Shown here one piece after another: positions 1 through 64,000 of a stretch of DNA of 64,000 nucleotides. The DNA comes from Nymphaea colorata (Eukaryota; Streptophyta; Magnoliopsida; Nymphaeales; Nymphaeaceae): the NCBI RefSeq assembly GCF_008831285.2, contig NC_045149.1:11064417-11128416 (forward strand). Direction: 5' to 3'. Under the pieces are notes generated by a model. That model saw only the letters and a program-made list of their open reading frames with translations. It had not been told where the DNA came from and did not search any database. The position numbers and the translations under genes were made by a program. How positions within the stretch are numbered: position 1 is the first letter of the stretch; every line of letters starts with the position of its first letter.

Positions 1-2480
1 CATTAATGGTATCTGATTAGAAAAGAGATACCTACTCACCTAGGAATATTAAACTCTGTAGTTTCTAACACATCACTTAGAAGCATGAATTCCAGCATTT
101 CTACAACCAATTGGAACCCATTTTTGCCTGGCATTAGTATTGAAATTCCTAACAAGTGTCTCTCCAATGAATTCTATGATTGTGGAACCTCATGCTTAAA
201 TTGCTCCACAAATTTTTAGCAAATTTTCAGCCCACAAGGATGTGATAGGGTCTCTTATTCTTGATAGCACAACAAACACATATTATCATTGTGCATTCCT
301 TTCTTTATCAGCCTATCCAAAGTGAAATATCTGCCCAGACAAGCTATGAACAAGAACCACAAGGCCCTGTGAAGGACTAGGTTGGTTGAAAGGTTCTTCC
401 TTCAGTTGAGCTTCAACCCAAGTGTTCGCATTTCTACATGTATTTCCCCTCCTTTGAATTGTTTCACCCATCCAAAATTCCAAATAAGCAGGTCAAGGCC
501 AACATGAATTTTGAAGAATTAGCCTAATTAACGCTGCATACACTTGCCTTTGCATAGAGCTGACATACTCACTGCCTTATGAAGGGTGATGTTTTTTGTC
601 ATTCTTTAAGGCCAGGAGAGTGTCTGAATTCACATAGTAGAGAAGAATTTGGTTGGACCATTAATCAACCCAAAATTTTATCTTGTTTCCATTGATTCAC
701 CAAGAACCCGTTTTCAATCCATTTTCAAACATACATCAAGTTTTCCCAGCTCTAGGAACCCTTGCTAACTCTTCTTACTGTCCATAAGCTATGGCCATAT
801 TCAAGCTACCTTTTTCTTGGCCAAACAACTACCTGGGCATCTCTATTAACGTATTGCAGTCCAGACCAGCAAGGAGGACTCTATTGAGTTCTTGTAAAGG
901 GTTTGAGGCCTATTCTTCCTTCTTCCTTCGGCTTGCATAAAAGTTTCCATGAAATCAAATGCAACCTCTTGTTGTTACCACTGTGCCCATAGGAAATGAG
1001 CCATGCATTTCTCCAACTTAGTCACTATCTTATTAGGGATCTTCAAAATCATATGATGAGCACACATGGAGCTGATATTATACTTTATTAAACTCAACCT
1101 ACCTGTAGACGACAATAGGCTGATTTTTTCAGTTCGACATCTTATTTTTGAACTTCTTGATCAAACCATCCATATGCTATCAGTTAAATTCCCTATAAAG
1201 ACAGGGACTCCCAAGTAGATAGTGAGGAGTTGGTCCACTTTCCGCCTTGTGATGGCCTCCATTCTCTTAATTTTTAACTTTGCCTACATTAAAGAAACAT
1301 ATAGATGACTTGCTGGGATTGGTTGACAACCCGACTTTTTTTTTTCAAGTCTTCCACCAACTTTCTAATGCATCAAATTGATTTGAATGTGGCATTGCTG
1401 AATAGTAGCACGCCGTTGGAAAATAATAAGGAATCCAATCTTGGGAACTTAGGGGGAAAAAGTGGTGGATCTGTTTCCCACTATCAATTATGTCACTCAA
1501 ACTTCTCATGAAAACCTTCATAATGATAACAAATAAATAAGGGCATAATCAGTCTCTCTGGAGATGAATCCTACTACAATTAAACTTCTCTCGCACCATC
1601 CCATTAATCAACATAGAGGAAGTTATGGATTTCATATGTTTGGGCACCATCTCAATCCAATGTGGATGAAAACATGACAGACTTAAGTTGTTTTTAGGGA
1701 AGGTTCAAAAATCCTGTCATAGGCTTTTGATAAGTCTAAGTGCATTCACACATACATTTTCTTACTAGTGCTTAGTATGTGCACCGTGACATTATTAGTA
1801 ATGATCTGATCATGGATTATAAATTCCATAACAAAAGCTCCTTGAAAGCTTCCAATCAGTCTCACAAGGATGGGCTACATCCGTTCCACTGTCAGCCTGA
1901 AAATTATTTTATACAGACTATTGCATAGACCAATAGGTTTATGGTCCTTAATATGGTATGCACCCAAGAACTTATGTAGAAGTATAATAAGGTGCAACTT
2001 AGGCTATTCACCAACTTCGTAGTTTTGAAAAATGAGAGATCTACTCTACTAGCATCATTACCAATGAATCTTCACATGTCTTGCAAAGAAAATTAGGAAA
2101 ACAATCTTGTTCCACAACACTAAGGTCCATCTTGAATACTTTCTCTCAAACTTCTTTCTTGAAGCTGGTTTAAGGAGACTATCATTTTCTCCACTGAACG
2201 TATCCTCCCTCCTACACAAAGGTCCAAGATATCCCCAATAGCTTGCTCATCATTGTAAAATTCCCAAAAAGATTTAGAGACGTACCTTCTAATGTCATCC
2301 TACTACACAAAAAGATGATTATCAGTCACCATGTAACTTATACAATTTTTTCTTGCCTGTTTTGCAATGGTTTGAGAAAACTTTCTATTCTTCTCTCTTT
2401 CCTAGAGCCATCAAACCTTGGACATTTTCTTCGACATGATTTCCTCCATCAAAAGGGCTTTTTTAGGCTTGCTTGAATTT
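1..2480 (-). pseudogene. LINE ORF2 reverse transcriptase remnant
   Basis: Minus-strand translation shows conserved non-LTR RT blocks in changing frames. At about 1895-1950 is a block reading KPIGLCNSLYKII, the fingers motif usually seen as RPISLCNVxYKII in plant LINEs. At 1717-1745 is LDLSKAYDRI, which carries the first catalytic aspartate region (usually D-x-x-KAYD). At about 1390-1440 the block that should hold the catalytic YADD reads FSNGVLLFSNA, so both active-site aspartates are gone. At 1190-1260 is TIYLGVPVFIGN, the usual YLGxPL block after the palm. The family assignment is firm; the protein cannot function. The part near 2250-2480 is the stretch just upstream of the fingers. Confidence 0.75.
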
Positions 2481-3077
2481 CACTCTTTGCATCTAAGTTG
2501 TTAGAGTCACCTACTTCCACCTTAGGGTGGAAAGCCTCCAAAGCATATAAAGTTGATCTATCCCCTCCTCAATATTTCCAAAATTGTATATGTTTCAGCT
2601 TTTAATTCTTATCTTGGCTCCCACTAGTTTTTTGAAGAGTTGCAATAAGCGCAACAATAATATTTAACCTATTACTCTTCGTGAATGATTTTCTTTACTT
2701 CATTTACTATCAAACCACAGTCTCGTGAAATAGAATCCATGTTCATGATGCATCACTTGAGGTGCAAGCTCTATTATAACAGCAATAGCTTTAGGACAGA
2801 AGAGGGGTGAGGTTTGGCCCTCACAAGAAAACTCCCATGAATTTCATTCACCCAAGATTGGTTTATGAAAACCCAGTGAAGTTTACACTTGGTATCATTT
2901 CCTTCTCTCTTTCTATTAGTCCAAGTGAATCTCTTGCAAACATCTTTTTTTTTTGTTAGACCACTAGCATAAGCAAAACTATTGACATCACTATACAAGT
3001 GCACATTTGGAGTATGGTTAGTTTAATCTGAAGCCTCTCGCATTACATTAAAATCACCCATTATTATGGTTGACCCA

Positions 3078-3446
3078 TCATATCAAGTTAAGTATTTTTC
3101 CAGCTCTAGTAGAGCCATTCTCCTCCATCCTTGATGATTTGGGAGATAAACCCCCAAACTCCAATAGAAAAAGAATTTTTTTGTTCATTTGAAACATACT
3201 TGATAGCCACCAATGATATATACTCAAATAAGTGGAAAACATACAATTAGACTTCCAATGACAAGATACCCTAACCCCACCAATATTAGCATCATCATTA
3301 GACTCCACAAACCAATTACGACATCTTCTAGCTATACTATCGAGAGCAACTTTTTTAGCTTGAGTGTCAATCAATAGGTAAAATAGGGAATCTATTTCTT
3401 TAATCAGGTGTAAGAGGTATGCTTGGACCAAACCCATCATGCCCAC
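3078..3446 (-). pseudogene. LINE ORF fragment, probable endonuclease region
   Basis: An open stretch of 122 codons on the minus strand, placed between the ORF1-like part (3.8-4.9 kb) and the RT blocks (below 2.5 kb). That is where the apurinic-type endonuclease of an L1 ORF2 should lie. I do not see an unambiguous endonuclease catalytic motif, so the assignment rests on position and on shared strand. It is part of the same degenerate LINE. Confidence 0.4.
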
Positions 3447-3785
3447 CCCCTCTCCCCCCTCTCCTTCACATATTCCAACTACAAAAATTCATGTTGACAT
3501 AGGGGCCAACAATTTGTCTTCCTTCCAGTTGACATCTATGAGAAACTCCCCACTAGAGCTCTCTTTATCTCCACCAGCCGAAGCAATCCCTTCCAGCTGA
3601 CTCATATGGCTTTCTAGCTCTTTCGACCTACTATCATCCAACCATCCTAAGTTTCATTATCAGATATTAGTTCATTTAGAGATGTTCAGATGCCTTTACC
3701 CCTACAGATTTCTCCTTGAATTACCCTTTTTGGCATTATCTTTTCCACTACTACCGTTTATGGCCAACTTAAGATTAGTAGTGGA

Positions 3786-4925
3786 TTAACTACCAAATTT
3801 GCCTCTCCTATAGGTAGATTTGCTAGCTGAGAAAGAAAAGCCTAGCAGAGGTCCTAGATCTATCTCAGCAACATTAGGACCTGAATGAGCAAATGGTTCA
3901 TATGAATAAGGGTGGACAGGGCATCTTAACCTTATAAGAGTGGCTTCAAGTTCCACTTCGATAGGTCTAAGTGGATATGGTACTTGAACATCCTTCTTAT
4001 GGGCTTTTAGCATTGGACATCTTCACCCTGAAGACTTGATTCCCTTTGGCTATCACCATTATTACTCACCCCACACTTAGTCTACCTTGTCATCAACTTG
4101 CTCTTCACCTGCTTAGGGTTCTTGTGGAGAAGCTTAACATAGCTTCAAGGATCAACAAGGCTCGAAGGAACAATTGCCTCGGAGGATTTCGACCCTTGAA
4201 CTTTGTTGTTCGTGCACTTAGCATATGTAAGAGTAATTATTCCACAACAACCTATAGAATGGGATCCTAGATCCATATACTATCTCTTGGGATACCCTAA
4301 GGCCATCACTTAGCATGAGGTTAACTGTTGAAATAGGGACAAACCCAATTGGCACCTCTTCTCCAATTTTAGCAAAACCAATGTGCCCTCCATGTTCTAG
4401 TGCATTGATCCTCTATCATGAACCTTCCCCTAAGGGCTCTTGAAATACCTTCAAAAGTATAGGAATTCTTCAGTTCAATAGGTAGATTAGGAAATTGCAA
4501 CCATAGGACTACAGTTTACTGCACCTCTATCTTCATTTGTTATCCAGGGGACCATTTGCTTGCAATGAGGGTTTTGGAATCCACTCTTCACATTTGTTGC
4601 ATCAACAATGTATCTAGCTCCTTCATACTGCAAACTCAAATGAGGAACTTGTTATCCCTATTACTGAGGGACAAGGATTTCTAATTGAGTGCAATTGGCT
4701 TCAAAAGGATTCAAATATGTACCTATAGTTAAAACCTTGTCTAGCAAATCCTCCAAATAGACCATCCACAACTACGTAACAAAATGCTTTCTTCATCCAT
4801 TGTAAGGCCTCTGGGTTAATAGCCACATTTGGGTAGTCTCCATTAAAAGAAAAATATGCTTTTGGGTTGTCTGATAGGTCTAGTTGCTCACTACCATGAA
4901 CAACACCCCATGGCCGCAATGCCAT
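3786..4925 (-). pseudogene. LINE ORF1 (gag-like) remnant
   Basis: Several minus-strand open pieces (3786-4013, 4701-4925 and the stretch between them in other frames) lie upstream of ORF2 in the LINE direction. They include tryptophan- and proline-rich text such as a VxLWLQFPNLPIEL-like line near 4580 that resembles the DUF4283 domain of plant LINE ORF1 proteins, and a later IDLGPLLGFSFSASK-like basic/serine stretch. No CCHC knuckle is clear. Many stops and frame changes show it is dead. Confidence 0.45.
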
Positions 4926-5180
4926 CCTTGCCCTTCACTCCCTCTTGGAGCCCTTGTGACTTGGACAAGCTATCTTGTTACAAATATAAATAGACCATTT
5001 TCTCTTCTACTATAACATCCTCTCCACCCAAACCTATAATTACCTTCATTGTCCCCCCCCCCAAAAAAAAGAAGTCTCATGCATGTCTTTCTCGGAATCC
5101 TCAAGGCACATTGTGCCCCCTCCTCCCTGTAAGAGGGGCCACCTTTGATCGAGTGAGTGGTGTTTAGCAGCCTTACTACC

Positions 5181-6654
5181 ACTCATTCTCTATTCTATTG
5201 CTCTACCAATGCCTCATTCTCCTCAATTTTCCATTTTATCTTCCTATTGTGCTGAAGAAGGGGAGGCCAGAGGTTGGGTTTCCTTCTCCAATAGCTCAAT
5301 GACTATGATTGCAGCCCTAGTCTTTCTCAATCTCTCTCTCTTTGACATATTGTTGGTTCATGGTTTGGCATGCTCTTTCCTCGCTTTAGCATGGCAGCAA
5401 CAACTATGTCAAGCAACCAACACTACCTCCTCCTCATGTCTCTATAGAGGAGATTTTAGAATAGATATGTTTGCAACTGTGAAGGAGTCTCTTCTGTCAA
5501 CAACACATTGTTAGTGCATCTGGTCCACCATAATGCTTCTATGTTCTTCCTAATGTCGTGCATAAACTACCATGCACTCTATGAAATTTACCTAATGTTT
5601 CCTGGAAAGCTTGCTATGGAGAGAATGAATCTCAAGCAAGGACATGTTTGTAGTTCTGTTGAAACTCAAGCAAGGATAATTGCAGTGTTGTTAAGCCTAT
5701 TTTCATCAACACTTTTTTTTTGAATCTCAACTAATGTTTTTTTTTTTTGCACCTGTGATTTGTATTCATGAAGTTGCTGAAAAATGGAGAGCCCCTATGA
5801 TTAGCTTTCATAATCAATATGATAGGCAAGCATCAGTGATACGTTAAAACTGAAACTAACCATTTCCAATGTCTTAAGTACATAGAAGCCATCATATATT
5901 ACAGTGGCTGTAGGAGGTGAAACAATTGATAGATGTCAGAACATTAGTTGATTGATATGAAAGCTAATCCTTAGTGCTTGATTGTTGGCTACCTATCATA
6001 TTGATTATTGAAAGAACAAAGGATGACCCTTGCTTCCAAATTGATTGGTAAGGCTTCACCATATCAATTCATAAGTAGACACTATCTAGCTGGTAAGTGT
6101 TTCTTGACTCAACAGTTCATGTTGCTGATGTGCTTTTATGAAAATAAATTTTCACATGTTCTAGTAGTTATTTAGATTTAATATATCTCCCACTATGAAC
6201 TTTAGGATAAGTTGTCCTTATGTTACTTTTGGAAAAATATTAAAATTGTTGTCTTGTATGATATTTGTTATTATGGGATAAGTTTGTAACAAAGGATTGC
6301 ATTGTATGTGATAATATAACTAGGCTCAGTTTGAAACAAATGCTTGCATGCTTTATTTGATGATTTCTAACACTTGATGAAGAGGGCAGCTTCTCATCAG
6401 TATATAAAACTAGTAGATGATAAGGTGTATGAAGAAAATGATGGGACATTGTTGGATTCCTGTAATGATGAAACTTTTGGCCCATCATCCAAATTTAAAA
6501 ATGAACCTTGTTGGTGTGATGGGAAATTCTACAAATCAGATAATGTAACCCAAGCTTCATCCAGAGACCAATCTCTACGGTAAGCTTTCAAAAAATTCTA
6601 TATTGATGAACATCATATTCTTTAATCTGGTTTTGCAGAAGTCTATTGTTTGTT
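5181..6654. other. no recognisable gene
   Basis: AT-rich sequence. Short T runs occur near 5709 and 5735. The longest plus-strand open piece (6374-6583, 69 codons) is rich in acidic residues and matches no family I know. It sits just before the glutamate-synthase remnant, so it could be intron or 5' sequence of that pseudogene, but its text does not fit the enzyme. Confidence 0.5.
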
Positions 6655-6800
6655 CTGATTCAGTAAGAAGGTTTCCATCGTGGCTAGTGGACTTGCAGGC
6701 TTATCCGCTAGAGATCGACTAAACATGATGGGTCACTCTGTTATTGTGTACGAGCATGTTGATATAATATTGGTGGGCTGATGATATATAGAGTTCCAAG
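6655..6800 (+). pseudogene. glutamate synthase (NADH-GOGAT) fragment, FAD-binding exon
   Basis: From about 6668 the plus strand reads [18 protein letters not shown], then [10 protein letters not shown] and, after a one-base shift, [12 protein letters not shown]. This is the FAD-binding Rossmann segment of the small-subunit-like domain of glutamate synthase, where the family reads VAIVGSGPAGLAAADQLNxMGH...IGGLMMYGVPNM. Two family glycines are replaced, and a frameshift sits near 6766. The piece starts after a possible 3' splice site (a T-rich stretch ending in CAG near 6662). The second piece lies 0.9 kb downstream in the correct order. Glutamate synthase makes two glutamates from glutamine and 2-oxoglutarate in plastids; this copy cannot. 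Confidence 0.85.
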
Positions 6801-7699
6801 TATGTAGATGGATAATGTTATCATTGTTTAGAGACATGTTGATCATATGTAACCTTGACCATCTAATCACCTGATAATATGGCATTAGAAATATGTTTAA
6901 CATTGAGTCTTTTTGTTTATCTCCCATCTTTGGGTAGCTGCTTTCTTTTGTTCCTTTTTATTAATGGTAGTTTTGTTCTTACATACATCAATTGTTTTTC
7001 TTTGGATATTATTTGGTGAAACAAAGATGGATAGATCTGGAATAGTATTCCTAAAAGACAATTGGCTACAATTTGGCAAAGATGTAAGTTAACAGATGGA
7101 TTATTTGGCCCACGCACACAAGCTCAATGCAGGTAAACTGTTTTTTTTCCTCTCCATTTCTATTGGTTACATTATGGTTTTCTCCTTTTTCCTAACTTTT
7201 TAGTTGCAAATTTCAATATCATAAGCATTTGGTGGTTATATTTCAATTTAAAAGTGTTAGAATTAACAATATTATGCAGTGCCATTAATTTCTATTCTTT
7301 GATTGTGGATGGCATTAATGTATTTTGGTTTTCAATGGTGGGAGCACATTTTCAGTCCTAGGGCTTTTCTTAGGGATATGTAGAGGAAGGGGCAAAAAGA
7401 TTAGTGGTAAAGTATACTATAAACTTAATTAATCCATTTTATGTTTCCTAGCAAAAATTTGTTCAAGAGGACTGTCCGGCCATGCTAAAACAAACCAAAA
7501 AGTAAAAGGGTATCATCTGAACTAGCTTGATTGAGAGCAGGGCCATAACATGACTGGCTTGTATTCCTTAGTTTGTTCTTAGTTCACATTTTAATCTCTA
7601 GGTTAACTGTTCAAATATTAGGACATATTCATCTTGATCTCTGTGAAGGTCGCTATGGTTTGTGGTCACTATATGTTTGTTTGAAATCCATCATCTTTT

Positions 7700-7946
7700 T
7701 TTTACTTCAGGGACCTTTCTGTTCCTGAGACTTAAGAGGGAATTTGAGGGCACTAATTTTGCAATGCAGTTTCTTCATGCATATACCAAGAGGCATCTGG
7801 ACAGCAATATGATGGATGGCAGTTATTTATGTATTAAAGGTGAAAGGATAGTTTTTATTGGAGGTGGTGATACTGGAATTAGTTGCATAGGCACATCAAT
7901 TCAGCATGGCTACACTGAGGTCATAAATCTGGAGTTTCCTCTTTAA
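7700..7946 (+). pseudogene. glutamate synthase (NADH-GOGAT) fragment, NAD(P)H-binding exon
   Basis: The plus strand reads, across one frameshift near 7730, a PVPG-like start, then [18 protein letters not shown] and [17 protein letters not shown] ending in VINLEF. This matches the glutamate synthase region with FAMEFLHANTK and the second nucleotide-binding fold VVxIGGGDTGTDCIGTSIRHG. The TGTD aspartate is changed to serine. The order and the roughly 0.9 kb gap after the FAD-binding piece agree with two exons split by an intron. This is therefore a copy from genomic DNA, not a retro-copy. Nothing of the more C-terminal enzyme follows, so it is truncated. Confidence 0.9.
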
Positions 7947-9290
7947 CTATTTTACTCACAAGAACATTTAGGCACCTCCAGTATTCATGTTTAGTGGGTT
8001 GGGGGATAAGACCTCCTTTTATAGATGCCTAGAGAGAGAAAACTCTTCTCTCAAGATATATACATGACTAAACTTTTGCTTGGAAAATCTGTACCAAACT
8101 TTGTTCAAAAGCTAAACACTTAGCAAAATGTCATACAGCAACTTTTTATTTTAACTGTACTCTTGATATTTCATCCATGATTCTTAGGGAAAACGAGTTT
8201 TGATAATTGAACATTGATCTACATGTTTGTTGACAAGTTCTGCAAAGTTTGTCAACCTCTGCTGATGACTGGATAAGAGAAATTGAAAGAAATATTTAGC
8301 ACAAGAATCATAGTATAAACAATGTGTGAAGCACACACAATTGGCGCCAAAATGGAAGTGTTCAGGTTCAATGTTCCTGGATATTAAATGAAGTAGTAAT
8401 TCTGAATCCAGAGTATGATCCGAATCCAGAGAAAATAATAGAAAATATATCCTGGATATGATATCAATATGTATTTGAAATGTGAGTTCAGAAGTCTGAA
8501 GTGAAAATCTGGATTTGAGCTTATAGATCTGAAATTTGATAGAAGCATCTTGATTGAGATCTAGAGATCTAAAATGAGTGGCATGCCTACCAAGCTTTCT
8601 TCTATGTTTTCCTAGGACACCTTGCTTACTTAATGTGTTATGATTAATCTTAGTCAAGTTTGGATGCATTTCAACTCAATGTTGGAAATTTGCATGATTG
8701 CATCCTGTTAGTACTAAGAATGTAGATTGTTTTCTACCATCTTCATCTTTCAAAGTGGACTTGAGAAAGGGGTTAGTCATTTTCACTTGCTTTTGTTTAA
8801 TAATCTATTGCAGCAATCCCTTCAAGCACAAAAACACTGTTTTCTATTACACTTGTGCCACTCTGCTACTTATTGGTGAAAATAATCGTCTGTAGCAGAT
8901 TGTCTCTATTTTAGACATGAACTTGCTTCAGGTAGGTTCCCCTTCATCATCTCTGTGTGTAGCCTCAGTGTTATACTATTTCATTAACAAGTATACTAAT
9001 TTAACATCCTAATTATGAATTTTATTTTTTTGTTTGTAGGTGGGAAGCCATGAAAGGGAAATAAGATGTAGATGGAGCTGGAGCCATGATTTTTTTGTTT
9101 TAATATCTTAATTAACTGCACTGATTTTTGCTTAACTAAATAAATTTATTATTAACTGAAAACTTGCATCGTTTTTCTTTAATGACTCTTTCTTTGACAC
9201 CAACAAAGTGTGTTCTTCTCATGTATTCCCAACAATCAACATTGTGATGAATTAACATCATAAATTATATAAAAAATACAAAAATCTTTA
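7947..9290. other. no recognisable gene
   Basis: AT-rich sequence. The 161-codon minus-strand opening at 8184-8669 overlaps runs of 'gaatccagat' type text and has no recognised domain. I see no further glutamate-synthase exons. Confidence 0.5.
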
Positions 9291-9299
9291 ATGACTTGA

Positions 9300-9985
9300 A
9301 GACAAGCGTTAGTAAATGGACATTTACTCACGCAAAGCATATACGTCACTAGTACACAATTTTCACTGGTGTTTCCAAAAACATCCCTAAATATTTCACA
9401 ATGTCAGTAAAGTATCAACACTATGTGAAAGATGCATTAAATGAACATTTACTGACATCCCCAAGAGACAATGTTAGAGGTAGTTTGGCGGTACGAACAC
9501 TCCATGAGTATCCTATGATTCTACCTAAAGATTATTGAAGCAGCTTCATCGAACACTAAAACTAATTTTTAATGCACCTAACCCATTCTGTCTTTGCTGC
9601 CAAATGACCCATTTCCAGTAGAGTTTTCACTAACGTTCAAGATAGATGGCACTAGTAGAATGTTTGCTGACATTCAGGAAAGTGTCAGTAATAATTTCAC
9701 ATTAACATAGAGCCGATGCGGTGTGTTGGGCCAATAAATCATCTACACTAACATTAACATAGAGCCGAAATGTCAACAAAAGTTTCTTCAATAATTTTTG
9801 GGCCCTCAGATGCCAAAGTGTTGGCTTATCCAACATGTCTGGAAAAACATCAATAAAAGCTTCATTGAGAAATTCTAGACTGACATTCGGCTTGATGTGT
9901 CGTTAAAATTTTCATTGAAGTTTCTTTGAGCTTTACTAACATTTTTCTCGTGTCAGTAAATGTGGTGGTTTAACTAAAAGTGGCA
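9300..9985. repeat. CACTA-like subterminal repeat region
   Basis: A motif close to ACATTTACTGACA, and its reverse TGTCAGTAAATGT, recurs in both orientations (about 9330, 9405, 9445, 9655-9690, 9890, 9950). A second phrase, CATTAACATAGAGCCGA, occurs twice (about 9701 and 9756). Dense short motifs in both orientations are typical of the subterminal regions of CACTA (En/Spm) elements. I could not define CACTA terminal inverted repeats or a 3-bp target duplication, so this may be one decayed end of a larger element. Confidence 0.4.
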
Positions 9986-11170
9986 ATTTGAACCAGCTTC
10001 ACTTCCTAGCTACGCAGTGAATAATCCTGATTTTTATATGTTCACAAATTTTTAAACGAATTATGTATCTATACTGACAGATCCTCTGTATATTTGTTGT
10101 AGAATGCAGTTACACTTTTGTTTACTTACATGACGAACTTGTAAATCGCTTTGTAAAAGATAAAAATAAATATGATAATTGCTGTATCTAACTCTCTATC
10201 CTTCCAAATCAAAATAAGAGATTAATCATGAGATTATTTTAAAAGGTCAATTAGTTAACAATATAATTAACCTTTGAGGATTTCATCAATTATAAAATAT
10301 TTTATTTTAGATAAAGCATTTTATGAACGCAAGTCATGGTGCTCCAGTCATCTGGTTTGTTCTATGTAGCCCACACCCTTTTGTTTGAATTTTTATGTTT
10401 TTAGAATGCAGGAAGCCCATTTTCGTTCTCTTTCCGTTTGCAGCCTCTCGTCTTTGGGCAAGTCAACCTCAGCCAACAATGAGAAGCCACATGTCTCTTG
10501 TAAAATTTGTGTTCCAATCAGCGAAGATTCTGGGGCGCTGGCAGCCGGGCAGGGGCCATGGTCCCACCTGAGATTTTGAAAATTGAATATAGGTTTTCAA
10601 AAAATATTATTTTAGCCCATCCGAAGTTTTGAAAAATACACTAAGGTCCAGCCGAACAAAAAAAGAATTTTTACCCCCTCAGTGACATCCTGGCTCTTAA
10701 GATGGCCGCTCCAAACCTTGCTTCCTTTCATGTTGGCACGACATCAATTTTGTGGATGCGTTCCCTATTATTGAACTACCGTAGGGTTCTTAAAACATTC
10801 ATAATTCTCCGGCCTCAAATGCGCCTCAGGCAGTCATCAAGCCACTTAATTCTTTTTTGTAAAATTTGTGTGTCTATTCATTCACTATTTCTCTTGGTAA
10901 CATACATATATTGTGCCTCAATTAACGACCATTTATCCATTTTTACTTGTTTGTAACCATAGTCACCCTCACGTATTTCCAAACATTAGCGAGTGGAACC
11001 AAATTGGCTTATCATGCATTTGTCTAAGTGGCTCGAGTATATTTTTGGATTTCCTCCGACCTTTAACAATAGACTGCCTGAGCAATTTTTTATCATATCA
11101 GTTATAATCGAATGGAGGTCCGGATGGCGGGGGTTTTCACCTCCTTTTATATATATATATATAATAATTT
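9986..11170. other. intergenic, with a small repeat-like segment
   Basis: No gene recognised. The segment 10530-10710 has the look of a plant repeat: a GGGGCCATGGTCCC-type palindrome followed by 'ttttgaaaatt' text and ending near TGACATCCTGGCTC. A (TA)n run lies at about 11149-11163. The rest is the region downstream of the phosphate transporter. Confidence 0.4.
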
Positions 11171-11437
11171 ATTAGTTCAGATGCAATGGGTCCGAAACCC
11201 CAAACTTGTATCAATATTACAAGAAAGCAATCCAGACCGGTTGCGCGACACAATGGAGCAGAACATATTTATTACATTACAAACACAAAACACAAATTGT
11301 AGCATACAGAGAACCTAAAACCCAAGGAACCAAGAGGGAACGGAAGAGAATCAAAAGAAAATTCGAGGACAAAAGCAAACCAAGTATATCTGGAAAAACA
11401 GGAAGCACCCAAGAACAGGGAAAGATTCTGGCTTCTA

Positions 11438-13075
11438 TCAGTTGGGAGCCGGTAGTTGTATTTCCTCACCACGGCCCTCCGGAGGGGCATATTGTACTGT
11501 CTCTCCTGACGCTTCCTCGAGCGTCTTGCCTTTGGGTTCAGGAAGCACCCAACTGATGAAGAAGCCGAGAGCATTGGTCACCCCCAGGACGATGAGGGCG
11601 TTCTTGATACCAATACCAGGTGGGTAGCCTGGGTCGGTCTGGGTCTTGTCCTTGCTTTGCGCAGCGTAGAGGAACCCGAATGCGCCGATAATAGCACCAG
11701 CTTTGCCGGAGGCAGCGGAGATGCCGTGGCAGGTGCTCCTCACCCTTGCCGGGAAAACCTCCGCTGGAACAACGAAGGTGGTGGTGTTGGGACCAAAGTT
11801 GGCAAAGAAGAAGGTGAGGGAGTACATCACCACGAAGCCGATGCGGTTGTCCTTCTGCTTCCAGTGGTCGTAGGGGATGGCAAGAGCGAACATGAACACG
11901 GTCATGCAGAAGAAGCCTATCAACTGTATAGTAACTCGGCCGATGATGTCGATGAGCGCGATGGTGACCCAGTAGCCGGGAATTGTGGCGCAGAGAGCAA
12001 TCAGGGTCTGTGCGCGTGAAATCCTGTATACCTCTTCGATGGCATTCATGGTCTTGGCTTTAGGGATCCACCCCACGTTAGTCAAGACGTCCTTCTGGAA
12101 CAGGTTCTGGCTGTAGAAAGCAATGTCAAGGAGGAACCATGTGGTGGTTGTGGCCACCAACTGTAAGCCGTGCCTCTGAGCGAATTCTGGGCTAAAGAGG
12201 CCCCATTCCTCGGCTACTCCAACAGGTTGCCTCTCTCTCGGCCTGTGCTCTTGCTCCAAGTTTGCTTCTACAGCGAACCTTTCTCTCCCTATCACCTTCT
12301 GTGCATCTCGCTCTGCTCGCTCCACATCGTGCTTCACCAGAGCCGTATATCTCGGCGGCTCCGGCATCCGTATCCTCCAATAGTACGTGAGAGCTGCAGG
12401 GACGGCGCCGAACATGAGGATGATCCTCCACACGTAGTCGGCCTGATGCACGGTCGAAGCCACCATGTCGTCCTGGTAAGCCGGGGCTGGGTACTTGTGC
12501 CTGAACCCAGCGGAAACCATGAGGGAGATGATCCCGCTGGCCAGGATGCCGAACCCCTGCATGGCAAAGACGGCAGATATGAACGCGCCCCTCGTCTTCT
12601 TGTTGGCGTACTCAGCCATGATGACGGCCGACAGTGGGTAGTCGCCGCCAATGCCGAAGCCAAGCCAGAAGCGGAAGAAGCAAAGGGTCGTCATCACAGC
12701 CTTGGGCTCAGTCGTCAGGGAGAGACCGGAGGCGATGGAGCAGATAACCATCATAATCAGGGTGTACCCGTACACCGTCTTCCTCCCTACCTTATCGCCG
12801 AGCCACCCGAAGAACAGTTGGCCGGCTAGAGTGCCACAAAGAGCGACGCCATTGACGGCAGCAGATACATTGGGGGGCAGCGAACCCGGGCGATCTTTGT
12901 TGCCTTCAAAATAATACAGTCTTCCCAGCAGCTTGGTGCATAGGGAGATGCTGAACAGGTCATAGGCGTCCGTGAAGAAGCCCATCCCCGCGATAACAAT
13001 CGCGCGGAAGTGAAAAGGGCGAGTCTTGGAGCTGTCGAAGGCATCGAGCACCTTGTGCCCGCCGCCGTTTTCCAT
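11438..13075 (-). CDS. PHT1: PHT1 family high-affinity phosphate:H+ symporter
   Basis: One uninterrupted 545-codon frame, within the usual size of plant PHT1 proteins (about 520-560). It belongs to the major facilitator superfamily with about 12 membrane segments and imports inorganic phosphate with protons across the plasma membrane. The family signature [13 protein letters not shown] is at residues 143-155. Positions that bind phosphate or protons in the fungal homologue PiPT are all present: D39, D145, Y146, Q173, W313, D317, Y321 and N430. A charged central loop runs from about 240 to 300, and the C-terminus has the family's [14 protein letters not shown] stretch at 512-525. The chosen start is in a strong context (ACCATGG), and the N-terminus begins [12 protein letters not shown], as in the family. 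No intron is needed. GC content is far above the surroundings, as usual for this gene type. A P1BS box upstream suggests phosphate-starvation control. A dead relative lies at 52.2 kb. I cannot assign the exact PHT1 number. Confidence 0.96.
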
Positions 13076-13237
13076 GGTGGGACGTGGCTTGAGTTGCAGC
13101 TCTCTCCTTTTCGTTCTTCTTGAATCACTCGAGCCAACCAGGGTGGGAGAGGAGGGCTGATGCGAATGAGGAGAGGCAGCTAGGCGGTGGCCATTTTATT
13201 GCCTGCCGTGGGACCGCCGGAATCCGGAATGTACGGC

Positions 13238-13245
13238 GAATATCC
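13238..13245 (-). promoter_or_regulatory. P1BS box (PHR1 binding site) of the PHT1 gene
   Basis: GAATATCC fits GNATATNC, the site bound by PHR1-type MYB-CC regulators of the phosphate-starvation response. It starts 163 bases upstream of the PHT1 start codon. Its place before a phosphate transporter makes chance less likely, although an 8-base degenerate motif can occur by chance. Confidence 0.6.
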
Positions 13246-13250
13246 GCCAC

Positions 13251-13259
13251 GTATATATA
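13251..13259 (-). promoter_or_regulatory. candidate TATA box of the PHT1 gene
   Basis: A TATATATAC run on either strand lies about 177 bases upstream of the PHT1 ATG. No other TATA-like text lies nearer the start, so this is the best core promoter candidate. It would give a 5' leader of roughly 145 bases. A second similar run is at about 13515-13523. Confidence 0.45.
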
Positions 13260-13559
13260 CAAGGTCAACCCTTTCCTCTAGCTGTCCCTCCGTCATGGAC
13301 GTCCCTTTCTTGTTAGTCAAAACTATGTTTTATTTGAGTCCATCCTCATACGTAATCCCACTGACCGGTCGTATACCAACATCATACCGTACCGCCCATA
13401 CCGTTTAGGACCAGAACAACGGTTTTTCGTAATATTAGCGGCCTTCTCTCCTTTCTGGGTCCCAATACTCCCAGCTCACTTTATGGAACATTCCGTTTTT
13501 GAAACCCACCCGACGTATATATACCTAAAGATATTAATTATTACCAACACCCAGCTAAG

Positions 13560-15308
13560 AAACTCATATCTAATTATCAATATTATTATTATTATTTTCT
13601 TAAATTTTTTGGTAGAGAAGCAGTTACATGGTTTATGACCACATCCCTAATTGCCCTGATGGGTATTGAAAAGAAGGGAGATGGGAGCATTTTTAAAATT
13701 TTTCAAAAGGCATGTATATTTTAGTTGCTTAATATTTTTATAATTTCATTTTTATCATTTTAAAAGTCTTTTTTTACTTTAACAAGAGTATTTCAGTCAT
13801 TACACATCTTTGTGCATGAGGTGTGCACATAACCAGCATTGAATCAATGGCTGGTAGCTGGCCGGTTGTTGGTACGATCAAAGATATTGGCCCTTGTGCT
13901 CCAAATGCCTACATTAATTGACGTATTGTGCAGACAGAGCGAAACAAGATTAATGGGTATGCTATGGAGACGCATCTATAACAACACTAATCCTTAAGGG
14001 CAAGGGAGAACGTAAAGGAAAAGCTTTGGCTCTCACTTGGTTGGTGGTGATATTCTCCTCCAATAGCAAAGTGTTCCTTATCACCATGTGTTGAATGCTT
14101 TTATGGAAAGAAAAGTAACCAATACTGGACTACAAGATTGGCTTCCATGACTATCAAGAAGTTGGGTTTCATTTCATCTTATATATTATATAATTTCGAG
14201 TTGTTTGGCAACCATAACAAGTCGTTACTATCTCATATACCTACCCTAATAAGTGATGTAGATTTATGAAACACTTTAAAAAATGTAACATAAATTAGGA
14301 CAGATACATACAACAGTAACATCTTGTTACTGTTACCAAACACCTCTTCATGGTTTCTCCGGTCACCTTGACTTATGAACGGGCCCTGCTAGCTATTTAA
14401 GATTTGTTTAGGTAAACTTGGGCGACTTGGGATATTGACTGTCATCGTTCTAACCATTTATGTACTTCTCTTAGTTTCTCTCTTGGAGAATTGTTCTTAG
14501 ACATGGAGGCAAAGGCTTCCTGCTTTCTCCCTCAATCTTTGGTGAAGATCAAATCAGTTAATACGCTCCAAGCCGATTGGTGGGGATCGATGCATGTTCT
14601 TGCTTTGGGTTGAAACTGGCGTGGAGATCTAAAGCGTGTATCTGTTGTTGACAAATTAAACCGTTTGATTCATACCTCATTCAACAATTCTTCATCTTCT
14701 AAAGAATAAAGTTGCCACAACTTAGAATAAGGTCAGCTGAAAAGAATGGTGACGTGGAGGATGATCTTGATGTCGACTAGAGATGCGAATAAATCCGATC
14801 CTCAGCATTAAAGTTAATAAACGATATGTTTCCGAACAGATTTTTCAATTGCACCCATAAGCTGTCGTTGAATGTCATGTTTGCATGAGGCCCACCAGTG
14901 ACAGTCACGCAACCGCCAGAGAACGTTCTCTCTAATCTTCTCCGTGAAGTTTTACTGAATTGGCCCTTTTCATACGTAGAAAGCATGAGGCGAAGACTAA
15001 TAGACCTTTTGGCAGAGTAGACCTTATTCTAATTTTGTAGCCTTTGCATAAACATTCCTTCTAAGGCAATTAGAAAGCATTTTTTTATAAACATCACTTG
15101 GAAATTCTACGGCAAATTATGGTTCTCCTTCGTAACCTTATAGATGAAACTCGTAACTTTGGAAATTCTTTCATGGAACTATTGGTGCTGACATGATTAA
15201 TTTCACGTTCAAGAATGTAGAAATCAGTGAATTTCTTTTGTGGTATAGGAAAATCTTACAAGCAATTAATTTTAGAGACATCATAGCTCCAGTTGCATAA
15301 AATTAACC
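13560..15308. other. intergenic, no recognisable gene
   Basis: AT-rich sequence with no recognised coding. The minus-strand open piece 14777-14986 (69 codons) has no family I can name. Confidence 0.5.
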
Positions 15309-15865
15309 GTACACGGCCTGTTCCCTCGCCCTCTAGGTAAGAACCAGCTTTATTTAAACTATAGAAAGGCCAAATTAACATGTGTGTGTTTGTTGATTTA
15401 TAGGGGTCCTTGAGCTCAGACATTACTTTCATGATATAAGTCAGACTGTGAAATAGCAGCACACAGGGAAATGAATTTGATTTTGGAAAATGTCAAACAA
15501 CAAAGATGGGCTCCGTTCTTAATTTGTCGAGCAACCTTGTCCTTTTTTATCTGATCAATATATGACATCACCAGCTTTAATTTAATTGTACAGCCTTTTT
15601 GTTCTTTATTTATGTTTCTCTTCTTTTCATGGCATCCTCAACCTTCTTTTCAGCTTAGCCGACTGAACACAAGGGAGGCGGTAAAAGTATTTAAGCACCT
15701 ATGATAATGGTGATGCGGCAAAGAAAACATCCTCACGATTATTAAATTTATGATGATGATAGCAGTCGTTTTGGTCATGATCCACAAGATTAAAACAGAT
15801 GTGACGGTTCCTCTGGTGCTCATGTAATTGGGAATCAAAAAACAGGTTGAAAATTATGAATGAGG
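15309..15865. repeat. segmental duplication, copy A (partner at 23.8-25 kb)
   Basis: This segment is collinear with 23800-24280 plus 24770-24975. Shared landmarks in the same order are AAGAACCAGCTTTA, TTTGATTTTGGAAA (ATCTGATTTTGGAAA in copy B), ATATGACATCACCA, GCCAAAGAAAAAATCC (GGCAAAGAAAACATCC here) and GACGGTTCCTCTGGTGCTCA (GACCGTTCCTCTGGTGCTCA there). Copy A lacks about 490 bases that interrupt copy B near 24280-24770. I cannot tell what the ancestral segment encoded. Confidence 0.8.
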
Positions 15866-15907
15866 AGTTCCGCCATGCATATTGATCACCCATCCGCATC
15901 CAGGATT

Positions 15908-16107
15908 TCAGTGAATTATGACGCCTCTGTGTGTGTAGGAAGGCCCATACACCATTGAACAATCTCCTTCTCTAGAGTGGAGGGCAAAATGCCACTGTCG
16001 GCACTGTTTATAGCAGTGATAACAGCAGCTACGGCTGTTTGAAGACCACGACGGCCATGGTGTGCCATTGAAGAGGCCGAAACATCTGGGCAATCCATGA
16101 ACGCCAT
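15908..16107 (-). other. short unrecognised open frame beside the duplication
   Basis: A 63-codon minus-strand frame (15916-16107) has balanced, alanine-rich composition (a TAVAAVITAINSADSG stretch) rather than the low-complexity text of most short frames here. It lies directly upstream, on that strand, of duplicated segment A and just before the hAT-type element. I do not recognise it. It could be a first exon or a chance frame. Confidence 0.25.
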
Positions 16108-16198
16108 TAGAGAGAGGATTGGTTCTCGTGTTGGAGCATCACCAGTGAAGCGGGGACAAATCTCGTGCGCTTCCTCTCTTGTTCATCGCTCTTCCTTC

Positions 16199-16890
16199 CA
16201 GTGGCGGAACCAGAAAAGTTTTCTGGAGGGGGCACCCATTCATAGTTTTTCACATACGAAGGGGCACTCACATATAGAACAAAGCAAATATTTGAAGATA
16301 CTAATGTAAAAATAAACAAACATGATGGGATGTTTGGCAAAGCTTTGATCTCCTCATTTGTCAAGTGCGATTCAGATTGCCAAACAAAAGTCCTTCATAA
16401 ATTAGACAAATTTGAAAACTGAGATTCACTACAAGGAAAAATCCTATAAGTTAGGTGCTATCAGATTCACCACTTCTTCTTAAGTTTCCACGAATAGTTA
16501 AGAAAAGAAACAAAGAAGCATTGCAGGAGGCAGGAGCAGCAGAGGCGGAGACGGAAGCGAAGAGCTGCGCCGAAACAAAGAGATTAGATTAAATGCCAGA
16601 CTCTCGGACATTTACCCCGCCGCCAGTGATTCCGGTGTTGGCTTGAAATTCTTGGTTGAAGTCTTGAAGAGAAAAGCTCTGAACGAGATGCTTGCAGATT
16701 CTTCCACGATAGACGGAGGCACTAACCTCGCCTGGAGGCTGAAGCATAACAAGGGAAAGCGGGCTGGAAGCAGAGGAAAGTGGTGGGGCGTGACCCAATT
16801 CTGGCATGGGCTAGCTCCGCTACTGTATGGAGCTACCTTGGGCTGGCATGGGCAAGCGCCCACGCCAGCCCCACGCTGGCTCCGCCACTG
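16199..16890. mobile_element. non-autonomous hAT-type element with perfect 8-bp target duplication
   Basis: The left end begins CAGTGGCGGAACCAG and the right end finishes CTGGCTCCGCCACTG, an imperfect 15-base terminal inverted repeat. The flanks are identical 8-mers, CTTCCTTC at 16191-16198 and at 16891-16898. An 8-base target duplication with CAGxG-type ends is the mark of hAT elements. At 692 bp it encodes no transposase, so it moved using another element's enzyme. Open frames inside (16612-16983 minus, 16643-17053 plus) lie on or cross its borders and are probably chance. Confidence 0.88.
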
Positions 16891-16898
16891 CTTCCTTC

Positions 16899-19800
16899 TG
16901 TGTTCCATCCGCTTCTTTTTGTGCGGAGCCCCTTCTGCGCAGACCCCTATCCATTGCGAGAAGGATTTTGGTCCTTTTTTCAAGACCTTCAGTCATCATA
17001 TGCAGGAGTTTTTGTGCTTCCTTCTGTTTCGGCAGATCATTCGCAATAGGTAATCTTCTCCGCTTAGATTCTTCCTTCCTTCATTTCTTTATAAACTTCT
17101 AATTTCTTCTAACCTAACTCTATGTTACGTCGTTGCATTGTTATGATTTTGCTTTGACATGGCGCTGTAGTGAATGTCATTACTATTTCCCTTTCCCTTT
17201 TGTTGTATTGATTATACTTTGTTTCGTCGCTTTTAATCTGATGATCATGATGCGTCTCCTTTCTACTTGGCATGGGGCGATATATAGGATTTTGTTTTCA
17301 GCAACTGCACGTGATCAAAATTCATCAAGGTATAGATCTGTACATGCTAATGTTTAATGTATGGTTTAAAATTCCTTGTTTGATTCTTGAAGTATTATGT
17401 CATTACATTCAATTCACATGAAAGATGGTCGAGTTCATGAACTCCAGTAGTTCTTTTTACTACTGCAGTTCATGTAAGAGGAAGAGTCGTATAGCTTTTT
17501 GCAGGTAGCTTCACTTATCATCTCTAGCAATAAATTTCTCCACAAAACAAAACTTCTTTGATTGCTATGCACGTGTAAAGGTTATTCAATTGTTAACTTG
17601 TGTAGGTGATCCATATGTTTTCGATTTTGCAACATTCATTATTGAAATATAAAAGGTTAAGTTATGGAATCTTTTTGTGCCAATGGCTTTGGTAGTCATT
17701 GACCCAAAAATCGAATGGGGCTATATATGGTCATTAATTTTCTTGAAGTTTGTCGACCTCACCCTTGAGATGTGGCATTTAGACACAGACGCCAGCAAAT
17801 TAACCTAACTTTTATTCTTTTTTCGCTTGCATTTTCATTAAAGGGCTATATACTAAATGGACAATTGGATAAGAGATTATATTTAATTCATTATGGATTA
17901 GGTTGGTGTAAGGGTATGCCCAAGTTATTCATATATACATATATGTAATAAACCACTTAAGAAACAACTGTCATGTATAAACCTCGAGATCAAGAGCTGA
18001 ACATGGCTTGACACTGTTCGCAATAAGCTTTCTCTTAACAACAAATAATGGAAACTGAATTAGGTATCCCAATTTTCCCACAGGCTGCTAAGTTCACAAC
18101 CAGAACAAGGTAGTCGCCTATGTAATCCATTACCTGTAGCATATATCAGAGTACTCTCAATTCCACGTGGCAGTTACCAGCTACTATCTTGGGCTCTTAA
18201 AAGTATAGATCCGTCCATGTTGGACCTTAGAAAGGAACATCGACATACCCTAAAGTTTTGTTTTCGGTTGAAAATGGACTTCTTTGAGTTCTGCCCGATC
18301 AGATTTGATGTAATCATGTTTTGACTCAAGTTTTGACTTGGAATTAATTTTTTAAAAACCAAACCAAGGTTTAAGCAGCTCAAGATCCAAAGTTTAACAT
18401 GCATGTGAAATAGAGTAAACATGTGCATTTATCAGCCTTGGGCTTGGGTTGCAAATTAATAGTTGATCTTATCTTCTTTACCACACCAACGTAAAAGTGC
18501 AGCAAGTCAATCGAATATCTGATCAATCTGACCCATCTTGGCATCCCTTACCCTTAGTATGTTTTGATATAATTTGTACCCATCCCAAGACTTAATTATT
18601 TGGCCTGGTGAACGCTGATCCATGTTTGCAGCTTCCTTTAGTTCGGCATCAAAGACTGACCTATTCTGTACAATAGTTAGATTCAGATGCATATGGTGCT
18701 ATAGGTATCATTCAATATAAATCTGTCAGATATGAGGTAGTAGTGATTGATCCTTTTTCCTTCCTTAGATTCCTCATTTTTTCACTTTTTAGGCAAATAT
18801 TTTTTGTTATTTTCACTTTTGGGACAAATATGTTTTGTTTTTTGCCTAATTGGCCATACTTTCACATGTTTTCTGATAGTGGCACCATCCTTATTTTAAT
18901 GTAACCATAAGACTTGATTGTGAGGCTTTACTTGCCTAATGTGTTAGCTTTCTTTGTTTTATTTTAGAGTAGATATATTTTGACAAACTTTCGCACAGTT
19001 CCTAGCACTGTTCACATCATGGTGTTGATATCACCATATGACATGATTGTCAAGCTTAGCTTGCTTATTCTGTTGACTTGCTTTTTTGGTTGGTTTTATC
19101 TTTTTTTTTTCTCTCTCTAAGTAATTTCACATATAGCAATGTGGTCCTGTAATATAAGAAGATACTGGTTTCATATGAAATGTAGTGTTTTTTTTCTCAT
19201 TTATGTGACAAACTATGGTATTGATGGAATGGCAGCTTCCATTAGCCTCAATCTGTAAGTTTAAAAGTTACTTTCTACTTTTCTCACACTTATTTTATAT
19301 TTAGCTTTCTTGCCTAATTATAATATTTTCTTGTCCATCTTTACATATGACTTCTACATAAATCTTTGAGTCTTAGGTTCTTTATCTAAAAGCATTTAAT
19401 TCGTCATTTCTTATACGGTAGGTGTTGGCAGCCATAATCACAATCAGGTTCCCTATCCATAGTATTGCTAATGTTGCATGTGACTTTACCAGACCTATCA
19501 ATTGTCTACCACAAAGATTCATGGACTTAATTTCAATTACGTACAAAAAACCTAAACACTTAAAAAACTTTCAGCCAATATTCCTGGTGTTATTGGCATC
19601 TGAATGGTTTTCATGATGACTTTCTCCTTCACATCTGCAAACAGTGTTAGGTGATTGTCCAACACCTAGCAAGTTTCAATGCATTGTAGTATGCCCATCA
19701 TCTGCTGATACTCATCTGCTTTCTTCTTGTCGTCCATTCCATATTCATTTTCCTAACAAAGGAATGTTAAAAAAAAAAATTGATAGGTAACTACATCTTA

Positions 19801-20033
19801 ATTTCTTGAAATCATGGATAATTTTTTTCAAAAGTATTCATTCCTATTTTGCTATTGGTGGAGACATGGATGTATTTAGTAGTTCCTGTGATTTTTAAAT
19901 CACAAAGAGACTAATTAGAGCATTCAAAGAAAGGCAGTTTCTTGTCAGTATAACTAAGTATGCATCGTACCAACCAAAACCAAAAGAAAGTATTTGATAG
20001 AAAGCCAACCAACTGCTAGAGTTCCAAATTATA
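16899..20033. other. no recognisable gene
   Basis: AT-rich sequence with short frames only. I read both strands for domains and saw none. Confidence 0.45.
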
Positions 20034-20150
20034 GTGGTAGCCAGCAATTGTTGTCTTAGTTGCATGTGTCCCATAGGAAATTGCTATAGCCTACAAAAGG
20101 ATCATGACACTGCATTAAAGAGCATTCAACATGTTATTCATTTTGGATGG
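20034..20150 (+). pseudogene. CDC27: CDC27/HOBBIT (APC subunit 3) TPR fragment
   Basis: The plus strand reads IGNCYSLQKDHDTALKSIQ at about 20072-20128. Plant CDC27 proteins have AVGNCYSLxKDHxTALKxFQRA at the start of a tetratricopeptide repeat, so nearly every residue agrees. CDC27 is a scaffold subunit of the anaphase-promoting complex, a ubiquitin ligase of the cell cycle in the nucleus. After about 40 codons the match is lost: the next TPR text (AYAHTLCGHE in the family) is missing. This is therefore a single-exon-sized scrap. I see no other CDC27 exons nearby. Confidence 0.82.
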
Positions 20151-20219
20151 CAGGCAGGCCTATCTTTCTCCATAGGACTCCTGACGAGCGTGGTTTCTAT
20201 CTACCTTTATAGTCTATAA

Positions 20220-20850
20220 AGAATTGAGTTCTGAATTACTGGACGAAACAAAGAAAGAACAAGAAGAACTCACGTGCGAAAGAATCCTTTCACTTTCAGA
20301 TCAAACAATTCCTTCTCTGACATGTATGTTTGTATGTGTAATAGCATCTACTATACCAGGAATGAATATAAATCACCCTTATTTAAGCTTGCAATTTATG
20401 AGGACATTGGTCACTTTCTGAGTTCTTCATCCCTCTGACTAACTTAATTCACTAGAATCAAAGAATTTGGAGATCTGTTCCACTGAAAAAGGGGAATGGG
20501 CTGGGGTGTTTCACTGAACATCATGGTACCATCATCAGATGGGAAGTTCATTCCATACCGGACCAGAATAGGGTTATGTACATTCTCATCTTCTTATGAG
20601 AAGGGGTCATTCGAACGTATGTCACTATCTATTTACATACGGATCCATGCTGGGATTAGGAATAGGCGTAATCGGACCTGCTTTTTCATTAAAAGGGTAC
20701 CATCTTTGGGCTTCTATGGCATCATACAATGTGATTGTACATCAAAAAGGACTCCGGATAATTCAAATCGACGTAACGTAATTGGATGTCCGATTCGGGC
20801 CTATATGACATGACCGATTGATAGAAAGACTCCAACACTCCATCTGTTTC
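20220..20850. other. unassigned, possibly organelle-derived insert
   Basis: The composition changes here to more balanced, gene-like text with few homopolymers, unlike the AT-rich flanks. Two overlapping plus frames (20496-20813 and 20596-20781) are open, one with a membrane-like GSMLGLGIGVIGPAFSL stretch. The style reminds me of plastid or mitochondrial DNA in the nucleus, but I could not match it to a named organelle gene. Confidence 0.2.
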
Positions 20851-22440
20851 AGATGCTTTGCGGTGATGAGCATGGGTTAAGACCATATGCTTTTCTTTTG
20901 TATGAAAAAATTGCTTATTGAACAACTTTAAATCGTTTTTCAGGTATGTGTGAATAGTGGAGTGAGAAAATGGTGAGAAATATTACCAAGGTGCATTGAT
21001 AGTGAGTCATTAGATGGAGAGAGAACTATTGCGATTAAATTTATTTGAATATGGCTATTTTAATTGAGAAGATTAATTTCACTTTATTTAACAATATTTT
21101 GCATGGTAACTTTGGCCTAATTGTTTAGAATCTAAAGTGGGTCATTGTATTGCATCCACCTGATATGTTGGAAGCAATTATGTGATGAAAGTATGTTTTT
21201 GTTACCTTGAAATTTCTTTCCTTTGGGTAGTACACACACAAGGTTGCATGGAACTAGTAGCTCATTCATAAACTAACTGAAGGATCATGTAGTATTACAA
21301 TATCAATTGAAAGTTTTCCAATATAGAGGTTTATGAGCTCAAGCATTACAACTTTGCTTGCCTAAATACTCTTGTTCCAAAGCATTATCAATGAGGCCAT
21401 TTATGTGCATTCTCTTAATACCTCAGGGCTCATTTGGCAGTTCGAATACTTTATGAGTGTTCCATGAATCTAGTCCAAAGTTTGGGATAACTTCATGAAA
21501 TACTATAACTATGTGTTCATGAATCTGCCTCAATCTTTAGGCAGACTCATAGAACACTCACAAAGTGGTCCATTTACCAAACGACCCCCAAGGGAACAAC
21601 ACATGACTTCTACATTTGTTTGTCATATGTAAAGAGTGGAGATAAACAAAAGCACTACATAACAAATGAATGTTTCTTTACCACATTAATAGGCAAAACA
21701 AATTGGGCATTGGTCAATGTATTAAACAGAAACTATGGGTTTTGGATATTGAAGGTGATGAACTTTTCTGGGAGTTTTACCTTCCTTATCTTCAACTAGT
21801 AGATTTTTTAGGCATCAAGTCCCTATGATTAAATTGAATTTATGTTGCTCCATAAGCATATTGTTGGATGCATGATACTAATGCATGGCCAGCATACCAT
21901 GCTTTAACATTTCTCTTGAATGTATTCTTTTTTTTGTTTTGGTCTGAGGAAAGTATTCATCCATCCACATGTTCAGCTTGCTTTTGTTCAACTCTATGAA
22001 GATACTTAATGTTTTGTCATTTCCGAGAATGGAAGCTATATCATGGAAATTATCTACCAAATTGATAGGTTGAATTTCTCCTCGTTTTCCAATTTATATT
22101 TACTTTTTGGCTCATTGATGTTGTTTTCCCGTGCATGTGGTTTGGCTCATTGCTTCTAGTCATACATGGCCATTGATATTTTTACATAATTTGTTATTGC
22201 TTGTGATCTACAAGTAAATTTCTTTCATGCAATACTTCATAAATCACACTATCTATGGTGTATCAAGAATATTAGGTACTTGTTGATGCTTCAAATTTTT
22301 TGAGATGTGATTTCCCTTGTAGGTGGCTTATATCATTGGTTTGTATTTTTTCAATATTGTTGCTATTGAATTGCTTGTGCTGGAGTTGTGAATATTTGAT
22401 TTTAAAGGTAGTATCTCCTATTCATAGCTAAGATTGGGCA
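20851..22440. other. no recognisable gene
   Basis: AT-rich sequence with no domains seen on either strand. Confidence 0.45.
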
Positions 22441-23050
22441 TGTAACAGCCCAGAAATTTAGTCCCGTCTTGAACATTGCGCGGGAACTTCAAGGGCTTAA
22501 AAAGGGGGGTCACAATGAGATGATTGTCCTTGATTGTCTTGGTTCCTAGCCTTGTTAGGGTTGGAGCCAAAAATGTTAGGGGGTGGGTTGGGATGTGTCG
22601 AACCAAGGGCTCGAGCCCAAGAGTGGGTCCGGTTGTTAAAGGGCACTGTTCCAGTACACTATGGATAGTCACTCAGGCCACAAATGCAATCCATGGGCCA
22701 ACCTAACAAGTTTTTGAACCAGGTCGGCCTGTTCTGGGATGGATACGTACCAGGGGCTTGATCCCACCCAAATTTTAATATGCCTCTTTCTCTTGCCGGT
22801 TTTCTCAATTATCCTTCCCTGTTCTCTCTCTCTCTCTCTCACTATATATATATATATATATATATTCTCACTGGTGCATGTCGAGCTAGAGCACAACCGA
22901 AAACAATCTCCAACATCACCTGTCATATGGGGGCCAATTAGACTTCCAGTATGCTCTTCTCCTTCCCTCTCTCTCACTTTCACCCTCACTGATTTTGAGG
23001 GATTGTGCCCTAAAATCAGTTAGGGTTTCAAAGAAAAACCCCACACCAAG
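22441..23050 (+). mobile_element. probable LTR (Ty3/gypsy-like), end not defined
   Basis: The segment begins TGTAACAGCCCAGAAATTT, followed by TTAGTCCCGTCTTG and GGGAACTTCAAGGGCTTAAA. This is the style of plant gypsy LTRs, which often start TGTAACxxCCC. A CT-run and TA-run lie at about 22820-22865. I found no matching CA end with a 5-bp duplication and no pol around it, so it is a solo or truncated LTR at best. The right border is a guess. Confidence 0.35.
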
Positions 23051-23799
23051 GCTTCACAGAAAACCCCTATGAGGGAGGGTGGGGGGAGAAGGTAGCTTTT
23101 GTTGGTAGAGACCTCCATTCATCCTTTTTCAAGGAATACAACAAGCCAGGCCTGGACTTGGGCTGGACCTGGACTAGCTTTCATTTTCCCACTTTAATGT
23201 CGGGCTTGAGCTGGCCCAGCCGGTTGCCCAGCCCTATTCATATGCCACAACATTAAAGTACACTAGCATGTTTAGTATGTAATTTGTGCATCTATTTATA
23301 TCATACTTTTTTCATTTTCTCACTGGGTTTCTTTTAATTTTATGAACAAAAATTTGCACAAGGAGTGGTTACCAGTCCTTGCAGATCTTTTGCCTTGCTC
23401 AAGGAGGAGTTAGCATAAATTCTGGTTCATTTTACAGAATTGGCCTTTGCCTCAAAGGTTATAAGGCCAAGAGTGGACCTTTTGGATGTAGAGGCTACCC
23501 TGGACACCGGCTGGGTCGAGGCTGCATTCTTAGCCCCGGGGGCGGCTGGGCCCCTTAACATACAGGGAATTGAGTTTCTGTGCAAGCAACAAATATATAT
23601 CAAAAGGAGTGGTGAGTATTTTGAAAGTTTTTATAAAATAATGAATAGTATAGAGCTATCAACTTTTTTACAATCCATTTCTAACTTTTTATTTAAAAAA
23701 AAAAAAATTAATGAAGGTATGTTGGCAGACCCAGCCTGATTTACGTTTTATTTTCTATTTTCTTTTTATCCTTGTCCTCAGAATTTCAGATTGGGTCAC
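23051..23799. other. no recognisable gene
   Basis: A mix of GC-richer phrases (23140-23250, 23460-23580) and AT-rich text. The plus frame 23440-23739 has no recognised domain. Confidence 0.4.
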
Positions 23800-24307
23800 A
23801 TGGCCTCTTCCCTCACCGTGAAGGCAAGAACCAGCTTTAAATTATGGAAGGCCCAAATTAACACGGTTTACGCAAATCAGAAAAATTAATCTGATTTTGG
23901 AAATTGCCAACCAACAAAGATCGATGCAGGAGTTCCTTCTGGGACAAGGATAGAAGGCAACAGTACCCTTTCCTTTGTGGCCAACTAACCATGATGCAAC
24001 AACAAGCAGTGGTTATTTAGCAATTCGTAGTAGAAGTTACATGCATACTAAGAAGGCAATTGGAAAAATTAATTCTCACATGCAATATTCGCTCAAGGCA
24101 AAGGCGGTTTTATTGTATTGTACACAAGGCAAGGGTTCATTTTGCAAAAATTTGTTTGTCGTCCTCATCATTTAGATTAATATATGACATCACCATCTTT
24201 TAAATCAAGTGAAGTGCGTTCTTTATTCATAATAATTTATGTTTTTATTCCTCTCTTTCATTTTCAGTTAAGGGTGGTACATGATAGGTAGTTGGGTACC
24301 CAGTCTG
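23800..24307. repeat. segmental duplication, copy B (partner at 15.3-15.9 kb)
   Basis: Matches 15309-15660 in order and orientation (see AAGAACCAGCTTTA at about 23830 and ATATGACATCACCA at about 24182). The match continues at about 24770-24975 after an insertion-like gap that copy A lacks. The second half of copy B is part of the first tandem unit that follows. Confidence 0.8.
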
Positions 24308-27160
24308 TGATGGGCCTGGCTTGGGCTACTTCTTTGACTCTTGGGCTGGCCTGAGTCGAGCATTGGGGCTCCCGATTCAGCCCAATATATATGTAGTTAG
24401 AACTCATCTCTTCATTTTTTTATCTATTTATATATTCTTCGACATATGATGCCAGCAATCGGCTTATTTAGAAACTTTTGGTTCATCTTTGATGACTCCT
24501 TTAGAAAATCTTTATGTTGTCCATTGCACCCTCAAAAACTAGTCATATGTCATTGCTGGCACTCTTAGGAGCTTTCAACGTCGCTAAGGGTTTCTGAGAT
24601 ATTAAAGTATGAAATATTAAAGATTTTAAATATGGGTGAACATCAAACTGGGTATCCGACGGTTATAAAGTTGACGGTTGGGCTCGACCCGATAACTAAG
24701 CGGGTCGGCATAGGTCGCCCACAAAGACTGCAGGCCAGCCCTAGCATGACGTTTTGCCTTATTTTTCAGCGTTCCCTAGTTTAAAGTTCAGTTGATTCAA
24801 AGAGAGGGGGTACAAGTAACAAAACACATATTATAATGTATGATATGCCAAAGAAAAAATCCTCGTCATTATTAAAATTATGTTGATGTCATGGTCCAAA
24901 AGATCAAAATAGATCAGATGACCGTTCCTCTGGTGCTCAAGTAATTGCCCACCACAAGGTTAAAGATTTATATATGAAAAGTTCCTACCACATCTATAGA
25001 GGTTGTTCACCTCGCCGACTAATGTAAATTACGATGTGTATATAATATAATATAATATAATTTAATAAGCATATATATATATATATGTGTGGGTGTATCA
25101 AAAATTGAGTGGTAATTCTAACATTTTAAAGTTACTCAGCATAAGTCTCTTTGATCCAACATGATGGATGGTTAAGAAAAAAGACAAAGAGAAAAAAGAA
25201 ATGCATTAATTCTCACACTTTTCTTCATGTTTTTCCCTCAACTATCCATCTAGATCAGATTGATGGGCCAGGCTTGGGCTACTTCTTTGACTCTTGGGCT
25301 GGCTTGAGTCGAGCATTGGGGCCCCCAATTCGGCCCAATATATATGTACTTAGAACTCATCTCTTCATTTTTTTATCTATTTATATATTCTTCGACATAT
25401 GATGCCAACAATGGGCTTATTTAGAAACTTTTGGTTCATCTTTGATGACTCCTTTAGAAACTCTTTATGTTGTCCATTGCACCCTCAAAAACTCATCATA
25501 TGTCATTGCTGGCACTCTTAGGAGCTTTCAACGTCGCTAAGGGCTTCTGAGATATTAAAGTATGAAATATTAAAGATTTTAAATATGGGTGAACATCAAA
25601 CTGGGTATCCGACGGTTATAAAGTTGACGGTTGGGCTCGACCCGATAACTAAGCGGGTCGGCATAGGTCGCCCACAAAGACTGCGGGCCAGCCCTAGCAC
25701 GACGTTTTGCCTTATATTTCAGCGTTCCCTAGTTTAAAGTTCAGTTGATTCAAAGAGAGGGGGTACAAGTAACAAAACACATATTATAATGTATGATATG
25801 CCAAAGAAAAAATCCTCGTCAATATTAAAATTATGTTGATGTCATGGTCCAAAAGATCAAAATAGATCAGATGACCGTTCCTCTGGTGCTCAAGTAATTG
25901 CCCACCACAAGGTTAAAGATTTATATATGAAAAGTTCCTACCACATCTATAGAGGTTGTTCACCTCGCCGACTAATGTAAATTACGATGTGTATATAATA
26001 TAATATAATATAATTTAATAAACATATATATATATATGTGTGTGTATCAAAAATTGAGTGGTGATTCAAACATTTTAAAGTTACTCAGCATAGGACTCTT
26101 TGATCCAACAGGATGGACGGTTAAGAAAAAAGACAGAGAAAAAAGAAATGCATTAATTCTCACACTTTTCTCCATGTTTTTCCCTCAACTATCCATCTAG
26201 ATCAGATTGATGGGCCAGGCTTGGGCTACTTCTTTGACTCTTGGGCTGGCCTGAGTCGAGCATTGGGGCTCCCGATTCAGCCCAATATATATGTAGTTAG
26301 AACTCATCTCTTCATTTTTTTATCTATTTATATATTCTTCGACATATGATGCGAGCAATCGGCTTATTTAGAAACTTTTGGTTCATCTTTGATGACTCCT
26401 TTAGAAAATCTTTATGTTGTCCATTGCACCCTCAAAAACTCATCATATGTCATTGCCGGCACTCTTAGGAGCTTTCAACGTCGCTAAGGGTTTCTGAGAT
26501 ATTAAAGTATGAAATATTAAAGATTTTAAATATGGGTGAACATCAAACTGGGTATCTGACGGTTATAAAGTTGACGGTTGGGCTCGACCCGATAACTAAG
26601 CGGGTCGGCATAGGTCGCCCACAAAGACTGCGGGCCAGCCCTAGCACGACGTTTTGCCTTATTTTTCAGCGTTCCCTAGTTTAAAGTTCAGTTGATTCAA
26701 AGAGGGGGTACAAGTAACAAAACACATATTATAATGTATGATATGCCAAAGAAAAAATCCTCGTGATTATTAAAATTATGTTGATGTCATGGTCCAAAAG
26801 ATCAAAATAGATCAGATGACCGTTCCTCTGGTGCTCAAGTAATTGCCCACCACAAGGTTAAAGATTTATATATGAAAAGTTCCTACCACATCTATAGAGG
26901 TTGTTCACCTCGCCGACTAATGTAAATTACGATGTGTATATAATATAATATAATATAATATCATAAGTATATATATATATATATATATATATAAATTGAA
27001 TGGTGACTCTAACTTTTTAAAGTCACTCAACCATTAAACAGGACTGTTTGATCCAACATAACATGATGAACCGGTAAGAAAAAAACAAAGAGAAAAAAGA
27101 AATGCATTAATTCTCACACTTTTCTCCATGTTTTTTCTCAACTATCCATCTAGATCAGAT
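24308..27160. repeat. three-copy tandem array, about 950-bp unit
   Basis: Three near-identical head-to-tail units start at 24308, 25261 and 26208 with TGATGGGCCxGGCTTGGGCT (periods 953, 947 and 953 bp). Each contains a 'ggcccaatatatatgta' phrase, a CTGGGTATCCGACGG block, GGTTGGGCTCGACCCGATAA, the GCCAAAGAAAAAATCC and GACCGTTCCTCTGGTGCTCA landmarks of the older segmental duplication, a TATAATATAATATAAT run, and a closing CTCAACTATCCATCTAGATC. Units differ mainly by single substitutions and by the length of TA runs, so amplification is recent. No unit has a convincing open frame. Confidence 0.95.
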
Positions 27161-28646
27161 TGATGTTTCTGAAATAGCTTGATAATTGTAAATAGCCAGA
27201 GTTACCATATATATATATATATATATATATATAATCAAAGTTATCAAATGTTAGATAATTGTCAAATGTAGATTGTCCACGGCCATAAATCATCGCCAAT
27301 TTCAATGTTCCGATGACTTTTTTTAGCAACAAGTTTTTAAAATTTATTATCCAGCGCAGATTGAGTACACACATATGCAGACACAGATGGCCAGAGAAAA
27401 AAAACAGATGGAGAGAGAAAAAAAGAATGAAAGATATGAATTCGTCGTGACACCTAAAATTGCAACTCACCGAGGCCAACCGAGAAAGGAAGACATCGTC
27501 ATAACTATTTGACCAATTAATACAAAGAAGCGTATGACTAGCCTGTGGATAAAGATTTTTTTTTTTACCTTTTTTTTTTTTCCTTTAATTGAGCGTCTCC
27601 TCCGACCACCAAACCTTACGTAGACAGCGTCAAAGTTCAGCAAATAAAATGGCAAGGTTGAATATTGAAGTGCGATCTTCAGCTTGACACCCTCCAGATT
27701 CCCTTCCGGCTACGTAGTTTAATTTATGTATCAAGCTAAGTGCCAAAGTTACAAACTTGGCAAATAAATTATAGAAGAAATAAAAAACAGTAAATTTAGA
27801 TCATGGAAACCCTCCCTTCTGCGGCTGATATAGAATTAAATATCCACTTGATCTCAGACAAACGTGATTAACAGGATAAATAGATCTATCAGAGGTATCA
27901 ACTCTTTGTGTTGTAAGATGAAAACCACCAGCATGCAAGTTAAAGTGCCGCAGGGGCGACACCCTCAAACACAGAATGCAGGTCATGTACGTTAAGGAGA
28001 TATGAGGGTTTAAGTAGAAACTTCAGCCTCGAACCAACCGGTGGGTCTTCACTGCTCACTCGGAAATACGTATAGATGGTCATTTTATTCAATTCAACTA
28101 TATGTGATTGATCAGGAATATAAATTTTAGATTGTAAAGCCTGCCATATAGAACGTGAACCAAATACAATTAAATTTATCAAATTAAGCAAAGGGATGGA
28201 ATAAAATTTGACTGATGTGAAAAGAATAATTAAATAATTTTTATCCTTTAAGGACGTGCTACATAATAGACTCACAAATAATCATTTTTCAATTGGATGA
28301 GCCGCTTTTGATCTTTAAAAAGGAGGAAGGGGAGGCCCTCTCGGCGTAGTAAAGAAATGACCGAGGGTAGGGTTGGGTATAACCAAAAAAAAAAAAAAAA
28401 AAATTACGCTCATTGCATGCATTATGTTACTTGCATTGAAATAGCAATATCGTTCAAATTAACCATTTTTAGTCGCACTCAACTACTAACACTAATATTG
28501 ATCTGAAAATTAGGAAATGAATTCAAAAAGCAAAAGAACACTGGTTTACGAGGTTTGGTTAGAAAATGGCCTATGTACGTCTGTGATATATACTAAGATC
28601 ATTTTCCATTATGCTTCATTAATGATCAAAACAATAGGGTGCCCAA
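27161..28646. other. no recognisable gene; TA run and A run
   Basis: A (TA)n run lies at about 27207-27233 and an 18-base A run at about 28385-28402. The remaining short frames are low-complexity or have no known domain. Confidence 0.45.
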
Positions 28647-28647
28647 A

Positions 28648-29079
28648 GAGGGATGCCAACCGATTAGATTCAAATCATATATACTTTTAACCATATCTGC
28701 TTTTTAGGATCTTCATATACTCGGGTTCAACTTCATACTCCAATAAAAATAAATAAGTCATATCTGAATCTGAATGTAAAATCCAATTTTCGCAATCCAA
28801 ATTTTTCATTCATATCCGAATCCAAATTTTGAACTGAATCTAATCGATTTTCAAAATGTAAGAACACTATCATATTTATTTAAAAATAAATCTGATCCGG
28901 ATCCAAATCTGAATCAAATCAAATATTTATGTATATCCGAATCTGATTGAATGTCATTTCTTAACTCCAAATTTGATCTGATTTCTTAATCAGATGTTAA
29001 ATTTTTATGGATATCTGATATTTGCAGAATGGTTCGGTCAGATATCTGATTCAAATCGGATATATATTTGACATCCCTA
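28648..29079. mobile_element. small inverted-terminal-repeat element (MITE-like)
   Basis: The left end reads AGGGATGCCAACCGATTAG with ATTCAAATCATATAT following. The right end is GATTCAAATCGGATATATAT then TTGACATCCCT, giving a TIR near AGGGATGYCAA plus shared internal text. The interior is built of repeated 'atccgaatctgaat' phrases. AGGGATG ends resemble hAT elements such as Ac. No exact 8-bp target duplication is visible, so it is old or the borders are slightly off. Confidence 0.5.
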
Positions 29080-29584
29080 ACCCCAACGACCTGTTTTCTT
29101 AAATACAGGAGCATTGACTTGAATCCTTTATTTTAGCAACGTAATTCCAGTTTAGAAAATGGGAGCATTCATTTTATATATCATATGGCTTCTTTATTAC
29201 CCACCTTTCCATTTTGTTGACGATATTAGGACTGGATTCGGTTGGTGCATAACTTGGACATGGCACTAGATTTGGCATAACAGTTGATTTTGCCATCGGA
29301 CGAAGATTGAAATGAACTTACTTGCTGAGTCATGCTAAGATCGCCCTCAAGCTTGCTTAAGAGGCAAAGCTTGGTCTAAAGCTCAGGTAACGATTTGGTA
29401 ATATGTAAGCTACTTGAAGTTTACAGTTAATTTTGCCCCGAACGAAATGAACGTTAGTGTCAACATGCATGGAGCTTTCTGTATAACTGGATTAGCTACC
29501 ATGAACGTGGCACTCACATATATACCAAATCCAGAGGCCAAAAGTTTTGCCGTTGAGGATGTCATATACTCTTAACTGTATTTG

Positions 29585-29587
<3 letters not shown>

Positions 29588-29622
<35 letters not shown>
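29588..29622. repeat. (TA)n microsatellite
   Basis: An alternating TA run of about 30 bases, preceded by a short TG run. It creates the tyrosine/isoleucine repeat in the plus frame that starts there. Confidence 0.95.
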
Positions 29623-29624
<2 letters not shown>

Positions 29625-29905
29625 CACATATTTGGCTTCTAATACAAACAAAGAAAAGTCATATCCTAATCCAAATCTAAAATCCGATTTTACAATCCAA
29701 ATTCATTTTTTATGTTCATATTGGAATCTGAATCCAAATTTTGAACAGAATCCCGCTTATTTTCAAAATGTAAGAGGTTTGCATATATGGTATTCATTTG
29801 AACCTAAATTTAATCTGCATTAGAAAACAATCGGATATTCATGTAAATCCGAATCTGAATGCAGCCCAATGTCATTTCTTAAAAACTAATCCAAGCCGGA
29901 TCCGA
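29623..29905. repeat. second copy of the interior of the 28.6-29.1 kb element
   Basis: Collinear with 28730-28970: AAGTCATATCxxAATC, AAAATCCxATTTT, GAATCCAAATTTTGAAC, TTTTCAAAATGTAAGA and AATGTCATTTCTTAA occur in the same order in both. The terminal repeats are not preserved here. Confidence 0.75.
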
Positions 29906-30229
29906 TTTTTTAAGTTCAACCCATGAACAGGTGCATGATGCTCCAGTTCTACGTTGGATTGGACCTAGCAACCAGCTTATTCTGTTTTTTGAGAACTCGT
30001 GGAAATTAAGTTTTTACTACCATAAACAGCATAAGCTCCAACCTATTTGCTATCGTTTAAAATTGCCCGCCCAATCTGCGTCAAAGTAGGTCAATTGTTG
30101 AAGCTAGGAGACAGAGAAATGAGAAGCCATAGTCTAAAGTGCCTTAAAACACATTGCGTTATTATTCTGGCATGCATTTATTGCCACATACTCAATTGAC
30201 GACAAATGTAAGAACCAGTTTAGTATATT

Positions 30230-31180
30230 GTTGTGGGATAGGGTGGGGTCGTCCAAAAAATGCCACTAAATGCCTGGAGTTTGGTGACGGAACCGAGCAG
30301 CGACAATGGGTTTTTGTTGGCGATGAAGGTATTAATGGACCAGGGATCCCAACGGCATGAAGATCCAACATGGTTTCTCTTGTGTTTTCACTTTGGTTGT
30401 GTGCGTCGTCCAACATGGCATCAGAGCCGATACCTTGATCCTCTGCAGTGGTGTGTCCCTTTGCCCTCGGTGCGTTCCTGTGTACTCTCTTCGAGCAATT
30501 TCTGGTGTTGCCTCTTTGAAGGCGGTCTCCTTGCTGGTTGGGGTGGTTACTGACCACGGCTTCCCTGTTTCAGCGTGCTGGTTTCGGTAGTTGCAGATCA
30601 AGGCTTCCATGTCTAGTCCGTGGCTGTTCTAACAGTTGAAGTCATTTTATTGCTGACGATGTGCATTGCTATTCGTGGCCTGTTTCTGATTTTTCAGATC
30701 TGTGCAGTGGCTGTTTTCTGTTTTTCTGTGTCGTGATCACATATCTGTGTGAGAATCGTGTGGGCATTCTGTGCCTTTATTGTTCAGCATCAAGTTGTGC
30801 TCAACAGTTCGCTTGATTAAACTTGGTTAGTACTCTACAATCTTTTGCATCTTATCCGAGCATGCACATCCTTCATATGAAGAAAGATCTTCAAACCATC
30901 AAGAAGGAACCAAGATCCATGTTGGAGAGTCTCATCGAAGTTAAGTTTGGGTTGGATTTTTTGTCCCCTTAAATGAATCTATTAGTGTTGCATACTTTGA
31001 ACGGCCTGCCCGCTTTGTACGAGGGTTTTGTAACAATGATATACAACATCATTCAATTATCTACAATCATTTTCGGAGATCTATGATTTCTTTCTCAACC
31101 AGGAAAAGAGAGTTGAGATGTTGCATCCAGCCATAGACAGCACCAATGAATCTGCTACCACTGTTCTTTTACGCCTAATC
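30230..31180 (+). mobile_element. Ty1/copia remnant: LTR end, primer-binding site and gag
   Basis: CCAACA at 30410-30415 is followed at once by TGGCATCAGAGCC (30416-30428). This is one base from TGGTATCAGAGCC, the initiator methionine tRNA primer-binding site of plant copia elements, and CCAACA is a normal LTR end. From about 30985 the plus strand carries gag text: LHTLNGLPALYEGFVT at about 30988-31035 and FLLNQEKRVEM at about 31088-31120, as in the UBN2/copia gag domain (LNGLPxxYxxFV, LLNxExRxE). Frames change within it. No protease, integrase or RT follows; FRS-like sequence begins near 31265. The LTR left end is not certain. Confidence 0.7.
30985..31125 (+). pseudogene. copia gag (UBN2-like) fragment
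   Basis: Contains the LNGLPALYEGFVT and FLLNQEKRVEM blocks that flank the central helix region of copia gag. A frame change lies between them and stops bound the piece. It sits about 570 bases after the primer-binding site, the expected distance for the middle of gag. Confidence 0.72.
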
Positions 31181-31264
31181 TGATCCAGCTTCACGAAATC
31201 GATACAAAGGGAAAGGCGATGGCAAGTTCAACCACAATAATAAAAACGAGAGCCAGTTGTGTGC

Positions 31265-32285
31265 ACAGGCTTGTGCACGAAATTTTTGTGTGCGCTTGGA
31301 GTCCACAAATTACGTTCTAATATTGTCTTCAATGAAAATGAAAAACTTATCGCATTGACCTAAATACTCTTTTCGTGTCCAGACTCAATAAAAAAAGAAA
31401 AAATTATTGCCTTGACCTAAATGTCCTTTTATTTCTTTTCCTACTCTCTGTCATGTTATGAAAAATCTGAGCTGAATAAAACTTGGTCATCAAGCACATA
31501 CAAGGAGAAGGTTGAAAGGAAGAAAGAACAGCTTTGTTCATTATGTCTCGCAATCGGTAGTTTCACAATGCCAATGTGTTCTACAAGCTCCAAACTTTTT
31601 TGGTTGGCATTCGATATTTTGACAATGTAAAGGTGTTCTACAGGCTCCCAAATTTTTTTCCAGTGGACATTTGAAATGATTGAACGAATGCTTTAATACT
31701 CTATGAAAATCAACACTACTCGTACATAGGAAGAAAAAGGATAGCCAACTGGTATAGTACTATCACACACACTATTGCAAAGGTGGTCTACAATGAGGAT
31801 ATGCATGGTTCGCACACTTGCTCCTACACTATCACTCACATATAATCGCAAACATATTATTGGTCGTACACAGTCGTATACACTATCATGTGGCTTTTTT
31901 GTGGTGTTTTGTTGTTGACGTAAACTGCATCACAACTCTATCCCACAAACTGTGGTGCTTAATCGTTGATTCTCATACACTACAGATGACATGACTGTCA
32001 TCCATTCATCATCATCTGAAAGCAGCATCGAGCAATCTGATTCGGTAGCAGAAGAATTTAAATGCGTCGAAGAGAACAAGTGTTTGGTACCTGCAGTCAA
32101 TTGCCCATAGGAAAACGTATTGCCCAGCTATTTTTTCCTGATGAAAAATAAATACTACATATGTAAGTGCCGGAAAAGATGAAGGTGTCCGGACCTGTGT
32201 TACTATGGTAGGAATGGTGTTTGACGATGAGTACGATGCTTACTATAATCACTTCAAATTTTTTCAAAAAGACTATGTTCTTTTA
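31265..32285 (+). pseudogene. FAR1/FRS-like gene fragment, copy 1 (with upstream region)
   Basis: At 32208-32257 the plus strand reads VGMVFDDEYDAYYNHF, the start of the FAR1 DNA-binding domain (family VGMxFxxxxxAYxFYNxYA). It is preceded at about 32005-32065 by an acidic/serine stretch (SSSSESSIEQSDSVAEE). The whole segment, including the non-coding-looking 31265-31990, is homologous to 51000-52145 in reverse orientation. FAR1/FHY3-related proteins derive from Mutator-type transposases; some act as light-signalling transcription factors. Stops fall inside (for example near 32100), and nothing of the domain follows the first 16 residues, so it is dead. Confidence 0.72.
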
Positions 32286-34350
32286 CCCAAACACAAAACT
32301 CAACTTTAGATCTGATTTAAATCCAAAATTCAATTCTCGGATTCAAATTAGATCTGAAACCCAAGTTCAGATCAAAGTCAAGCATTTCAAACCCAAAATT
32401 CGAAATCGAGTTCAACCCAAAATTCGAAATCGAGTTCAAAATGACAAAATTTGAATTTATGAACGCCTCGCATGCACTGACCTTCATTTTGTTTTAAGTT
32501 CTTATTCTCACACCAAAACCTGTCTCTAAGCCTAAGTCTGCGCTAGAACGAGTCGACAACCGATTGAACCCAAATCGTATTTAAAACGATTTCGAAGTCT
32601 TTTAAAACCCAGACCCAACTTATTAATATTATATCACCTGGTTCTTTTTTTTGAGAGACTTGGGCAAGATGACCGTTTCTGTCCCACGCACAGGAGGGAG
32701 GGCAGCCGCCGACCACCGACAAGCTGCTACCCTCGTCCTGCCCAGCGACGTCTGCCAACAAGCTAAGTTCCAGCATTGCATGGCTCGAGCACGATGGCAT
32801 CGTGGCAAGCGGTCGAGCTGCAGGCGTGCAGCTCTTTGCAGGCGACCGATTCTGGCAGAAGGTACCAAACATTGCAGGGAGTTGTCGGGCGTGCTTCCTC
32901 ACTGCACCATCGCTGTAAGGGGTGAGGTTCTGATGGCAGTGCAGAAGGTGGGATGCAGCCAGTGGTTGAATGCATGACAAGCTAGCAGTGACAGGAGATG
33001 GCGTACAATAGGTCCTGTCCCCCGATGGTTCGTCTTTCAACAAGGCAGCACAAGCTTTAGGCGTGCAGCAGCAAAGTAGCTTTGGAGATGTCCGATAGAG
33101 GGCGTGGGTAGCAGCATGCGAACCAGGTCTTTCTTCTTCTATAGAACTCATTATCGACTGTAAATCAGGGGGCTTTAGACCTATCTTGAAAAAACTAAGG
33201 ATCATCAGAGCAATCCATGGTCAATTTGAGTACAAATCAACTCCATTCCTCATTTGGAAACAACACCCTGTTTCCTGGAGAGGAGACTCTCTGGCAGATC
33301 TGTTTAAACATCCACCGCTGATTTCTCCGATGGTCTTTTGCCCTCCCAAAGCTCAGACCAGATCCTCTGCCTCTTGCGGTTCTGATGAGCCCAAGCTCGA
33401 CCGGTGCCGTGACTCCAGCCGCCCATAATCAACAGAACTCTCGCCGCTAGTCTAATCCCTGCAGTAACCCTCCCCTGTTCGCACGAGGGAGGAAAGGGTG
33501 GCACTATCACCTCTAGTTACTAATCACTATGAAATTGCACTATATCACTGAAGTATGACGGTTCCAACTCACTGGAGCTCGATCGGAGAAGAGGCTGGAG
33601 TTGCCGAAATAGCAAGTTTTTCGGCTGCTGCCTATTTTGTGAGTGCTGGCAAGATGTCATACTACTGGGGATCTGATCTCACAAGAAGTCATAGAACACA
33701 TAAATCTGAGCAAGGATAAAAAATCTGTAGAGGTGTGAAGCTGCCCCTGTCCTTCAACCTAGAGCACAGGACCTACGACAACCACTAGAACAGTTCATGT
33801 TCCGTGGCCTCTGCCACCCATTCCGCTGTGGTTTCTCTCTCTCGTTGGGTCCACAGTGTGCTTGACCTATCCACCTTTCCAACCATCCATAGCATGCCCA
33901 GATCTGAGCTGTGAACTAGGAGCAACGAGGCTGAGAACAGAACCTGTCCACTGGATATCTCAGACCATGGCTTCTGCGACTGCCGAGGCTGTTCCGCGGC
34001 CATTTTATCAGCGCTTTGCCATCCAATCTTCGCAAGCCACGGCGTACCCCAATCCGACCTCAGAGGAGGAAGCAGCGGCATCTGGAAGCTGCACTTGTCT
34101 CTCAGCATCAACAGGCATGACAACAAGCAGACCGGTCCTAGGGAGGAGCTTGCTACCTAGCCCTCTTCGGCTGAGACATACCAGCAACTTCCGGCTGACT
34201 AATCCTCTGTATTAGCCTATGTCTGAGGAGCTGAACTTACAAGGTACCCTGCTACTTCTCAAGGCACTGCATTGTCGGAAATATCCCTAGTCACCGGCAA
34301 CCGCTCTAAGATCTTTCGAAGTAAGAATTCATCTTTTAAATCATTATCAT
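32286..34350. other. no recognisable gene; GC-richer segment
   Basis: 32290-32460 repeats the phrase CCCAAAATTCGAAATCGAGT twice in tandem (about 32391 and 32416). From 32640 to 34260 GC content rises and longer frames appear by chance on both strands (32543-33205 minus, 220 codons; 33785-34126 minus; 33856-34215 plus). None shows a domain. The segment could be an unfamiliar non-coding retroelement body, but I cannot show ends. Confidence 0.4.
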
Positions 34351-36249
34351 TAGAGGTACGGGACCAATATCTCATTCTATTTCTTTTCCTTATTTTCTCT
34401 CTTCTTCATCTCCCCACGACCATATGATATAGCTTTCAAATCTCTCTTTTGGAGTCAGGAAGTTATTCTTGAGTGTACCAGGAGCATTAGAAAATGAGAT
34501 GATATTTCATTTTATGATTGAAACATGTTCTCTTTTTTGCTTGAATGTTGTTTCTTTTTGAGATATTGTTCATGCATAATTGCTTAATTTTTCCTATTTA
34601 TATGTGAATGCACGGCAAAAATGATAGTGCAGTTTGGGATTTTATCTTTATTCTTATGTTAATTTTTGACGTTGAGATTTGTTCAACCCGAGAAAACCTT
34701 CACGAAGATGTACATGCTAATATGCATCCTCATGTCATTATTGTGTTTAGTTTCCCTTTTAATCACCCAATTAGGAACCTTAATGAGCTCCTTATCATGT
34801 AGTTTGATTTTCTTCTATACCCAATGCTGGAAAATATTCCCTTGTAACAAACAAGATATTAATATATTATGTTAATATATAAAAATATTTGAAATCATGG
34901 TTTCCAAAATATTTTTGAATGAACCTTCTTTAATGCAACATTGCAGACTTAGCTTAGGCTTTTACTTGAGCCCAAGCTCCCTTCCGGCCTACATAAAACT
35001 TGAAGTCAGACATTTTAAGTTATTTCTTGTTTTTTAATCTTATGAAGACACATATGTATATACATGTTATATACGTATATGTACACATGATGATTTTCTT
35101 CATCTTTCTCTTTCTACGTTTCCACATTTTATTTTACAAATTTTCATATACACAAGAATGTGTTTATATACGTGTTCTATTCTCTCTCTCTCTCTCAAAA
35201 ATCTCCCTTTCTCTTCAAATCAATATCCTTTTCCTTTTGAACTTTCATATATGTGTATATGTAATAGTATGTACACGTATATGTGTATCTTTCTCTATCT
35301 TTCTTTCTTTTTCTCCTTCTTTTAAGAGTTTTCTTTTCCTCTCTATTTAAATTAAGACTTTATTTTTAAAAGCTTATACATACATACATACATACAAAAA
35401 TATGTATCTCCCCCTCTTTTAAAATCTTTCATTTAGTGATATTCAAAATCTGTTTCTCTTTCTCTTTCTCCATATTCTTCTTGTGATTAAGCCTTTATTT
35501 TTTCCATTCTTTTAAACATATTTCTCTTTCAAGTTCTTTTTATTTACCGACTTCATCAAGACCAAAACTCAAGTAATGACCCAACGTTGGATTCATGCTT
35601 GATGGTCTACAACTCCATTCAATTTTACAAAACTTTTTTTTTTGTAATAATATTTATGACAATCTCATAAACAAAAATGAGAAACTTGGATGTATGTGAT
35701 GGTAGAAATGCTTTTAGATGAATGTTATGGTAGGAATGAATTATTCCCTTCTAATCATATAGGATTAATGCATTCATACTCACTTAACATCACTTATAAT
35801 TACAAGCACCTCTCCAAAAGAACTTAAGCAAAATGAGATAGAGCTCTAATTTGGTGGCAACCGAATTAGAGTAAAACCTCAAACCTACTTAAAGTCTTAA
35901 GATAACACCAAAGTATTTTCCAAAAGATGATTTTCAAATGTTTCCAAACAATATTTGTAAAGATTTCTCAATTCAAGTTTTTCTCAAATCAAAATGTTTT
36001 AGATTCTTCTCAAGTGTTTCTTCAAAAACTTTTTCAAAAGTTTGAAACATCAAATCTTCAACATTTTCTCAAACACAACACTGCATTTAAAATAAAAAAG
36101 ATATTTAAGCCAAAATGAAATGCATCAAGGATAATCATAGCCCTTGGATCGATTACCCCTGGTAAAGGCACTAGGAATGGTCGATCCTCGTACTGACGGG
36201 CGAGTCCCTTACTCTCTCATTTTCAAACAAAAACTCATTTTTTTGGAGC
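34351..36249. other. no recognisable gene; AT- and pyrimidine-rich
   Basis: Low-complexity T- and CT-rich text, a (TACA)n run near 35378-35396, and a TTTCAAA-rich stretch at 35900-36110. No domain seen. Confidence 0.45.
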
Positions 36250-37050
36250 ACTTCAAAACCAAAAGAAATTTTGGGGATGCAAACACTTACATATTTTATA
36301 ATTTTTATACTTTGGGACATGGATTTAGAGTTAAAAAGTGAATAAGTGATGAAAATGCACATGACATCATTGTGAGAAAGTCATTTGTTTGTTTGAAGCA
36401 ATGTCGTAAGAAACCTAATGAAAGTGTAAAAAAAGTAGGGATTAATACAAGATGTGATTGTGTAGTCAAATTTGTGTTGGGAAGGCTTCCCAATAAAAAA
36501 ATACTATGTCCACACATTCACAGATAACCACAATCATCCCTTGGCACCTCCTTAGTCTTATGTTGAGGTTGTATCACAAGGTGCAACCAATGGTGAACTA
36601 GTTGACAGTGCTGACATTCTACCTAGGAAAATTTATATTTATTTCATCAAAGTATATGGTTGTCAGGAGAATGTTTCATTCACACCCATAGATTATAGAA
36701 ACCACTTAAAGAAAAGGAGATCAGAATGGAGAAGTAAAACCCATGTTAGATTACTTGGATACAAGATCAAGCAAACACCTAAGTTTGTGGAAGTGAACCA
36801 CGACTCTCAAAATTGTCTACTTGGAGAACATGATGAATGATTTGAGTGTAAATATCATATTCAACAAGTTAGGGGTCCATGTTGTCAACTATCATGGAGT
36901 GATACATACATCAAAAGGTTTAAAGAAAAAGCTAGGATATGATATCAATCAATATGTGACTAAAAGTGTATTGGAGAATACTGGCAGAAGAAAGAAGAAG
37001 AAACAACTAAGTGATCACAGGAACAACCAACCAAACTGCCGAATTATGTA
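36250..37050 (+). pseudogene. FAR1/FRS-like gene fragment, copy 2
   Basis: Read across two or three frameshifts, the plus strand gives the FAR1 DNA-binding domain in order: FGDANTYIFYNFYTLGHGF at 36268-36325, RKSFVCLKQCRKKPNES at about 36376-36426, a TRCDCVVKF segment, DNHNHPLAPP at 36522-36551 (the zinc-binding HNH of the WRKY-GCM1-like fold), ELVDSADILPRKIYIYF at about 36596-36646, and FTPIDYRNHLKKRRSE at about 36676-36724. The later parts fit the region between the domain and the MULE transposase core. The core itself is missing. This copy keeps more of the domain than copies 1 and 3. It is dead because of frameshifts and in-frame stops. Confidence 0.85.
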
Positions 37051-39439
37051 AAAGTGTAAAATCATAGGGTTGAAATATTGATAACATCCCACCTAATGCA
37101 CAAGTTATATCTAAGCTGCAGTTTTATTGACCTCATCAAAAGCTTTGATATTTACTTTTATTCTTTATGCAAGCATATCATAACATGAGAAATGTTTGAC
37201 TATCATAGAGTTGTGTGATTTTGTATCATCTCCAATAAGAATCTATGGAAAACAAGAACCATGGTCATGTTTCTTCATTGAACAGTCATCATTTTTGTTC
37301 TGGTAATAAAGCCAAGCTTTTCTTAGAAGAATTATCTAACTGTGTATGATTTTCTAGTTTTCAGTGTTATTTGCACATAGTTCATTCAATGAAACACACA
37401 TAATAAAAGGAAACACACATACGAGGAAGGTCTTTGTCTCTTAGATCCAGGGCTTGGTGAGTGCGACAATGTACAAGACGTTATGATAGGGAGAGCGATG
37501 GTGTAGCCCTGTCCAAATGATGCCAGCCCTTTTGGCTTCTTTTCAATAACTAACGCTTTAAAACTGATCTTCCAGTCCAATGTGACTACATCGTATGCCA
37601 TGAGACAATATGCCTGTGATATTAATAACTGTGAGAATATCTAGGAATGTGATACAAATACTACCAAACTTGTACGATTGTGAATGAGATATTGCATATT
37701 ATAGCCATCTCATCGGTTTGATGGATGCATTCCCATATATGAGTAAGAGTCCAAGTTCCTACGTTTGAATGTCTGCATGATATTTCTGTTGGATATTGAG
37801 GACAACTGCAAGGATTTAACTTCATATAGTAGATGGTCCGATAATGAGCCCGATAGTGCTGGAAACTGCAAGGATTGCAAGTGTTTGTGAGACCGATATT
37901 GCATATGATATTGTCTGTTTGGCATTGAGGAAGATTGTTTGTGTAATAGTCTTGGCGAAAATGAATATGTATTCTATTTGAAATAATACAACAATCCATA
38001 CATGGTCAACATAATGGTGGATTCTTCTTGGAGGAAGAATCTACATAAGTACCACACACTTTTCGCTTTTGTTATTCAATCGACAAATGATAGTAGTCCC
38101 ATTGGAGATAGCTCGTGACATCTTCCTATGTAAACCTTGGCTTATGCCATTTGTGTAAATCTTCCATGAAGTTCATCACAACCACACCACAATCATAATA
38201 GTTGTTTTGATATGGACATTCGATCGGAAACATAATGTAATCGATGATAGGTTGAGCTATCCATTTTTTCATGAAATCATACTATCAAACATGATGAAAG
38301 CATACTATCAAACATGTATTTGAACATGAAATGTAGACTGCTCAATGTTATAACCATTAATATGGATACCATTACGCACGCATTGTATGTTTGTTGCTCA
38401 GGGTCAATATGGGTAAGCAAATTGTACATATATGGATGTTTCTTCCTGTTGATGATATATAGCACCCAATATTTGGGTTCAGACCACACATAAGGCATAA
38501 TGAGCTGGATGGACATGCAGGAAAAAAACAATTAATGAAAACAAAAGTGCAGAAAATCAAAAGTAGTTTAGAGACATACCATTTTACAATTGACAACACT
38601 CACATAACCTGGACAAGTAGAAATTCATTGCACAGTGTTGTCCTAATCAAAGACTGTTCTAGTTTGTGTAATTAACACTTCAAACAAATATTGTAACAAC
38701 AAGAGAAATGTTTTATGAAATCTACCTTGATCAGAGATGGCATTATTATTCTAGTGCGATCTCTCCGAGAATCTTCAAAAATGTTCATGAACTCATCAAG
38801 AACCTACATAAGAACATACCTAGCAGGCACCTTGGATATAATGGTCACTGTTAAATATGGTGTGAAAATAAGTACCTCGTCACTGATCTCTTGTTTATGC
38901 TGGAAATCCTTTTAAAGGATTCAACCAGCTCAACATCAAGGTACAGAATAAACACTATTGATGCCTCTACACATTGGGCACACTCCATTGTGCCTTCTTC
39001 TTCCCTCTATGGGTGTTCATTTCTCTGTTTTACCCCTTCTACTTGAGAAACACTGCTTCTATCCTTCTTGCACATTATGTTGGTTTATTCCTTCCTTTGT
39101 CCAGTTCGATTGGTTGTGTGACTTTCCTTTGTGTTCTGGCTGTGGGGGCATCTATGGTCACAATTGCCTTCCTCCTCTTGAAGTTAGTTATATGCACATG
39201 CCTGTCCATGACTCTTTTTTCCTCATTTGCATTCTTCTAGTCCCACACTTCAAATGGGGACAAGAGACTACTATAATGTTTCTTACATGAGTCACATTGT
39301 TCTAAATCCCGATGCAGGCATCCTTTTTAAAACCATACAAAAAAACATGCTACAACAGCCACTGTTAGATCACGTCTAATCTTCTTGCCCGTACTCTAAA
39401 GGCACAATGCATACTCTGCCATCGTTATTGTGTAACAAC
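37051..39439. other. no recognisable gene
   Basis: Several frames of 60-112 codons on both strands. The plus frames at 38958-39290 and 38974-39240 overlap each other; one is strongly hydrophobic and could look like membrane segments, but matches no family. The 37690-37990 part contains small internal repeats (for example 'gatattgcatat'). Confidence 0.4.
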
Positions 39440-40740
39440 ATTTTCAGTTGGATGAAAGGTGTTATCAGTGTATTGAGCATACTGTAAGGTACGTATTGTG
39501 CAAGGCTATGTATGTTCATTTATCAGTTGCTTTTCTTTCATACTTTCGAGTTCATGATCACAAGTATGACCATCTACTCAAGTTTTGTGTACAAAGTTTG
39601 AGTTGGTTATTACATCCACGAAGAGCCATTGACTGGTTTGGTTTACACCCTAACAGCGAAGATGATCTCCAGTTAACCAGTTGAGTTTCGGGCCAATGTT
39701 CCCAAAGGTAAAACATCGAAAAACAAGATTAGACTAAGAATTTCCCAATATCCTCTGTGATTGAGCATACAATCACCTTTCACCTTGTCCAAACCACATG
39801 TTTAACCAACACCTTAACATAATCCCTATGGCCATTTGACCGATCTTCATCAACACAATTAGAGTTCTTCCATATCATAGCTTGAGGAGCATGCATCAAA
39901 AAACATGATGAGACTCAGAATTGATCTTTATCGGCATCTATCGAGCATACAATTGGCTTTTGCACTTTTCCAACATGATAACCATAAGGTTAGTGTTGTG
40001 TGATGCTATATTCGATCATTGATTGGTTACTTTGTTTTATACTTTCCAGTTCATGATCAACAAGTAAGACCATATGCTTGGTCTTCATGTACATAGTTTG
40101 AGTTGGATATTACATTAATGGAGAGCCGTTAACTGGTTTGGTTCACATTCTCACAGTGAGGATGACGTCCAGTTGAACGGCTGCATTGCAGGTCACTATT
40201 GAATAGAAATCAGGCTTAGGAAGACTGTTTGCTCTTATGTAAGTAGTTTAGTGCATCCCCTGAGAAAATACACCAAAAGACAGGATCGGATTCATGATCA
40301 TTCAACATCATTTTCTATTGAGCATACCATCGCCCTTCTCCTTTTTTAAATCACATGTTTGATTGAAACCTTAAGGTGTAAGCCTTGCAACCATTTGATC
40401 GACCATCTGTGCAATTGGAGTTCTTCCGTCTCATAACTTGAGGGCGTGCAACAAAAAACATGATCAGATTCATGACCACTCTTCATTGGCGTGTATCTGG
40501 CAGACAATCTTTTCTTTTTTCACCAAATTTGTAAGGTTTTTGTGACGGTATGTATGATCCTTTCTTGCTTATTTATTGTTATCTGGCAGACAATCTTTTA
40601 TTTCATGTTTGATTGCTTGCGAGGGAATGTACACTTCATTGGCGTGCATCCGGCAGACAATCTTTTTTTTCAACAATTTCGTAAGGTTTGTGCGATGGTA
40701 TGTATGATACCATCTCGATTATATTTCTAATTATAACAAG
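39440..40740. repeat. local diverged tandem duplications
   Basis: 39500-39700 and 39995-40190 are related in order (GTTCATGATCACAAGTAxGACCAT, AGTTTGAGTTGG, ATTACATxxAxGxAGAGCC, AACTGGTTTGGTT, GAGGATGAxxTCCAGTT). Spacing is about 495 bp. The following parts (39700-39800, 39885-39970, 40260-40360) share ACATGATxAGAxTCA and TTGAGCATACxATC phrases. A shorter repeat with GGCAGACAATCTTTT occurs at about 40500, 40587 and 40653. No coding function seen. Confidence 0.65.
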
Positions 40741-40776
40741 CAATCAAATACAAAAATACCTGTTTTGCTTCTAATC

Positions 40777-41072
40777 GACATCAGTCAAAAAGAATATTTT
40801 TGCAGAATATAGTAAGACTGGAACTCCTTCAAATTCCCACAATTTGTTCCATCAGACAAATGCTCATAATGCTGCTAATTTTCACACATAACTAATTGCA
40901 ACACCTATCAAAACTTTTGATGGCTAAAATCTAAATGTGCTCAAAAACAACATTATAGTGAACTCATTTTGTTGCCTAACCCAGCGCTTTGCCTCAACTA
41001 CTACCTTGTCCACAATAAGCTTCCCAAAATATAAACAAAAGATATTGGTCATCCAATATGCCAAGATATACA
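40777..41072. repeat. 300-bp direct repeat, left copy
   Basis: About 95% similar by eye to 41757-42052: CATCAGTxAAAAAGAATA at the start and GCTTCCCAAAATATAAACAA near the end. Both copies run into ATACATATACATACATACAT. The copies are 980 bp apart in the same orientation and flank a microsatellite and a LINE tail. Confidence 0.9.
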
Positions 41073-41200
<128 letters not shown>

Positions 41201-41214
41201 AAAATGGGAATCAA

Positions 41215-41700
41215 TACCAAAATTTGGGGACAAGAAGTTCCCCAGTTACAATAACAAACACAAAAAACATAAGCAAAAAGATGAAATATACAATAAAATA
41301 TACAGTAAAACAAAATAAGAGTGGTGGAAAGAGAATGAGGAGACGGAGCTGCACATTCACCGAGCTGCATAAGAAGGACGAAGTTGTAGCCGAATGGAAA
41401 AATGTACATCCCCTGCACAAGACTTGCCACAGACTCCGACGAAGAGAAGGTGCCCCTGAAGACCTTGTTGTTGTGCTCTTCCCAAATGTGCCACCAAGCT
41501 AAAATGAGTCACAACCTCCAGACACGACACCAAAAAACCGTCAGGCAGGGAGAAGGACAATAGAGAAAAAAAGACGAATGGAGGATTGATCTGTAAGACT
41601 ACTAACAAGAGAAGGCCAGGAAGAGGCAAGAACACTAAAGAAAAAAGGGTAAGAGGTAAAAAGGTGGACCCGAGACTCAGCCACGGTGAGACAGAGGGGA
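41215..41700 (-). mobile_element. 3' end of a LINE
   Basis: The minus strand reads AWWHIWEEHNNKVF at about 41500-41460, the tryptophan-rich block typical of the C-terminus of plant LINE ORF2 (WxIWxERNxRxF). It is followed by SxxSSSESVASLVQGM, then a 3' non-coding part ending at the GA/TA run. Only about 480 bases remain, consistent with the common 5' truncation of LINE copies. Confidence 0.55.
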
Positions 41701-41756
41701 CACTGGTTAGCTAAATTGATGTCAAGGCACTACCAGTGGTCAAAAGTGTTGATGTA

Positions 41757-42052
41757 ACATCAGTAAAAAAGAATACTTTTGCAGAATATAATAAGTCTGG
41801 AACTCTTTCAAATTCCCACAATTTGTTCCATAAGACAAATGCTCATAACGCTGCTAATTTTTACACATAACTAATTGCAACACCCGTCAAAACTTTTGAT
41901 GGCTAAAATCTAAATGTGCTCAAAAACAACATTATAGTGAACTCATTTTGTTGACTAACCCACTGCTTTGCCTCAACTGCTACCTTGTCCACAATAAGCT
42001 TCCCAAAATATAAACAAAAGATATTGTTCATCCATTATGCCAGCATATACAT
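41757..42052. repeat. 300-bp direct repeat, right copy
   Basis: Partner of 40777-41072. Its microsatellite tail is short (about 42045-42070) compared with the expanded one in the left copy. Confidence 0.9.
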
Positions 42053-42070
42053 ATACATACATACATATAT

Positions 42071-43866
42071 ATTCTTGTCCCTCTATTCTTGTGAATATAT
42101 CTCTAAATAATGATTTTGGCTCAGATTTTTTAAATGTGCCTCAAGTTTATCATGCAATTTCACATATCCCGATAGATATATACAGATTCCTTTTGGCATA
42201 TATGATTATGCACAGCTGTCATTAAATAGAAATAAATTTCATTAAGCAGAAATAAATTAAAATTTCTATATCTGACAGCACATTCATTGCCAAATTTCAC
42301 CGGATCTAATTTCTAAGGCCTTGCATCTGGATCATTAATAGAGTAGAAATAGATCTGTCGTGGCCTAATGTTTTTGAACATTTAACCACAGCTGGGTAAC
42401 ATTACAACCATAACTATATTGGGATTTTCCACTCTATCTAAGACCTAAATCTATACAAGTGATAAACCATATCGGCGACCACATCAGCACGACATTACAG
42501 TTTCTACATTTGACATAACTCTCATTAATGTTCAGTTCATACTGACCCTAAGCTTGTAAGTGGCTTCACCAGTAAGTCAAACTGCAACTCTAAACTCCCC
42601 TTCAATTTTAGATAATTGTTTTCCTAACAAAATATTATCTCAAAATGGGGCACAAGTGATGTGCTGTTGCTCTTTATGAAGAAACTTATGGATAAAAGTT
42701 GGTGACTTACTTGAAGGACCACTAAGTCAGTCAAATCTCTGCTGTTCACAATGACCATGATTGGAGACAGCCATCCATCTTCTGCATCCACTATGTCTAT
42801 ACACGACATGTTGAAATGACACACATTTTCCCAGAAAGGGATACTAGTGCCCCTTCTTCCATAGACAGATATAAACTGAACAAAAATATAGTAAGTGAAC
42901 TAAAAAGAAGACTTTAATATAGGAAAGTATGAAATGATGCAAGAACACACTATGGTTGCATAAAATGATCAAGGACAAAGCAAGGTATTTGCTTGAGATG
43001 GAATCTACTGCTAAGGAGTTCTTTGTACAGAATTGCATGTCAATAGTTGTTTGGTGGTCAGCACCTTCTATGTTTGGTATGATAACTGAAACTTGGATGC
43101 CTTGAGCATGATTTAGCATCAACCTGACTACCAGAACTTACTAGCACACATGAGGAAATATAAATAACTTAAGACAACTCCAAAAATTACAGGTGAGTAC
43201 TTAGTAGTGAAATTTCCTTTGTCTTCCAATCCTTGGCTGTTCTAATGAGTATCTCATTTTTACAACCATGTATTTGCATTTTATCTTTCTTGTCATGTGG
43301 TTTTCTTCCTTCTTATAATTTTGATATAATTAAGTTTCCAATGATATGCACATATATTGTTTGAACATGCATTACTGAAGGATGTGAAGCATATCTCTTC
43401 ATCAAACATGTTCCACTTGTTAAATAATGAAGCTTGAAGGCTCAAAAGCATAGTGTGAGTAGTATCATGCACCGATAGAGAAGCTGCATGTCATAACCAG
43501 TCGATAGATATGCTACAAATATGTGTCTGATGTGGCTAAATTGCTGCCATCTGAATCTAATCTAAAGTGCTGACCATGGGATTAGCTCTTGGGTATCTTG
43601 GGTGAGAAGAATAGCTTCACACGGAAAGAGAAATGCATTGGCTTGAAAGTTGACATAGCCGAAGTTTTGAGAAGAGCAGCTATTATTGCAGAATCTAGAG
43701 TGCATGATCTAGAGAAGGAGATAGAGAGGCAAACTCAATAGAGAAATTGGTTGGAAGGTAAATTAGAAGAAGCTGCAAAGGAACCAGTTATATGTATAGA
43801 ATACAGATTGCATCTTCATTTGTTATTTAACTTTATAAATTAGAAGAGTGCTTGAAGATATTCCTT
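42071..43866. other. no clear gene; short coiled-coil-like coding piece
   Basis: Mostly AT-rich. At about 43600-43790 the plus strand, with one stop, reads text rich in charged residues (EVLRRAAIIAESRVHDLEKE and after it a RNWLEGKLEEAAKE piece) that looks like a coiled coil. I do not recognise the parent gene. Confidence 0.35.
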
Positions 43867-43874
43867 TGTTATAA

Positions 43875-44501
43875 CAGGGGTGAACAACGAGCCGAGTAAC
43901 TCGAACTCGGCTCGTTAAAGCTCGGCTCAAATGCAAGTTCGAGCCAGCTTTTCTACTCAACGAGCCCAGTTCGAGTTGATTGTTCGGCTCGTTCATTTTA
44001 TCGAGCCAAGCTCGAGTTCGTTTAAAGAAGCTCGCTTAACCCAACTCGGCTCGATAGGTTGGATATTTATGTGTTTCGTCATTGATTCATCTTCATTTTT
44101 TCGTCTTTTTTTCTCTCTCATGCTCGACCTCGAGGCTGTGCCTCTGCCGCTGCCCTTGGTACACCCTCTCTCTATCTACCGTGTTCTTCTATTTCTGCTT
44201 CCTCCTCCTCTTCTCCCACCCACAGACGGTCATCACTTTTTCTTCCTCCTCCTCTTCTCCCACCTAGAGACGGTTGCTACTTCTTCTTCCTCCTCCTCTT
44301 CTCCCACCCAAAGATGGTCGCCTGAGTCAAACATCTTCTTCCCATCCCAAACCCTAACCCTACTCCCAGCCATCACTGCAGGCCCTCCACCGTCCGATCC
44401 ATCCCTCTGGCCACCATTGCCAACCTCGGCCCCGTCCTCCTTCGATTAGCACCGACATCCGGCGATTGGTGGAACGGTTGATGGCAACCAACAATGGTAC
44501 T

Positions 44502-44557
<56 letters not shown>

Positions 44558-45291
44558 AATCAGTGAAAACATGGTTTCTGAAACCCTCTCTCCCTCAAGC
44601 GAGAGATGGGTCCTTTAGTGCTCTCTCTCTCTCTCTCTCATATTCTCTCAAACCTTCGCTCGACCAAAGGTCTGCTCTCTCATACCCTCGCTCGAGGGTC
44701 TGTTCTTGCTCAATTGCTAGAGCAGGTGTTTTGGAAATTGATACCGATTTTAGGTTTTGAGGCTTTCAATCGTTCTTTTTATTCTTTTAAATTTTTGTAA
44801 CTTATGATTGTTCTTCTCCTTTGCAGAACTACCTTCTCCTACTGGCCTCTTCTTCCCCCTTCCACAGTAGCATCTGCTACTGCCGTTTTCTTCCCCCTTT
44901 CATTCTGCTACTAGCCTCTGCTACTGCCGTTTTCTTCCCCCTTTCATTCTGCTACTAGCCTCTTCTTCCCCCTTCCACAGTAGCATCTGCTACTGCCATC
45001 TTCTTCCCCCCTTTCACTTGCACAACAGAAGCATCCATCTTCTTCCTCCTTCCACTTTCACAGCAGAAGCATCTGAAACTATTGCCGTTCTCCCTTCCAC
45101 AGTAGAAGTATCTGGAACAAGCAAATAATCGAGTTAAACGAGTCGGTCGAGTCAATCTCGAGCTTGAACATAATCAATCGAGTCAAGCTCGAGCTACCAT
45201 TGTAAAGCTCGACTCGAGTTCGAGCCGAGCTCGAGCTGACCAAAACAAGAGTCGAGCCGAGCTCGGGCTCGACTCGGTTCGTGTTCAGCCC

Positions 45292-45293
<2 letters not shown>
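43875..45293. mobile_element. non-autonomous hAT-like element of the 52.8-58.1 kb family
   Basis: The left end CAGGGGTGAACAACGAGCC and the right end GGTTCGTGTTCAGCCCTA match the ends of the element at 52801-58069 (TAGGGGTGAACAACGAG and CGTGTTCACCCCTA). Subterminal regions on both sides are dense in GAGCTCGA/TCGAGCTC-type motifs, as in the larger element. The interior has pyrimidine-rich tandem repeats (44190-44330, 44830-45060) and a (CT)n run at about 44503-44555. There is no transposase. The flanks (TGTTATAA and TATATATA) do not form an exact 8-bp duplication, perhaps because a TA run lies at the right border. Confidence 0.7.

Positions 45294-45337
<44 letters not shown>
45294..45337. repeat. 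(TA)n-(GA)n microsatellite
   Basis: A TA run followed by about 26 bases of GA, directly at the right end of the hAT-like element. Confidence 0.95.
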
Positions 45338-45639
45338 AAGTTGCAGAAATCAACTGAGACCGAAGAATGGATGGAGCAAGAGTAAGGGGAGAGAGTGTCA
45401 TTGAGAGGCTAGATATTTGGGATGAAACGACAAATTAAGGAGATAAGTCATTAACCTTGCAGACATATTTCAGACCGGTTCCCCAAACTGGTGCTAGGGA
45501 CCTGTTCCTAGATCCAATCGATTTTTGTAGTGTGTCTCCAATCCTATCCAACTACTACTGCCTCCACACTATGTGATCACTTGTCACCTTCCCATACCAT
45601 TTGTTTTCTTCCCAATCCTCTTTGGTAAGAGCTTGAGGA

Positions 45640-46720
45640 GGAGATCAGTGGCTGACTGGGTGACCAAACTCTTATAGACGAGGAGCCAGATCCTATGAAT
45701 ATCTCTATGTTAGCACCATCATCACCTCCTCATATGGATGCTAGTCATGATAGTCACGTGGAGACATATCAAACCATGACCATGAATTGCCATCCTTTGG
45801 GATCCAACCTGTTGTTGAGCTTCCTGTTCGTCAAGAGCATGACCAGAGCACATCCAGCACAGATCCAATAATAACTAGATCCATGGAAGGCATGAGGTTT
45901 CTAGAGTTTTACATGATAATTGTCGTGAGGATGTTGAACCTAATTCATATTAGGAGGACAATCTTGTTCCCAAGCGGGTCAAAGCTATGGAAGACTAAAT
46001 TTCTACGTGTCACAAGAACCAAACATGGGCTGTAACTACCCATGGAAAGTTTAAAAACATAGCTTCAAAATGATGTATACAATAAAAAAAGAAACTGCAG
46101 ATGGATTTGTGCGTGGTACAAGGCTAGACTTGTTGTTGCTAAAGCACATAGTCAAGAGGAGGGAATTAGCTACTCAATGACTTCCAGTCCTATTATCAAG
46201 TCTGCCATTGCAAGATCTATTCTTTCCAGTTTCTAAAGGATGGAACATTCAGCCATAAGATGGTGACAACACTTTTCTTCATGGTGTGCTCAAGGAAATT
46301 GTGAACATGAGCCAGCCTCGAAGCTTTGAACATAAAGCTTGTCCTCAGTATGTGTGCAAGATTCAAAGGCTGCATGATATATATAAATAAAGCATGCTTT
46401 GAAAAGTGTGTTTGAAAGACTTCAAAACTTCTCTCACCAACAAAAGTTATAGGAATCTCAATCAAATTCATCTTCATTCATGAATAGGGATCATGGAACA
46501 ATAACTTATGTTCTAATCAGTGTTGATAACATTTTTATGTTTAAATGATCACCTTAAAAATACAATGTCCAGTAGATGAGTTTGCATGGGAATTCTGTAT
46601 TCAGTATTTGGGCACCCTTAAGTTCTTTTGGGGCATAATAGCAATTAGATGCAATCATGGTTTGATGCTATTGCCATGGCTGTGTATCATGCATCTTCTT
46701 AAATAGGCAAAATGAGCAAC
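45640..46720 (+). pseudogene. Ty1/copia pol remnant (reverse transcriptase)
   Basis: The plus strand, read over several frames, gives copia RT text: ETADGFVRGTRLDLLLLKH (for the usual DGxVxRYKARLVAKG), SKGWNIQP (about 46230), NTFLHGVLKEIVNMSQPR at about 46265-46318, and FEHKACPQYVCKIQRL at about 46327-46375. The later block with FMNRDHGT-like text near 46475-46500 fits the stretch before the YVDD box, and ISVDNIFMF at about 46518-46545 is that box with the motif altered to SVDN. Many stops and indels. No integrase or LTR is seen around it. Confidence 0.72.
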
Positions 46721-46723
46721 TTC

Positions 46724-49700
46724 ATGTAAAGCCCCGATTGTTTACCATATTTTTTTTTCTTTCAACACAATGCACCAATGAGTGACGACACAGCACATCA
46801 AAATAAAGCTGCACATTTTAAAACAACAATGGGTCAAATAATTTATTTATGCACAACAACTGTTCATGTGAAAGCAACTTTACATAGTTAAAATGGCCCC
46901 CATGAGAAAAATGGTTCAAAGACAAAACACTAATGTCTAACAAAAACAAGACATCAATAGATCAAAAACTTGATGTGCCAGCACGACTATGTACAAAAAG
47001 TCTCCAGTAGGTTATGAGTTGAGCCATTCTGATCAACCTTCTACCCCGTGTCCACCAAAACCTGAACAAGGAAAACGGAAGCTTGACCCTTCATATTATG
47101 ACAACAAACCAAATAAATCCTTGACCTTCTAGGATAAGTGCTTTGATTTAAGCCCAAACATACAAAGAAAATATAATCACTTTCATATGATGACATGCAT
47201 TCTCTTAAATAATCATTATAGTCCCTTTCATATTCCACAATATGTAGGAAGCTAACCAATTGTCACAAAGAATACACCTTATTAGTGGCATTCAATTCTT
47301 TCATATTTGATTCATTCACATTCGATTATTTAATTTACAGCTCCTGTTGGTGCAAAACACAGGCGCGTGCACACCACAACTGACCTCAAGCTGGAAGACT
47401 ACCTCTACGGTGGCTTGAAGTACTAAGGATCCGTACACAATGTAGAGGTACAACGTTCCGCTCAAGAAGAGTATTCCAAGAAGAGTTGTTTGTCTTTCAC
47501 TAGGACACACATGTTGGGAAGGTGGGAGTCCAATGCTCCAAGCACATCACACAATGATATCCAGGGCTTGCATCGAGCACAGGCAAGACTAGCGGTGACG
47601 GTGAAATGTATCCCAAACATATTGCCATAATCCACTGCCCTCAATTCAATTAATCTTTCTCAATTTATCAACAAGGACAAATTCACTTTGTGGTTGACTA
47701 AAGCACAAGGTTGGTTCACTTCATGAGTGTAATCGGACTCCAAACCACTTTTATAAAAATGTCATACATTCAGTTAGTACTCTTTGCTAACCGAACCACA
47801 CTCTAAGGGTACCTCTATGCATTCAGTCGATTCAATCACATTATTTCACAATTGAAATGCACATAAAATCTCATAATGGTCAATCCACACAAAAACTTCA
47901 CCCAACCACAGAGAGTAGCCATGATCCATGGTTGGCTTGTTGCTATTTTCAGCAAATATCAAGCTAGAATGCTCACTAATGCATAATTGGGTTCGAAGAG
48001 GTATTCGACTCGATATTCCATCTAAGTTGTCCCCAGAAGCTATAATTCCACCATGCATATGCTAGCCAGGGATCCTAATAACTTGCTCTTGGAAATGCGA
48101 AAGACAGTTCATATTTAGTACCAGGTAGGGATTTACCTCGAATGTCGTCATACCTTTCCACAAACACCATAAATCACCTTGAGCACTAGATCATGTCGCT
48201 CTGGTATGCTTGATGCTCGTAGTCTACATGAAGAAACTCAAAACAATAAGTTTTTCATATATTTTGCTCAAAAAATCTATTAAGGTAAGAAATAGGACTA
48301 TCAAGTCAAATGTTGTCGATCCTAGAAAGTGTCGAGATGTTGAATCTGCTAGTAGGACCTTCCTTTAAGTGTTTCCATACTTACAAGGTCGTAATAAACC
48401 AATCTCAACACCAAGTCTCCCATTCAGCCAATGAGTTTTATACTTCTCAACTCACCTTATAGTCAAGGCTCGAAAGGAAATCTCAAGTATAGTTTTGACT
48501 TGACAGTTCACACTAAGTTATCAGCAGTTACGAGTTGCCATCTAGCAACATATACACATTTATACATATATGTTATTTACTTCATGGGGTCCCTTTTGCT
48601 TAACCGGTGCACGTTCATAAGAGCCTTCGTCCACTTTACATCAAACATGATTTACCCCCAGTTCGTCGATCGCAAGTATAACCTCATATTACTAACCACA
48701 GTTTACACTTACAACTTGCTAGCCCCAATCAACTATGGGGCGCACAACTGGGGTCACTAAGCATGAATCTTTCCTAAGAAATTACTAAGTTCATATCAAT
48801 TAATTAGACACCGAATTCTAGACGGCTAACAATCTATTAAGGCATCACCAATGCACTTAAGCTTATCTATCAACAATCCAATTATGATGCAATACTAGTC
48901 TACAAGCAAGATCATACAACTAATCAAATCAGCTAGAAAATAGCATTTCTTTCGCGCCCTATTGTATGACCAACTATAATAACTTGTACATTCAGTCTTC
49001 TATCAAATTGTAAATTTAACATGCAAGTCAACTTAAGTACTCTCTCCTCACATGCATTGCAATATCCAACAAAAGATAACATGGATCAATGCCTTGTTAA
49101 AATAGTCCTAAACCTCCTTGATATTATAAAAATCTATACCGTTCTCCCTAAACATTTTAAATATAAGTCCAACATGCTGGAAAGATCATCATCTACATTT
49201 TTGGGGTAAATATTCATTAAAATTAGATTTTCTCAGCTGTGCTCACCCTTCCTATGACACCCCAGCTAACATAGGCATCCCTAGCAGCTATAGTGAATGC
49301 TTGGCCAACTGCCAAAACCGGAAGGCAGTCAGTTGCCACCACTCTCAACTTCTCTATTTGTTAGGAAAATTAGGAAATCATATTCCCCAAACTACAACAA
49401 CCCACCATGATCAGCAAGAGAACGAGAGTGACCATACGAAAGAGAGGGAGAAGTCTGACATGAGGGGGAGAGAGTAATGTCAGATAATAGAGTAATACTG
49501 TGCGTTTTGAGAGGGTACATACAAAATAAAAAGAGGGAGGGAGCATGTGGAAAAGAGAGAGAAGATAGGAGAGGGAGGCGAAGAAATAGGAATGAACTTA
49601 GTTGAGCTCGGATAAACAAAGACTAGAAGGGAGAGACCTTAGGAGATAGTGTAGGAGAGTGAGTGGGTGAGTGAGAGAGAGCCATAGAAAAAACAAAAGA

Positions 49701-50129
49701 GAGCATAGAGAAACTATGACAGCAGAAGAGTGAAAACAAAGGAAGATAGTGAGGGAGAGAAAGCTCAGGAGATTGAGACAAGAAGTGCAGAGAGAGGGGG
49801 AGAGTTTAGGTAAGCAATGGAAAGAAATTGAGAGAACGAGGGAGAGAGAAAAGAAAGCGTTGTTACCATTTTTTACGCCTCCTTTTTCCTCTATTCTCTT
49901 CCTCAACCTCTTCTGTTTCTTCTTCTACGGCTCATCCTCCTCCTTTGTCCTTCTTCTTGCTCACTTCTTCCTTCTCCCTTCTCTGTTTCTTTTTCTCCAT
50001 TGCTATACCCCAAAGCACCAAGAGTGATAGAGCCCTCAGTCGTCGAGCTCCTCTCAAGACGACAAAGGTCTCGGGCCATGCCTGGAACCTATTTCAGACC
50101 CAACCACACCTGCTGCACAAAAATATCAC
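46724..50129 (-). mobile_element. probable long 3' LTR of a Ty3/gypsy (Del/Tekay-like) element
   Basis: On the minus strand, after the integrase end, a purine tract (TTAAGGGAG, about 50140-50150) precedes TGTGATATTTTTGTGC (50129 downward), a usual LTR start. About 3.4 kb further, the minus strand reads CGGGGCTTTACA (46724-46735), a usual gypsy LTR end. LTRs of this length are known in the Del/Tekay lineage. The interval has no other gene; it contains purine-rich GA text (49420-49860) and short frames. The second LTR is absent, so the pairing cannot be confirmed. A 5-bp duplication cannot be tested. Confidence 0.4.
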
Positions 50130-50149
50130 ATGTATCCTAACTCCCTTAA

Positions 50150-50987
50150 TAAATTTTGTCCTCGAAATTTAGAACATACCTCATTGTGAGAACAAGTGCT
50201 GGTACTTCTTTTGCGTGACAGCCTCGAGTTTCCTTGTGCACTGTTTCAACCAAGGGTGTTGTCATTCTTCCTTCATTGGAGAAATCCTCTTTGTGCGAAG
50301 TACTTGTTCTCTTTGATCCACAATTTTGATGGGTTTTGCTTCCATCATCAAATCATTTTGCACCTGAACACTTTGAAAATCAATCACATGTGATGGATCT
50401 GGCACACACTTTTGATGCATGAAGACCTGAAAAACGTCGTGAACATGACTCAACTCTCATAGTAGCACCAATCTACATGCATCTCTCACTTTCTCTAATA
50501 TGCAATATACCTCGGGTTCAACTTTCCCTCAATACTAACTCGAAAAACGTCCTTAATAGATTAACTTTTAAAAAACACATGATCACCAACCTCAAATGCC
50601 AACCCTCTACACCAAATATTAGCATAACTCTTCTATCAACTCTGAGCTGTCAATCACTTCTTCTTTATCAACTATACTTGGTTCGTATAATGCTACAAAA
50701 CCAAAGGGTTTTCGATCTATTTATCATTGGTCAAATAAGTTTGCAATTTGTAATGCCTATAATGCCTTAAAAGGTGTCATCCCAGTGTTAGAGTGATAAC
50801 TATTGTTATATGCAAACTCTACCAATTTCACATATCTATACTATGTTCCTTTCTAGTCTATAATACAAGCACGTCATGTCCTCCAAGGTTTGGATGGTCC
50901 TTTCAGACTGCCCATTTGTTTGGGGGTGAAATCTTGTGCTTAGCTTACACTTGATACCCAATGGCATTTGTAGTTGCCCCAAAGACC
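50150..50987 (-). pseudogene. Ty3/gypsy integrase C-terminal part
   Basis: The minus strand begins KVFGATTNAIG and then LSTRFHPQTNGQSERTIQTL at about 50945-50880. This is the end of the catalytic core, including the glutamate of the DDE triad (QSE). Later pieces read RRVMLIFGVEGWHLRLVI and KVCARS..., and an open stretch at 50262-50453 holds QKCVPDPSHVIDFQSVQVQ and DQREQVLRTKRI, the integrase C-terminal region of Del/Tekay-type elements. Multiple frameshifts and stops occur. The upstream side ends abruptly at about 50987, where FRS-like sequence starts with no spacer. Confidence 0.85.
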
Positions 50988-50989
50988 TT

Positions 50990-52145
50990 AAGCATTGTAA
51001 AATATGTAAGTGTCGGTTTCATCATGGAACCACATTCCTACTGTAGGAACTTCACCAATTCCCACACATGCATATGCAATATTATCGTTCATTAATTCAT
51101 AGGGACAATCATTGGGAAACATGTTTTCCTGTAAGCATTAAGTTGTAGGCAATGAACACTGATTTTCTTCGTCATATTCACATTCTTCTACTGCCGAATC
51201 AGATTGTTTACTGCTGCTTTCAAAGGATGATGAAAGGGATACAACCAAGCTATTTGTAGTGCATGAGAATCAATGGTTAAGATCACACACATCAGAAAAG
51301 TGCAATGCAGTGAGTGAGAGTTGAGATAAGTTGTGCGATAATGTGGCATAAGTATGAGCGATAATATGTGTACGACAAAATAATAATAGCGTTTGCGACC
51401 GTATTGGAGAAAGTGTATGTGGTGAGTGTGTGAACCGTAGATAGATTCATCACTGACCACCTATGTGATAATATGTGGGATAGTGTCGTACCTATTGGCT
51501 GTATGTTTTCTTCTTGTGTGCAAGTAGCATTGAGCTTCATAGAGAGTGGAAGCACTCATTTGATTTCTTCAAGGTGTCCATCCGTCAAAAAAAAAATTGA
51601 ACCCTGCAAAATACATTGGCATTGTAAAAATATCAAATGCACACAAAAAAATGAAATGATCAACTGTGATTGGGGGAACATATATATTCACTTCTACCTT
51701 GCTTTTTTTGTCTCATTCCTCACCCACGAGCTCTACAGCTGTTCTTTTCTTTTTTTCTTTCCAACCTTCTCACGATTTCTGCTTGATCACCAAATTTTCT
51801 TCAGTCTGAGTTTTACATAACAAGCCAAAGGATAAAACATGAAAATACAATTAGTTTTGTGCATCGATGCACTAAAAGGGGATGACCAACTTGTCTTCAG
51901 CTCGAGTTTTGCATAACAAGGCAGAGGGAATTATAGGAAAACGTATGTTCTATGCATTCGTACACTAAAAGGGCATTAAGGTCAAGACGATAAATTCTTC
52001 TTTTTATTGTGTTTGTACACCAAAAGGCATTTAAGTTAACGCAATAAATTCTATCTTTAATTGATGACAATATTGGAACCTAATTTAAAATATCTGATAC
52101 CACGTGGCAGCATCATAAGGTTGTGCATGGAACTTTCGTACACAC
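50990..52145 (-). pseudogene. FAR1/FRS-like gene fragment, copy 3 (with upstream region)
   Basis: The minus strand at 51046-50992 reads VGMWFHDETDTYIFYNA, the start of the FAR1 domain. It is preceded (51230-51100) by SSSFESSSKQSDSAVEE and an acidic stretch, matching copy 1 at 31.3-32.3 kb. Homology with copy 1 continues through the region upstream of the coding part, to about 52145 (for example the paired TTGACCTxAATGxCCTTTT phrases). The domain stops after YIFYNA, where the gypsy integrase text begins. That junction suggests that the retroelement inserted there or that a deletion fused the two. Confidence 0.72.
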
Positions 52146-52211
52146 ACCTAGCTCTCCTTCCTATCTCTAACCTCTCCTTTTCTCTCTATCTATTGTATGC
52201 TAACATCACGT

Positions 52212-52800
52212 GATGGGGTAGCTACAGGTGCTGAAAGCGCTGGATGTGACCAAGACACAGTTGTACCACTTCACGGCCATCGTCATCGCCGGTATGGGTT
52301 TCTACACCAATGCCTATGACGTTTTCTCCATTTTCATCGTTACAAAGCTCCTTGGATGCATTTACTATGAAGATTGCAGAAAACCAGACCACCCAAAATT
52401 GGTTCCCCCAATGTCAATGCCGCTGTGAATGGCATTGCCTCTTTGGCACTCTTGCAGGTCACCTCTTATTTGACTGGCTGATCGACAAGATGTGGAGTAA
52501 GAGGGTGTACGGAATCACCTTCATCCTTAGGTTTGCTTGCTCCATCTTTATCGGCCTGTCCTTTGGGAAGTCCGCCAAGGCTGTCTATGCTTCTTTCGAT
52601 TTTGGATGAGCTTCAACATCGGTAGGGACTACCCACTCTCCACCACCATCATGTCCGAGTATGCCAACAAGAAGACCACAGAGACCTTCATAGCCGCTAT
52701 CTTGGGCATTTAAGTTTTGGGCATCCTGATCGGCAGGATCGTCTTCATCGTTGTCTCAGCCGCATTCATGAACCGTGAACCTCTGCAAGAAAGAAAGCCC
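52212..52800 (+). pseudogene. PHT1 phosphate transporter pseudogene, 5' half
   Basis: From ATG at 52212 the plus strand has a stop at the third codon, then [17 protein letters not shown] and [18 protein letters not shown], clear PHT1 text. The aspartate of TDAYD is asparagine here. A frameshift lies near 52415, after which AAVNGIA, GTLAGHLLFDWLIDKM and KRVYGITFIL follow. A further frameshift near 52600 leads to the signature as [19 protein letters not shown]. It corresponds to the first 190 or so residues of the family. The text is not especially close to the intact gene at 11.4 kb, so it came from another PHT1 member. The hAT element at 52801 splits it; the continuation is at 58070. Confidence 0.92.
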
Positions 52801-53148
52801 TAGGGGTGAACAACGAGTCAAGCTACTCGAGCTCGACTCATTAAAGCTCGGTTCGTAAACAAGTTTGAACCGAGTAATTTGCTTAACGAGTCAACTCGTT
52901 CAAATAATCGAGTCAAGTTCAAGTTTTCTGATTTCAGACTGTTAAAGCTCTACTCGGGTCGATTAATGATGTGTAGCGCCCAACTCGTTTCTTAATTAAA
53001 AAATCGGTTTCGGAATCCTTTGTCTCGGTTTGCCATTTTGTTCTCAATTGTTTCAAAAATGTTTTCCCCCCAATGTAGAAACCTTTATTTGTAAGAAAGC
53101 CCTTCACCCTTCAATTTCAAATGGTTTCAAGCAAGGCACCGCCGCTTT

Positions 53149-53460
53149 GATCTCCCCTTGTTGATCAGGACTGTCGGCGTTGGGTTCTGCCATTCCAGTG
53201 AACCTGGTGGAACACCGGCAGCTCTCTCGTCGCAATGAGCTAGTGAGTACCTCTTTGCCCTTTTGTTCTCTCTATCGTATCAAAATTTTGTTCCCCAAAT
53301 GAAACCCTCATAAGTTTGTTACTCTGCATCATCCTTCAAGGTTTCAGGTGAGCACCGCCGCCTTCAACCGATCTCCCCTTGTTGTCGAGGACCGTCGGCA
53401 TCGGGTTACGCCTTTCCAGTGACCCTGGTAGAACATTGGCAGCTCTCTCATTGCAGGTAG
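53149..53460. repeat. internal tandem duplication in the hAT element, 221-bp offset
   Basis: GATCTCCCCTTGTTG followed by ACxGTCGGC, TTCCAGTGA and GGCAGCTCTCTC occurs at 53149-53237 and 53370-53458 in the same order. Confidence 0.85.
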
Positions 53461-55396
53461 ATATGATACGATTGTAACGTTGAAGCTTCATTCATCATAT
53501 AGATAGATGATTGTGATTTGTGGGTTACTCCTCTCCTTATGTTTCTTCCTTGAGCATTTGTCTATCTGTCATGTCTCTGAACCATTTTCATGTGGTTAGA
53601 AAAGAGATTAGTTGGTGATGTTTTATTGGAATGAAGCTCTCTCTCTCTATCTGCTATTAAATTTCTATGCGTTTAGCCATTATGTTTCTTGAAGTCTCCT
53701 CTCTGGTGTCTTATATGAGAAATGAGTAAAACAGTCCCAAAATGAGACCGGCTTTTCAAGTCTCTTTCCCTGCCAAGGATTCACCAATCTCGTGAATATA
53801 CTTGCAATGGAACTTAATGGAAGGTTAACCCGTAACATGCATGAGAGAATGAGGTTTTAGGTTGCTACACTGCCATTACATTTTACATCAATCCTGAATT
53901 ATTTTATTGTCAGCAGTCTTACCATGCTGCCAATGTTCGCGAACGTCACTTGTTGGCTATGTTAGTTGCCACCTACCATTGCAAAAGGGAAATTATAAGA
54001 GCTCAGTGGAAAGCCTAGCAGAAGGTCAACCATCAGACTCTTAGAGGCAGAACCAATAGTATTCGAGCAAGATTAGAGGAAAACAGGCAATACTATGTAA
54101 TCTACTTTCTTGCTTGAGGCACAGAAAGTGGCTTACTCACCATGTCGCGAAAACAGATAGTGGAAGATTACTAGGCTGTAATCAAGATCAATAGATAAAT
54201 TCTATGCAATCAAGATCAACACTTCATGCTAAAGTATGACACTTAAACATGATATCTAAATATAGTTGATTTGAGCTAATTTTATTTGCATGGTGGATCT
54301 GTTCATTTTGCAGGACCAACAGAACTTGCTATCTCAGAAAAGTCAGTCTCAAAGTGAACCTGTCAAAATCACACTACATGATTTCTTAGCTTGCAAGTTG
54401 TTCTGAGTCCTTTGGTTTTTCCATGTTTAGTTTCTCTTTATAGTTATGTTACCTAACAAAGGTATCATATGAATCAGGATACTTGTTACAATCTTAATTG
54501 TGTAATTCTCATGGAGAGACAGAGTGACAGATATTAGTTTCTGGATCAGCATGTCATTAACTACTTGGATATTTATGTTGTCTGACTTCTTTTTTATCTT
54601 ACAATGGTTGTATAACATCAGCTGAGACTGTGATGCTTCAACAGCAGTGCTTGCAAGAGTTTCTTTCTCCTTTATAATCAAAGAAAAAGTCTGTTATAGT
54701 TTTTGTGTCACCTCAATCAAGAGCATCATTAGCAAACCAAGGTTTCTATCGCAGCCGAAAGCAAACCAAGGTTCTTTTTTTTAGTTAATTTCTCATTGCA
54801 AAGATTCTTTCAGAGGTTCCAACTATTTTGTCTAGGCTTATTTGTTTCATGCAACAACATATAATTTGTACTTAGTTTGCAACTAAACATGTTTGCAATA
54901 CTATAGCAAGGAACTTCTTAAGTTAGTGGAGTCAACACTCTCAAAGGGTGCTCGACCAAGTGGCCAAAGAAAGGTTTCTGATTCTATTGGTGAGTCTTTT
55001 TTTCTTACCATATCTGGTTATTTAGCTACCTGTTAATTATTTGAACACTTCATCTACAAGCTCCCCGACCAAGAGGTGAGTATTGTTACTAAATATGACA
55101 GTCAAGAACTTTAGCATTTCATGAATAAGATTTCATATTCTCTTAGATTGAAATGTGTTTCCGTCAAATTTCATGTTCAAATAGGAGAATAGCTTGAGCA
55201 GAAGGGAAAATTACTTGTTTGAAGAATGATAAATTTAGAAAGAAATATAACTGATAAGGGCAAGCAAGTATGTGATTCGAGACAAAGCTCAGATGATGTC
55301 TCAATCAGAGTACATTTCTCTAATGAAACTCCTATGGATTCGTAAGACACTGAAAATGAAGGAGTTTCAATAGATGCTCATGGAGCACGTGTAAGT

Positions 55397-56199
55397 GGTG
55401 CAAGAAGATCAAGAGCAAAGACTTCTACAATATGGAATGATTTTGACGAGTTAATTATAAATTGTATGAAAAAAAGAAAATGTAAGTACTGCAGTACACT
55501 ATTTATGATAAGTACAGGAGGATCTACATCATCAATGAGAAGACACAAATGTTTGACACGTTTTGCTAACAAAAAGCAAGCGATTTTAAGTTTTAATCTC
55601 GAAATACTTCAGATGTCACGAAGAAGCTTATAGAAATGGGTTCCAACTTCGATGCTCAATCCATAAGAGAGATAATTGCAAAATTAGTGGCAATAAAGCA
55701 GAAGTGGAAATGATAAAACAATCTTTACAAGATGTTTATGAAACTTACATTCAAAGAAATGAAGTAGATGCCAACATTTCTACCATATCAACTAATTCCT
55801 TCAGTATTCAAGGTCGAGAGACTCGAGACACACCACGCGGTGGAAGAAAGCTATTTTTTAAGTTCGTAGGTAAAGCTGAGAATGTTGCTTTTCAAGTCAC
55901 CAAATCTGAGATAGACACATATTTGGAGGATTGATTGATTAAGCATGACGATAATGGTGATGAAGATTCTTTTAATATTTTGTAATGGTGGGAGGATAAA
56001 GAATCCAAGTATCAAATTCTTTCACAAATGGCATGTGATCTGTTGTCAATTCCAATAACTTCTATTGCTTCAGAAAAAACTTTTAGTACAAGAGGTCGCA
56101 TTCTTAATGATAGTTGTAGTTCATTGATACCAAAAACAATTGAAGGTTTGGTTTGTTTGGATAATTGTGTAAAGAATGCTGGATGCATGAAGTGTTAAC
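55397..56199 (+). pseudogene. hAT transposase remnant: BED finger and dimerisation domain, no catalytic core
   Basis: From 55397 the plus strand reads TSTIWNDFDELI, then CKYCSTLF and STSSMRRHKC, a BED-type zinc finger (W, C-x2-C, H-x-C) at about 55420-55560. From 55704 a frame runs to 55934 (through KLFFKFVGKAENVAF). After one stop and a small gap, DLLSIPITSIASEKTFSTRG and a following RILNDSCSSLIPKTIEGLV piece (about 56040-56160) give the hAT C-terminal dimerisation domain, ending at a stop near 56199. Intact hAT transposases have about 650-700 residues; here the finger and the C-terminal domain are only about 50-150 bp apart. The RNase H-like catalytic core with its DDE residues is deleted. 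No transposase activity is possible. Confidence 0.9.
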
Positions 56200-56521
56200 A
56201 AAAGTAAGTACTGGAACAAATTGTATTCATTAAATATTTTATGAATCATTTGTTAATTGACTATATGTATTTCTTTCAGGTTGAGGATGAATCAAGTGAA
56301 TATGTATCATTAGAATGATTCAAGTTGCCTCTTGGTAATGCTTGTTTTTTCTCTTTTTTTGTTTTCTTCTTTTCTTGATCTAATGTGATCTTAGTGTCTG
56401 TTTTTGTTGTCTCTTGCAGTTTTCTACTTTGATGTCAAATGTTCATGACTGTGTGAAGAGCTTCTGTACATGTATGTAACCTGAATTACCTGAAGAGCTT
56501 CTGCGGGCGTGCATGTATGTA

Positions 56522-56566
56522 GTTCTCTCTCTCTCTCTCTCTTTCTCACTCTCTCTCTCTCTCTCT
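56522..56566. repeat. (CT)n microsatellite
   Basis: Two CT runs separated by TTCTCA, inside the hAT element. Confidence 0.95.
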
Positions 56567-57000
56567 CAGCCTGATTGGCAATCAAGCCTCTTGGCCCTGA
56601 CCTGGTAACAAGATTGAACAGGCAGATGCTGGTAAGCAAGGTAGCTCTAGCCTACTAAAGGCTGGGCCTGCATTTTTTTTGAACTTTCTATCAGAATGCA
56701 TGGCTGTGCTTGGTCAGCAACCTTTGAGAAGCAGTTTAAGGATGTCTTGACTGCGAGGACTGAGGTTGAGGCTCATGGACTTTGGTGGTCTTAACTATAT
56801 CTTCTGTTACTTAAGAAGTCCCTAAGCATTATGTTTTCCTTGCAGAATCTAAAGGCTCATGAATCTAGGTGACAAATTTTCATATCTCAACATTTCTTGA
56901 TGTCTCTTTATTTGTTTCCTGTTATCAGCCTTTCTCTTTGTTTTTTCTGAACAGATTATCTTCAAGTGGAGTCTCAAATGGAAGCCAGCTGAGGCATAAA

Positions 57001-57330
57001 AGAAGAGCCTATGTTTATGGTGAACTTGCATAGCACAGAAACACTAAAATATCTGCATGTGGATGGGAAGGATGGCTCAAAGACATATTAAACCCATTGA
57101 GTTGATGTTCTCTGCAAAAGAATTTGCATTTAAATATTTTCTTTGTTGGGATAAAAAAAAGCTACAAAGAAGAGCCTATGTTTATGGTGAACTTGCTTAG
57201 CACAGGTACACAGAAATATCTGCATGTAGATGGGCAGTATGGCTCTGAGACACTATTAAACCCATTGAGTTGATGTTCTCTACAAAGGAATTTGCATTTA
57301 AATATTCTCTTCGTCGGTATCAAGAAAATT
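57001..57330. repeat. two-copy tandem repeat, 167-bp unit, in the hAT element
   Basis: AGAAGAGCCTATGTTTATGG starts at 57001 and 57168. Both copies carry AACCCATTGAGTTGATGTTC and end in TTTGCATTTAAATATT. Copies differ at about one base in ten. Confidence 0.92.
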
Positions 57331-57577
57331 GTTTGCTAGGTTAATTTAGAAGAAAAGACGGATGAATTTTGTGTCATAGTATCATTTTCCAGCAGAAAGG
57401 GAAAATGTAGAATCCAGCTGATGTCTTCAACTGTTGAATCGTCTCCAGCACCTTTATAAGGTCCAATGACAAGCGGCTAGGCCCTCTGGCCTCTAGAGGA
57501 GAAAGCCGCTACCTTTGGAGATGTTACTCTTCCCACCACTGTATCGGGTGAGCTCAACTTTGCAAATGGGTTCTTGT

Positions 57578-57579
57578 CA

Positions 57580-57626
<47 letters not shown>

Positions 57627-57678
57627 TATATATATATATGTGTGTGTATATATACACACACACATATATATATATCAG
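57578..57678. repeat. (TA)n/(CA)n microsatellite
   Basis: Alternating TA and CA/TG runs of about 100 bases near the right end of the hAT element. Confidence 0.95.
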
Positions 57679-58069
57679 TTAAACAGCGGAATCTTATATT
57701 AATGAAGCATCTCCAAGAATATAACATATCTGTAACACAACTTGATTAGCAAAAGTAGAAGATTAAGCCGGGAAAAAAATAAATCCCCACCATGATGACA
57801 TAATATAGTTATACGATGAGTATCAAACGCGTTTGTCGAGCCTTAATTGAGTCAAGCTCGAGCTCAGCAAGTAACGATGAGTATCAAACGAGTTTGTCGA
57901 GCCTTAATCAAGTCAAGCTTGAGCTCAACATGTGACTGCCGAGTCAAGCTCGAGCTGCTGTTGTTGAGCTATTCTCAAGCTCGAGCCGAGTCGAGCTTAA
58001 GGTTTCCTTTAGTTGAGCCGAGTTCGAGCTGACTGAACTTGGGCTCAACTCGGCTCGTGTTCACCCCTA

Positions 58070-58096
58070 GAAAGCCCTATTGGCTCGACTGTCCCT
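58070..58096 (+). pseudogene. PHT1 pseudogene, continuation after the hAT element
   Basis: When one copy of the 8-bp duplication is disregarded, the text on the two sides of the transposon joins into SPIGSTVP followed by a stop. The PHT1 family has PxGSTVPQADYVWR at this place, just after the sixth membrane segment. The match ends within a few codons, and a purine-rich stretch follows. Confidence 0.75.
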
Positions 58097-59689
58097 TAGG
58101 ATTTGTATGGATGGAAGGAAAAAGAGGAAGGAAAGGAAATGAAAGGATTTGCTAATCGTGTGATTAGATGGAGGGAGTAGAAAAGAAGGGGAGGAAAAGA
58201 AATGGCGTTGTTGGGTTATTTTTAATCCCTCCAAAAGTGGAACGATTGAAGGAAGATCTTCAAAATGACTATTCTATCCTCATTATTTGAGCCCCTTTTG
58301 GACTAAATGAAGGAAAGGAAAAAAAAAAGATGGAAAGAAAAGAAAAGGTAAGGGAAAGAAAAGGAAAAGAAATAAAAGGGAAAAAAGTGGATGGTTAAAA
58401 ATGCTTGTTTGGATAGAATGGAAAAAAATAAAAAAAGTGTTGAAATCATGTTTGCGTAGGCTATATAAAGGAAAAGGAAAGAGGAAAAATTAAGTTGGTT
58501 TATAATAATGCCTCAATAGTTGATAGCGAATATGATACTTCAATTTATATCATATAACTAATATAATATACCAACTTTAAATTAAATAGGTACCACCCTA
58601 AAAAAATACTGAATTTATTTTATTAATGTTTAATTTCTAAAATCGTTCATCCAATTTTTTTAATTTGTTGCCATGTACAGTCCACCTATATTTTCTAGTG
58701 TCCATGCATATACATATATATGTTTTTTTATATTTATATGTATAGGTGATGAATTTTGGTTAGTTAAATTGTATCATTTCTGTCATGAAACTTACATGGA
58801 AAACTAACGATCTACATTGGCATATCCAAGAAGAAAGAAGAATTCATGTTGAAGTATAAATCATGATTTTTACTGCTCCAAAATTGTAAACCAACGTCTG
58901 GAAACCAATTCACTATGTTTATTATTTTCAGGCAATAAAGCCTTTGAATGTTCATGATATCTTGAATGTGGTCATTTTGGTTTTTGTTCTTGGAAATCAG
59001 TTTTTAAAGTTCCTATCGTCTTTTGTTTGAAAGACACAGAAGTTTAGTCAGTTGAGCGGGTTGAGGGATAAGAATAGGAAAGATCATTTCCTATCTACTA
59101 CAAATCCAATCTGATGCCTTTCATTTCTTAATTTTTCCTTTTTTTTGCCTGTCCTCATATTTTTTGCTTTCTGGGGCTCATCTGAGTGACGTGTGCGGCA
59201 CATTATAGTTCATGATGTATATTTTGATTCATCCTATTGGCTCTGCCTAGCCCCAATGGATATAATACTTTATTGGATAATATTAATTTACTTGAATTAA
59301 TTATACGTAAGTAAACTTGGATAAAAATAAAATCTAGAATAAGGCACCATAAGGGTTTGATTTGTGAAATAAAAATAAAAATGGTATAATACGTCTCCAC
59401 AAGGACTGATGAATATTAAAATGCTTTTTCTGGTATCATTTTCTTATGGTCACGTTGAAAACAGAGACCCTTTATTCGGCTTTCTTTTATACAGACTAGG
59501 GTTAGACTCTTAACTAAAATCTATTTTGTTTACAGTGGGATGCTTGGCAGCTGGGAACATCTCCATGCTCTCTTTGATTGTCGTGGCATTCTTTTCACTC
59601 AACGTCTTTACCCAGTTGGCTCTCTCTCCAGTCATTAACCAGTCTACTTGCCTTCTCTTCAGTTATCCTTGACAGCCCAAAAGTTAATT
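58097..59689. other. no gene; purine-rich then AT-rich
   Basis: 58100-58480 is made of GGAAAGGAAA-type text in two related blocks (58100-58260 and 58290-58480), each with a GAxTxxATGGAxGGAAxG-like start; this may be a diverged MITE-like repeat. 58480-59690 is AT-rich without recognised coding. Confidence 0.4.
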
Positions 59690-60471
59690 CCAATCATGCT
59701 GCTTGAACTTCTATGCAGTACTCTGCCTTCAGCCGTCCCACAAAGGCACCAATCAACTCGACTGCTGCTTTAACTTCTATGTGGTACTCTTCTTTCAACC
59801 CACCCACGAAGGCACCAATCAAGGCTTCAACTGGCCAGCCACACACCACATTGCTCAATTCTTCAAATTCTGCCTGGTGCTACATCTTCTTCCCCTTTTG
59901 TCTGATCTTAGACAATTTTACATTATAATCCAAATATGCGGAGGGCCCAAGCCCAAACCTTACAATTAATGCCTCCAAAAAGGAATTCCACTGTTTCCCT
60001 TGTTGGACTACAAACCACCTATACCAGTGGATCACTGCCCCATTCCAAATGCAGCGCTGCGTGGGAGACCCTCTGCTTTGGTAGAATCCTATGAAAATCA
60101 AAGAATTGTTCAGCTTGAAACACCCAAATTAATGAATCATCCCCTAAAAATTTAGGGAACTCCATTTTGGGGCCTTGACATGTCCATTCGCTTCCCATTT
60201 GCATTCGGTAAACTCATAGAGGTGCCATTAGGGGTTTGCACACCTGCATTTGTACAGCCATGTGGAGATACCATTGATTCAGGTCCCTTGTGCCCCATCC
60301 CTCCACCATCGTAGTTCTTTCCCCTATTCAGCTGATGACTTCCTTCAGCAACGGCATCAGCTCTTGCTCTCCACGTCGCATTATGTGCATCTCTTTCTCC
60401 ATATTGATCTTCCTTCGTCCTAGTTCACTATTGCTCTTCTCAATCCCCTCCAACCTTTTGGTGATGCAGTA
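59690..60471 (-). pseudogene. Ty3/gypsy gag remnant
   Basis: The minus strand reads a coiled-coil-like N-terminal part (LEGIEKSNSELGRRKINMEK at about 60450-60395), then KMEFPKFLGDDSLIWVFQAE at about 60165-60105, FFDFHRILPKQRVSHAALHL, and WNSFLEALIVRFG at about 59990-59950. This is the order of the retrotransposon gag (capsid) domain of plant gypsy elements (FPxFxGxDPxxWLxxxExFF, AxxHLxGxAxxWW, WxxFxxxLxxRF). A frameshift near 60060 splits the capsid. Below 59900, repeated EALIGAFVGGL-like text appears twice, each copy with indels. The N-terminal end is interrupted at 60471 by a copia LTR. Confidence 0.88.
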
Positions 60472-60878
60472 TGTTGGAGCAATTGAAGTGGCAGCAGAAG
60501 ATGAACGTCGTCACCTGCGCAAAATGTTCACCAGAGGCTCTAGTGTTCAAGTGAAGAAGCAGCACTGTCCCCTATAGAAAATAGCAGAGCAAGAGCAAGA
60601 GGAAGAACAAGAAGAAGAAGAAGACTGATTTAGGGGTTTTCTTCTAAAGGGCTCCTCACGACCCACTTCAAGAGAGTTGATTAAACATTAAGCATTGCTG
60701 GGTATAAACAGCCAGTCCCTTAGGTTTTCCCAAATCCTAGCAGCGGTTAGAGTGAAAGATTTTCTAGGAAAATGTTGAGATAAAGATTAAATTCATCTTA
60801 TGAGAAGTTTTGAGTAAATCTCGTACTGCAAGGCAGTTACGAGATATCCGAATAGGGCTCAATGGCCACTATCCAACA
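60472..60878 (-). mobile_element. Ty1/copia 3' LTR, 407 bp
   Basis: On the plus strand the segment begins TGTTGGAGCAATTG and ends CACTATCCAACA, giving the short inverted repeat TGTTGG/CCAACA normal for copia LTRs. On the coding (minus) strand it is preceded directly by the purine-rich AAGTAGGAGA (60879-60888), a polypurine tract. It contains an AAGAAGAAG-rich part near 60600-60625. The partner LTR lies beyond the window end. The sequence next to it (CAGTA, 60467-60471) is the candidate 5-bp target duplication. Confidence 0.78.
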
Positions 60879-61059
60879 TCTCCTACTTGGCCATGAGACC
60901 GCCAGTTTTCTTCTACTATATGTAGGTTTTTTTCATTTAACTACTTACGTGGTTTTCCATAATTGGTTTATCCATCGTAACCCAAACTTTATCCAAGATT
61001 TACAGCGAGGTTTTCCATTCAATGATTTTTCCTTCACAACCTTTCAAATATATTTTAGC

Positions 61060-63998
61060 CCTATATGAGTTACATGTTTTGAAAACAAGTCTTCAGATAT
61101 TCCCTTAGTTAAGGGATCGGCTACCATATCATTGGTAGGCAAATAATTAACTGAGATTTCATTTTTCTCAATCATTTCATTAACATAATGGTATTTTACC
61201 ATGATATGTTTACTCTTTGAGCTAACAGCTCAATTCTTCATAAGAGATATCGCTGTCTGATTATCACAGTACAGTTGAACTGGTTCATGAACAAGATCCA
61301 ATTTCAAGTCTTTCAAGAACCGACTTATCCAGACGGTAAAAGTAGTTGCAACATTACATGCTACATACTCTGCTTCTTGAGTGTATTGAGCAACACATCC
61401 ATGTTTCTTACAGGACAAGGCTATCGCTCCACCTCCAAAAATGAAAACATACCTTGAAGTAGACTTACTATGATCTTTGCATCCTGCAAAATCTGCATCA
61501 GAATAGCTAACTAAAGTTAGCTCATCTGCTTAATAGGACAATTTCAGTCCTTTCATTCCTTTAATATACCAAAAAATCCTTTTGACTGCTTGCCAGTGAG
61601 GCCATCCAGGATTACTTTAATAACGATTCACCAGACTGATAGGAAAGCTTATGTCTGGTCTAGTACAAAACATTAAATACATCAGACTGCCCAAAGCTTG
61701 TGCATATGGAACACTTAATTTATGTTGTCCTTTAGTAGGACAATCACTCCTACTCAAATTTGCTCCTTTAGCTATAGGAGTCCCAATTGGTTTGCAGTCT
61801 AACATACGAAATTTCTTCAAGATATAATCAATATATCATTCTTAGCTTAAACTCAAGATTCTTGAGTTTCTATCTCGAGTGATCTTTATTCCTAATATAT
61901 AAGATGCTTCACCCAAGTCCTTCATTTCGAAGTTCTTGTTCAGCCATGTCTTCGTTTTGAATATCATGTCGTTATCATTTCCTGTTAGTAATATGTCATC
62001 AACATATAATGATAGAATATAGAAAATGCTCCCACTTTTCCAGACATATACACAGTGGTCTAGTTGGTTTGCAACAAACCCAAGTTTTGTAATTGCTTTG
62101 TGAAAAGCAAAATACCATTGTCTAGGCGACTGTTTCGATCCGTACAACCATTTATTCAGCTTGTACACTTTGTCTTCCTTTTCCTTGACAACATACCCTT
62201 GTGGTTGAGTCATGTATATAGTTTCTTTCAACTCACCATTTAGGAAAGTAGTCTTCACATCCATCTGACAAATATCCAAGTCATAGAATGCTACGATAGC
62301 CAAAATTATTCGAATTGATGCAAACTTTGCAACTGGCGAATAGGTTTCTGAGTAGTCAATTCCTTCCTTTTGGGAAAAACCTTTCGCCACCAGTTTGGCT
62401 TTGAATTTTTCGACTGATCCGTCAGCCTTATACTTCTTCCTTAACACCAATTTGCATCTAATGAGTTTTCTATCACTAGAAAGATCTACTAATTCCCAAA
62501 CTTTATTGTTTTCTATGGATTCAATTTCTTCATCCATAGCATTCATCCAATCCGATCATTCATGCGAGCTTATGGCTTCGTCATATGTCAGATTGTCAGA
62601 CATTTCGTCAATATCTGCTGAATAGCATAGCTCCTCTGTCAGATATACATAATAATCATTCAAATATGAAGGAGGAGCTCTAGGTCTTTTATGACCTAAT
62701 AACATCTGAGATGACGAGGTAGTCGGATCAGTTGGTTCATTACCAGACTGTTTCTCAGACGATTCCTGCCCAGTTGGTTCATTGCCAAACTGATCTCCAG
62801 TAGGTTCATTACCACACTGTTCCTCTGAATAAATCAGATCATCCAGTGTATCATTTCGATATTCAACTAGATCAAAATCTTTGTTATTGAGTTCTTCTAT
62901 GAACTCTACATCTCTCCTTTCCATAAGTCTCATAGTTGAATGATATAATTTGTAGCCATTGGATCCCTTTGGATATCCAATAAATACACATCTTACTGAT
63001 CTGTTATCTAGTTTATCCATTTTTGGATCTAGAATTTTCACGTGTGCTAGAGATCCCCATCTCTTCAGATGTCTCAGATCTGGTTTTACACCAGTCCATC
63101 TCTCATAAGGAGTGGTTGGGACTGCTTTGCAGGGCACTCGATTTATTGTATACATAGTTGTTAACACAGCTTCACCCCAAAAAACTTTTGGTAATTGTGC
63201 ACCTGTCAACATGGATCTCACCATGTTCAAGAGAGTTTTGTTACACCTCTTAGCCACACCATTATGTTGTGGTGTTCTAGGCATTGTCTTTTCCCTATTA
63301 ATACCAAGGTCTTTATAGTATTTGAAGAATTCATTAGATGTGTATTCTCCTCCTCGATCAGACCTTACAACTTTAATATACCTCCCAAGTTGTCTCTCGA
63401 CTTTAGATTTGTATTTCTTGATTTTTTCAAGTGCTTCTGACTTGTGTCTAATCAAGTGTATATAACCAAATCTTGAGAAGTCATCAATAAACGTTGTGAA
63501 GTATAACTTGCCACTATGAGTTTGAACTCTAAAAGGTCCACATATATTAGTATAGATTATCTCCAATAGTTCAGTGGCCCGAATTACTTCAGACGGAAAC
63601 GATTTCCTTATCATCTTTTTGTATACACACGACTCGCATTTCGCGAAATCATTTGTATTTATGTCAGATATTAAACCCTGTTGTGCTAGAGTCTTCATCT
63701 TTTTTATGCTTATATGGCTTACTCATGCCATAAGTTTACATTGACACTCATTGCACAATCGTAATAAGCAGAACTCATTAAGTTTGAACATGCCATGTTC
63801 TTTTACAAATTTTTCATGGAACATGGACCTTCCATGTTTTCCCACTATTACTTTTCTTGGAATAAATCGAACTTCAAAACCTTTTCCAGTTAGTGCGGGA
63901 ACAGACACAAGATTCCTTCTCATGGAAGGGACATACAAAACCTCATTGAGTACGACACTAGTATCCCAACATTTAGTCGATATGCCCCAACTCTCATG
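61060..63998 (-). pseudogene. Ty1/copia pol, one frame with nonsense changes
   Basis: All domains lie in one reading frame. Pre-integrase: VPSMRRNLVSVPALTGKGF (about 63935-63880) and the zinc motif end CESCVYKK. Integrase core: TNICGPF (about 63545), RSDRGGEY (about 63365) and NGVAKRCNKTL (about 63262), followed by WTGVKPDLRHLKRWG and VFIGYP. RT: KYKADGSVEKFKAKLVAKGF, DICQMDVKTTFLNGEL, and the catalytic LYVDDILL near 62000. RNase H: SYSDADFAGCKDHSKSTS (about 61510), EAEYVA and YCDNQTAISLMKN (about 61265), ending near 61060. Stops break the frame at about 63720, 62554, 61843, 61837, 61615 and 61227; most look like CGA or CAA changed to TGA or TAA. The RT box is intact. The first integrase aspartate is N and the last glutamate is K, so the enzyme could not integrate DNA. 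Confidence 0.92.
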
Positions 63999-64000
63999 AC

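Follow-up and report, generated by a model that had tools for sequence, protein, structure and literature searches.

In PMC3260210, the maize Ac/Ds elements are described as having inverted ends of 11 bp, arrays of a hexamer at the termini and target duplications of 8 bp, and PMC2528002 reports ends of 8-23 bp and target duplications of 8 bp for grapevine hAT elements. In the present study, we analysed one stretch of Nymphaea colorata DNA of 64,000 nucleotides (the window) and compared a 5269-bp hAT-type element at 52801-58069 with these systems. The element resembled Ac/Ds, and above all its Ds-del and Ds-l3 classes (PMC3260210), in its short inverted ends, 8-bp duplication and subterminal arrays, and it also resembled them in its size (Ac is 4.6 kb) and in the transposase fragments inside it. 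The likeness noted is one of architecture: the element carries 12-bp TAGGGGTGAACA ends and CGAGY motifs, whereas Ac/Ds has 11-bp ends and AAACGG. The analysis indicated that a defective hAT element with Ac-like ends very probably inserted in a PHT1 phosphate transporter copy, now a multiply broken 5' fragment. A defective hAT inside a dead PHT1 copy is an ordinary event in a plant genome, and the insertion leaves the knowledge of hAT elements and PHT1 genes unchanged. It is a clean, base-exact case of such an element in a decayed nutrient-transporter gene, which could mark differences between accessions and could give the history of PHT1 genes in this species an event open to dating. Among the literature matches listed, judged by titles and abstract starts, none described a PHT1 pseudogene carrying a hAT element.

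The boundaries of the element were read directly from the sequence and were as follows.

52801-58069, plus strand: defective hAT-type DNA transposon (matched ends, duplication, hAT C-terminal domain)
52801-52812, plus strand: left terminal inverted repeat TAGGGGTGAACA
58058-58069, minus strand: right terminal inverted repeat, the reverse complement of TAGGGGTGAACA
52793-52800, no strand: target site duplication on the left, GAAAGCCC
58070-58077, no strand: target site duplication on the right, GAAAGCCC

The inverted ends were matched at 12/12 positions, with mismatch from base 13, and the two flanking GAAAGCCC copies were identical at 8/8 positions. We scanned the whole window for exact 12-bp inverted pairs that were spaced 300-12000 bp apart and flanked by identical 8-mers, with simple-repeat 12-mers dropped. 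The pair at 52801-58069 was the only match, and the same scan of 30 Markov-1 simulated windows returned no pairs. Short hAT inverted ends are of the YAGGG consensus type, and TAGGGGTGAACA conforms to it. Its length of 12 bp also lies inside the 8-23 bp range given in PMC2528002. Judged from these ends, the 8-bp duplication on both sides and a hATC dimerisation domain (PF05699), the element is assigned to the hAT superfamily. The original prediction of a 5269-bp hAT element with matched ends and an exact duplication was thus borne out on each of these points.

The coding remnants of a transposase were found in the interior of the element.

55427-55546, plus strand: weak BED zinc finger remnant of a transposase (Pfam PF02892, E 0.0083)
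55908-56162, plus strand: hAT C-terminal dimerisation domain remnant (PF05699; Hermes match)

The BED remnant scored 16.6 bits, under the curated cut-off of 20.6. The hATC remnant contains two internal stops, at 55932 and 55983; its open part from 55986 matched PF05699 with E 3.7e-19 (68.7 bits, against a cut-off of 21.4), and read through it matched with E 2.3e-23. As in the Hermes transposase (PDB 4d1q, 6dww, 2bw3 and 8edg; E 2.6e-10 to 3.2e-10), a BED-like piece precedes the hATC region, the E 2.6e-10 match covering residues 460-530 of chain 4d1q. Unlike in Hermes, the BED-like piece lies in a different frame from hATC, and most of the part between them is missing, the two matches being 361 bp apart. 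No catalytic core domain was matched in the scanned part of the open stretches of the element, and no catalytic residues were located there. A complete transposase with its catalytic core, as an autonomous copy would have, was therefore not found in the element, which shows a frame change and stops instead. The core apparently is missing, and on its sequence the element is a deletion derivative, predicted to have no capacity for active enzyme. A complete core marks an autonomous hAT copy, not superfamily membership. We also searched 15 of the 63 open stretches, all outside the transposase region, for captured genes; none exceeded its Pfam cut-off, including a weak B9-C2 match (E 0.014). In this part of the open stretches, gene capture of the Pack-hAT kind is unsupported.

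The left flank of the element was compared with an intact gene of the same window, which served as the reference and paralog.

52213-52800, plus strand: 5' part of a PHT1 pseudogene, residues about 8-203 (tblastn, frameshift-tolerant alignment, TIGR00887)
11441-13075, minus strand: intact PHT1-type phosphate transporter gene of 545 codons (TIGR00887, 703.1 bits, E 2.2e-211)

Both resemble plant PHT1 transporters (TIGR00887; PDB 9kmq). The intact gene matched PDB 9kmq (Inorganic phosphate transporter 1-11) with E 2.8e-182, and the left flank matched the intact gene in tblastn with E 7.5e-32. Read through, the left flank also matched TIGR00887 with 170.3 bits (E 7.1e-50); as expected for a fragment of 185 residues, this falls short of the full-length cut-off (610.3 bits). 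In contrast to these transporters, the pseudogene at 52213 is truncated. Its start codon would be at 52213, and the ATG is followed by an in-frame TAG at 52219. Frameshifts were found near 52375, 52437 and 52583; a TAA stands at 52711, and the frame changes once more between 52783 and 52790. Viral contigs queried with the intact gene gave three stretches that fit a pattern, none of them a relative, and no RNA families were detected in the window at the gathering threshold.

The PHT1 text appeared to continue to the right of the element.

58078-58113, plus strand: likely PHT1 continuation with the end of SPIGSTVP, a TAG at 58097 and possibly FVW (profile gain, base matches)

Joining the flanks through one GAAAGCCC copy gave SPIGSTVP, followed by a stop; PxGSTVPQ is the family motif named in the original prediction. 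At the expected position of the profile, SPIGSTVP gained 7.9 bits over masked residues, while three 8-residue control strings (two shuffles and one unrelated) gave -0.4, -0.6 and -1.4 bits. The whole 15-residue tail gained 10.8 bits, against 24.3 for the paralog's own residues and -2.3 for the reversed 15-mer. At the base level, the right flank matched the paralog at 19/36 positions, which was equalled by 65 of 20000 random 36-mers (P about 0.003). On the other side, neither of the short peptides read across the join (57 and 54 residues) gave an NCBIfam match, and PxGSTVPQ-type strings had no match in a literature text search. Continuity of the PHT1 text across the element is likely, with modest statistical support from the profile and base comparisons. 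The continuation covers about 24-36 bp, and the signal fades by about 58115. PHT1 residues about 218-545, the remaining 60% of the gene, were not found between 58078 and the window edge at 64000, and no full-length PHT1 was present up to that edge; frameshift-tolerant alignment scored 44 on one strand and 47 on the other, compared with 1738 for the intact gene, and a single shuffle scored 50. Because these residues were not found in 58078-64000, the target is read as a 5' PHT1 fragment, from the outset or by later loss, and a second break is placed some 20-40 bp to the right of the insertion. This second break had not been part of the original prediction. That account had described a PHT1 copy with its own stop and frameshifts, which the lesions upstream of the insertion confirm. 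Its PHT1 text across the join holds to the extent that SPIGSTVP stands in register, but the stretch is short and one test goes against it. The pseudogene it saw as split did receive the insertion, but what is seen is a 5' fragment hit close to where it breaks off, not two complete halves with the element between them. An insertion into a pre-existing PHT1 copy is supported, though "proved" was too strong a word.

In the proposed history, the element, which would formerly have encoded a BED-hATC transposase, entered the PHT1 copy by cut and paste and duplicated its target, the 8-bp GAAAGCCC. The duplication and the ends are themselves observed, while membership of the hAT family is the ground for the cut-and-paste step. 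The enzyme may have been lost before the jump, in which case the element would have been mobilised in trans, or afterwards. A separate event, at about 58096-58115, would have removed the 3' part of the PHT1 copy or carried it outside the window. With regard to timing, there is about an even chance that the element entered a copy that had already decayed and was perhaps already truncated. Its perfect ends and duplication in a heavily decayed target, and the fading of the PHT1 text within 24-38 bp on the right side, are consistent with this order; however, the truncation could postdate the insertion, and rate arithmetic is not decisive. Entry into a still-intact copy, which killed the gene before all other lesions arose, is a possibility that we hold with less confidence. 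The lesions do not fix the order. Over 182 residues, the pseudogene has an excess of differences of its own, 35 compared with 17 and 21, which with 2.25 replacement sites per codon corresponds by hand estimate to roughly 0.03-0.045 neutral substitutions per site. At this level, hand arithmetic gave a chance of about 0.5-0.6 for an unchanged 8-bp duplication and about 0.15-0.3 for all 20 matching pairs unchanged. Against entry into an intact copy stand the three frameshifts, the TAA and the further frame change upstream of the insertion, beside unchanged ends and duplication. This contrast leans weakly against an intact target and is biased, the element having been noticed for its perfect ends.

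It is very improbable that the right flank is not PHT1, with a rearrangement break or the end of the PHT1 text at the target and SPIGSTVP by chance. Such a flank would fit the frameshift-tolerant test, in which the joined flanks gained +1 point on the divergent paralog, a gain that 229 of 1500 random flanks matched, and in which 166 of 1500 did as well as the right flank by itself; it would also fit the weakness of the first two 18-base blocks taken singly (287/4000 and 948/4000, at different shifts). However, the register gain and the 36-mer comparison described above speak for PHT1, and because the exact 8-bp duplication stands at both ends, a simple insertion is implied. An assembly artefact at one join is hardly credible, as the window contains 0 N and both junctions match a hAT insertion to the base.

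Besides the insertion in PHT1, the window contains a second element, and motif arrays were found near both ends of the first.

43875-45293, no strand: second, shorter element of 1419 bp with near-identical ends CAGGGGTGAACA / TGTTCAGCCCTA (end comparison)
52801-53060, no strand: left subterminal region with 11 CGAGY motifs per 260 bp, both strands (motif count)
57810-58069, no strand: right subterminal region with 16 CGAGY motifs (motif count)

No target duplication of 6-9 bp was found for the second element. We consider it unlikely, if conceivable, that both elements represent a recently active hAT lineage with a CGAGY end code instead of AAACGG, whose long, core-less copies still jump via an enzyme acting in trans. 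In PMC3260210, the maize Ds-l3 and Ds-l4 elements that were tested showed no response to Ac; these resemble the long core-less kind, and caution is advisable for the reading of a trans-mobilised lineage. The CGAGY counts were 11 in the left 260 bp, 16 in the right 260 bp and 4 in the interior 4749 bp, against a mean of 0.31 and a maximum of 4 across 2824 other 260-bp windows, from which both elements and their surroundings were left out. As the Ac hexamers and Hermes repeats suggest by analogy, the arrays near both ends are likely transposase binding sites. The right subterminal region also contains a 61-bp tandem duplication at 57813-57934.

The element at 52801-58069 is an ordinary hAT insertion. 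Its inverted ends matched at 12 of 12 bases (TAGGGGTGAACA) and differed at base 13, and the same 8 bases, GAAAGCCC, lay directly outside both ends. The whole window was scanned for inverted pairs of exact 12-mers spaced 300-12000 bp apart, with simple-repeat 12-mers dropped; this pair was the only one with identical flanking 8-mers, and the same scan of 30 simulated windows yielded 0 such pairs. The hAT insertion with matched ends and an exact duplication is real and had been correctly read in its main lines. The features discussed are as follows.

52801-58069: hAT element, 5269 bp
55427-55546: weak BED-finger match upstream of the hAT C-terminal domain and out of frame with it; its E of 0.0083 falls short of the cut-off
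55908-56162, plus strand: hAT C-terminal dimerisation domain (PF05699)
43875-45293: second short hAT-type element, 1419 bp, with near-identical ends and CGAGY (CGAGC/CGAGT) arrays
11441-13075, minus strand: intact PHT1-type gene (TIGR00887, 703.1 bits; PDB 9kmq, E 2.8e-182)

When CGAGC/CGAGT was counted on either strand of the 5269-bp element, the terminal 260 bp held 11 motifs on the left side and 16 on the right, and the 4749-bp interior held 4, against a mean of 0.31 and a maximum of 4 per 260-bp window in the background (n = 2824 other windows, both elements left out). The second element, whose ends each differ from those of the first by one base, carried 17, 19 and 2 motifs at its left end, right end and interior, respectively; on the right it borders a run of TA repeats (a microsatellite), and its flanks showed no target duplication of 6-9 bp. 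Ac, as described in PMC3260210, generates 8-bp duplications; its inverted ends are 11 bp long, and its hexamer arrays occupy the terminal 200 bp on either side. Because the arrays found here differ from the Ac hexamers, they suggest a hAT lineage other than Ac.

The C-terminal domain was matched with E 3.7e-19 in its open part (from 55986) and 2.3e-23 when read through two stops, and it matched the corresponding region of the Hermes transposase (E 2.6e-10). Only 361 bp separate it from the BED-finger match, compared with a total length of 612 residues for Hermes (PMC10368747), and the element stretches scanned gave no match to the core transposase domain. We interpret this copy as a broken deletion derivative. 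It is of the same general kind as Ac and the 44 Ds-l3 elements of maize B73, which contain transposase fragments and which PMC3260210 describes as Ac in decay; those Ds-l elements that were tried in that study did not respond to Ac. The element also contains a tandem duplication of ~163 bp (56999-57328, 88% identity), whose reading frame at 57106-57270 had no protein family match.

The left flank matched the only intact PHT1-type gene in the window (tblastn E 7.5e-32) and covered PHT1 residues 8 to ~203. An ATG at 52213, inferred to be the pseudogene start codon, is followed by an in-frame TAG at 52219; further on come frameshifts near 52375, 52437 and 52583, then a TAA stop (52711) and finally a change of frame somewhere in 52783-52790. 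Over 182 residues, identity was 57% to the intact gene and 55% to the solved 9kmq protein; given this near-equal distance, the pseudogene does not seem to have been copied recently from the 11441-13075 gene.

Once one copy of the duplication is removed, the joined flanks read SPIGSTVP, then TAG. At the expected TIGR00887 position, SPIGSTVP scored 7.9 bits above masked residues; the full 15-residue tail scored 10.8 above them, and the residues of the paralog itself 24.3. Scores fell by 0.4 to 1.4 bits with three control 8-mers (two shuffled, one unrelated) and by 2.3 with the reversed 15-mer; FVWM, from another frame, gained 6.9 and DLYGWK 3.3. On the broken left part, adding the tail raised the score by 6.1 bits; two control tails raised it by 4.3 (a tail sharing its first two residues with the real one) and 2.5. 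Of the first 36 right-flank bases, 19 matched the paralog at a placement no more than 10 bases from the expected one, a count that 65 of 20000 random 36-mers attained; of the first 24, 14 matched, attained by 110 of 20000 random sequences. Weighing against continuity, frameshift-tolerant alignment of the join to the divergent paralog improved by just 1 point, a gain reached by 229 of 1500 random flanks; the right flank alone scored at a level reached by 166 of 1500. Single 18-base right-flank blocks were weak (287/4000 and 948/4000 at random, shifts 1 and 5), eight blocks beyond 58113 showed no paralog signal continuing in register, and the short joined peptides had no NCBIfam family match. 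In contrast, the left flank held one shift (-4) through ten consecutive 18-base blocks (52585-52764). Taken together with the exact duplication, the PHT1 tests make continuity across the join likely, short of the proof claimed in the original prediction.

PHT1 residues ~218 to 545 were not found right of the element by tblastn, and frameshift-tolerant scores over 58078-64000 (44 and 47 on the two strands) did not exceed the 50 of one shuffled sequence, against 1738 for the intact gene. PHT1 is therefore broken a second time, no further than ~20-40 bp from the element; it could pick up again past 64000. Purine-rich stretches (GGAAGGAAA type) occupy 58096-58480, beginning where the PHT1 text fades, and are possibly the edge of another repeat. 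An inverted-partner search with the first 15-20 bases past the fade returned one reverse match (63931, 3 mismatches, shortest query) and none at 3 mismatches for longer queries.

After gaps and X were dropped, the pseudogene had 35 differences peculiar to it over the 182 aligned residues, and the two intact PHT1 proteins had 17 and 21. In a rough calculation by hand, this excess of 14-18 differences would correspond to ~0.03-0.045 neutral substitutions per site, a level that would leave an 8-bp duplication unchanged with a chance of ~0.5-0.6 and all 20 pairs still matching with a chance of ~0.15-0.3. The balance leans only slightly towards insertion after PHT1 decay had begun, in an estimate biased by the element having been noticed for its perfection.

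Elsewhere in the window, a ~953-bp unit forms three head-to-tail copies of ~95% identity (24308-27165), and Copia-type polymerase remains (RVT_2, integrase core, gag pre-integrase) lie in two adjoining open stretches on the minus strand (61842-63722). An inverted pair of ~550 bp with 66% identity (31596-32126 and 51113-51651) perhaps represents two old copies of one repeat.
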